A stretch of DNA of 64,000 bases from Geosiphon pyriformis (lineage: Eukaryota; Glomeromycota; Glomeromycetes; Archaeosporales; Geosiphonaceae), in contig JAAOMT010000519.1 in the NCBI GenBank assembly GCA_016748015.1, positions 140,046-204,045 of the forward strand, given 5' to 3'. The notes below the pieces were generated by a model. It ran no database searches and was not told the origin of the DNA. It saw nothing but the letters and a program-made list of their open reading frames with translations. This document shows, piece after piece, positions 1 to 64,000 of the stretch. The translations under genes were made by a program, and so were the position numbers. How positions within the stretch are numbered: position 1 is the stretch's first letter; the number at the start of each line of letters is the position of its first letter.

Positions 1-2350
1 CAATTGGAAATAGTTGATGGCACTTTCAATGCTCCTTTGTACTCCATCACCGGCCCACAAACAATGACCATAGCGAAGCTGAGCTTCAGGAATTTGTCCT
101 TTATCCGCAGCTTCTTTGAAATATTCCGCAGCTTTCTCCATTTGAGCCTTTTTATCTTGTGATGGATTCCCGTTAATATTATAGTAGAGATAATATCCCA
201 CCCAGTATTTAGCATATAAATCTCCAAAACTAGCATGTTTTTGGAAGGCGTTAAATGCAATAATTTTGTCACCATCTTTCTTCTTATATTCTTGTATTGC
301 ATCTTCGACAGACAAAACAGTAGAGAGCTCCGTAATGTCCAAATCAATCACAAGGTCATCATCATCATCAGTATCGGGAAGCTTTGGATTCAAATTAATC
401 GTAGTTATTGAAGGATCAGATATATGGTGAATGAATTCAGGACGAGGCGAAGCTGATGGCTTGTGTGATTTGAGAAGTCTATGTAATCCCGTGAATAGCT
501 CTGTAAGCGAGGGTCGCAAATTTGGGTCATGCCTCGTAGCTATTTACAATCCAAGAAAGCATGCAATGTATTAGAGCCAAAGAAAGGATATTTTATGAAA
601 ATACAGAACTTTTTTATTCACCTTCCAAAGATATTTTTTGCCAATCTAGGGGAACATTAAGGCTGAATGGAAGTGATTTAGAATTAAGGACTGTCTCACG
701 AATCTCTACTATATCTGTTTTTTCATTGTATGGAATCTGTTCTTCGGCAATCTCCCAGAGCAATATGCCAAAACTAAAAAAAGAATTAAACTAAAACGTT
801 AATTTTGCTTTTAAATCTAAACAAACTTTTAATATATATATACCTGAAAATTTCACATTTAGTTGTGTATGGATTTTTACGATGATCTGATAATTTTTCA
901 GGGGCCAAATATCGAACAGTTTCCAAGGTTGGTGCCATTGCTGAGGTTATATCAGTATAATTACGACTGGTGAATAAAGATTACACGAATAAAAAATATT
1001 TAGCTTTTCCAATAGCATTTTTTTAATAATAAATGTAATCTCATACGATACCTTAGAGTAAAATTGGCGATTTTAGCTGCATGATATCTATTTATTAGAA
1101 TATTTTTGCTTCGAATGTCATGATGCAAAATGGAAACTTCATGGAGGAAAGTCAAGCCACGAACAATATCTGTCGCAATTTCAATTCGTCGAGGCCAATC
1201 GATTGGTCCGTAGTTTTCATAATATTCTGTCAAAGTACCGAATTCTGCCCATTCCGTGATCATTAAAAGAGCATTTTCATCTTCCGATACGCCATAGAAC
1301 TGTATGATATGTGGGCAGTCCTTCAATTTTTTTAAGATGGCCACCTGACTCAATATATTTATCTTATTTTCTTCTAGTTTATTGGCAAGCGACCTAGTTT
1401 TGACCGCCACTTCAATTTTCCCCGTGAAGTATTTCTTTTGGACTTTACCTTTGATAACTTGTTCGGATGCTTCTGGATCTGTCAACTTGCCTCGATCAAC
1501 CTTGACCGACTCCATGACACTTTCCGGCGAAAGTTTCTCATGTTGATATGCTGCATGCATGGCAGTAATCACATCAAGCTTTTCATTGATTTTTTGGTTA
1601 GTATCCGTGATACCTCCCTCAATTTTTTCCAAGTACTGTTAGTTTCAAACGTAATTGATATTATTAATGAGGACAAGGAGTTTTTAATTGATGGAAAAAT
1701 TTTGTTTTAACATACATCTTTTAAATCGGCGAGATCACTCTTAATAATTTTGTTGTCTTCTTCCACTAAACTTTGAATTTTAAGCGTCGATGCAAAACTA
1801 AGAATTTGCATCAAATCATCGAATTCTTGAGTGAGAGTTTTAAATTGATCTTCGATGCTATTCGCGCTAAAAAATTTGCGCAACCCTTTTGATAAGTTTC
1901 GACACGAGAATATAAAAAAAGTTAGCTAAAAATTAGTTCAGTGTATCTTATAATTAATATTATCCTTAAACTATTTATAAAATAAAAAAAGGCTTTACCT
2001 TTGACTTGGGATACTTGTTCAATAAAATTTTTAATCCTCTTTATAACCGAGGATAATTTGAGAAAATTCATATAATATTCTTTTTGTCTCAAACTTTCCT
2101 CGTATTCACGTCGCTTAATTTCAATATCTTCTATAGCATATTTGGCCATTTTTACACGCCCCATTAATGATCCACAAATTTTTCTGTTATGTTCCGCTTT
2201 TTTATACAATTCGACAACCTCGCGAACCAAGTTCGTCACATCATTTATCAACGGAATAAAAGGTGCTAAAACGTCTATTACATTTGCAGTCCCTTTTAAC
2301 ACGTTTAAAGTATCGCTGGTTATATTAAATACCGTTTCTTGCTTGCCCAT
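1..2350 (-). CDS. MLKL-like helical bundle + pseudokinase + Sel1 repeat protein (partial, 3' end outside window)
   Basis: Six exons fit one frame: 2350-1999, 1885-1716, 1635-1052, 966-844, 773-622 and 539-<1; the start is ATG at 2350. Residues 1 to about 200 are helical and Lys-rich and resemble the MLKL N-terminal four-helix bundle (HeLo-like) family, with a hydrophobic stretch near 25-45. A protein-kinase fold follows: VAVK with Lys253, catalytic loop HHDIRSKNIL (HHD 345-347, so the HRD Arg is His but Asp and Asn are kept), then NFT at 365-367 where DFG is expected, so the Mg-binding Asp is Asn. The C-lobe motifs APEKL and a FGILLWEI helix are present. The last exon holds an acidic Asp run and Sel1-like repeats (AKYWVGYYLYY, AAEYFKEAADKG, AQLRYGHCLWAGDG) and runs off the window. 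The fold is clear; weak or no kinase activity is inferred from NFT. In animals and plants MLKL proteins permeabilise membranes; such a role here is a hypothesis. Confidence 0.85.
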
Positions 2351-3848
2351 TATTTTATCAAAGCTATTAATAAAGAAATGGAGACTTCACTTTTTAAAAT
2401 ATTTTTGAATTCAGGTTTAGACCAAATTATTGTGTCGAATGTTGTGCTTACTGATTTACTTTGTTACACGTAAATCCTAACTTTTGAATGAAGCTCCAAA
2501 AAACAACTCTGCAGTACCACCAAATATTAATCTAATTTTAGTATGATCTTTTCCGCCTTTTCCCTATCATTAGGCCTTTTATATATTATAGTGGGTTATC
2601 TTAAAGGTACACCTTTGATTACTATTTGATATTACTATTGTTTCGAAATGCCGGGCCGCAATTGAAATTGCTGAAAACGCTTCAGTTGTATATATATATG
2701 CATACGAGAAATTAACGTTATTGAAAGAGGGTAGGAATTTTATTTGTCGTTTTTGTCAATAATGTTGTTTATCAGCAAATAATATCAACACATAAATCTC
2801 AGTTAATTTAATATTGTACTTTGTAAATTTAGATATATGAACAATTTTAGAATAGATGGATTTATGAAAAGTACCCAGCTTTCTATTGGAAGCTTATATT
2901 TGTTATTAGCAGCAGCCGTAGCATAAATTTGTGGGAAAAATTTAAAGAAAGCTTGGCTTTTATCCATGACCAAATAAGGAATGTTTAATTTGCATTTGCC
3001 CAACTTTTAAAAGCTAATGGCAAATGAAATTGGAATTAAAATTTTGGTGAATTGCAATATCAAATAATCAATTCTCTACTCCATTTCCCGCAATGGATCT
3101 TAAAATCAAGGAATTCCAAATGTGTTATTCTTTTTGAAAGAATATAAATCAAATAATTAGCAAAATGTCGTAATGTTATGAATAACAATTAATATAACGT
3201 GATTTAAGTTTTAGAAACTCTTTTCGCAATTACAGTTGTTTTAAAATTGCAAAAATTAGTCCTTCATACTTATCAGCTTATTTTGAATTGAAAAAACACA
3301 AGAATTATTAATTCATAACATCAATACAATGAATAAAAATTTTAAATTGTAATATATATCAGATTGTATAACTTCGACCTGGCAAAAAAAAACAAATGTG
3401 AATTGACTATAAAAATTTCATAACAAGCATAAATTAAAATAAATTTATTAATACGCCTTATAAAACAATTATTAAGACCCATTATCAAAAAGATATTAAA
3501 GGTAATTTTGTTAATTGCGATTTAGTAAAAAAAAACTAAAAATTCAGTTATGTTAGAAACTTTGATATAGTGCCACAAAAGGTTCTTTGGGTATTAAATT
3601 TTTCAGAGCCAGCTACGGTTTGTGATACTTGCCAAAAAACAATAGCTATTGGAACTCAAATGGTAGGTTCAAAACCTACCCTAGACTAATCAAGATCAAT
3701 TTTCTAAAATAAGTTAAATTCAAACCAATAGAAATACTAATTTAGATCCTATTCGGAGTCCTATAAACTTGTAAAACTATTATTATTACAAAAGGATAAA
3801 GCGACAAATAACTTATACCGAAATAGGTACCTATATGTTACAGACAGC
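2351..3848. other. Intergenic, AT-rich, no gene seen
   Basis: The stretch upstream of the MLKL-like gene and downstream of the Hsp20 gene holds only short frames without splice support. A TATATAAAAGG-like motif on the minus strand near 2577-2588 could serve the gene starting at 2350. At 3664-3682 a short inverted repeat (GTAGG, a 7-base loop starting TTCAAAA, CCTAC) imitates a tRNA T-arm, but no acceptor or anticodon stem goes with it. Confidence 0.5.
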
Positions 3849-4841
3849 TCATTGAATATCGATGCGTTTTCCTTCGGCCTTTTCAATTTGTTGAAGCTAT
3901 TATAAGAAAATACTATTTATGAACAAGAAAAAAGTCAAAGGATAATGAAGCAAGATATTTATAGTTCTATATCCTTACCTTAATTTCGAGGACACCCTGC
4001 TCCAAACGTGCTTGAATTTTTTCAGGTTCAGCAGAACCAGGCAAAGCAATAACGCGCTAGAGTAATCGCAAAAAATTAGAGTTCAATTAACACGAAATAA
4101 GAAAAAGTTTAAAATATATTACCCTGAATTTGCCTGAAGGACGTTCTTTGACTTTAATAATTCCATCTGTGTTGTGTTTTTCTTCACCACTGCATTAACA
4201 AAAGTTACTTTGGCAAAGAAATTTAGAAGCTGATGGTAATCTATAGCTCTTTTGTTACCTAATTATGAGGTAGTTTTCACGAAGACCAACTAATAATAAA
4301 AAAGGGATTTCAGATTTCAAAAAGCATAATCTAAATATGAAGAATGTGCGTTATTAGAAAGGTTCATCAGATTTCAATTTACTTACCGTCTACGTTTTCT
4401 TTAGAAATACCGGGAAGGTCGGCTTAGAGAATTTAATTTAAAAGGGTGAAAGACCCTTTCGAGATAATTCTGAAGAACAAGCGCTGAAATAATTAAGTAT
4501 CAAATGACCTACCATGAATAATAATCTCATTTCCATTTTCAATAACTAAAAGAGTGCTTAATCAAATTGAAATCGAATTGTTAAGCAAGAAAATTTCAAT
4601 CGAAATATTATATACCATCAACGGGAGGATAAGCCATATCAACAGGAGTTTCTCGGCATTGGGGTTGATTGCTACCGCGAAAATTTTCAAAATCGCTAAA
4701 AAATTCATTCAGCAATCGATTCGCATCTTGCCTGAAGCTTTGAAACATTTGATCGGTGGCACCTCCAAAAAGACCCAAACCACGATTCTCACGGTTTACT
4801 TGGGTGTCTTGATCAGTCACACCTGAAGGATTGAGAGCCAT
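3849..4841 (-). CDS. Small heat shock protein (Hsp20/alpha-crystallin family), 172 aa
   Basis: Seven exons give an open frame of 173 codons: 4841-4616, 4545-4513, 4422-4387, 4289-4259, 4189-4123, 4056-3979 and 3896-3849. Every intron is GT-AG and some exons are only 31-36 bp. The N-terminal arm is Phe/Gly/Asn-rich (LGLFGG, FFSDFENF). The alpha-crystallin domain starts around VDMAYPPVDGV and shows the strand signatures ENGNEIIIHADLPGISKENV, LRENYLIIRSGEE and ERPSGKFRRVIALPG, and then LEQGVLEIK, the conserved strand pair that carries the A-x-L-x-x-G-V-L motif. The C-terminus is short (GKRIDIQ) with an I-x-I-like end that in this family docks subunits. Family role: ATP-independent holdase that keeps unfolded proteins soluble under stress. 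A TATA box and a heat shock element lie upstream, which supports the start at 4841. Confidence 0.92.
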
Positions 4842-4959
4842 GGAAAGGTTTATAAAGAGAAGGAATATTAGGAGGAGAATGTTTATTTTTGGCAGGTTTG
4901 CGGATAGAGAAGTTAAGTATTTGTGTTGAATAGAGTTTACTGAGGAGATTGTATTGAGG

Positions 4960-4966
4960 TTTTATA
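4960..4966 (-). promoter_or_regulatory. TATA box of the Hsp20 gene
   Basis: TATAAAA on the minus strand, about 120 bp before the ATG at 4841. Its place between the heat shock element and the start codon fits a core promoter. Confidence 0.55.
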
Positions 4967-5000
4967 ATGCCTCGACTATCACAGACTCATTTTCATTTGC

Positions 5001-5013
5001 GAAGCTTCATGAG
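5001..5013. promoter_or_regulatory. Heat shock element upstream of the Hsp20 gene
   Basis: GAAgcTTCatGAG has three alternating nGAAn units at exact 5-bp spacing, the third with one change. It lies about 160 bp before the start codon and 35 bp beyond the TATA box, as expected for an Hsf1 binding site. The match is seen in sequence; binding is inferred. Confidence 0.6.
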
Positions 5014-6327
5014 AGTGTCACTAAACTGATTCAAGATATGATGTGAAGTCATAATGGAAGTATATTCTGGTGTCAAAGACTGATTAATTGAAAATTATTT
5101 TGATAAATGAATGAATTTAAAATGACTTTTTAAAATTACTACATCCTCGGATCTTCTTTGTGGTAATTCCAATATATAGTAAATTTTAATGAGCCAATCC
5201 GCTTTTTTCTGAAATAGAGACAAGCCACAATTTATTCAGATTTTAACGTTTTTGCGTTCTAATTGTTTTCAGGGCTTCCGTGTTTCCACTCCATCCCTTT
5301 TTTTTACAATTTCATGCCTTGAATTTTGAAGTTGTTATGTTTCTTGCTTATTAAGCATTATTATTCTATTGGCTGTGGTAAGGGCGAAATCTCTACTTTC
5401 CGCAATCCCTTCCCAACCTCTGTCGTCAAAAGCGTGGATCTTGCAAAGACTCAACAATTTGTTGTTGTTTTTCTTTTACCGCGTATTCTGTTTACCCACT
5501 AGATCATTGTTTAGCTCTCAAAAGGTGAGAATTATGGTCATACCAGAAGCACATGCAGGGCAAGCGGGGTATAATAACAAGCCTATATTAGACCCTCACT
5601 TTCCGGAGAGCCGTTCAAAACAAAAGGAATTTTTCCTTTTTGAGCCTGCTTCTCGATGGTTTTATTATTTTTTATTTCTTTTGTGATGGTGATGATGAAG
5701 ACGATGTAACCATTGAATTTGTTTTCGAAAGAAAGTTCTAATTAATTTAGTGGTATTTCGCGAATCTCACACTCTTAGCAAAATTTTTTCAGTCACCTGT
5801 CTCATAAAGAAACTGGAAAAGGGGTTTGAAAAAATAATATTGCAAGTTTTTTCATCATAATGTTCAATCTATGTGATTATCTTCAACTTTCTCAGATTCT
5901 TAGGAAACAGGAAATGGCATTCACCGAAAAACACTATGCAAGGAGGTAGTCAAAAATATTACACAATGACAATATCACTATGAAGTCAAGGGACTCCTTT
6001 TGTTACATACAATTATTTCTACCATAAAATTCGAAAACAAACTATTTTTCTGGACTGATGGGAAATTTTGTCACAACTCCTGTTGCTAAATTTGTACCAT
6101 TGTTTATCGCCTATCAGAATTCAAATTCTCCGAAAGTGTTGCTCGCAAAGAAAAACGCGAGAATCATGGACATATTTTGATAGTACGTGACATTGTTTGT
6201 TATTTGCTTGATTCTAGTTGTTCTCAGGGAATTAAAGGTAAGTCTGTTTGGGAATCAACGATGAGATTTGAATGCTATATCGGAGACCAATATCTCATTA
6301 TCTTGATTTCAATTAGATAAATTCAAA
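5014..6327. other. Intergenic between divergent Hsp20 and K+ channel genes
   Basis: No gene is supported. A plus-strand frame at about 5400-5686 is less AT-rich than its surroundings and contains an ATG at 5534, but it has no recognisable domain and no splice partner. The region must hold the promoter of the K+ channel gene; no clear TATA box is visible just before 6328. Confidence 0.4.
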
Positions 6328-8276
6328 ATGTCAATGAGAAATGAAAATAAGCATTCTGTTCAGAATCCAAAAAATAACACAACTGGCCCTTCCTTGAGCC
6401 AACCTTCTTCTTCATCTGTTACAAAAGATTCAGGCGAGCTTCAAAATAAAATTAAAATTTTTAATTCTGTAACAGAGGATGTACCAATAAAATCTGCGAT
6501 GGTGATTAATTTTTTTTACTGATCGAATTTGTAATCAACGTCAAAATTTATTTTAATATTTTAATTTTTGAAAATTTTTTCTTATTTGTCGCTAATTAAA
6601 AAGAACCCAGAAAAATCTCGAACAAATTCAAAAATTTATCACTTGGAAGGAGAAACTAATTTCCAATATAAGTGTTATACCTTCTTTGAAACACCAAAAA
6701 CATTGCCAGCGAAAGCATTTTCCTTCTTGTCAACATTATGTCTTTTAGAAACAGTGGTTACAATCTGTTTAAGTACAATTTCAACTATGAATATAGATCA
6801 AAATTATTTTTTTGAAAAATGGAGGTGAGTAGAAATATTGCTATTTGTTTCAAATTTTATGATAATCTTCAATTATATATCTTTAGAATCTTGATGAATC
6901 TGTTCACAGTTTTTGTCTTTACTGTTGAGTATGCGGGAAGACTTTATGGATCAAAAAATAGAGTGAAATTTTTTTTTGGTGATTAAAACTTTTTTGGTTT
7001 ATTTTTTTTCATACTCATTGGGACTAATACAAAATATATTTGTAAATTGAAGGAATATGGAATCTTTTTGATTTAATATCTATAATATCATACTACCTTA
7101 CGCTTCTCATTCCACTTGGCCAAATTCAATATGTTCGAATTTTACAGTTATTTAGATGCCTCAGAAGTTTTTATTTTCCTCATTATCCAACAGGATTTTA
7201 TGTAAGGTTTTAAAATTTAAATAAGCACAACATTGACTTTGTCATGTCGAAAGGAATTTGTATCGTTTTCAAATTAATTAATCATTGTTGCCTTTCCCGA
7301 AATTTTTTTTTTTTAGATTACCGCTCGAGTATTTAGGCGATCAGCTAATCAAATGGCGGTTTTTTCTGTATGGATTGCAATAATTATTCTCATTTCTTCC
7401 GCGTTAATGTTTTACATTGAACGTGGAGAATTCGATCAAGAAAAAAAGCTTTGGTATCGTATTTCTCCTGAAGGCATAAAAACAAAAAGTCATTATCAAT
7501 CAATTTTCGATAGCTTTTGGTGGGCTGTGGTAACTATTACAACTACTGGTTACGGGGATGCGGTACCGTACAGCCCGCTAGGGAAATTTGTTACTAGCCT
7601 TACAATGTTTTGCGGTATGTTTGTGATTGCCTTACCAACCTCAATTCTTGGCTCAAATTTTATCAAAGAATGGGATCGGGGATTGAAATGCAGACAGAAA
7701 GATAGTAATCAAGAAATGCTTCAAAAAATGCTTCAAGAAATCGTTCAACTTAAAGAATGTATCAATAAGATCAATCCTTCAAAAAACTACAAAAAGTCAC
7801 AGATTAATTATGAATTAGTCGTTCGAAAAAATTTACAGTTGAAAGAAAAATTGGCGAGATGGAAAAGAAAAGCACGCAATATCGAACATTCCCGTTTTTA
7901 TAAAAACTGTGGTCGCACCAAAAACCAAATTTTCAACGTTGAAAACACTAGTAATTTCGAGAATCACTCCTCAACCACTACGCCGAATTCTAGATGTTGG
8001 GGGTTTTCGGACGAGAAGCAGAGTATTAGGACCGCGTTTAGTGCTCCAACTCTAAAATCCGAAGAAAAATATACGCCCAACGTGCCTAGTTATGACCATG
8101 ATAATTTGTCAGAGAATCCCAACGACAAACATCCCGACAGAAATAACCTCCCAGATATAATTATAAGGAGTTCCTTAAACTCAACCGACAAATTTATTTC
8201 CAAAGATCAAGAAAAGGCTGAAATAGAAGTTATAATTGATGTAAATAACCTTCGCTTTGAGACCAAAACACCTTGA
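6328..8276 (+). CDS. Voltage-gated potassium channel (Kv-type, six TM), about 531 aa
   Basis: Exons 6328-6501, 6604-6824, 6887-6978, 7053-7201 and 7317-8276 keep one frame; the first intron has a weak donor (GTGATT) and is the least sure. A short Ser-rich N-terminus leads into S1 (LSTLCLLETVVTI), S2 (LMNLFTVFVFTVEYAGRLYG), S3 (WNLFDLISIISYY), S4 with Arg191, Gln194, Arg197, Arg200 at every third place, S5, the pore helix FWWAVVTIT and the selectivity filter TTTGYGD at 287-293, then S6 (FCGMFVIALPTSILGSNF with the Pro kink). This order is diagnostic of the Kv/Shaker superfamily. The long cytosolic tail begins with a probable coiled coil (MLQKMLQEIVQLKECI) and is otherwise polar. Role: K+ flux at a cell membrane gated by voltage. 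S4 has only three Arg and one Gln, so gating may be shallow. There is no T1 domain in view. Confidence 0.9.
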
Positions 8277-8842
8277 GAAGAACAAACTTTTAAAATGCCA
8301 ACCTTTTTTTAAAAATGACATTTCAAACATTAAATTATTATCGCTTCAAAAACAATCCTTTCGTAATCATCCTTTTAACCGTAAAAGACATGCGATATTT
8401 TATACGCTAACAACATAGAATGTATTAAGTTTTAAAATTTGTCCACACACAACAAACTGTAAATCTTTTATCATTTTTTCAGCGAATTAATTGTCGTCAT
8501 CTGATTCAACCTGAAGTGAGATACTTTATGGGATTTTTAATATTCGCATTAACTTTATGATACATAATTTTGACATAATGTAAAGTGGGAATGATCAAAC
8601 ATAAAAATTTTCAATTTTTTTTGATATAAAGTATTTATTGACATCAAAAGGCTTTTTCTCATCAAATAAAGAAATTGTAAATAATTACTCAAAATAATTT
8701 TCGAAAATTCATTATACAATGTATTTGTATAAATTAAAGGGAGCATCCTTAAAAACCTTTTAATTTCCTTTATTTAATTATGATCTGCATGAAAAATGTG
8801 TATTAATGTAATTTCATGTGCGAATTAAAGGCTGAAATTTTT

Positions 8843-8868
8843 TAATAATCTAAATCTCTAGATTATTA
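8843..8868. repeat. Perfect 10-bp inverted repeat (hairpin)
   Basis: TAATAATCTA and TAGATTATTA are separated by 6 bases. It lies about 570 bp after the channel gene stop, far for a 3' end signal. Chance is possible in DNA this AT-rich. Confidence 0.4.
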
Positions 8869-8974
8869 TAAATTTAATGTTTCACTGAACATAAAGCCCT
8901 TTTGCTAGAGTTTGACTCAATTAATACCTAAAATATTGATAAAATAATTTTTATACAGGGAAGTATGAGCATCT

Positions 8975-9016
8975 GATATATATATATATATATATAAATA
9001 TAAATATAAATATAAA
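8975..9016. repeat. (TA)n followed by (AATATA)n microsatellite
   Basis: About eleven TA units run into three to four copies of a 6-bp ATAAAT-like unit. Confidence 0.9.
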
Positions 9017-10517
9017 GTGTAACTTAGAATAGTTAGACTAAAATATTGAAATTTAAAGGCCTATAATACAAAGGATTTGAATGATCTCATCATTCAACGA
9101 TAATACTAATTGACTTTTTTTTTATAGGTAGGATCTACGCTTCCTCATTATAAATAGATAATCAAAAGATGAAATATGGCTACAAATTAATGGAAGAAAC
9201 AAAAGGGTTCAAAAATCTTTTAACAATGAATACCATTTTTTCAAAGAAAAAAAGCGGTCGCGGTTGCATAAATAACTCTTGCAAAAAATCTAACAAAAAG
9301 AAAGGGTAAGATTTCCCGAATAATTTCATGAATCATACGAGTTTTTTTTGCTTGGATAAACATAAATAGAATGAACCTTATTTGAGGAATTTATTTCAGG
9401 CTTTAACATTAATTCAGACTTCATTTTGCCAAAAACTGAAGATTTTTAGTCTTGTGTAAGCTCAAAATGTGTAGTAATATTAGATGAGAAAAATCTCTGT
9501 GAGACGAATCTCAATGAAAGAAATTTACCTTTTAAAGATAAGATTGAAATATATATTTGGTTATATTTTCAAAATAATTTTTTTTTAGTTATGCACTTTG
9601 ATTTTTTTTTTTCTAGATTCTTTGTTATACTTGAAAAATAATCAAAGATTATTTCTAATAGAATTGGGCTTAATTTTTATTTTAAAACTATAGAATATTC
9701 TGAATAATTACCAAAAAAGTGTATATGAGTTGATTGATTCTCTTTTATGAAGATACCTTTAATAATAGATTTACTAGTTTCGATCAAATTGAAAATTTAT
9801 TTCTCGATCTCAAATTAGAATGTGTCGCTGTCCATATGTAACAAAGATTTTGTGAATTATTGAGTTAGTCAAAAAGGAATTGAATGATTGCCAAAACCTA
9901 ATTAATTACGTCAAAGATATCATGAGAATATTTTTTCCATGTTAAACAAATATCATTCCCTATGTTTATACATATTGTCACACTATAGCACAAAGAATGA
10001 TTTTCTCTTTTATTGCCTTAGAAGGGATCTGGCCGACACCTACCTGCCTATAATAATTATGTTACGATTTACAAAGCTCCTGTTCCATCTTTTTAGATCA
10101 CGAAAACAACAAACTCGGGAAATGATAGAAAAAAAAAAGGATCATTTATGATATTTATTAGATAATGTGCTATTTTTTTTTTTTACCCTAATTCCCAATG
10201 TTAATTTTAATATGTAGGTAACACTAAGTAGTAATAATATATAAACACCCAACAATGACACTCGAATAAAAGACTTTCTCGCTCAAAATTCCATCACCAA
10301 ACTTACAATATTATAAAGTAATTATTTGAATCACAAGTTCAGATACCTCAAAATAAATATTTTCATATTTATATTTACCTGCATTATTGTCTTAGATTTT
10401 TTGATATATTTATTTGATATATTTATTCATATATCATAAAAACTTTTTTTCTATCTTCTGGCCTTCTGTTTGCTCAAAAATATCCATAATAATTATAATA
10501 ATAATAAAAATATAAAA

Positions 10518-12187
10518 ATGGTGAAAAATAAAAATAAAACAGCTGAAACGGCAAAAATAAATTTCCCTCCTATTAATACTACAATTAACCATAAAACTTC
10601 GACTGACCAAAACGAACAACAACAGCTACAACAACAACAACAACAACAACTACAAGGCCAGTCACAACAATCTCCAAAAACATCACATCAACCTCCTCAA
10701 CAACAATCTTCCTCTTCAACAAAAAACAATAATGACCAAAGAATTTCTAATGAGCTCAGCTCAATAAACAATGTATCAGTATCAGATACTATTAAATCAA
10801 ATTCCTCAATCAGTAGTGCAAGGCGAAATTTGTCTTTTGATCAATCAAAATTACCCACGAAAAATTCACCCCAAGCTACAAGGCCAAATTCGACAATATC
10901 ATCTGTACATACAAGGACGAATTCTAGCTTAAGAGCTCAAACGTATTCTCTTACAATTAATGGAAAACCAGTAAAATATATCGCGGATCAATATACACCT
11001 TTAACAAGCGGGTTCACAACAACAGCAACAACAACAACAGCAACATCACCAACGTCACCAACGTCACCAACGTCACCAACGTCACCAAAGTCACCAACGT
11101 TACCAACGTTACCAACGTTACCAACGTCACCAACGTTACCAACGTCACTAGGACACTCACGACTACCACCAACAATAAAAACTGGCCAATCAAAATTATC
11201 TTCAATTTCAAGCCCAGTTTTCTTGGCACAAACATCTTCACCAATTCAAGTGACACCTAATTCTTCAAATTTACCAATTAAATCTACGCGAGTTTCCTTA
11301 GTACTCGCGAATCCTACAAATGTTTCTTCTCCAATATCACCTACCTCTCCTGTTTCGATTAAACTTTCAAAATTTCCAAAATCTCCTGAAACTGAAAAAA
11401 TCATCTCACCTATGGATGAACCTCGTTTGTGGAAAAAAATATACTGGATTTTTATATCCTTCCTAAATTTTATCATATTAGTGGCAAGCTGTGTATTACT
11501 TTACGAATATTATACTCACGTAAGTTTTTAATAAACATGAGTGAGTTTGAGCGTTTGAGTTTGTTAAAAAATTCATCTAACAATTGGCTTCCATTTCAAA
11601 TGATAGGAGAAACTAAATTCACAAACTTCGAAATACATTTTTACCCTCTTATTCCTTATTGACTTGGGAACACGTGCATTTAGTCTTTATACAATTCATC
11701 ATAAATTTTCAAAAAATGAATTATCTTTTATCGGCTTCCTTTCTGTTTTTTGCTGTAAGTTCAATGAATTCTGATTCAAGATTTGAATTAAATCTAAAAT
11801 ATGAAAACTAAAAGTTTCCTTCCTTTTTTAACAGTCAAAAAAGAAATCTATCTCCTAAGAGGCCGCACAAAACTTACCGCATCACAAATTCTTTATTTGG
11901 GTGCAGTAGTGGATTATATTTGTTTCTTATACATTGCATTTTTCGGTTGGGCGATCTATAAAAACTATGGTCATCAAGGCGAGAAAAAAATCTGGGTTAC
12001 AGATCCAGATACACCTTTCTTGATTAATGATTTGGTAAAATACTTGACGTTCGGGTTATTAGGAGTTGCAGGTGCTTTGGTTGTGAGATTATTTTTCCGA
12101 TGGGCAGTTCAGTGCTGGTGTGACGGAAAGCAGAAAAAGGAGAAAAGTGTTCAAGATCTTGATGAATTGTATGTCAGTGTATTGTGA
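10518..12187 (+). CDS. Membrane protein with Gln-rich and Thr-Ser-Pro repeat N-terminal region, about 500 aa
   Basis: Exons 10518-11519, 11607-11754 and 11835-12187 join in frame (GTAAGT donors at 11520 and 11755; acceptors after GATAG and AACAG). The ATG at 10518 has a good context (AAAAATGG); the frame is open upstream but has no ATG. Residues 1 to about 310 are low complexity: Asn/Lys, a poly-Gln tract near 35-50, Ser-rich stretches, then some fifteen TSP or TLP triplets. From about residue 310 the chain is hydrophobic with four probable membrane segments: IYWIFISFLNFIILVASCV, YIFTLLFLIDLGTRAF, ILYLGAVVDYICFLYIAFF and LTFGLLGVAGALVVRLFF. A basic C-tail (KQKKEK) probably faces the cytosol. 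I do not recognise the family. The disordered tail could carry O-glycans or phosphosites, depending on topology. Confidence 0.8.
10619..10658 (+). repeat. CAA-rich repeat coding poly-Gln
   Basis: A run of CAA codons with a few CTA codons inside exon 1 of the membrane protein gene; encodes Gln with single Leu. Confidence 0.85.
11024..11152 (+). repeat. 9-bp coding repeat (ACGTCACCA)n for Thr-Ser-Pro
   Basis: Starts with ACA-rich Thr codons, then about thirteen 9-bp units ACGTCACCA or the variant ACGTTACCA (Thr-Leu-Pro), one with AAG. The near-identical codons show recent slippage expansion rather than old constrained repeats. Confidence 0.9.
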
Positions 12188-13492
12188 AAGAATTGTTAAT
12201 ATTATGATGAAGTGAAAATTTTAATCTAGAACCACAATTGTATGATATTAATTTATTTTATAGGAATATAAATCTGTATAGTTTTCATTGGTTTTTCATT
12301 CAAAAAGAAAGTTAATCGTGTAAAAATTTTTATTTCATGCGTTGAATTGTAGTCATTCTAAAGAAAAATATTTGCCAGTTGCCAGGGACTGAACATGATT
12401 CCAAATTTTATTAAAATGATTTTGAAAATTTAAAAGAAAACAATAAGCGAACTCATTTAAACAATCTTCCCAATTTTTTGAGCTTTTTAGCTTCCAGAAA
12501 TGTGGAAAAAAAATTTTTGGAGAAAAATTCCTCATTCATCGTAATGTGTATATGAAGTGAAAACCTTTCACTTTATCCATTGCTTTAATTCTTTAAATTT
12601 TCTAAAGGATACATGTATCATCGCATTACAATAAGAATCTATTTGTAAATACTATCTTTTAAACTTTTAAATACTTTGAATAAACTATCGAGGCTGCAAA
12701 AGAAGTAAATATATTTTTTATTGCACCTACAGATAGTGAGGAAATTTTTATTCAAAAATAATGCATTTTCATTAAATTTATCTCAGGCTTCTAAACCATG
12801 AAACATTAAGTATAAATTTAAATTACAATATATAATTTTAATAAAAACTAATTTTACAAAAAAAACTCTTCCATAATGATTAAGTTATTTCTTCACATTA
12901 CTATAAATAATCCACCATATGATTTTATACACGATTACCGAATGGATATTATTATCCCATCTTTTTTTTTTTTTTTTTTTTTTTTTTTGGCGTCTTAGAT
13001 TTCGATGGCGGATCGTGAGTCTCCTAATCATGATAACCAATAATTGATATACCAATGTTTGGGGAAGCAAATAACTATACAACGGAAAATTTCAAAATTG
13101 GTTAGGTAATTCATTAACTTTTTGATCTTAACGATTACCTATTTATTTGCAGCTTATTATAATATTTATAGTTAAAGGCATACATCTTTCTTATTTTAAA
13201 TTTAAGCATGGCTCACAATACAAAAAATTTGATGGTTATTTTATGGTTTGATGCCTGAGATTTCTTAACAAATAGTTAACACAATTAAAAAATAAACGTT
13301 TTCAATTTTTTAATAAAAACCTTAGTTATAAAGTGTTACAATAAAATTTTTCCCCTTGAAAGAATAATATTTTTGGATTTTATCGCGATATATATCAATA
13401 CTTGGGGCAAAAAAAACATATACCAAACATTCACTATAATAAAGTCGATTAAATTAAGACGTTAAAAAAACCCTTAATCTATTCTATAAAAG
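12188..13492. other. Intergenic with a 27-base poly-T tract
   Basis: No gene supported. 12962-12988 is an uninterrupted run of 27 T. A TATAAA motif lies just before the lipase start at 13493, too close to act as a TATA box for that ATG. Confidence 0.5.
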
Positions 13493-14860
13493 ATGTTTAA
13501 CATCTCAAAATTTTGGTTTTCCCTAACCTTCGTATTTGGAATAAGTTATCATCTATTAACCAACATTACACAATCAAGTTTATTATCATTTAGCGATATA
13601 ATATCATCATCATCATCATCATCATCATCCAATTTCAAAAAAGCATTTACCTATTCGAAAAGCAATTTCATAACTCGTACATTTGACATACTAAAAAATG
13701 GACAATTATCTCTTGATCGAAAAGTGTGGAGTGATCAAGAGATTATTCTTAGCAGTAGAGGCTCATCTAATACAGATCACAAATTACCAGTATCAATTGC
13801 TAATAATTCCTTCATTGTTAACATATTAACTGAAGCTGCAATGTTAACAAGTATATTCTATTCTAACGAAGGAACCGGAAAAGAACTAATCCCAGGAATT
13901 TTTGGTATCTTGAATTTTTTTATTTTATGGCAAAGCTCACAGCTCTAATTCAAATTTAAATTTCAGTAAAAATAACTATCACTCCAACAAATCAGCCAGG
14001 AGCTTCAACGTTCAATATAATTTTCAAAGGATTGAAACTATCCTTTCAAGAATGGATGACAAGAGAATATTCGTTAGTGAAGGCTCGGGAATTCGACGCA
14101 AAAGTCGATAAAGTTTTTTTGAATCAATGGAGAAAAATGGCCCCAATACTTTCTAAGGAATTGCTTACAATTCAGAATTTCCTTAAAAGTGGACCACGCA
14201 CTTTTCAATTAACGATAATAGGTCATGGTATTGGAGCTGGTAATTGTTTATTTCGTAGCAAGAAATTGAAATTTGATTTAACAAGCTTGTATTAATTAAA
14301 ATCTATACCTCAAAGTTTTTGCAGTCTTGACGAGTTTCATTCTCAGTCCACTCCTTCAGGAACTTAGCAACTCAAATATAAGGGTTATCACCTTCGGTGA
14401 ACCAAGAATTGGCAATTTTGAATTCGCCATGAATTTCAATTCGATGACTATGATAAACCTTGAGGTTTATCGTGTCATCTTGGACGATGATTATGTCCCG
14501 CGCTTACCAATTTCAGGTAGCCGACGTTTATCTCATCATGTTACTGAAATTTGGATTCCGCCAGAGTGTGAATGTGTAAATGAGTCCGGGGATAGGCTTA
14601 TTTATCAATGTTATGGAAAGGTAGTTGATATGAATAAGGGGATTGTTGAGGAGAGTCAGGTATTATCATTATTATTATTATTGCATATATTATCATTATT
14701 ATTATTATTGCATATATTATCATTATTATTTTAAGATCTATTAAATCGAGTAAACTAAATTTTGTAGTTATGTAATAATCGATACAAATTTTTTGAAAAT
14801 AAAGCCCATTACGGTCCTTACTTTGGACATATGATTAACTACAATAATCCGACTCAATAA
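13493..14860 (+). CDS. Class-3 lipase-like protein with Gly in place of the nucleophile Ser, 370 aa
   Basis: Exons 13493-13904, 13967-14239, 14325-14659 and 14768-14860 sum to 371 codons and use the same intron phases (1,1,0) as the two lipase genes at 58-62 kb. An N-terminal hydrophobic segment (FWFSLTFVFGISYHLL) suggests a signal peptide or anchor, followed by a poly-Ser run coded by TCA repeats. Fold landmarks: EWMTRE, then TIIGHGIGAG where the family has G-H-S-x-G-G, so Gly225 replaces the nucleophile; ITFGEPRIGNFEFA; DDDYVPRLP with the catalytic Asp; SHHVTEIWI with the catalytic His; a Cys pair ECEC; and the final exon motif HYGPYFG. Family role: triacylglycerol or phospholipid hydrolysis. 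Without Ser it should not hydrolyse by the usual route. The oxyanion-region RG of the paralogues is also changed (FKGLK). It could be a binding or decoy protein. Confidence 0.85.
14661..14735. repeat. 27-bp minisatellite inside lipase-like intron 3
   Basis: A unit made of TATTATC, ATT repeats and GCATA occurs about 2.7 times. The unit length is a multiple of three, so an unspliced read-through would add repeats of Leu with HIL before stopping. Confidence 0.8.
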
Positions 14861-17800
14861 GAAAATAATTGCCATTGTTGTTGGGAAATCCAGGAGATTA
14901 AAAAAGTTTGTCATTTGATTGGAGTGGGGAGTATTAACGGATACATGTATAGGGTAACTTCCGTTAATCCGAAGTTGATTGTGCTTTGGGTTAACAGAAT
15001 CGTTGGTTAACAGTCTGCCAACTATTCTAAAAATTCACCATTTATTCAGAAGATCACTTCGGATTGTCCATCTTCGGTTTAAAGAGAGCCACAATAGTCT
15101 ATTTGGAACCTCATGTAGCAAGTTTACGTACATCAAATCATAAGAATTTTCATAATTTTACCTTTGTTTTCGGAACAAGAATAACGCAATAAATCCAAAG
15201 GTTATTACAGCAATGTTCACGACTACCATAAATTTCCCTAATCGGAAACATTTTTATTGTGTCTTTTTGCTAATATTGAATTTTTTTGATTTCTTATTGC
15301 AAGTTTCTAGTGATTAAAGGCTTTTTATAGTTTATAATGTCTTTAATTTGTCATTTACCAGCCTGCGAAATTGTGAGAGTCTAACTTTTGGAAGGACTGA
15401 TTGCAAATGTGCAACAGTGGTTTTAATCCTATTCAAGCAGTTCTAAATATTTTTATTTCTTGATTCGATTTTAAAACTAAATTTTAAAATCATTCAATCT
15501 GAATGTTATTAGAAGCTATAAACCATTGATCAAGTGCTATTTGATATTAATCCCCATTTCCTAATAGTAAATTGAATTGATTTAGGAAGACTCTGATAAT
15601 TTTTGGCATTAAAATCAAAGATATAAGAGTTTTTAAATTCACATCTATGAATATTAAAGTTAACGTCAACTCTCTTCATTTTACGGCGTTATTTTTTTTT
15701 AGATAATTGAAGATAGAAAACAAAAGTCAATAACTTTTGGTGATTTTACCCTTTCATATTTGTTATAATTTCGAAATTTTAGATACAATGCATGGACTTT
15801 CAATTGATTTTAGCATAATTATTTTTAATTTAGATTCCGTAACAGTAGTTATCATTATAATTTGATAAATGACTCATGCAAGTCATACTTAATTGAAGTT
15901 TTAAAACTTTTATTATGTAAATAGTATTGATCGGAAGGATTTTTTTACAAAGTATAAATTATGATGGTAAAATGAAGTGTGGAAAAACAATGAAATGCAA
16001 GTGAAAATAAAATTTATCAAAACATCTTTGAAGACCAATGGTAAAATTCTTTTTATTAATTACAGCATGTAACAAAAAAAGAGAAAAATTATTCGCAAAT
16101 AAAAAAATTTGCATTGTTTTCCAATTTAAATTAGAATGTAATTTTACAAAATATTTAATTATTTATTATATTTAGATCTATATACATAATTAGCATTCTT
16201 TAATACTTATATTATAATACATTCTCTGTAACTTATATTTGAATATTTTATTTGATATTTTGATATTGATAAAATATTATATATTCAAGGATTGTATAAT
16301 ACATTTACATAATTTGATTTCATATATACTATTCAGTATTTGGTTTTTCATTTATATTATTAATTGATGTAATCAATTTTTTTTATAAACATTATCCAAT
16401 TTATTTATATAACTTTTTTTAAATTTCCAAAATTTATACAATAATTGATAATAATAATAAAAAAATATATTTGAATTTTATTCTAAATTCAAGTTTATTC
16501 TCAATATATACACTTATAAATAAACGAATCTGGTAAATAATTAAAATTGTTAAAATTTTTTTATAACAATTTGAAAATTGAATAATATATGTATATCACA
16601 ACATGATATTAAAATAAGTTATTAATTGTTTTGTATGTGATATTTATTAAAGTTTGGAAAAGCAATTAACAAAAAAACCGTTTTTTAAACAATATTATTA
16701 AAATAATAATAAATTTTTTAATAAGATATGTAATGAGAAGTTAATAGCTTTATTTATAATGTTAATATTCATCAGTTAAATGTAAATAATCATATTAAAT
16801 TTACAAAAATATATAATTTATACACATATTAAAAGCATGAATTTAAATAGTATAATAAATAAAAAAACCAAAGCCAAAGCATGAATTTAAAATAATTATA
16901 AAAAGATACATAAGATAATTAAATATTTCTTTCTAAATAAAAAAATAACTAGTTTATTGCCAATATAAAATATATAATTTTAAAAAGTTTTCAATATTAA
17001 TTATAAAGTTTTTTTAGTTTTTATTAATATGATTAAATTGGTAGATTTTTAAAATCAGTTGAGGTATAACCAAACTAATAAAAAAAGATAAAATTTGGAA
17101 TTAAAGAAAATTAATAAAACCCAATAGTTAAATTTTAAGGTTGGCACATTTTTATTTGCTTTTAATTATTTGTTTATCTTTAATAATTTTAAAATTTGTG
17201 ATAATACAAATATTATATAAATTGAATTTTTTTGTTCAAAGTTTAATGTTTTCTAACAAAATTTTTTTTTAGTCTTAGAAAACATATTTATAAAACGAAT
17301 ATTTGTTGGTAAGTTAATAATAAAAGTTGTATTAAAAAAAACTTTAAATAATATTGCAAGATATGTACAAAATATACAATTTTGTTAATTGACCACATTT
17401 GAAAAAAACCTTGCAATAGATTAAAAAATTTTATGTACAATTTATTGGGTTTTGATATTTCAAAATTTTATATTCACTATATTAAATAAATTTTTCTTTA
17501 ATGTTATATACATTTTTTGTGCAAAAATATTTAAAAAAATATCAATATTTAATAAATCTTCAATTTACTTTATAAATAAAATTTTCAGCTTTTTTCATAT
17601 TATTCTATATATTGAACTTGATAATAAAATATCAATTAAAAGATTAAATCCAAGTAAATATTATTGATTGTAAAAAAAACCAATACGATTAGCAAAAATT
17701 CAAAACTTTAAAAAATTTTTATGGTATTTCTTAACAGTTTGATGTTTTTTTTTTGCTTTTGATACACTCTATACTTATGCATTTAAAATATTGCAAACCA

Positions 17801-17907
17801 AAAGCATAATAAATAATTATAATTTAATTGGAAAGCATAAAAAAAAGTTGTCCACAATTTTCTGTTAACCGTCAATTTCTTTTGTCAATACAAAAATTAT
17901 CCCTATA
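14861..17907. other. Gene-free; extreme AT desert from about 15.9 to 17.9 kb
   Basis: 14861-15800 is moderately AT-rich and has an imperfect inverted pair (AATCCGAAGT near 14967, ACTTCGGATT near 15056) that may be a worn transposon end. From about 15900 to 17850 the sequence is almost only A and T, with stops in all frames and no splice-supported exon. Confidence 0.6.
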
Positions 17908-18288
17908 CAGTCAACTCTCTCTAAATCCACACCCTGGGAATCAACTTTTTAGTGTACATTTAAAGAAGTGTGCATTTAGAAAATAGCCAATATTATTATT
18001 GCATATGACTTTTAATACTTATAAAATCTTATTAAGCTTACAAAAAAGTTATAATGCTAACTCGTTTCAATGAAGCATTTTGAAGTCTTTATGCAACTTT
18101 AATAAATTTTAACTTCAATATGCAAAAACTTTTTTTCGTTGTCGACATGATTTTCGCAATATGATTACAAAATTTGATAGGTGTGATCATGAGATGTGCA
18201 CTCATGAAGAAAGATTATATATAGATAGGTCCGAAAAATAATGTGCACTTAGAGAGGGTGTGCATTTAGGGAGTGTGAGGGTTGACTA
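17908..18288. mobile_element. pogo-like MITE (non-autonomous Tc1/mariner-superfamily element), 381 bp
   Basis: The left end starts TA-CAGTCAACTCTC and the right end is GTTGACT followed by ATA, so the ends form an imperfect terminal inverted repeat next to TA dinucleotides, the target of this superfamily. Both ends carry further inverted copies of a GTGTGCATTTAG-like motif (near 17950-17980, 18190-18200, 18241-18270). No transposase frame is left inside. Family known: Fot1/pogo and related MITEs; the assignment rests on the CAGT ends and TA flanks. Confidence 0.65.
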
Positions 18289-18927
18289 TATATAACAGAG
18301 ACCAATATTGGGAAAATCCAAATGTTAAAACAAGTTTTAGGAAGCTATGTTAAAATCTTTGAATTTATTGTTTATCTGAAAAAAACTTGTATCAAAAATC
18401 TGTGATTTTGTTAACTTCTTCAATACATATAATTTGAATTCAGAAATTTTGGAGTCACATTATTAACGCATTCAGAGGGTGCTTGACATATTATTGATCA
18501 GATGAGCGAAATTCGCATCAAAGTTGATAATTGAGCGTTAAGTGGTTAACTTTTTAATGAATTTAGAGCATTGGTATAATTCAGATTTCACCGTTAATTA
18601 AATTTGTTTATATCGAATTGTAACAAGTATAGATCTTTCAAACAAAGGAGCTACATTTCTCAGCTTTATTTTGGAATAAAAGCTTGCAGTCATTCAACAA
18701 ACGTAAAATTGACCCTTTAAAACCCAATTTATTGTCGGATGGCTTGATTTAAAGCAAGGCTTTTTAAAGATTTGGTTTCAACCATTTTATTCTCGAGAGT
18801 GGATTAATTATAAAAGAAAAGATTAATAGTAAGAAAAAAAAGAAAAAATCACGGTTTATTGACTGGTTAAAATAAAATAAATTTTAGAATTTCCAAGTCG
18901 TTTCAAACATGAAGAAATCTATGTTCA
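18289..18927. other. Intergenic, no gene seen
   Basis: AT-rich sequence without supported frames between the MITE and the 3' end of the minus-strand secreted protein gene. Confidence 0.5.
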
Positions 18928-19927
18928 TTAATCGTAGAGTTGCCTTCCAGCTCCACATGTAGCCGTCACAACAGCCTCCAATGTATCAGCATCGGTTTTG
19001 TACAGCGCTTCAGCCAATGGATTTTCAAAAGGAAAACTAGCACCAAACTCTTGCCAAACACTCACAATCGATCGGTAACATGCGCTACAAAAAATTATCT
19101 CGTTAAGCGGAACTTCATAAGTTTTGGTGATATTTGCTGGTGTAGTGATATTTGGGATAGTAATGTTGCGATCGAATATGATTCGGGACTCCAATGGGCT
19201 TAAGTTGAGATTACTTTCAACAGTTTTACCAGCTGTGATAGTATGAACATAGTCCTTTGTTTGGGCATAAATATCAAGCGAGCAATAGCCTTTTTTCAAA
19301 GAATTGAAGGATTGAAGAATTTTTATGTTTAATCAAATCATCTAATTAATTAAAAAAGAAATCAATCTAAAAAAAGATTCATAACATACCAAGATTTGGA
19401 TCTTTGAAACAGTAACTTCTCCTAGTCCTCAAAGCCAAATATGCGTTTCGAACGACTTCACCCGCTTCAAAACCAAGTTCTATATCAGGGGTCAACTCAT
19501 TTTTTCTCTCTGCAGTACAATTCTTATTATGCAAATATTCTATCGCTTTTGTAAGTTCATAATCACAGTCCTGTTGAATAAGCGTGATCAAGTTTCTAAC
19601 GCCACCTTCATCACATCTCTGTCCGCAAAATTCATCTAATCGTGTTTCATTAAAGTCCTGGTTGATTATTTGTGTTCCGTCATAATCGCAAGTTTTGAAA
19701 TTGGCAATTGTGGGTGACGTGTATAATTGTCTTTGACAAGAGTTACAGTTAGGGACGTTATAGAAACCTTCACAGCTGAACCTATTTTCATATTCCCCAT
19801 TCTCAATTGTGTCTACTACTATTTGTTGAGACCCAGTCTCACTTGGCACTGTTTGTTGAGGTATAGATTCTACTATCAAAAGAGTTGATAAAATCAATAA
19901 TTGAAATAGAAAAAACTTGTTGGCCAT
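18928..19927 (-). CDS. Cys-rich secreted protein, 299 aa
   Basis: Two exons, 19927-19390 and 19289-18928, join in frame (donor GTATG; acceptor AAAAAAG, chosen because it is the only AG that keeps the frame, giving ...DPNLGYCSLD...). The N-terminus is a classical signal peptide (FFLFQLLILSTLLIVES). The mature chain has about 14 Cys in pairs or short motifs (NCNSC, EFCGQRC, IFCSAC) and several N-glycosylation sites (NET, NCT, NIT repeats). No enzyme motif is visible and I do not recognise a named family. An extracellular, disulphide-bonded protein is likely; an effector role in host contact is only a guess. A similar layout is seen in the protein at 35541, but clear similarity was not found by eye. 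The 5' flank is cut by the assembly gap, so the promoter is not visible. Confidence 0.8.
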
Positions 19928-19950
19928 TTTGCAATTGAGTTTTTTTTTTT

Positions 19951-20749
19951 NNNNNNNNNNNNNNNNNNNNNNNNNNNNNNNNNNNNNNNNNNNNNNNNNN
20001 NNNNNNNNNNNNNNNNNNNNNNNNNNNNNNNNNNNNNNNNNNNNNNNNNNNNNNNNNNNNNNNNNNNNNNNNNNNNNNNNNNNNNNNNNNNNNNNNNNNN
20101 NNNNNNNNNNNNNNNNNNNNNNNNNNNNNNNNNNNNNNNNNNNNNNNNNNNNNNNNNNNNNNNNNNNNNNNNNNNNNNNNNNNNNNNNNNNNNNNNNNNN
20201 NNNNNNNNNNNNNNNNNNNNNNNNNNNNNNNNNNNNNNNNNNNNNNNNNNNNNNNNNNNNNNNNNNNNNNNNNNNNNNNNNNNNNNNNNNNNNNNNNNNN
20301 NNNNNNNNNNNNNNNNNNNNNNNNNNNNNNNNNNNNNNNNNNNNNNNNNNNNNNNNNNNNNNNNNNNNNNNNNNNNNNNNNNNNNNNNNNNNNNNNNNNN
20401 NNNNNNNNNNNNNNNNNNNNNNNNNNNNNNNNNNNNNNNNNNNNNNNNNNNNNNNNNNNNNNNNNNNNNNNNNNNNNNNNNNNNNNNNNNNNNNNNNNNN
20501 NNNNNNNNNNNNNNNNNNNNNNNNNNNNNNNNNNNNNNNNNNNNNNNNNNNNNNNNNNNNNNNNNNNNNNNNNNNNNNNNNNNNNNNNNNNNNNNNNNNN
20601 NNNNNNNNNNNNNNNNNNNNNNNNNNNNNNNNNNNNNNNNNNNNNNNNNNNNNNNNNNNNNNNNNNNNNNNNNNNNNNNNNNNNNNNNNNNNNNNNNNNN
20701 NNNNNNNNNNNNNNNNNNNNNNNNNNNNNNNNNNNNNNNNNNNNNNNNN
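19951..20749. other. Assembly gap (799 N)
   Basis: Unknown bases start 23 bp upstream of the secreted protein ATG. The gap length may be an estimate. Confidence 1.
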
Positions 20750-23700
20750 ATAAGATCTGAAATCTTTCCAAAGGAGATTCTGATTCTTTCATTTAGTTCA
20801 TTATTTGCAATTTCATCAAACTCAAAGTTCCTACATGACCGTCAAGATAGCATCGAGTCAGACCCCAAAGTGGATACGTATATGTAGGATAGATTATTTA
20901 TCTTCAAAGGAAACGGGTGATAGCTTTTAGATTTCAAGGCATCGGTGCCCGAAACAAGGTCAAGTACTAAACTTTTTGCAATCTCATCAACAAGATTAGG
21001 GATTACCAGAATTAGATATATTGGAAAACTGTTCTTGTTTGCAAGTCTAACAAAATATATCAAATACACAATATATTTTCAAGAAATTCCCCAGTTTTGG
21101 GGATCCACCTAATCTTGAAGTATTTTTTGGATCATCTTCCTAAATACGTGTTAAAAACTTGATTGCTATTTCCAATTGCTTCTCTCGAGTTGCAAAAACC
21201 GATCTTTGCCATTTACATTTTACCAATAAGTAAATTTCAAAATCTAGTTTTTAATTCATTCATTAAAAGTGGTTGATGCACTCCACGGAACATTTAAATA
21301 AACCCTGGAGCACTTGAAAGAGTGCTGTCAAATCACCTGACCAAGAAAATAATAGAATCAGTGTTTAGAGGTTTTCCAAAAAATACATTGATGTAAATGT
21401 TAATATTCTAAGAAAAGCCTTCAATATTATCTTTAATTCTAAAAACTCATTTTTGTATGTTCAGACAAAAGATCAATTAATAAAATTAATGAATTAAAAG
21501 TCCAGAAATAATAATAGTCATTACTTTATTAAAAAGAAGCTGTTGTTATAGTCAGGTATTAGAAAACAAGTCGATTTGCGGAAAGCTGATGAGGTAGTTA
21601 TTTCGTCAACAGAGGAAATTGAATTTAAAACAAGAAGCTTTTTGTGGAGAGCCGTCGGCAGTTTTACAAACACAACCATGATTTCTTGCACAATCATGTG
21701 ATCAATATTTTTCATGTCGATGAAGTATAAGTTTGGACACTTACCATCTTACCAAATGATGAAGTTTCGTATGATTTTTATCCGCAAGGACTCAATTAAG
21801 ATAAAACATGATAAGCGATGAAAATCAACACATCAATTTGAAGGCTTCTTTAGCAATCTTTTGGTATCAAAAAGCTCGCAAATGTTAGTCTACGGGAAGT
21901 TTCGGATGCGGGTAACTCTCTGTGTAACAAAATTATGGGATGAACTTTCTAAATCTTCTACGTACATTTGGAACATTCTATTTCCTTATTTTTCTGTACC
22001 AGATTTGAGTTACGCTACACCATTTCATTTCATTTTTTGAAGTTTGAGAAGACGAGGGGTATGTTAACCTTTTTTCCAAGATTGATCAGATTAGCCGATT
22101 AAAACCAGTTGATTTTTTTAAGTCACATTTCGGATAATTAACGAGCCGATCAAGTTGGTTCTTTCGTTCTAGATTGCACCTTCTTGAAGGAGATAATAAT
22201 AGACAAAGAAATTTAATTTTCTTGGTTTCACTTTTCTTATTGCAACAATACTTCTCACTTTAAAAAATAAATTAAATATTATAGGTTTAACCAATTTGAA
22301 ATAATGGTTAGGCTAATATAAAGATTCATCAATGAATAAAGCAACTGAAAATACAAAAGAGCCATTTAATGATTTAAATTCTTGAACATTAATTATTGTA
22401 TTTTTTAATTATAATATAAATTAAGTTGTAAAAAATTTAAAATCTATGTTTTAAAATCTTAATTAAATTTTAATCCTTTTTTTAATGTAATATTTTTTTT
22501 TAAAATTGTGAATAATATTTTCAATAAATTAATTTATTCTTTTAAAGTTACATTTTTTTTTTCAAACTTTTTAATTTATCTTTTTAAATAAATTAACTTA
22601 GTATAAAAAGAAAAAATCTATATTTTTCTAAAAAAAATATTTCAAAGTTTAAAATTTTTAGATTGCAATTCAATTTCAATTTTTCAATTTTTCAATTTTT
22701 CATTAATTGTAGCAGACTCTTTAGATTCTCAGTATAGACCGAATTCATTAAAAATTCTTTCCCATGTTTTGAAACTATCTTTTTCGAGGAAAGATGTGAT
22801 CATTTTTCTGATCCTAAAAATTTGACATCCCATCATTCAATTTTAGATGATGACCAATCGGATCGAAGATTTGGTTCTGAGGCAGCGATTTATGTAAATT
22901 AAAAAAAAATGAAATGTTATTTATTTGGGATCACAGACCCATTTCTAGCTTGGCGTTAAACTCTCAAAATTGGTTGCGTTTCTGTTTTGTAACAATTTGA
23001 CCAAAATAAATGCTTTAATTTTAAAAATCTGTAGCCAATCCTCCATGATGCAGGCGTTATTTAACTTTTAGTCTCTTAATGGGTGTCCGCGCAATATTGA
23101 ACCTTAAAAATAGTGATCTGACCTAATGCAAACTTTCAATATTTTCAAAGTTTAATGGTAGGGGATTTTACCTCTGAAACAAATTGTAAGCATCATAAAA
23201 ACTAAATTTGCAAACAATCCAAAAAGCTTTTCAAAGTTTCCAAATACAACTGAAAACTATATTTATTTCAAATTTCCATGTTTATTATACTCTTTAAACT
23301 GGATAAAAAAATTTTTCAAAAACAGTTTGTGTCCTTGGTTCCAATTCAAGCATAATTATTCCTTCAAGTTATATTGAATTCTGAAAGGTTAAGTGAGAAA
23401 CCCCCAATAATAAATTATCATGATGAAAAGGAAGGAATATATTGTCACATTTAAATTTTGAAATAACATCACACCACACTGCATTCTGCCGATAATTTGC
23501 CTTATAAAGTTTTTTAAGTTTTTCACAATGATGCCAAACGTTTCACACTAATGATATTTTTGTATATGAGATTTCTTGCATGAAACTTGTTCATTATCAT
23601 GATGCAAAATGAGACAACTTTTTTGACAGCTCCCAAAACTAAATGATAATGATTGGTTTGGTTTGGTGGAGGGAATTGTGGATGGTTACGTATTTATGCA

Positions 23701-24392
23701 TTAGTGTTCTGTGTATCAACAAATATCATGATTTGCCAAAATGATTACTCTACTTTTTTGTTGTGTGTGGTCAGATGTTGTTAGTTGTGTTTTTTTTGTG
23801 AGAAAAATTCAACTTGGGAATCAAATTCTGCCCGTGATAGCCAAAAAAAAAACTTGAATGTTTAAGGCTGTACTTCAATTGGTCAGTGCGGGAGTAATCA
23901 AAAAAAAAATAGAAAAGGAGTTACGAGTAGAAGCTTCTGAGAAAACTGGTGGTAAATAAATTCCCCATTTCTTTTTAGGTTTACCATTTCTGTTCTATAG
24001 AATTCTGGATTCGTGCTAAATTACATGAAAATCAGAAATTTAGGTTTAACTTTTTGTGATGAGTAAAAAGGTAAATGAAACAAAATTATCTGTAAACATC
24101 AATATCTAGTCGATAATTACCAAATCCCAACCTTTTAAAAATTCTTAAGTTTTTTTTAAAGTTAATAAATAAATGAAATTTCAGCTTCCAAAATCTCCAA
24201 ATGATTACACAAAGACATAATATAGGGAATTAATGAAATCATGCATTAAAGTTAATGTACACAATTTTTGGTGATGTTTGGTAACCCCCCCCCCTCCCCC
24301 CTCCCCCCTTGCTTTCAACTAATATTTCTGGGAATAGCTTATATCGCTCAATTTGTCATATCAAATTTATTGGAGGGGTGGGTAAAGAATAG

Positions 24393-24394
<2 letters not shown>
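20750..24394. other. No recognisable gene
   Basis: Short frames occur on both strands (for example around 20842-21069 and 21521-21715 minus) and 21500-22050 is less AT-rich than usual, so it may hold an old broken gene or transposon, but no domain can be named. 22380-22720 is a small AT desert that ends in four CAATTTTT units. At 24281-24308 there is a C-rich tract (CCCCCC with single T). Confidence 0.4.
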
Positions 24395-24469
<75 letters not shown>

Positions 24470-24470
24470 T
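24395..24470. repeat. Compound microsatellite (ATC)n(ATT)n
   Basis: About thirteen ATC or CAT units change into about twelve ATT units with no break. Confidence 0.95.
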
Positions 24471-24687
24471 GCTTAGGAAAACAGGTAAAAAAGCATTCTT
24501 TTTTCGGTATTTTACTTTCTTTGCTATACAAAACGAGCCAAAATAATGGGTAGATATGCGAAAAAATACTAAATGCGTCGTAATTAATAACATCATTAGC
24601 TAACTGATTGTTGACCGTCAAAGGGGAAAGCAATCGAAATATTTAAACGTCATAGCTGTCAAAAATCAGTACATCGGCAATCATTTA

Positions 24688-24868
24688 TTAGTCAATCATA
24701 AACTTATCATCATTATTAATCAAGCGTTCAATTGATAAAAATGAAATGCTCCCTTCCCCCTCATCCCTCACCCCACCCTCTACATCTTGCCAATTCAGGC
24801 TGTTTTCAAAAAAAAAAATCAAAGAATAATTTAAAACATATCGACACTTACATCTGATCCGCTGACAT
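24688..24868 (-). CDS. Possible two-exon mini-gene, 42 aa (weak)
   Basis: An ATG at 24868 codes MSADQ and runs into a consensus GTAAGTG donor; the acceptor TTTTGAAAACAG at 24800 follows a long T tract and restores a frame to a TAA at 24688. The product is acidic with no membrane segment and no known domain. Exons would be 24868-24852 and 24799-24688. The strong splice signals are the only support; it may instead be the start of a longer gene or chance. Confidence 0.2.
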
Positions 24869-24870
24869 CT

Positions 24871-26397
24871 TGAGAATACTTTTTTACAAACCAAATTAAA
24901 TTTAAACACAAAACTGTTGCAAGACAACAATCATTGATATTGTCTCCATTAAGGTCCCACGACTTCATATCTAATCTAAATTCAGAAAATAATATGTGTG
25001 CAAAAGTTGATTGTTCATTTTTATCTGCCGTCGTTTATTTCAAGAAGGAAACTGGCAAAGCACATGCAGCTGCTTAGCATCAACTAAAAAAAGTTACTAT
25101 CAAGGAGATATTTTAAAAAAAGATTAAAAACTAAAATTAATAGAATGAGAAAATTTGTGGACTAACGAGCGAAAAGAAATCTAGGTAAAAGGATTTAAAA
25201 AAAACCAACCATAAGCATATCGCAAAATTAATAAATCGTCTGCTATTCTGCCAAGCCTGCATTAAAAATTATTTGAGATCAAAATTTTTCCTCCTCCATC
25301 ACCATCAAGACTTTAAGAATTAGATTGTCCGACAATGCTTTTTTAATATTGCTACAGTAGGTAATAGTGATACAAAAGGTTGTGTGAGAATACACACTTT
25401 TGTGTACAACTTAACCAGAGATAGGGTATTGCTTTTGTCGGTGGATGTGTCCGTTTCAGGTCTGAAAATCGCCAAGTTTGTTTGTCATTTATCGGGTGAT
25501 ACTACAAATAAGAAAAAATCAAAATTTAGTTTGCAATCAATTCATCTGTAAATTTTTGTGATCTCTTATATGTCATCATCACAATCAATATTTCGAATAA
25601 AGGTGATTATAACTTCTCATTTATGTTTACTATATAAAGGCCGGGTTCGGGTAGATGAAAAACGGTGGGAATTTATTCTCTTGATTGGGGTTTCCCTCTT
25701 TTTGTTCGGGTCAAAGGGAAATTCCTCTCAGCATGAATATTCCTCACTCCCTCAACATCCTTTATCATTAACTTTTTTACCATGAAATCTCGTCTTTAAC
25801 CTACCCCTCACAATTTGATTCGCCCCGTCAGTGTGCGGTTTCTGAGTCATAGCGAAAACAATTATGAATATGATTTCCTATAGGCATTTAATGGGTATTT
25901 AAATGTTTCCCCATTTTAATATTTTGTCACATACACCAATCAAAGACCATATTGTCTTTAACCTCCCCTGTTTTCATGCTGACTCAGAAACCGCACACAC
26001 TTCAGATTAATTCACCGTTTTTTCCTTTCTAATATCCTTTTTTAATGTCGTCGAATAATTTTTCACATCAAATTCGGTTTTTATACGTTAATGACTTGTA
26101 TAAATTCGCTTTTACTATTCACCAAAAATTTTTCGTTAAAGGATAAAATATCCTTTTCGTTTTCTCTGTTTTCCAATTTTGATGGAAATGAACTTCTAAA
26201 AATCGGACCTTTTTTCACCTGCTTAACTGATGTGTGAATTCTGCATGTCCATCAATTTCATCAACTGCTGTCAAAAATTGATTCCTTCGTATGGTAAGAT
26301 TTTCATTTTATCATTAAAAAATCACATGGAATCATTTGCTCTATAAATTTTCCATAATATTACCCCACATTCCTCTTTAAAAATTTCCTTGATTGGG
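24871..26397. other. Intergenic; contains a perfect 19-bp inverted repeat
   Basis: No gene seen on either strand. The inverted repeat at 25831-25998 is listed separately. Confidence 0.45.
25831..25998. repeat. Perfect 19-bp inverted repeat, 130 bp apart (MITE-like)
   Basis: GTGTGCGGTTTCTGAGTCA at 25831-25849 is exactly reverse-complemented at 25980-25998. It is far richer in G and C than the flanks, so chance is unlikely. Flanking target duplication is not evident. It could be a short MITE, or a pair of regulatory sites; the core TGAGTCA/TGACTCA is the classic AP-1/Gcn4-type site. Confidence 0.6.
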
Positions 26398-26866
26398 TTA
26401 TATTAAATTGGTTTTGTCAGAACCTGCAGAGCAGATCTCAATCTTCTGTTGTGCATTGTTGTAACTTTGAATTCCAATTCTATCTCCAGGATCAAACGTG
26501 ACACTCTCCTTACAAATCGTAACCTGATTCTGTCCAAATGATGATGGTTTCTGCTCTAGAGCATTCGTGGTTTCCGATATAAGAGATATTTTATCAATTC
26601 AATCAATAATTATCTATCAAAATCTTATCTCATCTTGGTGGTCTCTTCCCAAAATTTATAATACGCCGCCGGTTCTATAGACTGTATTCATTAAAAGAGT
26701 ACTGACCAATCGGGGGCGGACCATTTGGTCAAGATATTGAGAAGGTAAGAAGAAAATTCTCTGCCTCATTATTTGCCTCTGACATGATGAAGACGAACTT
26801 ATTTGATTCCTCCTCAACAAATATTCTATAACCGTAGCTACGAATGTATTCGTCTTGAACATTTTG
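26398..26866 (-). pseudogene. Possible broken or multi-exon gene of unknown function
   Basis: Two blocks have protein-like codon use. Block A reads from a TAG acceptor at 26867 through motifs DEYIRSYGYRIFVEEE and FVFIMSEANNEAENF to a TGA near 26733. Block B, after stops, reads KPSSFGQNQVTICKE and DPGDRIGIQSYNN to a TAA at 26398. No single intron joins them convincingly. Either the gene is decayed or it has introns I cannot place. GDRIGIQSY recalls beta-jellyroll proteins, but I do not assign a family. Confidence 0.3.
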
Positions 26867-26867
26867 C

Positions 26868-28346
26868 TACGTATCTCGAAAATAAATCTACACGGAAAAC
26901 CCCATAAAAATATCAAGGGACGCTCTACTATTTTTTCGTTTTTTTTCCCGTTAAATCAATTTCGACAACGACTCCAAATTTTTCGTTATTTACCGGCCAT
27001 TTTCTATATAGAAGAAAAGAAAATCAGAGGAAAATAGATTATATGAACCCCATCCTTCCAATTCTTTTAAAAATAAAACAAAAAAAAATCTCAAGTCTTT
27101 CTCTCTCACGCACCCCAATCACTCCAGTCTTGCTGTCTACATTTCCAAAATGTAGATATGTTAATTTGGAACTTTTGTAAATAGTAGTTTTTAACCGTTT
27201 TTTTTTATTCCTTATCTCTAACTTGAAATTTTTCTTTTATATCTCTATCCATTATTATTTATTTTTTCTTTATTTCCGTTTGTTCAATTTTTCTTTACAA
27301 AAAATTTTCAAAATTACCTATCAAATTGGTATTGCGAAAAACATTCGAAAATTACCTAAAAACTTTTTTCCTAAAACAATCGAAAAAAGAAAAAATCAAT
27401 AAAAATCACAAAAACATCATATACTTTGCTACAAATTGCTCTCTTGGCACATCATGATGATACAATAACTCCTGATAATGTTTGATAAAAAATTGATTGT
27501 AAAAATCCTGCTGCGGCAATATCACATTTTAGGAATTCAATGGCGCTAAATAAAACTATTTATTTCCCCGAACCTTTGCAAACGTCATGAAATCAAGACA
27601 TGATACGTATTTAGATGATTTCAAGTCTTTGGACAAATATTTCTCGCCGAATGATTTCTCGTGATTGGAGCTCCAAGAATAGTAATTATTATTCGTGCAT
27701 TAGATTGAAACTCCCGAATTCTCGAAGGTTTTTTATGAAACTCGAACATTGACAAGTTTTTCTATCTGTCTAAGTTACAGGTTGCAATCAACCTTTTTTG
27801 ATTATTATAATAGCAGCCCCCAAGTTCTTTTTTAAGCCCATATCTGGAGTTTTTTCGGACCTTTACAAAGTTGACAAGGCGGGTATATGTTAAACTTTTA
27901 TGGAAAAAGTTCCCAGGAAGTAATCGATCGGCAATCTAAATGATTAGGGTCGACCTCTGACTCGGACTTCGGTCTTAACCTTACAACAATTCTATTTGCC
28001 TGATTACTCTGTTTGGCAAAGAAATAATTAAAATATCGAAAAACATTGACAAATTAATTTTCCTGGTTTCTATATTTTCTACGTTATTGAGATATCATAA
28101 GGTTTAAAGGCTCAACTGCTCCCTTAAAAATAGTAAGTGACAGTATTTCTAATCCAATCTAAAGATTCCAATTCTTTTTCAGGGAGAAATTTTCCTCTCC
28201 CTACCCCACAGATTTATTTATTTTGGCGTCTGTACTCTGCCCAAATTAATAATTTATCAATTATATTTAGAAAGAGATACCTCCCCTTGGGCTTTTAAAT
28301 TAATATTAATTGGACGAGGTTGGTTTTCGTTACATGCTGGAAAGGC
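26868..28346. other. Intergenic, no gene seen
   Basis: Pyrimidine-rich and AT-rich sequence; a possible first exon (ATGGCCG with a GTAAAT donor, minus strand near 27003) precedes the uncertain frames at 26.4-26.9 kb. Confidence 0.35.
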
Positions 28347-28354
28347 TATATAAG
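28347..28354 (+). promoter_or_regulatory. TATA box of the amino acid transporter gene
   Basis: TATATAAG about 95 bp before the ATG at 28448. Confidence 0.5.
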
Positions 28355-28447
28355 CAATCCTTAAGCTTTTTAAAAACACCCTTTGGTTTGTAACCGATTC
28401 AAAGAGAAATCTAATAGAAGCTCTTTTCTATAACAGAAAATTCAAAA

Positions 28448-30456
28448 ATGGCTACTTCTGAGAAATCTCATGCTATGACGTATTCTTCAAAATATGCTTT
28501 TCTAACATCTGGTCTACCTCGACAAGAGGATGAATCAAAGTGGCGATACCATTTGAGAAAATTAGTAACCCTTAAAAAATTCTCAGATTTGGAAAAAGAT
28601 CAAGAAAGGTCACAGCTAAAGAAGACATTAGGCCCTTGGGATTTAATTTCTCTTGGAATTGGTGGGATTATTGGTACAGGCATTTTTGTTTTGACAGGTA
28701 AATCACGAAATTTCAGTTGTCGTATTTCGGCTAGGTTTGCCTTTTCAAATAACGTTTCATGCTGGAAATTAAAAATACCACATAAATATTTAATGAGTGT
28801 GTGTGAAAATCTCGGAAAATTTTCATCTTGTGAAACATCAAATTCAATTTATCCTATCAACTTTTTAGGTGAGGCGGCGGCTACCAAGGCTGGGCCGGCA
28901 GTCGTAATTTCATTTTTAATATCAGGATTTGCGGCAAGTTTCGCCGCCCTTTCATACTCGGAGATGGCCTCCATGATTCCAGTGGCTGGATCCGCTTATA
29001 CTTATGCTTATGCTACAATGGGCGAATTAATGGCATGGATCATTGGATGGGATTTAATACTTGAATATGCAGTTGCCGCTTCAGCTGTCGCAGTTGGAAA
29101 GTCAAATTCTCAAGCTTTGAATTTTTATGATTTTTAGTTATCGCTACTCGATCAATGAAATAATAATTATTTTTATCTTAATTCAGGCTGGTCAGGTTAC
29201 TTTAAATATTTTTTTAGAGATGCTTTCGGCATTGAATTTAGTCCAGCATGGACAAAGGCACCAATCCTTTTCAACACCACAACTCAAGCCATTGAAACTG
29301 TAGAAGGGGCATATTTTAACGTGCTCGCATTCTTAATTGTGATTGTTTTGACTGTAATTCTAACTATAGGAATTAAAGAATCAGCTCGAATCAACACCGC
29401 AATCGTCTTTATCAAGCTCCTGGTGGTTATGTTGTTTATCATAGTAGGATCCATTCATGTCGATCCTAAAAATTACAAACCATTCATTCCCAAAAATGAA
29501 GGTCGATTTGAAGCCTTTGGCGTCACTGGAATTTTTTCGGCGGCATCTGTAGTATTTTTCGCTTATATAGGGTTCGATTCTGTTTCCACAACTGCTCAAG
29601 AATGTCGTAATCCACAGCGTGATTTACCGATTGGGATTTTGGGAAGTTTGACCATTTGTACTTTGCTATATATGGCAGTTTGGTAAGTTCCAGATGAATA
29701 GAACTAATATTTTTCAAGACAGAAAATTAACACCACTCTTTCCTATCCAAAATTGGTAATTCAAGCCTAGTATTGACTGGTCTTGTACCTTATAATACGA
29801 TTGATATCAATGCTCCTATAGCTAGTGCAATAAGTGTTACTGGAATGAAATGGCTGGTAGTGATTATAGATTTGGGAGCATTAGCCGGGTTGACTTCGGT
29901 TATTCTCTGTCTATTATTGGGTCAACCACGAATTTTTTTCTCTATGGCACAAGACGGCCTCTTCCCAGCCATTGCGGCCAAAGTACATCCAAGATTTCAA
30001 ACACCATATATCACAACGGCAATAACTGGAATAGCTTGTGCGATCATCGCTGCACTTTTGCCAATAGAAATATTGGCTGAATTAACATCAGTTGGAACAT
30101 TATTCGCCTTCTTTCTAGTAAACATTGGAGTGTTAATTTTACGATTCAAAGCTCCCGATGTCCCAAGGCGTTTCCGGGTACCCGGAGGGCCATTTTTTGT
30201 ACCTATTGTAGGTGCACTATTTAGTATATTACTGTTGGCGACTGCGACACGGGCTAGTATTGAACGATTATTTATCTGGATGGCCATTGGAATCTTAATA
30301 TATGTGTTCTATGGACGAAGATATTCAAAGATTAACAAAAGTCATCAAAAGGAATTTGAAAAGGATCCTGTGATTCATCCCGGGGACTCTACTAGTCCCG
30401 AAGACGATCAGAAAGGTATTGATAAATCGGCTCCTGAAGCTGAAGCTGTTGTTTGA
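28448..30456 (+). CDS. Cationic amino acid transporter-like permease (APC superfamily), 554 aa
   Basis: Exons 28448-28697, 28869-29096, 29187-29682 and 29766-30456 give 555 codons. The protein starts with a polar tail, then the APC first helix signature SLGIGGIIGTGIFVLTG, GPAVVISFLISG, the segment YSEMASMIPVAGSAYTYAY, WSGYF, the conserved GFDSVSTTAQECRNPQRDLP loop, LGQPRIFFSMAQDGLFP and a C-terminal FRVPGGPFFVPI block, with about twelve membrane segments. These match the CAT/YfnA branch (TC 2.A.3.3): uptake of cationic or other amino acids at the plasma or vacuolar membrane. Intron 2 is odd: to keep the conserved VAVG-WSGYF the donor must be G/GAAAGT, that is GA instead of GT. A canonical GT-AG choice (29101-29217) stays in frame but deletes ten residues including WSGYF and inserts one Lys. 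Confidence 0.93.
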
Positions 30457-31194
30457 AATAATGATAATTTCTATTCTACTGAGTCTACTCGGATAAATTA
30501 TAATATTAATGGAACCTTTTTTGAGACTTCAAAGACTACTTTTTAAGAGAACAATTATCTCTCAATTTGTACTTTATCTTGCAAATATATATGAAAAGTT
30601 ATTTTAAAGGCAATTGATGCTAAGCTTGGCCTTTAACATATATCTGCTATTTAATAATTTGTAGTAGAAATAAACTTTCATGATTATCTGTTACAAAAGT
30701 TTCAGAGATTCCGCAATCTCAGAAGTTATCGAGATAAATTTATTGATAACTTTCCTAATTTTTGTGAGGATATAATTTTTTTAGGCTTATAGCTGGTCTT
30801 AATGAATTTCGTGAGCAGTTGATTGGTTGTCGAATGCACAAGAGAATATGCAAAAATTCAAAAACTACGACGGAAGATTCTATTCCTGGAATTTAGCAGA
30901 ATACTTTTTTCACTGATAAGGTTAAATTCTGCATCACGAGATCTAATATGCCATATTAGCAGTGTTTTGATGCTTAATTTAGAGCTTTTGATGCATTTAA
31001 AAGATTTTCTTTATATCTTCTTGTAAAATTAAATAAGACATATAAAAGAAATTATACTTTTGTCCTATTTACTTTTAAGTCCAAAGTACCATCTAAACAA
31101 TAAAGTCCACAAAACAGGGAAAATTCTGACATTTTTACTAGCATCGCAGTCAAGTTTATGAATTCCCTAAAAATCTATTTACATTCAAAATTAA
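30457..31194. other. Intergenic, no gene seen
   Basis: AT-rich 3' flank of the transporter. A 67-codon frame at 30823 has no support. Confidence 0.5.
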
Positions 31195-31614
31195 ATGTCA
31201 TCGAATTCATCAAAATCCAAGACACAATTATTTTCTATAAATCACGGTTTTCTTTCGCTAGCTGCTCAATCATCATTTACAAAAAAAACTCTTCTCTCAC
31301 ATGCACTCTCGTTTCTTTTCCTTTTTTTTAGCATCATCATGCTAGCCAGTTTACTATTTGCTGTTTACTACTTCCTGGAGTCAACACAAAAATTTACAGC
31401 TGATGCCAGAGTTTTGACTCGTCATTTTATGGTAAGACCAACTGACAATAATAATTGTCATCGGCTACAGCAAAAACCACATAATAATCATTGGTTGATG
31501 GCAGCTCTTGGGGAAAAGCCAATAAAACGTTTCACCGAAGAGCAAAAACTACATTTTTGCAATTATGAATGTGATGGATGGTGTCCTGTTTGTGAAAAGT
31601 ATTCATTCGAGTGA
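31195..31614 (+). CDS. Small single-pass membrane protein with a Cys cluster, 139 aa
   Basis: A single open frame from ATG at 31195. A Ser/Lys-rich N-terminus is followed by one clear membrane segment (LSFLFLFFSIIMLASLLFAVYYF, about residues 38-62) and a polar C-terminal part ending in a Cys cluster with spacing C-x3-C-x3-C-x2-C (from about residue 124). The cluster might bind a metal or form disulphides. A TTTTTTTTAG acceptor-like site at 31330 lies inside the frame, so an upstream exon could exist. Family not recognised. Length, ATG, a true hydrophobic segment and the Cys spacing make it more than a random frame. Confidence 0.5.
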   Translation: MSSNSSKSKTQLFSINHGFLSLAAQSSFTKKTLLSHALSFLFLFFSIIMLASLLFAVYYFLESTQKFTADARVLTRHFMVRPTDNNNCHRLQQKPHNNHWLMAALGEKPIKRFTEEQKLHFCNYECDGWCPVCEKYSFE

Positions 31615-31919
31615 ATTTAAAAAACATTTCTGTCCGCATTAGAATAATTAGAATGTTCAGAAAAATATAAAAATCTTTAGAGAAATAATCAAAGCCCTTT
31701 TTTAATAAACATAATTGACCTTGGATATCGGTTTAGAAATATGTTGAAATTTCTAAAGAATATAGCAGCATGTTAAATAATCAACTCGATCAAAAAGAAT
31801 TTAAAAATTTTACTGCTATATAGGAATCTAGGAATTTCTCGAAAGTCGATATTCGAGAGGAAGAAATTATCTTCATTTTTTTTAACGACAGTTATCAGTT
31901 GAGATTCATAAAATTTTAA
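31615..31919. other. Intergenic, no gene seen
   Basis: AT-rich sequence between the small membrane protein and the transposon relic. Confidence 0.4.
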
Positions 31920-32560
31920 TTTAGGATCACCTCGGAAAGTAACCCCCCGAATTTATTATTATGGATAGAATTTTTTTTAGAATATGTTAATATTTTGTGA
32001 GCTCGATTCACATCCAAAACTCTTTTAATTCTTCGCAGCATTGAGTCTACAACTTCCCGAAGAATTGAAGTATTAGAAATAGAGCACTCCTTTTTTAGAG
32101 CAGCCTCAGGTTATCCTACAGTCTTTAGAAATTTTTCGCATTTCTGGATTATTCTTTATCAGTTTCCAGATTTTTCTATGAGGAAGGTTGCTGGCCAATC
32201 CTTAGTGTTAATTTTTTCTTTGTAAAACATTCCACAACTTCATTTGTAAGATAAATTGGTGCATTATTCTGTAAAATGATAAAAGATTTCCTCAAGAACT
32301 TTTAAATGTATTTTTTTTCTTTGTATTCATCAAAATATTAATAGACCTTTGATTTCTTCTACGAAACATCCCCAAACCATTACCAAGCTTTAGCCACTCT
32401 TGAAATTCGGAGTTAACATTCTATATTTTAACTGTCTCCTGGTTGTTTCACCCGAAAAAACAACATAACAATAATAATATAAAACACATGGCTTTTTTGC
32501 TGCTCTATGGGCTCAAATTCCTAGATTATCAAATAGCCAAGCTCTAATTCATTAATAATA
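31920..32560 (-). pseudogene. Degenerate Tc1/mariner transposase relic
   Basis: On the minus strand, scattered frames keep transposase landmarks in the right order: SLVMVWGCFVEEIKG (for the family S-V-M-V-W-G-C-F), LQNNAPIYLTNEVVECF (family F-Q-Q-D-N-A-P, with Asp now Asn), then after a frameshift KINTKDWPA. Several stops and frameshifts show it is dead. The order matches DD34E/DD34D transposases. Ends were not found. Confidence 0.65.
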
Positions 32561-32739
32561 TTACAAAGTGACTTTCATTATTTTTTATAGCTTTTCATAT
32601 AAATGCATATTTTTGTTTGTTTTTAGAATATTTGGTCTTCAAGAACGCAGTAGATTTTTGGTTATTTTGTATTTAGCTTGGAGTCACGTTTTATTTCTTT
32701 CATGACTTTTTTAGCACTCATAATCTGATAAGATTCAGT

Positions 32740-32836
32740 ATTTTGCCCTTATCAATCTTGGTTAACTGCATATTTTGCCCTTATAAAGATTAGTTAACTG
32801 CCTATTTTGTCCTTATCAATCTCGGTTCACTTGCAT
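32740..32836. repeat. 32-bp tandem repeat, three copies
   Basis: The unit begins ATTTTGCCCTTATCAATC and starts at 32740, 32772 and 32804 with exact 32-bp period; copies differ at a few places. Confidence 0.9.
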
Positions 32837-33133
32837 ATGGGTACACGTCCTTATTTCTGTCAAACAAGATTTTGTTCAGCATATTGAAAAAATAATTGGG
32901 ACCACAAAAAAATCAAATGAGGAAAAATGTGCGTCTTTATTTACCGATCCGATTACAACATTACTTTCTTAAAATTTTTCGGCTTTTGTCTTTCCTGATT
33001 AGCTAAATAGAGAATTACTTGAAGTTCTTAAACTAAATGATTGCTGAGGATATATTTAAGAGTAGCATTGAGGAATGAGAAGAGAAACCTTTTTTATTTC
33101 TGCCAAATTCATTAAGAATTTATTCAAGATATT

Positions 33134-34045
33134 ATGCCAAATATAAAAGACACCTCGTCATTAGTTACGGAGAAGCAGGTTAAGAAATTCCTGGAGCAAG
33201 AAGTTATCAATGATGAGTCAAGTAGAAATAAAATAGATTTTAATAGTATTAAACACTTGGAGACTCTTTATCTTTATAGTACTCCACTTAAACTACCCTC
33301 TTCATGTAATGAATTTATTTCTAGTGCAAGTGATCCAATACCTTATCTGCGATATATCAAAACTCTTCACAAGAATGGTATCATTATCATCACGCTGGGG
33401 TACGATGACGATGACGGTCTTACATTACAAAAAATTGTTGATTTTATTGGAATCCCTCATAAACATGACAATAAAGGAACCGCGATGTGGGACATTAAAA
33501 GTCTTGAAAAAAATAACGAAAAACACGTTGCCAGATCGCACCAACTCAGCGAATTTACTTTACACACTGACTGTTGCTATGAGGAAAACGTACCAGATTA
33601 CTTTGGCTTATATGTTGTACAGGATGACCAAATGAATGGTGGAAAAAATTTAGTGATTGAGAGTATTGCTTTATTACAACATTTGTCCAAGAAATCATTC
33701 GACATATTACAAAATCATCAAGTTAAAGTGTTAGTGCCAGGAGAATTTAAGAAGGAAAAAGAATTTATAAATACATTCATTCTTGACAAAGAGCTAGGCA
33801 TTAGGTATAGACGGGAAATCATCGATTCTACAAGCCTAACCACAGAACAAGAAGAAGCAATTGATGAACTCGAGAGACTGATTTACTCACCCTTATTTAG
33901 TAGATCTCTGACTTTAAATAGAAGGCAAATACTTTTGTTAGACAACAAACGTTATCTTCACGCAAGAACCGCGATAAAAGACAAGAACAGACACTTAAAA
34001 CGAATTAGATTTTTTTCAAACGAAATCAGAATGACAATAACTTAA
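33134..34045 (+). CDS. TauD/TfdA-like Fe(II)/2-oxoglutarate dioxygenase, 303 aa
   Basis: A single uninterrupted exon from ATG at 33134. The C-terminal two thirds have the TauD/TfdA layout: GIIIITLG near residue 82, the metal motif HTD at 144-146 in FTLHTDCCYE, PDYFGLYVVQDDQMNGGKNL (family strand with G-G then a hydrophobic strand), and near the end LLLDNKRYLHAR with the distal His276, then a basic strand KNRHLKRIRFF whose Arg would bind 2-oxoglutarate. The 2-His-1-carboxylate triad is complete, so it is probably active; the substrate cannot be told. Closest by layout to the amino-acid oxygenase and clavaminate-synthase-like branch, but this is a guess. Most neighbours have several introns while this gene has none, which would fit transfer from bacteria or a retrocopy. 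Confidence 0.85.
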   Translation: MPNIKDTSSLVTEKQVKKFLEQEVINDESSRNKIDFNSIKHLETLYLYSTPLKLPSSCNEFISSASDPIPYLRYIKTLHKNGIIIITLGYDDDDGLTLQKIVDFIGIPHKHDNKGTAMWDIKSLEKNNEKHVARSHQLSEFTLHTDCCYEENVPDYFGLYVVQDDQMNGGKNLVIESIALLQHLSKKSFDILQNHQVKVLVPGEFKKEKEFINTFILDKELGIRYRREIIDSTSLTTEQEEAIDELERLIYSPLFSRSLTLNRRQILLLDNKRYLHARTAIKDKNRHLKRIRFFSNEIRMTIT

Positions 34046-34263
34046 TCATTAAAAATTTGGTGTCCTAGTAAAACCCTATGTTATTAACACACATTTAATT
34101 ATAACATTTATTTCGTGAAAATTTTCTCTGTAATAAGACTGAGAGGAAAATAATATTAGAATTCTAATTTTAAAGCAATTAAATTTAATAAATTCTTATA
34201 TTGTGGAAATTAAAAATGATAGTATTAATAGGTAAAGCTAGTATAAGACCTTTTAAATATCTA
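34046..34263. other. Short intergenic spacer
   Basis: AT-rich; no feature seen before the Tc1 element. Confidence 0.4.
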
Positions 34264-34814
34264 CACTCGGCGGAAAAAAGTCATGGGACACTTTACATTT
34301 TTATTATTTTGTGTTCCATGAATGATAAAAATATCTATATATAGTAAGGAATGTATTAAAATAATAATTATTAATCAAAACAAAGATATAATTAACAATA
34401 TTTAATTCGCGTTTTTTTTATCAGCATAAAATTTTTCGGGATTTTTTTTGATAAACATGAATATTCAAAAATCCAAAGTTCAAAGGAAAGACTTGGATGG
34501 CTCAAAAACATCTCAATTTACTTTCTAAATGGCCAGCACAATCACCTGATTTGAATTCAATAGAGCATTTATAGAATTATTTACAAAAACAACTCAAAAA
34601 ACGAAATCTGCATTCTGAAAATAATCACAAATTATTTCTCGCGTTAGAAAAAGAATGACAAGCAATTCCATAAAATATTTAGTTACTAGTGTATCTAGAC
34701 ATATTGAAAAATGTATTAGAAAGGAAGGTGGACCAACTAGTTATTAAGTATTAAATAAAATAAAAAGTTATTAAAGAAATAATAAAGTGTCTCACGACTT
34801 TTTTCCGCCGAGTG
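34264..34814. mobile_element. Non-autonomous Tc1/mariner element, 551 bp, with TIRs and TA target duplication
   Basis: The ends are inverted repeats of about 33 bp beginning CACTCGGCGGAAAAAAGTC with two mismatches, flanked by TA at 34262-34263 and 34815-34816. Inside, plus strand, the end of a transposase is left: WPAQSPDLNSIEHL with the third acidic residue of the catalytic triad, then a stop where the family has Trp, and more stops. The first part of the gene is deleted. The near-identical ends suggest fairly recent movement. Confidence 0.9.
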
Positions 34815-34816
34815 TA

Positions 34817-35416
34817 TCTATGCTTAAGGCTTTTTTTACAACACCTATTTTTGATTAGGCCCTTTCCCAAAATGAGCAGTTGAATCTATTGAAAATCCTT
34901 TTTTAGCATACTTGAACGCAAAAGTCTCAGAATGGCACAATAGGAATTAATCAAATCTTAATTACTTTTGATGTGTGAACTAGAGATTTTGTTAATTTAG
35001 ACACAAGATCGAAGATTATTTTCTAACTGAAATAGAAATTTTTAAATTCATTTCCTATTTTAAGAAACAACTCATTCATCTTAGAAAAACAGGCAATTAA
35101 GGGTCTCCCAAAGGCAGACTTTCTAGAATGTTTCCATTATTTGATGCGTGAGACCTTCTTTATGGAAATCCAAATCGAATCCATGTTATAGCGATTGACA
35201 AAAGTGTTTAAAATCCAATTATTAGGCTTTCGTAGAAAATTCTAAATCTAGAAGTTCTCGTGCAGCTCACAGAAACAACAAATACAATAAATAGTAGAAT
35301 GCGATGATCCGGACAAGGTTTTTTATTTTACAAATCGAGATGCTTGCTTGATATCTTCATAAATAAACAAAAATTCCATGAAACTTTAGCTTTAATCAGT
35401 TTTAAGTAATAAATTT
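34817..35416. other. Intergenic, no gene seen
   Basis: Moderately AT-rich; holds the promoter of the secreted protein gene at 35541. Confidence 0.45.
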
Positions 35417-35424
35417 TATATAAA
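35417..35424 (+). promoter_or_regulatory. TATA box of the secreted protein gene
   Basis: TATATAAA about 117 bp before the ATG at 35541. Confidence 0.45.
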
Positions 35425-35540
35425 CACCAGCTTGAACCCTTAATGTTTCCAGGCCAACTAATAATCCATTTTATTCCGAGATTCGAAAATTGTAAATTTT
35501 ATTTTTCAAAATTTCTGACGTCTAAAAGAGATTTCTCAAG

Positions 35541-36317
35541 ATGCGATTTTTTTCAAACTTTAATCTTTTCGCTTTCGTCGCCATAGCCGGTTCACTTTTA
35601 TTTACATCCACAACTAATGCGTGCGAAAAAAGTTGCCAAGAAGGAATCAGTCAAGCATTTGCCGACAAATACGTCCTAGTCTCAACTCAATTATGGAGCC
35701 AAAATTTATACCAACAAATCCAAACAAAATTTATTCCAGATTTTAATCTCTTAACTTATATTCCGCAACCCGATGCATTAATCATCCAAGAAAATATTAC
35801 CAAAGACTTAATAACTAACGCTCAGACATTGGAAATCAATTTCGAAAAATCTTTACCAGCAATAATTCTAAGAAGCATTTTTAAGCAAGAACCAAAATTC
35901 AAAGGTGATTGCAATACTCCATTTCGTGTTAAACAACCAAAGTATCCAGACATATGGACACTAGAAGATTGTGTCAAGATGGATTACATCTGTGGTAATC
36001 CCCCATCGATATGTCATTTCTTGAATGATATTAAGAAGAGAAACGTAGAAAATGTTATAACGGCTTTAAAAACACCAGTACAGAATGAAACGTGGGTAAA
36101 TACTCTTTCTTTGGCAGTCAAGAATTCTGTGGCCAATAATATCCCCGCGTTGGCCAATGATCAAGTAAAACTTTCACAAATCGAGAGTAATGTAAAATCT
36201 GGTCTGAAAACTTTACTGAACAACTTTTTTACAAGTTTCAACAATTCTTTCTGTGCTGGGACTTCATGTGATGAATATGATACAGAAATCAAAACGAAAC
36301 TACTCACCTACCCTTGA
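35541..36317 (+). CDS. Secreted protein with paired Cys, 258 aa
   Basis: Single exon. A signal peptide (FNLFAFVAIAGSLLFTST, cut probably after TNA at residue 27) leads to a mature chain that starts CEKSC. Further Cys lie in GDCN, EDCVKMDYICGNPPSIC and SFCAGTSCDE, ten in all, fit for disulphides, and three NxT/S sites are present (NIT, NET, NNS). The chain is mostly helical by composition with long stretches without Cys. No catalytic motif is seen and the family is not recognised. Extracellular or cell wall location is likely; function unknown. GC-richer than the flanks and with a TATA box, which supports a real gene. Confidence 0.75.
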   Translation: MRFFSNFNLFAFVAIAGSLLFTSTTNACEKSCQEGISQAFADKYVLVSTQLWSQNLYQQIQTKFIPDFNLLTYIPQPDALIIQENITKDLITNAQTLEINFEKSLPAIILRSIFKQEPKFKGDCNTPFRVKQPKYPDIWTLEDCVKMDYICGNPPSICHFLNDIKKRNVENVITALKTPVQNETWVNTLSLAVKNSVANNIPALANDQVKLSQIESNVKSGLKTLLNNFFTSFNNSFCAGTSCDEYDTEIKTKLLTYP

Positions 36318-36770
36318 TTCTGCTTAATAAAATTTAGTTTATTGGTGGATGATATGTAAATTTATGAAATCACAGGGTTTGATAAACACTTTTCTTTTGA
36401 TAATTCTAACGAAATTTTAGAAATACATAGAATTTGACAAATGTTTAGAATATAATAATATTTTGTACGAGACAGTTATAATATTCTTTGAGTAATATAA
36501 CAAAATATCAGCAAACATCAGTTTTAGGTGCACTTAAAATGTGTTTGAATATAAACCAGTATATTCACTAAATTACCAAGGATATGGTTTCTACTAGGCC
36601 TCAATTATACATATTTATATTTATATATATCTAGATAAAAAGCAAGGTAAGGACAAATTCTAATGTTTTAATTGGCCTCACTTTCTAGTTAAAATTGGTT
36701 TCTCAAATAACTTTTATCTACAAAACAGAAGGGAAGGGTTGTTTGCTTGTATTTCGATTGAAGTATAAAA
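36318..36770. other. Convergent intergenic spacer
   Basis: AT-rich 3' flanks of the secreted protein gene and of the minus-strand membrane protein gene; no gene. Confidence 0.5.
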
Positions 36771-37980
36771 TTAAACACTTTTGGTTAGATCAACAAATTT
36801 CTCATCATCTATTCGGATATTTCCGTCATAACTCGGTGGTGGTGGTATCCAATTGTCAGCTGTTGGAACACCTCGTGAACCGTAGACAAAGTATGTTGGT
36901 GATAATTCTTCTTCAGGGGTGTTAGTTAGAGGATATGGGCATCCCATTTTGTCATTCATCCGATTAGCATAACAATAGATAATATAGGCAAAGTATATCT
37001 TGAAAACAGAGAAAATGATTGTCAATTAAATATGTTGTAATAATACTAAAACTTTTTCATTTTCAATTATTTACCTGAACCACCTGAAAGAATAAGTTTA
37101 GACCTTCTTTCAGTAAGAAAATGTTCACAACATGATTACAATCGACATGATTGCTTTCCTTTGAGTGAATAAATTCTTTCGAATGCTTCTTGCAATTATG
37201 AATTAAAGTTTTGCGACTATTGATGTCGAAGGTGAACTCAATTAGGCCAAGAATTAACAAAAGAAAATTTAAAACTGCAAAAACGATTGCCAAGTGATGC
37301 AACAGTCGTGCGTTTTCCTATGCATTAAAATCAGCGGAAGAAATTTAGTGAATTTATAAAAAATGCTTTAAGCTTGACCTTTTTTTTAAAAAACATTGGT
37401 AATCACATATACATACCTTGTATAAAGTTCGCAGTCCTAAAGCAGCAGTTACTGCAATTACTGTTGTAATGATACCAGATAATATATAGAGAACCTGTTC
37501 TTGCAAAGAGTGTGTAACTTCAAGAGATGGCATTTAAATGATTAATTTTTTTTTTTGAATTGAGAGATAACAAACACAAATTTCAAAATTTCTCGAGTAC
37601 TTACAGACTAACTCGGATATATAAGAAAAAGTTTTTAAAATTCCCAAAATCTGAGACATTATTTAAAAAAAAAAAAATTCTTCAGACTTTTAATATAACC
37701 AATCGAAGCTTCTATTTCCAAATTTTTAATCATTCAAAAATGAAAAATATTCACATACCAAATACATGAGCAAAATAACATTGACAATTGTTCGTTCCTT
37801 TAGACAACCACAGGTTTTTTGTTGTTTGAATAAGGTCAGATCTTTCTTGTCATTATCAATTATGGTGACATTTGATAAGGTATTGTCAAGAGCCAAATTT
37901 TGATCTCTATTTAATGGCAAATCATCCGGGCAGGTAATAGTAATAACAGGAATTGTACTTTGTGGTGATGTGCTGCTCAT
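36771..37980 (-). CDS. Four-helix membrane protein, 279 aa
   Basis: Five exons fit in frame: 37980-37759, 37650-37605, 37517-37417, 37317-37075 and 36998-36771. The ATG is at 37980. A cytosolic-looking N-terminus (about 55 residues, Pro/Asp-rich) is followed by a Cys pair (TCGCLKER) and four membrane segments: IVNVILLMYLILGILK, VLYILSGIITTVIAVTAALGL, LLHHLAIVFAVLNFLLLILGLIEF and FFQVVQIYFAYIIYCYA. Between helices 3 and 4 is a His/Lys/Cys-rich loop. The tail is Pro-rich (WIPPPPSYDG). The small second exon (46 bp) is supported by a GTAAGT donor and by completing helix 1. This resembles tetraspan-type proteins common in these fungi, but no named family can be given. Confidence 0.78.
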
Positions 37981-38059
37981 CTTGAGTGTTTGTAAGTGAG
38001 TAATAAATTTTTTTTCTTGCAAAGAAAAAGGGATGAGGTTTTGAATTTTTATCTACAGG

Positions 38060-38067
38060 TATATATA
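38060..38067 (-). promoter_or_regulatory. TATA-like box of the four-helix membrane protein gene
   Basis: TATATATA-like stretch about 80 bp before the ATG at 37980, minus strand. Confidence 0.4.
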
Positions 38068-38601
38068 ATTGTGATTCTGATTGGCGCTACGAAAAAAGGC
38101 CAGATATAAATTTTAATTTTAAGGGCTTTTATCAATTTATCTTTTTTAAAATATAGGACTATGCTATATTACCAGTGGCTTTGATCGTGTTTTATCTGTG
38201 TACGTGTTGAGATGTAAACTTTATGTTTCCAAATGTTGGATTTGAATGATTTTTTTTGGTCAAGTAGAATCAATCGACCAGCGATATGGGAAGAAAGATG
38301 TTCAAACTTCGTACAGACAGAGAAAGTTCAAAGCCAGCTGAAGGAAAAGCAAGTTAAGCAAAGTCATAGAAAGAACATAATTGAATATATATTGGATTCT
38401 TTGATTTCTTCTTGATCAACGAAAAAGAAGGAGTCAAATTAAGTTAAGATCCTCGAAATTTTTTGAAACTGTGTTTCCATGTTAAGGCATGTTTCAGAGG
38501 TTAAATTGGGCAAAATTCGAGTAGTACATGCACTGAGTGGACACATGAAACTGATCGACGCCTTAATACAACATTTAATCATCCTGTTACATACATTATG
38601 C

Positions 38602-38637
<36 letters not shown>

Positions 38638-41600
38638 GAGCCAAATGCTTTGAAACATAGTGGCTTCTTTGTGTGAATAAAAACCTGGGCAAAACGCGTC
38701 TCTATGCATAATTATTCTGGAAAGTCATTCATATTTAATATCAGTAAGGTTAAAAAGAGCCTGATTTTCTTCGCGTAACGATAATTACTTACACATATCA
38801 TTCGGCTACGAAAAGTTTATTCGAGAAATTTAAGCCACATGAATCAATATATAGTACAATTCATTTTTAAATTTTAAAAAGAATTAATAGTCTTCTAACC
38901 ACATGATTTATTCATTTTTCTTAAAAATTGAAAAAGAAAGATAGCATTTTCACAAATTTATTTTATTTCAATCAAGAACAAAAGAGAGATAGGAAGTACC
39001 GGGGAATCAGTTCTGAATTAAGAATATTTTCAAAAGCTCATGAATTCTATCCAAGTTTCTTGTACTATATGCAATGTTATGTTTCCAAAGAACTGAAATA
39101 TGAAAAGCAGGAGATGAATCAAAAAATTTTGTGCTTGCAGATATTAAACTAACTTTAAACCCATGATAAAAATAGCTGCTATTTGTAAAATGGGGCTGGT
39201 GAAAGTTTTTCTATTTTTCACTTCTTTTAAAATTTTAAATAAAGTTTATAAATTTACACAACCGTAATATTTTTGTTATAGATTGAAAATTGGGTATCTC
39301 TGATTATATTAATTGTATAAGGAGCAAAGAAAATGGGATTGTTCAATAATTTCGGTAATTTCTTTGTAGAAAATTTAAGATTTAAATTACCAAATCAAAT
39401 CGAAAAATTTTCAATATCCCAATAGAAAAATATTAGATTTAAAAATATAAAAAATTTCTTTTCAAGTATTTGAACGTTTTAAGTATGAGTATAATTTCTT
39501 TGATATATACAAATAGACTAAGAAAGATATCAAAAGGCTATAAGATTATTGGCGATTTTCTTTTTGACTTGATGTTTATTAATTGGAAATAATAGCTATG
39601 CAATCAACTAAAAATTTTCTAAAAAATTGAAACCATTTACAAAAAAGTGCAGGTTCAAAAGAAAAAATAAAATATTTAGCCTGGTCAAAAATGTGTTTGA
39701 TTTCGCAATTGATTTATAGATAGCAGGGAAAATCAAACTTAGCAACGTTTCAAAATATGATAAAAAATTTTAATTCTTATAAATTTATCTGTCAAAAGTC
39801 TAATTAATAATACTTGTCACGTTTATTATGAATCGAAATTCTAAAGTCAATAATAATTTAAAATGTTTTTTTATTTCTACAAAATTTAAATAAAAAAAAT
39901 TAGTTATCGCTAATGCATAAGTTATAGCATATCTTAATAAATTTAACGTTCTAAAGCTACTTTTCAGGGTACAGGTTCAATAAAAATTCAAGATATTTTA
40001 TTTGGTGATTAAAAATGCCAAGTGCGATTCTAAATAAAATTTGAATTCTATGTCTCAGTCTATGAAACTCTGGAGATTCAAGTTTGTGTAAAAATTTTTC
40101 TTTTACAAATAGTTGCTGAGAACTCCGTGTTATATGTGTAAATTTTTTTCTTCTGATTGTTTCCTCTACACTGATAAAATACCAATGTTAGAAAAGATAT
40201 TAAAACCTCAATGACAGTTTGATAATTTCAAATTGAACCAAGATTTGATCTAATTTAGGTAGTTTGAAAATTTGAAAACTGACCAATTGGATAAATGATT
40301 AATTTTTTCTGTGAAAATTATAAATTTATTTATTTTTGAATTTAATTTTTTAAGAAAAATACTAGCCTTTTTGCTAAAGATTCAGTAAGAAACTAATCCA
40401 ACCTATATAAAAATATATTTAATTTTTTCTATTTCCATTATTATATAAATATATATTATCTAATTATTACTTGTTTGAAATTTTTTACAAAAAAATTGAA
40501 ACCCAATCTATTTTATATTTATGGTTTAAAAAATTTAATTTTGATTGCTTTGACAAATGAGAAATCCAAGAACTTCAAGTAAGTCACTTATTTGCTATTA
40601 TTATTCCAGGTACGAATATTGCTATTTTATCAAATTTATAAACTTCTTTTTACTTTTCAATGTTTTATATTATATCAAAATTTTATTATTTTCTGGAGCC
40701 AATTCTTTTATTGTTTCTAAATATTTATATTGTATAGTTATTTCCATATGTGTTTATAACGTATATTTATTATTCGCTCTCTAGTATTCAATGCTTTTTT
40801 AGTGGCTTTGTATTCATTACTCTATCTCTTCATAAAACTAAAAACCATATCAAATATTTTGTCAGCTGCTAAAAATTTATTTCAAACTTTACAACTTCAA
40901 ATAAGAAAATTATATATTTCGTGTCCCTTAGAATCATAATCTTTTATTCGAGCAATACGTCTTTTTAAGCGCTTCAAAGCGTTAGCATTTGAAAATTAAT
41001 CACTCAGCACTACCTCTAACTCTTAATAAAACAAATGGCTTATTCTTTATGTCTACGTGTGACGCTATTTCTGATTTTGCAATTCGATGCATCAAATTCC
41101 TGTTTAACGGAAAAATTTTTTACTTAATTCCAAATTTAGTAAAGGCAATTCTTAGAAATTCGTCATGGCTTATTTTTTGGTTGACAGAATAAAATGATAT
41201 AGATTGCTCCTATTACTCCTGAAAAATTAAATTATGCTGGTTAAAATAAAGAAGATCCTAAATAAAAAATCTTGACAAACCAAAAGCACTCAGAAAGGTG
41301 TGCAATCTACATGAAACAAGATTGAATTGATGATTGAAATTTAACATGAATTTAAAAATTTTTGAACATTTATTAAAACATACCACTTTTGAGTTTGTAA
41401 ATTTTGTGTTCGGATGAATTGGGTAATTGGCTATGCTTGAGATTGTATAAAAGATTTATTGTACCTTGGTTTCACTTTAATAATTACTCCAAGAGTTTCA
41501 TTAATTCCAAAACATCAGGCAATTAATAAATCATAATGAATTTGTAAAACTTAAAGTCTTAAAGCTAGATTAGAAACATATAGTAGTCTATTTATAAATA

Positions 41601-43000
41601 ATAATATATTTTTAGGTTCAAATTGATTATATATTAAATACCAATTTATTTAGTGTGGTAATATTGTATTTGTAATTATAATTGATTAATGTTGCTAATT
41701 ATTGATTGAAAATCTTTTTTTTTTTTTGGTAGATATTAAAAAAAGGTTTGCTATATTTTAGAGATATAAAATCAAGTTTGTTTTCAATTGAGTATTCAAA
41801 TAGTCGTAAAATATCTTAAGTTTTTATAAAATAAATTGGACAAAAAAGTTTTATAATTGTGCATTTTTTTGTTAAAGTTGTTACAATGTTATTTAAATTG
41901 ATTAAAATGATTAAAATAAAATAAAATGAGTTCTTTTAAGTAATCTGAATTTAAAAATGACTTATTTTTTGATATACATTAAAATTTTCACAAAAACTTA
42001 AAGCTAAATTAAATAAAAAGCTATAAGAATAGCCTAATAAATTTGTCACAAAATGTGGATTTTATTGGAATAAACTAACAGAATTAAAATAAAACTAAAA
42101 GTAAACATAATTAAGAATAAGTTAAAATAAAAAAAACAATAACTGGTGTTAATTAAATTAAATTTTTTTGTTAATACTAAATAAATTGTAGTTATTAATA
42201 AAGAGCTTGTTTGTTATAATTTTTTTATATCCAAATAAATAAAATAAATGTGAAAATTTGCAAATGCATTTTAAAATAGTTACTTACCTTTTGGTCCTGA
42301 TAAAGCATTTGGAAGAACTAATTTTTATAAAAAACCTGTAAATTACTAATCCGAAAATCTCGCATTTGAATTAATAATTAAATATTAATATAGTTTCAAG
42401 TTGTTGTTTCTATAAAAGTTAATTTGTTTTATAATAACTTTTTATTATAAAAAATGATTGGTAAATTTGAGAATTTTAGAGTATATAATAAGAAAAATTT
42501 TTAAAAATGAAATTTCTGAATTTGACATTTTTAAATTTAAGCTATGCTTTGAAATATGATCAAAAATACCTGAAATAACTCTTTTAAAAATGAATAATTT
42601 TAAATATTTTGCTGTAATAAAAAATTTTAAAATTAATTATTATTTTGTTAACGCGTTTTTAAAAAATATGTATTTGTTTCAATAAAAAGTGATAAATATG
42701 TTGCTTATAATTTCAAAATTTTTTATATTTAACAATAATTTTTTTGGATAACACAGAGCTTTTGTTAGAACCAAGAAAAAATTAGTTAAAAGTACATAAT
42801 ATTAGATGAACTGTTCTTGTAATTTACTTTAGTTCTTAACAAACTATTCCTTGATCTTTGAATTATCAAGACCGATTTGCAATTTTTTGAATTGATTCAC
42901 TTTATTAATGCTTACATTCATAGAGATAGCCTGTTGAAAGCATAAGGCTTTATTTAAAGTTGATCGTAAAGCAAAAGACTAGCGCAAAAAAACAAACTCA
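38068..43000. other. Gene-free 5 kb, ends in an AT desert
   Basis: Frames of 60-75 codons on the plus strand (38233, 38479, 38928, 40557, 40989) have no domain, no splice partner and AT-driven composition. From about 41500 to 42840 the sequence is almost only A and T. A (TTA)n tract lies at 38605-38637. Confidence 0.5.
38605..38637. repeat. (TTA)n microsatellite
   Basis: About eleven uninterrupted TTA units. Confidence 0.9.
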
Positions 43001-44296
43001 TCAAGTGGATATAAGTGACTGGTGCTGACACGAGTTTGGAATTTTTTGGGCCCAAAGCCTCCATATACTGTATTCGCTTTGATTTTCATTCATTTCCTGC
43101 AACAAATCTTTTTTAAATGGTTGAAATTGTTCTTTTGTAATTTTCAAAGCAGGTAACAACAAGCCTTTGAGGCCGTCTAAACCGATGTCCAGATCTTTAA
43201 GAGCTTCTTCGCCCAAAGAACCACCCCATGAGCCTATTGGAAATTCTTTGTGAGAAGATTGAATATCAGTAAAAAGACCAGAGCCTTTTATCCAGTTTCC
43301 TATTGCCGGTACTATTTCGGGCTCGAGACCTTGGTTTCTTATTGCTGTCATTGCTGCAATTTAATGAATTGATATTGCTAAAGTAAGTAATGTATTGTTT
43401 TTGTTATGTCAAACTGTAAATATTGAAAATTGTTATATAAACCTGTTTCTACTGTTTTCTTGGTAATATTTCCCATTTTATTTGGCTGAAATGCATGTTC
43501 ATCAATCTCAAACCATCCAGCTGGTTTTGTTACTCTCGCTATTTCTTTGATCACCAAGTTTTGCCATTGTACTATAGTGAAAGAAAACTTGACTCCTCTC
43601 ATAAATACAAAATCGAAGCTTTCATCGAGTACAGGTAAGGTATCAAGGACATTTGCCTGTAAGAAAGTTACATTAGTTGGTTTTACATGCTTTGGAAAAT
43701 TCGATAAGGTATCTATGCCGACAAAAGTTGATTGTGGATATTGATGTGCCATTTCGAGAGTCCATATTCCTACGCCACAACTAGATTTCAGCGATTTTTA
43801 AAATTATTAGAAAACTCGAATAATGATGCATCACAAGCATTAAGAAATTTCAGGCCTTACCAAATGTCAAGTACGTTGGCACCTTTTACAAGAGTTTCTT
43901 CCACTGGAGCAGAAAAATTGCTTTCCCATATGTACCTGAAACGATAATGCTGGCATATGTTTCGATCTTGTTCCTCGAAATCATCCTAATGAGAATTTAA
44001 CCGAATTGTTCTTGGTCATTATTCGTAAAATTTTAAGGTTATTGTGCATGTAATAACATCAAATTGTGAGACAATTTACAGGGAATGGATAATTGTGATT
44101 TTCCAAATTGGGATAAGCTCTTCTGTCTATTATCCTTAGTCCGTCACGATTTTTGACACTGAAATTGCTGCCTTTGGGACCTTTAGCATTGAGGGCACCA
44201 AGATTATTTCAAGTTGGCTTTACAAATTCTAAAAATTGCAATATTCATACCATTTCTGTCTTTTGATTTCGGTACTTTGGAAATCTTGTTGCCCAT
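43001..44296 (-). CDS. SAM-dependent methyltransferase with N-myristoylation signal, 320 aa
   Basis: Five exons join in frame: 44296-44251, 44180-44080, 43985-43861, 43780-43443 and 43353-43001. The protein starts MGNKISK, a good N-myristoylation signal (Gly2, Ser6, Lys7). A leader of the kind ...NYPFPDDFEEQDR leads into SNFSAPVEETL and motif I VLDICCGVGIWTLEMA (about residues 87-102), then FVGIDTLSNFP (acidic end of strand 2), VTFLQANVLDTLPV (motif II region), FDFVFMRG and AGWFEIDEHAF (motif III region). This is the class I Rossmann fold of the Methyltransf_25/LaeA-like type that is expanded in fungi. The usual D-x-G-C-G-x-G is here D-I-C-C-G-V-G. Substrate unknown. The lipid anchor suggests work at a membrane. 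Confidence 0.87.
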
Positions 44297-46014
44297 GATT
44301 GAGATGAAAGTTTTCGTTTGATATCAAAATTAGATTTTTGTCTCATAAGATTATAGGTCTGTTAAAAAGTTAATCCTCCTTTTAAGCGGAAGGGATGATA
44401 ATAAACGACTGCTGAGCTCGATCGATACTTTGTGTGAGACATAACGTGCAGTTAAAAAACCTTGGGATCAAAACTACAGGCATTTTGTGGAATCAGAAAA
44501 TGAAATAGTAAATGCCACAATATTTTATTTTTCAAATTTTATGAAAAATTTCATTGAGAATCAAAAGTTGTGTATATTTAGTATCAGATATTATTGGTCA
44601 TCAATTTAGATAAGCATTTCGCGAAGTTACACCTCGTACATGTATTAGGCAAGAAGATTTCCTTTACTTAGAACCATGTTGTTCATCTTTAATCATTGTT
44701 ACAGATGAAATTAGATAACGTAAGCTTCTATTCAAGCATTTATTATTATATAATTACTCAATCAAAAACCATATTACCTCCCTTATCAACACTGAACCTT
44801 ATCAGAAATTTCTTTAGTTATTTGACCGAGAAATTGAATAATCTAAAAAAAACTTTCCGCTCTTAAACAATAATAATATAATCCCTAAGAGGAACCTCTT
44901 TCTTAAATGTGCATTCCCTTAACTTACTCAAGACTTGTATAAACAAAAAATTCTGGAATGCACGCAAAAGAGACAAGTTTAAGTAGGTTTTCTGTTAAAT
45001 CAATGCTATAAGGCGCCGATTTCAGCTAAAATATATCGTTTAATGTAGATTGAAATTCAATATTTAGTTTAACCTTTTCCTAGTCTCCTTTCGCTTTATA
45101 TTTGTTCATCATATACAGTGAGTAACAAAAAAACTTAACTATCAACAGACAAAAGTTACTCCATATAAAACTCTTTCTTTTTTTACCCAATCCGAATCGA
45201 GTAATAGATAGAGTTTTTTATTTGCCAGCTTTAAAAGTACATTTGCAGGCTTTTCTTAATACATATACATTTGTAGGCTTTACATAATACATATATATGT
45301 AATAAGGTTATCTTTATTTGAAACTGGGAATCATAATTAAGGAAAATTAAAATCAATAAAAACACCAAGATTGATTGGTCTCAGAAAATCATTTCATTTC
45401 AGTAAACAGAAATTCTGCGAATATTTATTAGAATACAAATAACACATTCTTATGTAACTATCTTGTTAATTTTACTCCTCAATAGGCATCAATTTCAGCC
45501 GCTTATAATATGATCTTTCTTTAGAACTCAGTAGCGAGACATCAAATTTAATTGCAAAAAAACATCATTTCATCTGCGAATAGCATCAAATTGAAGTAGG
45601 TTTAAAACAAATGTTCTTTTCACAAAACCTTTGATTCCATCAAACTGCCTAAATAGATTACTTGCACTAATAGCTAGACATTCAAATTTGGCATATATCA
45701 TCAAGAAAATTCAATTGAAAGCATTAAAACTCTGCTCATTTAATCGAACATAAAACTAAATTTGCCGAGTAAATGGTATGATGGCAGTTTGCTTCAAGGA
45801 AATAATAGGACAAGGGAAGGCCCATCTAAAAATTGATTTCACCTTTTTTGGAGATTCAAAATCTCGTAGGAGTAGAAAAAGAGCTTACAGGTCATGAAAT
45901 AGGCGGTTGTAAGAATTTTTGATGCCTCCTAACCTAGGAAACATTAATTCCCCTTTAATTATGAGCCAAACTTATTTCTTTTTAGCTTTATCACTAAAAA
46001 AAATATGATTTCAG
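44297..46014. other. Intergenic; holds a 28-bp duplication
   Basis: No gene seen. Earlier exons of the lipase relic may lie here but could not be identified. Confidence 0.4.
45241..45296. repeat. 28-bp direct repeat, two copies
   Basis: Unit begins ATTTGCAGGCTTTTCTTAAT at 45241 and recurs with four changes at 45269. Confidence 0.75.
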
Positions 46015-46260
46015 GTTAATGGGGCAAAAAGTAACCAATTTCCAGCGATTTTATTAATAACTTTTGGTGCACCGAGAATTGGCGCAAAAAGGTTTGCAAA
46101 AAATTCTTCAATCAAGTTGGGTCACATGGGAAATTAATGCGAGTAATCCATATAGATAATTGGCTCATTATATTTTATGCATGTTTGAAAGGAATTTTGG
46201 ATAGCCGAACCAAATTGTAGCTGTGAAGAGCTTCCAAAAAAGTATAAAACAATGGATTAA
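46015..46260 (+). pseudogene. Relic of a class-3 lipase third exon
   Basis: After a TTTCAG acceptor the frame reads ILLITFGAPRIGAKRFAK, matching the FTFGQAKIGNRQFA and FTYGQPRIGNKKFA blocks of the lipase genes at 58-62 kb. After a frame change comes RVIHIDN (for R-V-T-H-T-N-D, the catalytic Asp strand), and after another EFWIAEPNCSCEELP (for ELWIESDCDC). The catalytic His block is lost. Stops and two frameshifts show it is dead. Confidence 0.7.
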
Positions 46261-49200
46261 CATAATTTTCGGCAAATAGTACCCTCAAAATTTGTACCTT
46301 AGGACTAATCCAGGTTGTCTCACAAAAAATTGTTAAAGACTTATGTATACAGAGGACCACCAAAAGTTTGTGAGTACTTGATAGATAATGGTTTCTGCAC
46401 TAACTTATTATAATTTGCTTGAATTGCTGGGTTTCAATTTTTTGAGCAAACATAAACATCTTGTGCAAGGTTTTAAGTTGCTAAACCCAGTTTCAGCAAA
46501 TCATTAAAGAGTTTCAGAAACTGTTATCAATCCTATTTAACAGTTTCTGCAATTTTTTGATATAAATTTCCATGCAATGTTGTTCTTCAATTAGTTTTTT
46601 ATTTCTTTCCATTTGAAAAACTTCACAGCTGTGACTAAATAAAATGATTAAATCATAAAATATTTCAAATTTTGTAATAATTGAAAGTTTGCTGAAATTT
46701 GAATATTTCAGGTGAATTTTAGATAAGTTACTGAAACATTGAAAAAAATGTTAAACCAGAAAACTTATTACTCAAAAATATATAAAAAAGAAGCTGTTTA
46801 AATTTTATTTTTATATTATAAAAATTTAAACATTCATATTTATTAAGTATTATTTTAAACAATTTAAAATATTATTATTATTATTATTATATTTAAAGTT
46901 TAGAATACTTTAAAATAAACTGCATACAATTATTGTTTCAAAATTGCGTATTTTTAGATTATATCTTAAAAAATTTTCTTTTTTTTTAATTGTTTATTTA
47001 GTTGAGAGCTGAGAAAATCTGTAAAAATATTATAAAAAACTATATTACAAATTAAGTAACAAATTTAATAAAGTTAATTAATAAAATTTTTTTTTGATTT
47101 GATATTATAATGTTCATCATAGCTTCATTATTGCAATCCGAAATTGTGCTATTATTTTTATTTTTATTTTTTTCAGCAAAAATACAAATCGATACATATT
47201 TTATATCAACTGAATTAAAATTAAAAATCAGCTCATTTTCAAGATTATTTTGAGCATTAAAAGACTCATAATTTCAAATACATGTCAAATAAATGTTGAA
47301 TTGATATTATTTAATTTATTAAACAACAATCTAATATGGTAAATTTTGATTTCAAACTGTGTTTATCCTTTTTTAGCTATTTAATTATTATATTAAACAT
47401 AAACTTAATAGGTTAAAAAAATTTATTACAATAAAGCTTAAGAAATAAATTCACAAAGTCAATTAACAAAAATTATAATATTTTAAATGAGTTGAATTGA
47501 TTTGAAGCCAATTTAATTCAATTTAAAATGTGAAGATTGGGCCAAATTACAGGATTGTTAAATTTTTTTAATAACTTAATTATTGATCTAATTATTGAAT
47601 TGTTAATTATTTAATTTAAAATTTTAAATATTTTGAACAAAACTTAGTATTCAGTTGTTGAACATGTAGATGTACAAAAAATTAAATTGTCTTTTTTTAT
47701 ATGTTGTGCTTTTTTTTGTCAAGTTATAATAGATATTTTTTTTACATAAATTTCAAGTAAGTTTTTTTATTTGATTGTGCAATAAGACATTGAACATGAT
47801 TCATATTTTAACAAAAATTAATATATTGATAATATTTCAACATATTATAGATAATAATCAAAGTCAAAAAAAATCCCATTTGTTTTAACTGTTTAAAATT
47901 TAAAAACCAAGAATGAAAAACTTCATACAAACAAATTGCTACACATTAAATGATAAAAGAACTGTGATGAGCGAGTTTTCAAAAATCAATGTCCATTTAT
48001 AAATAACCACTTTAAAGAGATTACTATTTCTCTCAAATATATGTAATTATGGCACAAGAGGACTCGATTAAAACGTTTTTAGTTTGAGGTTCAGGTGAAA
48101 AAGTATGAAAGAATTAAATCCGAATAAGTCCAGTGGAATTCCAATTTTTGAATACAACCAAAATAAAATATTTCTTAAAGAGCCATTAAAAAATTTGTGA
48201 TCACAAGCTTGGAATTTTTTTTGATCACGAGTTTACAAATTAACTCTGCGATTTTCAAGCTGAGGAAATGTAAAATTAGAAATTAGAAATTATTTTTATC
48301 CAAAATCAAAAAACTTATTCATTTGCGTACACAGTGGTCAAGACCAATTACTATGTATATTTTTCCCGATGTATCTCATTGGGAAAATTTCATTCATCCT
48401 TTCGTAACATGCAGGATTTTGCATCTGATCAATGGAGAATTTCGTGCAAGTACCCAAGTTTAAAAAATAGACTGCAAAATGATCCATATAAAAATCTAAA
48501 AGAAAATCGAAAACACCATTTGGATGTCCTTTCAACCTAACCTTTTCAAGTATCTTTATTCTAATATAATTTTATATGAGCGTTTGATGTAAGATTCATC
48601 TGCTTGAAACAGTTTTATTGGTCATAATATTTTATAATATGATGAACAACGAATAATGAAGAGATATTTCTCCCTTAATTTCAAGTCTTTGTTCGAATTC
48701 TTCAATGTATTCACCTTTTGAATGGTTTAAATAAGTCAAGTGCATTTCGACGGAATTCGAACTGTGATTTAAAGATCAAATTCATTTCCTGCATTGAGAA
48801 TGTAAGGTTTGTATTATGTAAGCATGACGAGTAGAAATTCCGGGATTTTGGAAGAAATCCTAACAGATCATTTCTCAATGTTATGCACGCTGAGATAATT
48901 TCTAAACTCATGATTTGGGCTAAGCTACAAGATAACAAAAAATCGATGATTGTGTCACTTTAAACTAATCAATAAAATCTAATTATGTAAAAAAAGGGGG
49001 GATGCAACCATAAGATAAAAATAAAGTTTTTTTTGGGTTAGTCAACAGAAAATTTCAGTATTTGATTTTTCACCAAAAAATTGATTAGCTGCTTGTATGC
49101 TTTCTCAAGGCCTTAAAACCCTGTTCCAGACCAATGAAGTTCGAGGATCATGAACCAAATACATTCTTAAGGACTGTGTGTCAGGTAAATTCCCTAATCA

Positions 49201-49696
49201 TGGACAAACCGAAACGACGCCATTCATCAAAATTAGTTTTGATCTATGGGCAGCAGAAACTCTGCATTCCTATTTTCCCAAAAGAAGATTGATAGTACTA
49301 ACTTGAAGTTTTCTGCTCAAAATGCAATGCGAAATGAAATAACTACCAACAAAGAATCCGGCTTAATTGATTGCCAAGAAAATCAAAGCATGAATATGTG
49401 ATTTATATCGAGTAACTTCTGATCAGCATTCAAGTTCCAATATCATAATACCCAAAGAATATTTTAATGTGTTTACATCTTAAGAAGCCGAGAAAGTGGA
49501 TTTCATTTATGGTTATATAATTCTGGCCCGATCTTCATTATTCAAGATCTGAATTGAAGGATTCCAAGTATGACGTTAACTTTTCCAAGATAGTTTTAAT
49601 TTATTCGTATCTGTGAATTGTTCCAAAAAAAATCATTCATAACTTAGCCTATAAGAGTTTTTTTCCATAATTAAAGGGTGAAGTGAGGGAATAAAT
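46261..49696. other. Gene-free; AT desert 46.6-47.9 kb
   Basis: 46600-47950 is almost only A and T. 48300-48960 has short frames on both strands with more mixed composition (possible old element), not recognised. Confidence 0.45.
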
Positions 49697-51140
49697 TTAA
49701 TGGCAAATGAAGAATTGATGAACCCATTTAGGGAGAAGTCGATTTTTGGTATTGAGGGATTTCTCTTTCTCTTTTTTCTTGGGAGTAGCATCAGAGGTAG
49801 TATCATGATGAGAAGTTGCCGAAAATTGCGAATAAACAGATCCTCTCACAGTTTCTGAATATTGATTATCATCATTTAAAAAATTTTCACTCTTGTCCTT
49901 ATCATCGATGACCTCAACAAAATCAAAAGTGCCTTCATCGTTCATTGTATTTTGATTATCAACTTCTTCAGTCTCCTTTTCGTTGATTGCATCTATAATT
50001 TCAAATGGCTCCTCTTTTGCAGTATTTTTTTGTTCTTCAAGGTCTTTCTTCATTTTGGTAAGTGTTTCAACAACTAACTCTATATTTGGTCGATTTTTTT
50101 CATCATTGTCCCAACAGCGTTGATATAGCTTGGCATATTGTTCAGGTGTTCCAAATACAGGATCTTCTCGCTCCCCACTTATAATTGAGCTCGTTAATTG
50201 TAATATACCACGCGGTGGGTCTTCAACGAATGGCCTTCTATGACTTGAAATTTCCCAAAATATCATCCCCAATGAATATATATCTGATTTTTTGGTTCTT
50301 TTATAATTGAGATCTTGAAGGAATCCTGGATCCATATATAATGGAGAGCCATCAAAAAGGGTTTTTGTCACAACGGAATCATTCATAGCTGCTGATAAGC
50401 CGAGACCTGTTATTTTTATTTGACGGTTTTCCACTAAAATTCTGGGGGAATTCTAATTGAAAATGTTGATTATTGGTAAATTTCTTGAAAAAAATCCGGA
50501 AATTTGATTAGCACTAACCAACTCAGTGTGAGCAATTCCTTGATCATGTAAGTGTTTGATTCCTTCTGCTATTTGAGATGCCAATTCCACTTTCTCTATC
50601 CATGTCAATGTTTTCTCTGCCTTCAAAAACTCTGGTAGCCATTGTCCTTTGACCGTAGATTCGAGTATGACAAAGTAAGCTTTTCTTGCAGGATCTGGTT
50701 AAAGTACAAAAATTCAAGACAAATTTCGAAAAGAAGAATAAGAAATTCAATTGTATATTATATGTTACCCTCAGTAAGGCCAAAAAATTTTAGAATGTTT
50801 GGATGAGGTTTAAGTTTTGCTAATATTTTAATCTATTTTGTAAAGGAATAAAAAAATTTAGAATTATTGTGATTTATCAGCAGCCAACAAAGCCGGACTT
50901 CAAACGGTCAAAATGAGCAACCTCTTTGACAAAAAGTGCCACAGTATCTTCATTCTTTTCGAAAATGTGATTAAAACTTAAAAGTTGGACCGTTATTCGA
51001 CGTGACATCCATTCTGCTCGCCACTCAGGCCCAAAAATTCCCGGTGTGGTGTACAAAATATTGGAAAATTTCACATATGGATGAAATTCGACTTCTTTAC
51101 TCGCAATTAAATTTTCTACTAGTTCTACTTTAGAAGACAT
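49697..51140 (-). CDS. Pseudokinase (protein-kinase fold lacking all catalytic residues), about 415 aa
   Basis: Exons 51140-50889, 50832-50769, 50694-50519 and 50452-49697 keep one frame; the donor of intron 1 (GTTGGC) is weak. The ATG is at 51140. Kinase landmarks are in order but changed: ITVQLL puts Leu54 at the ATP-binding Lys; Glu73 of helix C is kept; the catalytic loop reads GIAHTELNSPRILV, so HRD is HTE (161-163) and the loop Asn is Arg168; DFG is GLG (180-182); APE is DPG. The C-lobe is well kept (KKSDIYSLGMIFWEIS, RCWDNDEKNRP). After about residue 295 comes an acidic, coiled region and a Ser/Thr-rich tail with no Sel1 repeats. This fold can only act as a scaffold or allosteric partner. 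The MLKL-like pseudokinase at the window start is a distant relative of the same broad family, of a different subtype. Confidence 0.88.
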
Positions 51141-53793
51141 GATTGGATGCAAGTTTTTTTTTTGATTTTTCTGATTTTTCTGGTTGAACGGTTCTCAAAA
51201 AATTTAATTAGGGTGTCGCTTTTAGCAAGTTAGCATGAACTGTAACTTGAGGCTGTAATCAGCATAAAAGGGGGTAAATTTTTGCCGTGAACGTCAATCA
51301 AGAATCTCCAAATCGCTGATGTTATGGATGTTTATTCTATTTGAATTATGTATGTAAAAAAGGCTTTTGTGTGTGTGACAAATACACGACGAGTTAGCTT
51401 TTTGCTGATTACCAGTTTCATCTTTTTAAGCTGAATATACAACTTATACACTTCCAAGTATAAATAGATCAGGCAAGTTTTTTTTTAAGGAAATTTGGCT
51501 AAAAAAATATTTAAGACAAATCAGCGGTTAGGCATTACGCTGTACATTAATGAGACTATAGAGGTATATATAAGGTAAAAAGGTATTTTGGTGAATGGAG
51601 ATTATGATAAAAAATATCATTGGTTCAAGTGAGAAAATGTCATACCTTCGCGCGTCTTATTCTCGCACGCAAATTTGGTTTGCTAACTATGCTACAATAC
51701 TCTATTGGCCACAATACCCCCTTTTTACCTTATATAAAGTTTCTTCGTCTTTACATTTTCCATTTAAAGTAATATTTGTGTCTGCCTATTTCTTCTTTTG
51801 GCTTTCCATTTATCCATTGAGCTATTATAATTAGAAAGCTGTTATGGACCTTCCAAAATTTTTTAAATAAAAATAATCATAGTGAAATTGAACTCAAGAA
51901 CAAAGGTTTTTTAATCAAATAATTTCTTCTTGGGTCAAAAGCAAAAAAATAAATATTCAAGGATTTTAAATAGATATATTTTGAGAATATTTATTGAAAA
52001 GTTAACAAAAATTAAAAATGTATAAACCTATTTGTTATTTCTCTTTTTACTTTCATCTTTAGCCGATGATAAGTTTTTTTTTTACAGCAAAAAAAGGGTT
52101 GTTTACCATTAACTTTTTGAAGCACTTATTGTATGAAGAGGTTGACATTATATTTTAATAAGAAAAATATACTCAAGATATCAAGTAAAGAAGAAGAAAT
52201 CCAATTGAAACTTACCTTTACATCTAATAATGTTGCTTTTAAAATTTACTTGTTCGTAAAAAAAAAAGTTATTTTAAAATCAAATCTTTAGATTTTATTA
52301 AGACTAAAAGATTTGAAGTCGAAAACATGCAAAATAGTTCTTAAGCTATTTAAGAAAACAATAACCAATAACTTTTGTTAAATGAGTATATAATCTTACT
52401 TATTGATTAAAACTTGATAAGTTTTGCCTTTTACAAATTACCTATTATATTCATAACCGAAATTTTAACTCTTAGAAATTTAGTTATAAATTGTTATTTA
52501 TTATTATTATTATTATTATGAAGCAAAAAAAAGAAAAGAATGTACTAGTAGAAATTTTCTAATATCCTATTAAACAACAAACCTATCATCTTTTTCTCAT
52601 TGTCTAATTAGTAAGATCCTTACAGAAAGAATGATAAGGATCACAGAATTACCAAAAAATTTTAAAAAATGCTAAGCAGCTTGTATGTTGTGAGGAATTA
52701 AATAAATCCAAGAAATGAAAGCTTTTGTAACAATTTTCCTATCTAATTGATTTTGTAGTACATAGATTGCGAATCACTTTAATAAAAAGCTAAATTAATT
52801 AATTTTATGTAACCATTCTGAAATTTTTTGAAAGATGTGTTAAATCAGACATTTTTTACCAAATCAATGAAAAATAGGGCAAATTCGGACTTTCTCTCAA
52901 CCGAATTAATCTTCTTTTGGAACAAATTTGTACCAAACTATTTTCTATTGTTTCAAAGCTGTTTTTAAAAAATTGCAGCTTAATGCTAAATTGTAAAAAA
53001 TAAGTTGTTGATTCAATAAAAATGATTTGAAAAATTTTTAAATTTTAATTCAAATTATTTTTACATCGTCAAATAAAGCTATTTTTTTAAATTAATTGTG
53101 CTAGCTACTAGTCAGTTTTATTTTAAATTAAATTTTTTCCTTTGATAATTTATGGAATTTTTCTTAATAGGTATTTCAACTTATTACCAAATTTTATAGT
53201 TTAGTCAATTTTCAATGTTTTTTTGGTGGCAGCTTTATATTTTGTTATGTTTCTTTTATAATTTGATAATTATGAAAGTCTTTTTTCTAGATACACTTTT
53301 TCATAATTCAATTTTATTAGCAAAATACTTTAAATCAAAAGTCAAATTAGTATAAAAAATAATACCGAAATTATTCAAAAATAAATAAAAAGCCAATGTT
53401 ACTTACAGAATAGGGCTATTGTTTTAAATTAACTTAATTACATTAATAATCGTAATTTTTTGATTATCAATATTTAAATATTGATCTTTAGCAAGCATAA
53501 ATAGTTTTTACTAAATTAAAAGTTCATCTTTAAACTTTCTTTTTTAAACTACCATTTTCAATATTCTATCTTGAATTTTATTCATTTTATTACCAAGGAA
53601 ACTTCTTCCCAGAAAACTTTATCAAAGTCTTACATAGAGATCCTAGTGCAACACTGAAATTTGAAATGAGTTAAGACGACATCTTTGGTCAAAGATAAGC
53701 TACTGTATCTCTTATTTATTTCTAAAAGTTTATCTATATGGGATTGCATGAAATTAATTACACACAATAAAGTTTTTTGCAATCCAAATTTTT
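51141..53793. other. Gene-free, AT-rich
   Basis: No gene seen. Frame 51595-51834 has no support. A (TTA)n tract lies at 52496-52520. A TATAAATA motif at 51461 on the plus strand has no gene after it. Confidence 0.45.
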
Positions 53794-53801
53794 TATATAA
53801 A
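53794..53801 (+). promoter_or_regulatory. TATA box of the multi-pass membrane protein gene
   Basis: TATATAAA 66 bp before the ATG at 53860. Confidence 0.45.
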
Positions 53802-53859
53802 CACGGTAAAGGTTTTCCAGTAGTTCCAACTTTTTTCCCTATAAAATAATAATTAAGCC

Positions 53860-55065
53860 ATGAATAGCACTCAACTTGATATCAATACATTTTTACCAGC
53901 ATTTAAAAATACCACCTCTGTAGACATCAACACCCTGTATTGCTATCTTTTTACAGGAGATGTTATAGCCTTTGTAGTCCGCGCTAAAGTAACAATTTTG
54001 ATGGAAGCCTTTCCACCACTTGCTATGGGCGTAGTATCGCTCTTTGCTCTGAATTTGTTGCTGTTTTTTGGAAAATTAAATCGGTACGAAATCTTTGATT
54101 TTCGAGATTTTCGATCCAGGTATATTTTTGCTTGAAAGTTCAACTCTTCGCTTTTTTACATGTTTTTTCTATAGAATCATAATGATAAATATCCTGGCGG
54201 GATTTGCCTACTCCACGGGCGGAATTCTCTTGATAATATCTTCATTTCAAACAGATTATTGCGCCATTGTTCAAAACGGATTTTGGAGTGCATCTCTCGT
54301 GCTGACAGGCCAATCATTTTATTTGGTTGGCCTTTTTTTCATGATGCTCTACCTTTACGTACGCACCCAAGGATTAATTCCTTTAGGAAGCCCTATAATT
54401 CAAAAGATTATTAGAGGAGGCTTAATTTCTTTGATTTGCGGAGTGACAGTTTTTACTGCACTTACCATGTGAGGGAAATTTTGAAATTATTTTAAAAAAT
54501 CATTTTCATGTACAAACTTTGATTTACAACACTAATCACTTTACATCAGGTTCTGGAAGACAGAAGTCGTAAAATTTGGAAATAACTGGAAAACTATTTT
54601 CAATGATCCCAAAACCAATGAACGATTTTTCCAAATTACTATAGCATTAAACCTGATGTTCGATGTCATTTGCTCAATTATACTGATTTTGAGAATCAGA
54701 CAAGTGTCAAAAAATTCCAATGGGCATATAAGTAGAGTGATAAGACTCCTTTTGCAGACTAGTGAAACACGAGTTTTGCTTTCCTTGGCCATTGGAATTC
54801 CAAATATAGCATTGAATATGGAGAATGCAGTATTGCAAGATCCATTAATTGGAGCAATCACATTTGGGTTAGCCGCATGCCAATGGGGTAAATTTTCATT
54901 TGATAACAATGTTTTTTGTTTGGGAATTTCGTATTTTGCTCTAATTAATTAATGAAATTTCTTCCTAAATTTTTTGTGACAAAAGCCGTCAACAATGCTG
55001 ATTCTATGATTTTACTGCTTGCACCTTTTCAAAAAGGCGTTTCTTACAGTATCTCTAAAAGTTAA
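53860..55065 (+). CDS. Multi-pass membrane protein (about six or seven helices), 323 aa
   Basis: Exons 53860-54119, 54175-54468, 54550-54887 and 54986-55065 give 324 codons with GT-AG introns. The N-terminus (about 30 residues) has two N-glycosylation sites (NST, NTT) and probably faces outside. Helices: AFPPLAMGVVSLFALNLLLFF, IMINILAGFAYSTGGILLII, GQSFYLVGLFFMMLYLYV, IIRGGLISLICGVTVFTAL, ITIALNLMFDVICSIILIL, VLLSLAIGIPNIALNM and a last weak one through exon 4. A basic loop (RIRQVSKNSNGHISRVIRLL) lies between helices 5 and 6. The topology, with an outside N-terminus, recalls seven-helix receptors, but no GPCR signature is present, so it is left as a membrane protein of unknown function. Confidence 0.75.
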
Positions 55066-55460
55066 GAAAACTCGTAAGAGTAAAAAATTCAGCACAGTAC
55101 GCATGTATAAAAAGTTTTTAATTTATAAAACTGTTTAAGCATATAATTTTTTTAAAACTCTATCATATTTTATACTTTCTTGTGTACAATAGACAATAAA
55201 TAATATTCAATTTTATAAATTTTATAAATCGATCAATATATCAAAACTCTTTTTGGATCCAATGGCCAAAAAGATAATAATTTTCTTGAAATTTTTTTAT
55301 TCTTGTGTTTGTTGTGTCAACATTGATAAATGTAAAATTGTTTATTAATATTAATAAATATTCGTATTAAAACAATTTTCTGAAAAAAGTGAAATAAATT
55401 AAAGCTATTATTTTTATGCATGCAAAAAATATAATTAATGGCAAAAAATAGATATATTAT
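55066..55460. other. Intergenic, no gene seen
   Basis: AT-rich 3' flank of the membrane protein gene, upstream of the candidate LTR. Confidence 0.45.
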
Positions 55461-56114
55461 TGTTACGGTCAGATGTAACACGCTAACGGATAGCAAGGGA
55501 GAACAGTATTGTAAGGTGATAAAAATAATCAAAGGGTAATTCAATTTTAATGAGGGAATTGAATTAGTAAGGATTCAATATGCGAGATCAGTCTCATAAA
55601 TATCTCAGTCGTTATTCTTTTCAAAAGATAACAAGAAAATCTGAAGGCAGAGGGATAGCTCGTACTGTCAACAAAAGATAACACACTGGTATAATTCCAT
55701 GCCTTATGTTGGTGCTCTTTGAATTCAATATCAGATATTAATTATACTTTTCAGTAAATGTTTATTCAATATACTTCACAAAAACTAACAATTATACAAA
55801 TCAAGAAAAGGAAAGGGAAAAGAAATAGTGAGAAGGAAATAAAGGAATTTGATATCGTTGTATTGATCTTTGCTTTGAATGAATTTGATTTGAATGTGAA
55901 TGAACTTCTACAGCTTTGGAAAGTCTCGTTTATATACTCTTAAAAAGGATCAATGATCAGATCAGTGATCACATCAACGAATCGGTCAATGATCACATCA
56001 ACGACTACTTCTAAAAATAGGGCGGCTAATTAATAATATCAGTGGCTAATACACGTAACTAACTATGGCTAAGTAGATAAATAAAACTAGAAAGTAAAAG
56101 TTTCAACTGTAACA
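55461..56114. mobile_element. Candidate solo LTR, 654 bp
   Basis: The segment starts TGTTAC and ends GTAACA, the TG...CA inverted ends of LTRs. TTAT occurs directly on both sides (55457-55460 and 56115-56118), a plausible 4-bp target duplication. It is less AT-rich than the flanks and holds clustered GATCA motifs (55946-56000). No coding part of a retroelement is near, so recombination to a solo LTR is inferred. Confidence 0.5.
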
Positions 56115-56755
56115 TTATGGTAATTTTAAATTAAATCATGTTTCAATGTCTAATCGGTCTTTGCATACTCTAAATTTACAATTATTTTTCAATTAAACTC
56201 GTAAAACTTAGATAAGAAACATGTAACAAAGATTAAACAAACCAATTTTTGATAATCATTGGCAATTTTAACAGGGGTAACGATCTAAAGCACATCTATC
56301 GTAAAGCCAAGAAAATTTTTTCAAGAAACTTTCTTGCAGTAATCAATTGGCTGTCCAACAGTCTCGACATAAATCTTGATAAAAAATCTGTAGGAGTATA
56401 GTCATTGAGAATTTAGAAAAACAGATACATTAAAATTTATTAAAATTGGTGTATTTTATGATGGAAGGTGGAAACAATGTTGTAGTTAAATGAGTAAGTT
56501 TATGAAAGAAAATGTAAATCAATTATTTAGAATAAATTTCTTATTAAAGTGCCTACTAATCAAAACTCATGACTCATGCTTTTTAATAATACATTAAAGT
56601 ATGTGATTAGTACAATCGGCAATTAAAAGATTCAGAATTTTTATTACATACTGTAGATAAAATAAAAAACTTTTTTAGAATTTTATAAAGATTGATGTTA
56701 TCTAATGTATTTACATTAAAAAAATTTTTTAAAGTTTATTATGACTTTTAATTAA

Positions 56756-56784
56756 AATCTCATTTGATTTAATCAAATGAGATT
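56756..56784. repeat. Perfect 14-bp palindrome with 1-base centre
   Basis: AATCTCATTTGATT, T, AATCAAATGAGATT. It could extrude as a hairpin. Confidence 0.85.
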
Positions 56785-57420
56785 CACAATTATAAATTTG
56801 ATAAACAAAAAAACACAAAACTTAAACTTGAAAAATATGTTAACAAATCTTAATAAAAATTTTTGATATATTGAAATAAATGTCTTGGAAAAACAGCTTA
56901 AACTTTTTGATAAAAATTTTTATTATTAAAATTACAAAGTTTTTGAATTAATTATAGTTTACTCAAATAACTCAAATAATATTATGAATATGAAAATTCG
57001 TTTTTTCAATATCTATTTTGTAAAGAATTTTATATTTATCAAATTAAAACAAAACATATAAACACTAAGATCAAATTTCAATTGATGTTATTTATATGGA
57101 TTGATTTTTTTTCGGTTTCAAAAGTTATTTTTTCTATTGAAATCTTCAACTGCTTGTGGCTCCAAACGTCAAAATAAAAAGCAAAAATTTGAAACAATCT
57201 TTATTTTCAAAAAAGTCATGTATCATTGTATTCGGTATTATGAGTAAAAATTGTTTGCTTTCAAAATATATTACTTATGAACTTCAAAAATTCTAGAACT
57301 GGTTTTTTAGAAAACTAAAAAAGCACAATTTTGAGGAAGTATAATATTTAGTTTGATTAACCAAAATCATTGATCTAAAAAATATAATAGTATTTTTTAA
57401 AATGGAACTTCAACTTCATA

Positions 57421-57452
57421 TTACAAAGTTAGAATTAATTCTAACATTGTAA
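57421..57452. repeat. 32-bp palindrome with one mismatched pair
   Basis: Core GTTAGAATTAATTCTAAC is perfect; with TTACAA and TTGTAA outside it extends to 32 bp with one A:A mismatch. Confidence 0.85.
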
Positions 57453-57844
57453 TATATACATAAATCAAAAAGACAAATTTTAAAAAACAATTTGAAAAAT
57501 AAATTTTTTTATTATATTATAAAGTACAAGATATTATCTAAAATCTAAAAAGTTATATTTAATAAATATTGCAAGCAGTATAATATTCTTCATTATTATT
57601 TTTCCAATTAATAATTTCCTATGGTCTTTTTTATTAAAATAAAATTTTGCATAAAGAAATTTATATTTATATTTGATGTTAATATTTAATAATTTAACCT
57701 TTAAATATTGAATTATCTTTTATTAATAAAACACAAGACAATACCCCAGTTTTGAGCAAATACAAAATTCTCTAATTAATTTAATTAAAAAATTTTACTT
57801 CTTGGATAAGTGTGAAAAGTTTATTTACAGAATATTTATTATTT

Positions 57845-57851
<7 letters not shown>

Positions 57852-57913
<62 letters not shown>
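57852..57913. repeat. (ATT)n microsatellite
   Basis: About twenty uninterrupted ATT units at the right edge of the AT desert. Confidence 0.95.
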
Positions 57914-58483
57914 GAAATTGAGTAGAATACTAAAAAGAAAAATCTTAAGCTAAATCTGGTTAAGGAATTAATTTTTAATCAATAATATTCTTAATACATA
58001 TATTATTGTGCAAAAAACTTAATATCGAACTAAAGAATATTCTCTGCTGTTAATATCGTTTCCTGAAAATATTCAAGTAAAAACATTTTCAGAGTTTGAA
58101 ATTTCGTGTGAAAATATTTAAACATTTGACCCAGAAAGGTACTAAATGACTTTCTACTATTCGAAAACTTGATAAATGAAGAAAATTTTGAGGCTTGTTT
58201 GTTTCGGGCACATTTTTTTTGTTTCAAATTCTTATTAATATTTGGATATTTGGTAGATCATCACAAATTAAATTAGTAGCAATCTGCCTAATTTAAAACC
58301 AGTTATTCAAACTACATGTATTTGTTTGCGGTTTCGTTCCTTCGGATGGAGCTTTTCTTCTAAAGGATGTGTTCTTGGAACACTTGATAACTTTTAATCA
58401 GTAAAGCATATTACATGTTTTTTGGCGAATAATTCTCCAAAATATCTTTCATTCAAACAAACTTGATTATAGTAATATTTACG

Positions 58484-59901
58484 ATGCAGTGTCTTCCACC
58501 CTTGCTTGATCCTAATTTTACAGAAAAAACAAATAGACGGAAATATATATTTTTCTTCTTTACAACAATAATTTTTCTCAATTATCTGAGCCTTATTTAT
58601 GACTCACAACGAAAAGACTTTTTAAAATCCCTGCACACACTCTCTGATAAGAAATTAGAACAATTTAAGACCAGTAGAAATTGGATCCAAGAAAATAATT
58701 TCCTAGCAGTAGCAAATTTTTCTCAAATTAGACCTATTTATACGTGGCAAAAATTTTCCTGGGACATGCTACATTCATCAAAAAATTTGTCGAGTCTAAG
58801 AAAGAGAGGATATCCAGCCATAAAAAGAAAATTGGAGGATCCTATAGCATTACAAAAAGTTCAAGTTGCTGCCTGGTATGCCAGTTTAGCTTATTGTCTA
58901 GACAATTCTAATTTAGTGGCTTCAGGGATTCATGGTATAAAAAGCTTTGTTTTTTACATTTTCAAAGATTTACTGCATAAAAAAGGATTATAAATAATTA
59001 TTGAAGTATTTATTTTTGGGTTTTTAGCTTCTGCTTTAGTTGATAATGACCAAATTATCGTATTTATTCGTGGTGAAGAATTTAATGAGAGAGATTGGTT
59101 GCAATTACCTATTGTAATGACAGACTATCCATATGGACGAGCCAAAAAGGCTAAAGTCAATGAGTTCTTTTATAAAAAGTTTCAAGCCACAAACAACCAC
59201 TTTTCTAATACCCTAAACAGCTACATAATAAACTCGAAAATAATAACTGGAGTTATCTTTGTTGGACATAGTTTGGGTGGTGGTAGGTTGTAAAGATTTT
59301 TTCAGTGATTCTAAAGTTTCATAGGCGGTTGTCAATTTTATTCAAAAATAACCTTTAATATATTTATTTTTAAAGTTTATGCAATGTTTGCAGCCCATGA
59401 ATTCTGGAAACTAAGAAATCGCAGTAATTTAGATATACAGGTTTTTACATTTGGACAAGCAAAAATTGGAAATCGACAATTTGCACAAATCTTGAATCAA
59501 GCTCAAGGCTTGAATCAAGCTCAATATATCAAAGTACGAGTGACGCACACGAATGATTATGTTTCTCAGTTACCAATGAGTCATATTGACTATAATTATG
59601 CCCACACTATGATCGAACTTTGGATTGAGTCTGATTGTGATTGCAAAGTACCGGAAGCATTTTTATGTAACGGACCAATGGTAAATTTTCCAGATGGATC
59701 TTTTCAGAGGGAAAGTGAGGTGTGTACAAAAGAAAAGCTTTTTTGGCAGAGCTTAAAAATAATTTTTTATTAATTAATTTTAATTAGGAATGTAATCTGA
59801 GAAAGCAAATTCAGCCGAGCTTTGATCCACACAATGGCCCATATTTTGGGGTAGAGATGGGTTACTGCTCTATAAAACCGCCCCCATGGTTAGATATCTA
59901 G
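58484..59901 (+). CDS. Class-3 lipase with intact catalytic triad, 387 aa
   Basis: Exons 58484-58934, 59028-59282, 59376-59719 and 59788-59901 give 388 codons; intron phases 1,1,0. The ATG at 58484 is the first in the frame. A basic stretch (TNRRK) and one hydrophobic segment (YIFFFFTTIIFLNYLSLIY) suggest a signal anchor or signal peptide. Then AAWYASLAYC, IIVFIRGEEF (oxyanion region), the nucleophile elbow GVIFVGHSLGGG with Ser232, VFTFGQAKIGNRQFA, TNDYVSQLP with Asp296, YAHTMIELWI with His312, a Cys pair CDC, and the end motif NGPYFGVEMGYC. All triad residues are present, so it should hydrolyse glycerides or phospholipids. A 6-residue block (LNQAQG/LNQAQY) is duplicated at 59492-59527. The next gene starts 355 bp downstream and is a tandem paralogue. 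Confidence 0.92.
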
Positions 59902-60256
59902 CATTGGAGACATTCGATACTCAAAAGTAGTTAAAGGGAAATTTTTCCACAAAAATAATATCTCTCTTAATTCAGCCCTCTTTTTTATTTAAAGCCTATC
60001 AGAATTGAAAAATATCCGGAATTTACCATGATTTGTGCAATTAATCCGAAAAAACACATTTCAAATATCTGTTTCGCATTTCCAGATCGACGTCAATATT
60101 GTATGGTTGTATGCAAAAACATATAAAATATTTGGTTGAAAATGATTAAACCTGTGATTTATTAAAATATCGGTACAATTTCACAGCAAAAAAATAGGAA
60201 TTTTGATATTCTTGACTCTGTTCCAAAGCACAAGAGTTAAATGAGTTTATTAAAGG

Positions 60257-61641
60257 ATGGTTATTCAAGATTTCATTAACTCGGAATTTTTAGCTGAAAA
60301 ACAAAGGAAACGAATTTTTTTTTGGCTTGCTTACATTCTCGCTACCATAACTTTTCTCTTGAATTGGACAATTTTTTCAAGATTTATGTTCTCAAATCAG
60401 CAAGATAATAATATCACTAATAAATTGCAAAGGCAAATATATCAATCAAAATGTAAAGCGATCCTCAACCCTGCAAAAAATTTACAACAAAAGAAAATAC
60501 CTTTCAGTTATTCATTTTCTAGAAATTTTTCCAAAAGTCTCAGCAGTTCCAGAACCAATTCTATAAAGGACATAAAGCGAAATTTTGGAGTGGCCAAGGA
60601 ACTTCTCAAAGAAGTCGGTATTTTATCTACCCTAAGAAAATACGCGTGGTATGCGAGTTTAGCCTACTGCCTCGATGAAGACAAAGGCTTTCAAATACAA
60701 TTTGACAAGGGCACGAAAATTTATGGTACGAAATTTCAACTAAGCTTTATATATTTCACATTTTTCAAAGAATTTCAACTTTCTGTTCTTGCTAGCAAGT
60801 TACCTCGCAGAAGAACATTATCTTATCATTTTTATTCGTGGCAAGAAAATGAGGAAATATGATTGGCTCACTATGCCAGTTGCTTGGATGGATTATCCAA
60901 TAGCTGGAGATGGAGCTAAAGTTGAAAAAGAACTTTATACAACATATTTGTCTACCAGATCTAAAATAATCGAAATAACCAACAATTTAATGAATAGTCC
61001 GAATACTGATATTGTGGGAGTCGTTTTTGTTGGACACGCTTTGGGTGGTGGTGAGTAATATTTTTTACAAATATTAAAATTAAGGAATTCATTAATTATC
61101 TTACAACTTTTTTAGTATATGCAGTTTTTGCAGCATTGGAATACTACAATCAATTGAACCCATTATACAAAACTGTACAGGTGTTCACTTATGGTCAACC
61201 TCGGATAGGAAACAAGAAATTTGCCCACTACATAAATGAAAATAAGAATTTATTCGTTTTTCGCGTGACCTACAAAGATGATTATGTTCCAAGGCTACCA
61301 ACAAATATCAATATGGAAGCTTTCATGCATTATTCCCCTGAATATTGGATCGCGCAAGATGATTGTGAATGCAACAAAGTTCAAGTTTTTCGTTGTCTTG
61401 GGTCTGTTGAAAATGAAGGTCAAGTTGCTTACCGCGAAGAGGATCAGGTGTGTAAGCTTTTAATTATTAATACTAATAAAAGAAACAATTACTGAGTAAG
61501 GACTTATCAAACGGAATTTGTCTACTTTAGAACTGCAATGCTCAATTTAACTTACCAAATCTCAACTCCAATTGGGGTCCTTATTTTGGCACAGAAATGG
61601 GCATTTGTTCTGATAAACCACCATCATGGTTGGCAGTTTAA
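60257..61641 (+). CDS. Class-3 lipase paralogue with Ala in place of the nucleophile Ser, 388 aa
   Basis: Exons 60257-60725, 60796-61050, 61116-61447 and 61531-61641 give 389 codons, with the same intron places and phases as the gene before it. The N-terminus has a signal-anchor-like helix (IFFWLAYILATITFLLNWTIF). The body is well kept: YAWYASLAYC, LIIFIRGKKM, MDYPIAGDG, then GVVFVGHALGGG where Ala238 (codon GCT) replaces Ser, VFTYGQPRIGNKKFA, YKDDYVPRLP (Asp), FMHYSPEYWI (His), DDCECN and the end block WGPYFGTEMGIC. Frame and splice sites are clean, so the gene is under constraint, yet the usual acyl-enzyme cannot form. It may be a lipid-binding pseudoenzyme or a regulator of its active neighbour. 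Confidence 0.92.
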
Positions 61642-63657
61642 AAAAAAATTCTAAATATAATAGTTGATGATGATAAAAAAGCTTTTAAATTTGGAAAGTC
61701 TTAATATTGTCATACCTTTCAAGAGGAAGAGTGAGAAATTTCAATTCACTGTTAATTATTGATTCTCATGTCCACAATTTTTTCTTGTAAATACCCATCC
61801 TCTTCAGCCTCAAAATTCTTTAGCTCAGTCGTATGTATCTTAATATATAAAATAAAGAAGTTGGGGTAATGATAATACGGCCATAACTTTGCACTATACT
61901 TTTCTCAATGAACTTTGATTCCTGCCAATCATTTTTTTAACTCTTAAATTGAAATATTCAAATTTACAATTAGAAATTATTTTGATCACTAAAACTTAGG
62001 TGTACTTGAACAACCCCAATTATATTACAAAATTTTATTTTATTTCATTATCAAATTATTTCATAGTTTAAATTATTTTGCCATATCCCTTCTTTTAAAT
62101 AAATTATTATTAAATTTATTAAAAAACATTTACAATTAAAATGTAAAATTAAAACTGTACAATTTGTTATTATAATCTATTTTGTGTCAGAAATTGGTTT
62201 TAAATTATTTTTAGAAATGTTTCTTTTGTTATAATTCTTAAAATAAGTAACAAAAGTATTACAATAAAAGTGTTTCAGCTGGACATTATAATTTAAAAAA
62301 TTATAAAAATATAGTAAAGATTTATTATCTTTATTAAAAAATAAATTACCTTGAAAAAATAATTATGTTTCATCATATTAATTGAAAAAATATAACATTT
62401 AATTTTTACTAAATTTATAACTTATCTATTAAATTATAATTAATATAATAATTCTACTATTTTTTAATAAAAATCTTTCCAATCATTAAACATCTTAATA
62501 TTACAATTATATGTAACAATATTTTTTAAAAAATTGACAAGCTATAGTTAGCAAAATAATTTTTTTATTTGGTTGTAGGTTTTTATGGTAATTTCATAAG
62601 TGATAATTATTTTCTCAATTTTTTTTTGTATTATTTAATTTTTTGAATATTAGTATTATTATGTAAATTATATCAAAAAATTTCAATGAATGATTATTTT
62701 TTTTATAATAAAAATTATTTTTTTTATAAAATAAAATGATTTTTAAATCAAAATTTATTGTTCTTATTTTTTCGTATAAGTAAAATAAATAATTATCCTT
62801 TGATTTAAATTTAATAAAATAATAAATCTTAGAATAAATAGTTAGATCTATAAAATTTATAATATTTTATATTATATAATTGGCTTAAAAAGCTGTTTAA
62901 ATATTCATATAGTGTAAAAATATGTTATCAAACTTTTAAAAAAAAGAGTGTTAAATATTCTGTTTAATTTTGAATTAGTTATTTTGAAATAGTGCTTATT
63001 TATTGCTGTTTACCAATCATTTAAATGATAACAATTAATAATATATTTACAATTTCTATTTCAATCAGAACTTTAGTAAGAAATAAAATATTGTTTTTGA
63101 ATAAAGATATATGTATTCAAATTAAAGACCGCATGCATTGTGATGAGAGAAAATTTTGCTTTTAACACATGATTGTTGACCGTCCGAATCTTACGTTTAT
63201 AAGTAATAATTTTTTTGATAGAGAACATGATATAATCGTTGAAATGTTCTTTGAGCACATGAGCACTTAGTTTCCGATACCGAGAGTTATAGTTATTGGG
63301 CGTGACTCGAAGATTATCTTTTTTGAATCAAAAAATTTCACGGAATTTAGTTATCAAATCTGATATAATATCAACTGATACACTTTTCCCACAATGAACT
63401 AACATCTATTAAAGATTTCCCAATTTTCATATTATGGGGGTAAACAAAATAACGTTTCACAAAACTAAGGTATAGTAAATTTCAAGCGATCTGTATTCTT
63501 CCCACCCGTTCTGAACTTTGAGAAGAAAGAATATCTATATGAAATTGCAAAATTTAGAGTTTACCAAAATCTAGAGATCGTTGACAGCATATCACATATC
63601 ATTGTGGAAATTTTGAAGGCTCAAAGTCTTTTATAAACCTGTTTAACTTCAAACGCA
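61642..63657. other. Gene-free; AT desert 62.0-63.1 kb
   Basis: 62000-63060 is almost only A and T. No supported gene on either strand. 63100-63650 should hold the promoter of the next gene. Confidence 0.55.
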
Positions 63658-64000
63658 ATGGTAGAAAATATAAAATCCAAACATAAAATTTTTATTCGAC
63701 GATCTCACAACTATCAAAATTATTCTGTCTTGCACACTATTATCTTCATTTATTTTCTCGGTGTTTTTTCACAAACATCAGCCTATATAATAACAAGAAA
63801 GGATGATGTTTTTCTTAAAAGTAATTTGATCGATAAAGATCTTCAAGTACCAGATAATTCAATTTTCCAGGAAAATGACGGTTATGCTGAAGAGATGTTG
63901 CATGAAAGTCCTCTCGAGATGCAAAAGACTAAGGATGACTTGAACTACGATCTTCTTTCAGATTCTGATTACATCATCTCACAGCCTAACTTTGGAATAA
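63658..64000 (+). CDS. 5' part of a gene with an N-terminal membrane segment (partial)
   Basis: An ATG at 63658 opens 114 codons without a stop to the window end. A Lys/Arg-rich start is followed by one hydrophobic segment (VLHTIIFIYFLGVFSQTSAYII, about residues 24-45) and an acidic polar stretch. The layout (basic start, one helix at 20-45, then a variable linker) is like the two lipase genes just upstream, so a third tandem lipase is possible, but no lipase motif is reached before the window ends. Confidence 0.5.
   Translation, partial: MVENIKSKHKIFIRRSHNYQNYSVLHTIIFIYFLGVFSQTSAYIITRKDDVFLKSNLIDKDLQVPDNSIFQENDGYAEEMLHESPLEMQKTKDDLNYDLLSDSDYIISQPNFGI

Follow-up and report, generated by a model that had tools for sequence, protein, structure and literature searches.

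The gene that opens the window (the whole 64,000-nucleotide stretch of Geosiphon pyriformis DNA analysed here) encodes a protein of three parts which, as read from its sequence, follow one another in a fixed order: a helix bundle homologous to that of MLKL, a kinase domain whose family has lost both the aspartate of DFG and the glycine loop, and a tail of Sel1 repeats. The same arrangement recurs at other loci of the genome.

The gene lies on the minus strand, running from window position 2350 to 1, and is made up of six exons separated by five introns, all of them GT-AG, with an open frame of 640 amino acids (Table 1). The gene model ends at window position 1 and its 3' end lies beyond the window, so that the 640-residue protein is truncated; relatives of the gene continue for about 60 further residues before a stop. 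The acceptor chosen for exon 2 keeps the frame, and the residues that result from this choice are conserved among relatives. When the window protein was aligned back to the window using a spliced aligner, the same six-exon model was recovered, which is a check of consistency and not independent proof. In addition, two close copies that are free of frameshifts and stops (L033 and L036) each contain five introns, at places matching those of the window gene.

Table 1 Features of the bundle-pseudokinase-Sel1 gene, in window positions
Feature	Position	Strand	Content and basis
Exon 1, residues 1-117	1999..2350	-	Extension at the N-terminus, then most of an MLKL_N-type helix bundle; gene model, Pfam MLKL_N 37-158, family profile against PDB
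Exon 2, residues 118-174	1716..1885	-	Remainder of the bundle match, after which the connector begins; gene model
Exon 3, residues 175-368	1052..1635	-	Connector; N-lobe of the kinase, lacking a glycine loop; catalytic loop; beginning of the activation loop
HHD, residues 345-347, at the HRD position	1117..1125	-	HHD in 16 of 30 fetched kinase loci; invariant in 9 aligned rows
NFT, residues 365-367, at the DFG position	1057..1065	-	Mg-binding Asp absent; none of the 16 HHD loci has an Asp aligned here (partial gap in L046)
Exon 4	844..966	-	Activation loop, APE motif; gene model
Exon 5	622..773	-	Kinase C-lobe; gene model
Exon 6, runs off the window	1..539	-	Last part of the kinase domain, then an acidic linker and Sel1 repeats
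Sel1 repeat, residues 611-639	4..90	-	Pfam, 28.7 bits against a cut-off of 30.7

When the whole protein was compared with Pfam, the domains appeared in the expected order: MLKL_N at residues 37-158 (E 9.9e-6), PK_Tyr_Ser-Thr at residues 233-477 (E 1.6e-42) and a Sel1 repeat at the end, ahead of which an additional Sel1-like unit can be made out by eye. The residues between bundle and pseudokinase (about 159-232) have a helical look, again by eye. Since MLKL_N reached 25.6 bits against a cut-off of 27 and Sel1 likewise fell short of its own, two of the three domains lie slightly below the curated cut-offs in the truncated window protein; for MLKL_N, the score rose to 26.9 bits when the N-terminal part was searched alone and to 29.1 bits when it was trimmed to the bundle. 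The architecture is nevertheless beyond chance, because the same order of parts is found at other loci and because in L033, a relative that is complete, all three domains (kinase, Sel1 and MLKL_N) exceed their cut-offs. For a similar reason, namely that the order recurs in relatives, exons 1 and 2 are treated as part of the gene, and in three relatives (L038, L008 and L006) the matched bundle lies within one open frame. The first-pass annotation had proposed this order of bundle, degenerate kinase and Sel1 repeats, had placed exons 1 and 2 in the same gene as the kinase and had read HHD for HRD and NFT for DFG, and each of these proposals was confirmed. Of the profiles it had named, those for MLKL_N, kinase and Sel1 found matches (the first and last of them slightly under cut-off), and that for HeLo found none. 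It was silent on the retained lysine of VAIK (K253) and on the missing glycine loop.

The relation of the bundle to MLKL is clearest at the level of the family. Seven of eight family N-termini matched MLKL_N in Pfam at E <= 0.01 (best 2.1e-13). When five distant members were included, the match was found at E <= 0.05 in 8 of 13 N-termini, so that most of the distant group goes unrecognised by Pfam itself; the N-terminus of one distant member, searched alone, gave no MLKL_N match in Pfam at E <= 1. A profile was built from seven family bundles, including that of the window protein and leaving out L006, the strongest MLKL_N match. In a search of the 3,910 open frames of the collected loci, this profile reached all five distant members (E 2.9e-11 to 2.3e-5). 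Moreover, when it was run against the PDB, there were 11 matches, the best 7 of them to MLKL (5.6e-8 to 7.5e-5). A 13-row profile likewise gave MLKL the first 7 places among 25 matches (2.2e-10 to 1.1e-8), with the plant resistance proteins ADR1 (E 0.0041) and At5g04720 (0.025) coming next. A phmmer search of the PDB with the window N-terminus alone returned no MLKL at E <= 10, and the claim of homology therefore rests on the family profile together with Pfam. On this basis the bundle is, as far as sequence comparison can tell, homologous to the four-helix bundle of MLKL.

The comparison with HeLo-like bundles that the first-pass annotation had drawn found no support in Pfam: the match is to MLKL_N, and neither with the window protein at E <= 1 nor with family members at 0.01 and 0.05 did any of the HeLo, HeLo-like and Goodbye families appear among the matches listed. 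Weak bundle matches to Focal_AT, Mis12 and similar Pfam families were below cut-off, each occurring in at most two members, and were set aside as matches that helical sequence gives by chance. In all eight sequences compared, the front of the bundle is overlapped by the most hydrophobic 19-residue stretch. A transmembrane helix is not claimed at this place, as in only four of the eight is the stretch equalled by fewer than 25 of 300 shuffles; the window protein, with 82 of 300, is not one of the four. Myristoylation was also considered, the window protein starting with MGKQ; because two close relatives start with MSKQ and MEHQ, a conserved lipid anchor was dropped.

By its motifs, the kinase domain behind the bundle is predicted to be catalytically dead. 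The window protein keeps the VAIK lysine, the APE motif (residues 390-392) and the aspartate of HRD, the latter as part of HHD, and with this lysine and aspartate in place nucleotide binding is possible. Across a nine-member alignment the glycine loop is absent, and the HHD and NF positions are invariant. The kinase loci were drawn from 293 candidates at first look, of which 150 were scored with the window kinase stretch and 30 fetched, so that the number of kinase matches in the genome is a lower bound. When these 30 were aligned on both strands, 16 were found to carry HHD, none of them with an aligned DFG aspartate (L046 is partly gapped). The other 14 comprise one fragment (L055), seven loci with an aspartate at the DFG position and six without; since the alignment is offset for some of these six (a DLG is visible in L063), they are not called dead. 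With L071, a seventeenth HHD locus in which the bundle is also present, the genome holds at least 17 loci with the dead-kinase signature, four of which are broken or truncated. We take the HHD/NFx motifs seen here to differ from those of animal and plant MLKL. A study of pseudokinases across life, published by Kwon and others in 2019, reportedly describes their expansion in these fungi. Elsewhere in the window, at 49700-50698 on the minus strand, lies another degenerate kinase, in which HTE takes the place of HRD and GLG that of DFG; no bundle match was found near it among the window's open frames.

The ancestry of the kinase part appears mixed. Using a single sequence to search the PDB, MLKL supplied 8 of the best 10 matches, whereas a nine-row profile of the kinase family returned no MLKL among the best 60 of 532, with BRAF, CTR1, LCK, ZAK and others in its place; for two control kinases of the same genome, the number of MLKL entries among the best 60 PDB matches was 0 (L050) and 2 (L007). 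Judged by the family profile, the kinase part belongs with TKL-type kinases in general and not specifically with MLKL. Given this discrepancy between single sequence and family profile, we do not claim the whole protein as an MLKL orthologue. The first-pass annotation's MLKL-type reading is supported for the bundle, through Pfam and the PDB profiles, and is weaker for the kinase part.

Bundle and dead kinase are linked across loci. At E < 0.01, the seven-row bundle profile found all but one of the 16 HHD loci, whereas it found no bundle in the other 14, where the best score was that of L066 (0.067); each fetched locus extends about 1.5 kb past the kinase match, and a bundle farther away in the other 14 would be missed. 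Of the 15 found, seven had supplied rows to the profile, and outside it 8 of 9 HHD loci were found. The one HHD locus missed, L045, closely copies the 3' half of the window gene but has no 5' half. The 13-row profile gave the same counts at the same threshold, with L056 as the best of the other loci (0.013).

The Sel1 tail is similarly widespread, being over the cut-off in all four full-length relatives and in five of seven further C-termini (9 of 11). L059 (30.0 bits) and L068 (23.2 bits) are below it, as is the truncated window protein. The MLKL_N score of L038 (16.6 bits) is also below cut-off. In L039 (contig C399), a bundle and a dead kinase are followed by another kind of tail, in which no Sel1 was seen by eye within 6 kb; if aligned gap-free, again by eye, it has GCG at the DFG position. 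L006 is a separate gene with MLKL_N at 46.8 bits and Sel1 at 91.6 bits, in which HKY and NFR replace HRD and DFG. L007 (contig C234) carries an MLKL_N bundle over the cut-off (37.2 bits) ahead of an apparently active kinase, in which both HRD and DFG are intact.

Sel1 repeats and a kinase domain also occur together in the bulk Sel1-kinases of the same genome, but there the order is reversed. By eye, Sel1 lay 5' of the kinase at 17 of 17 places among the matches listed (Sel1 and kinase matches no more than 4 kb apart on one strand, for the strongest Sel1 matches, 150 of 1991 candidates), whereas in the MLKL-like family Sel1 lies 3'. One such Sel1-kinase, with its Sel1 array 5' of the kinase, is located at about 41-45 kb of contig C303, which it shares with four members of the MLKL-like family.

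The reading that we favour, tentatively and as falling a little short of probable, is that the gene encodes an MLKL-type signalling protein that can be switched, in which a membrane-acting bundle is joined through a helical connector to a dead kinase and a partner-docking Sel1 tail. This model, with Sel1 as the docking part, is preferred because of the analogy with MLKL, where, according to the part of a 2025 review available to us, a pseudokinase switch frees the bundle, leading to perforation of the membrane (PMC12881547). In the resting state, the pseudokinase and the Sel1 tail would hold the bundle inactive. Binding of a partner via Sel1, or phosphorylation or a ligand at the pseudokinase, could then induce a change of shape, upon which the protein would oligomerise and its bundle would insert into or disrupt a membrane. 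The role of such a protein would probably lie in defence or in a non-self response of the hypha, with cell death as the last and least certain step. We infer the steps from partner binding to membrane action by analogy. In favour of this reading are the MLKL_N and PDB matches of the bundle, the loss of the DFG aspartate in all 16 HHD loci, the tie between bundle and dead kinase, the Sel1 repeats of relatives and a dN/dS that speaks for constraint on the gene and its bundle. Several observations count against it: the family kinase profile is without MLKL in its best 60 of 532 matches; the window N-terminus searched alone against the PDB finds no MLKL at E <= 10; MLKL_N is matched in 8 of 13 N-termini; the hydrophobic stretch of the window protein is not unusual; the retained lysine and aspartate would allow nucleotide binding; L038 scores just 16.6 bits; and no Sel1 was seen in L039.

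The main rival to this model is a signalling scaffold without killing activity, whose bundle would serve only in oligomerisation or membrane docking, whose pseudokinase would regulate other members of the expanded set of kinases and whose Sel1 repeats would recruit clients, with no pore and no death. We regard this as a serious possibility, if a somewhat doubtful one. It fits with the general TKL character of the kinase part by profile and with a bundle front that is just mildly hydrophobic. It also fits a genome with very many kinase (293) and Sel1 (1991) candidates at first look, an abundance shared by Rhizophagus and other Glomeromycotina in the portions of two reports available to us (PMC8647823, PMC9453076). 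A scaffold accounts less well for the finding that the best PDB matches of the bundle profile are specifically to MLKL, given that in MLKL, as described in the available part of the review, that very bundle perforates membranes (PMC12881547).

Turning to the history of the family, one contig (C303) carries four copies, each of them on its minus strand, from about 21 to 142 kb (a span of about 121 kb). The window gene and L033 are open, while the other two are broken, L034 by 5 frameshifts and 2 stops and L035 by 2 frameshifts and 1 stop. On another contig, L037 is broken (1 frameshift, 3 stops) and L045 is truncated (contig C402); L045 is probably a recent truncated duplication. A kinase tree of 23 rows, from which the broken or truncated L034, L035, L037 and L045, the fragment L055, and five other kinase loci (L058, L060, L062, L066 and L069) were left out, separated 13 HHD rows from the rest by a weakly supported branch (63/65), and none of 500 label shuffles gave clustering as good; L064 and L006 form long branches whose placement is unsure. 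For the three open close copies (window gene, L033 and L036), a simple counting method gave whole-gene dN/dS of 0.40-0.45, and by part 0.32-0.49 for the bundle, 0.37-0.49 for the kinase, 0.50-0.82 for the linker and 0.29-0.40 for Sel1.

Birth and death of copies are typical of recognition genes. The same-strand cluster with two of its four copies broken, the broken and truncated copies on another contig and the whole-gene dN/dS would all suit an allorecognition or antiviral determinant, that is, a duplicating and decaying family whose variant copies would sense non-self via Sel1 and trigger death, like the het genes of ascomycetes. We consider this unlikely, since kinase and Sel1 families expand generally in such genomes and since a recognition surface would predict the highest dN/dS in Sel1, whereas it is highest in the linker and low in Sel1. 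That the gene is an artefact misjoining exons of neighbouring genes, or a decayed pseudogene, is very improbable even though several relatives are broken, given its clean frame and canonical introns, the identical order of parts at other loci and a dN/dS below 1 in every part compared.

MLKL-family homologues found exclusively in Glomeromycotina, with a repetitive Sel1 domain, were reported in 2022 (PMC8778642, seen in part), and the combination is therefore not new as a kind. That family (TCDB 1.A.105) has in common with ours the MLKL-family match, Sel1 (PF08238) and the fungal group. In the window protein the two matches stand at 29.1 bits for MLKL_N when trimmed and at 28.7 against 30.7 for Sel1, and L033 is over all cut-offs. 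In the accessible part of the 2022 report, the account runs to a few sentences without anatomy (PMC8778642); what is added here is the pseudokinase signature, the paralogue cluster, the broken copies and the evidence for an N-terminal bundle. In a literature search of partial coverage, no paper was recognised that describes a conserved dead-kinase signature or the anatomy of this MLKL-like family.

Like animal and plant MLKL (PF22215 MLKL_N plus pseudokinase), the proteins described here have a homologous four-helix bundle ahead of a kinase without the DFG aspartate. Unlike them, they have a Sel1 tail, about 36 residues before the bundle match and a kinase nearer to general TKL by profile. The fungal HeLo, HELL and Goodbye-like domains belong to the same superfamily of MLKL-related bundles (PMC12881547, PMC9815663, both seen in part), and according to the available part of the 2025 review some fungal HELL domains sit in proteins with kinase or pseudokinase domains (PMC12881547). 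The family described here differs from them in that no HeLo-type family was listed for it in Pfam and, for the window protein, no NLR domain. Further background is to be found in the parts available to us of PMC9815663, PMC10197012, PMC10234402 and PMC8141879.

A family that combines an MLKL bundle with a conserved dead kinase brings an early-branching fungal lineage into the comparison of necrotic death in animals, plants and fungi. To our knowledge, it is poorly understood how arbuscular mycorrhizal fungi, in which many nuclei share one cytoplasm, recognise or kill incompatible or infected compartments, and the proteins described here are concrete candidates for such recognition and killing. 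The surprise is limited, as MLKL homologues with Sel1 repeats in these fungi are already in print. A broader scenario, which we think rather improbable, is that these fungi have a necroptosis-like system of their own, in which MLKL-like executioners gain and lose copies, the Sel1 tail would act as a built-in sensor and active bundle kinases such as L007 would serve as partners, directed at non-self nuclei or viruses in the shared cytoplasm.

The genome assembly measures 124.7 Mb in 406 contigs, and the GC content of the window is low. As far as we know, arbuscular mycorrhizal fungi are without cytosolic FAS-I; a search of this genome for the FAS-I helical domain gave no match (among control genomes it was found in 1 of 14). 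Together with the many Sel1 and kinase candidates, these features are consistent with a Glomeromycotina fungus, as the first-pass annotation had supposed. The window gave no match to Rfam at gathering scores. Its plus strand includes open frames that match an ion channel (7317-8276), an amino acid permease (28418-29137), a TauD-type dioxygenase (33116-34045) and a class 3 lipase (59315-59773). Finally, a nine-base tandem repeat of 12 copies (11041-11148) lies within a long open frame of low complexity (10440-11531), the last stretch of which is hydrophobic.
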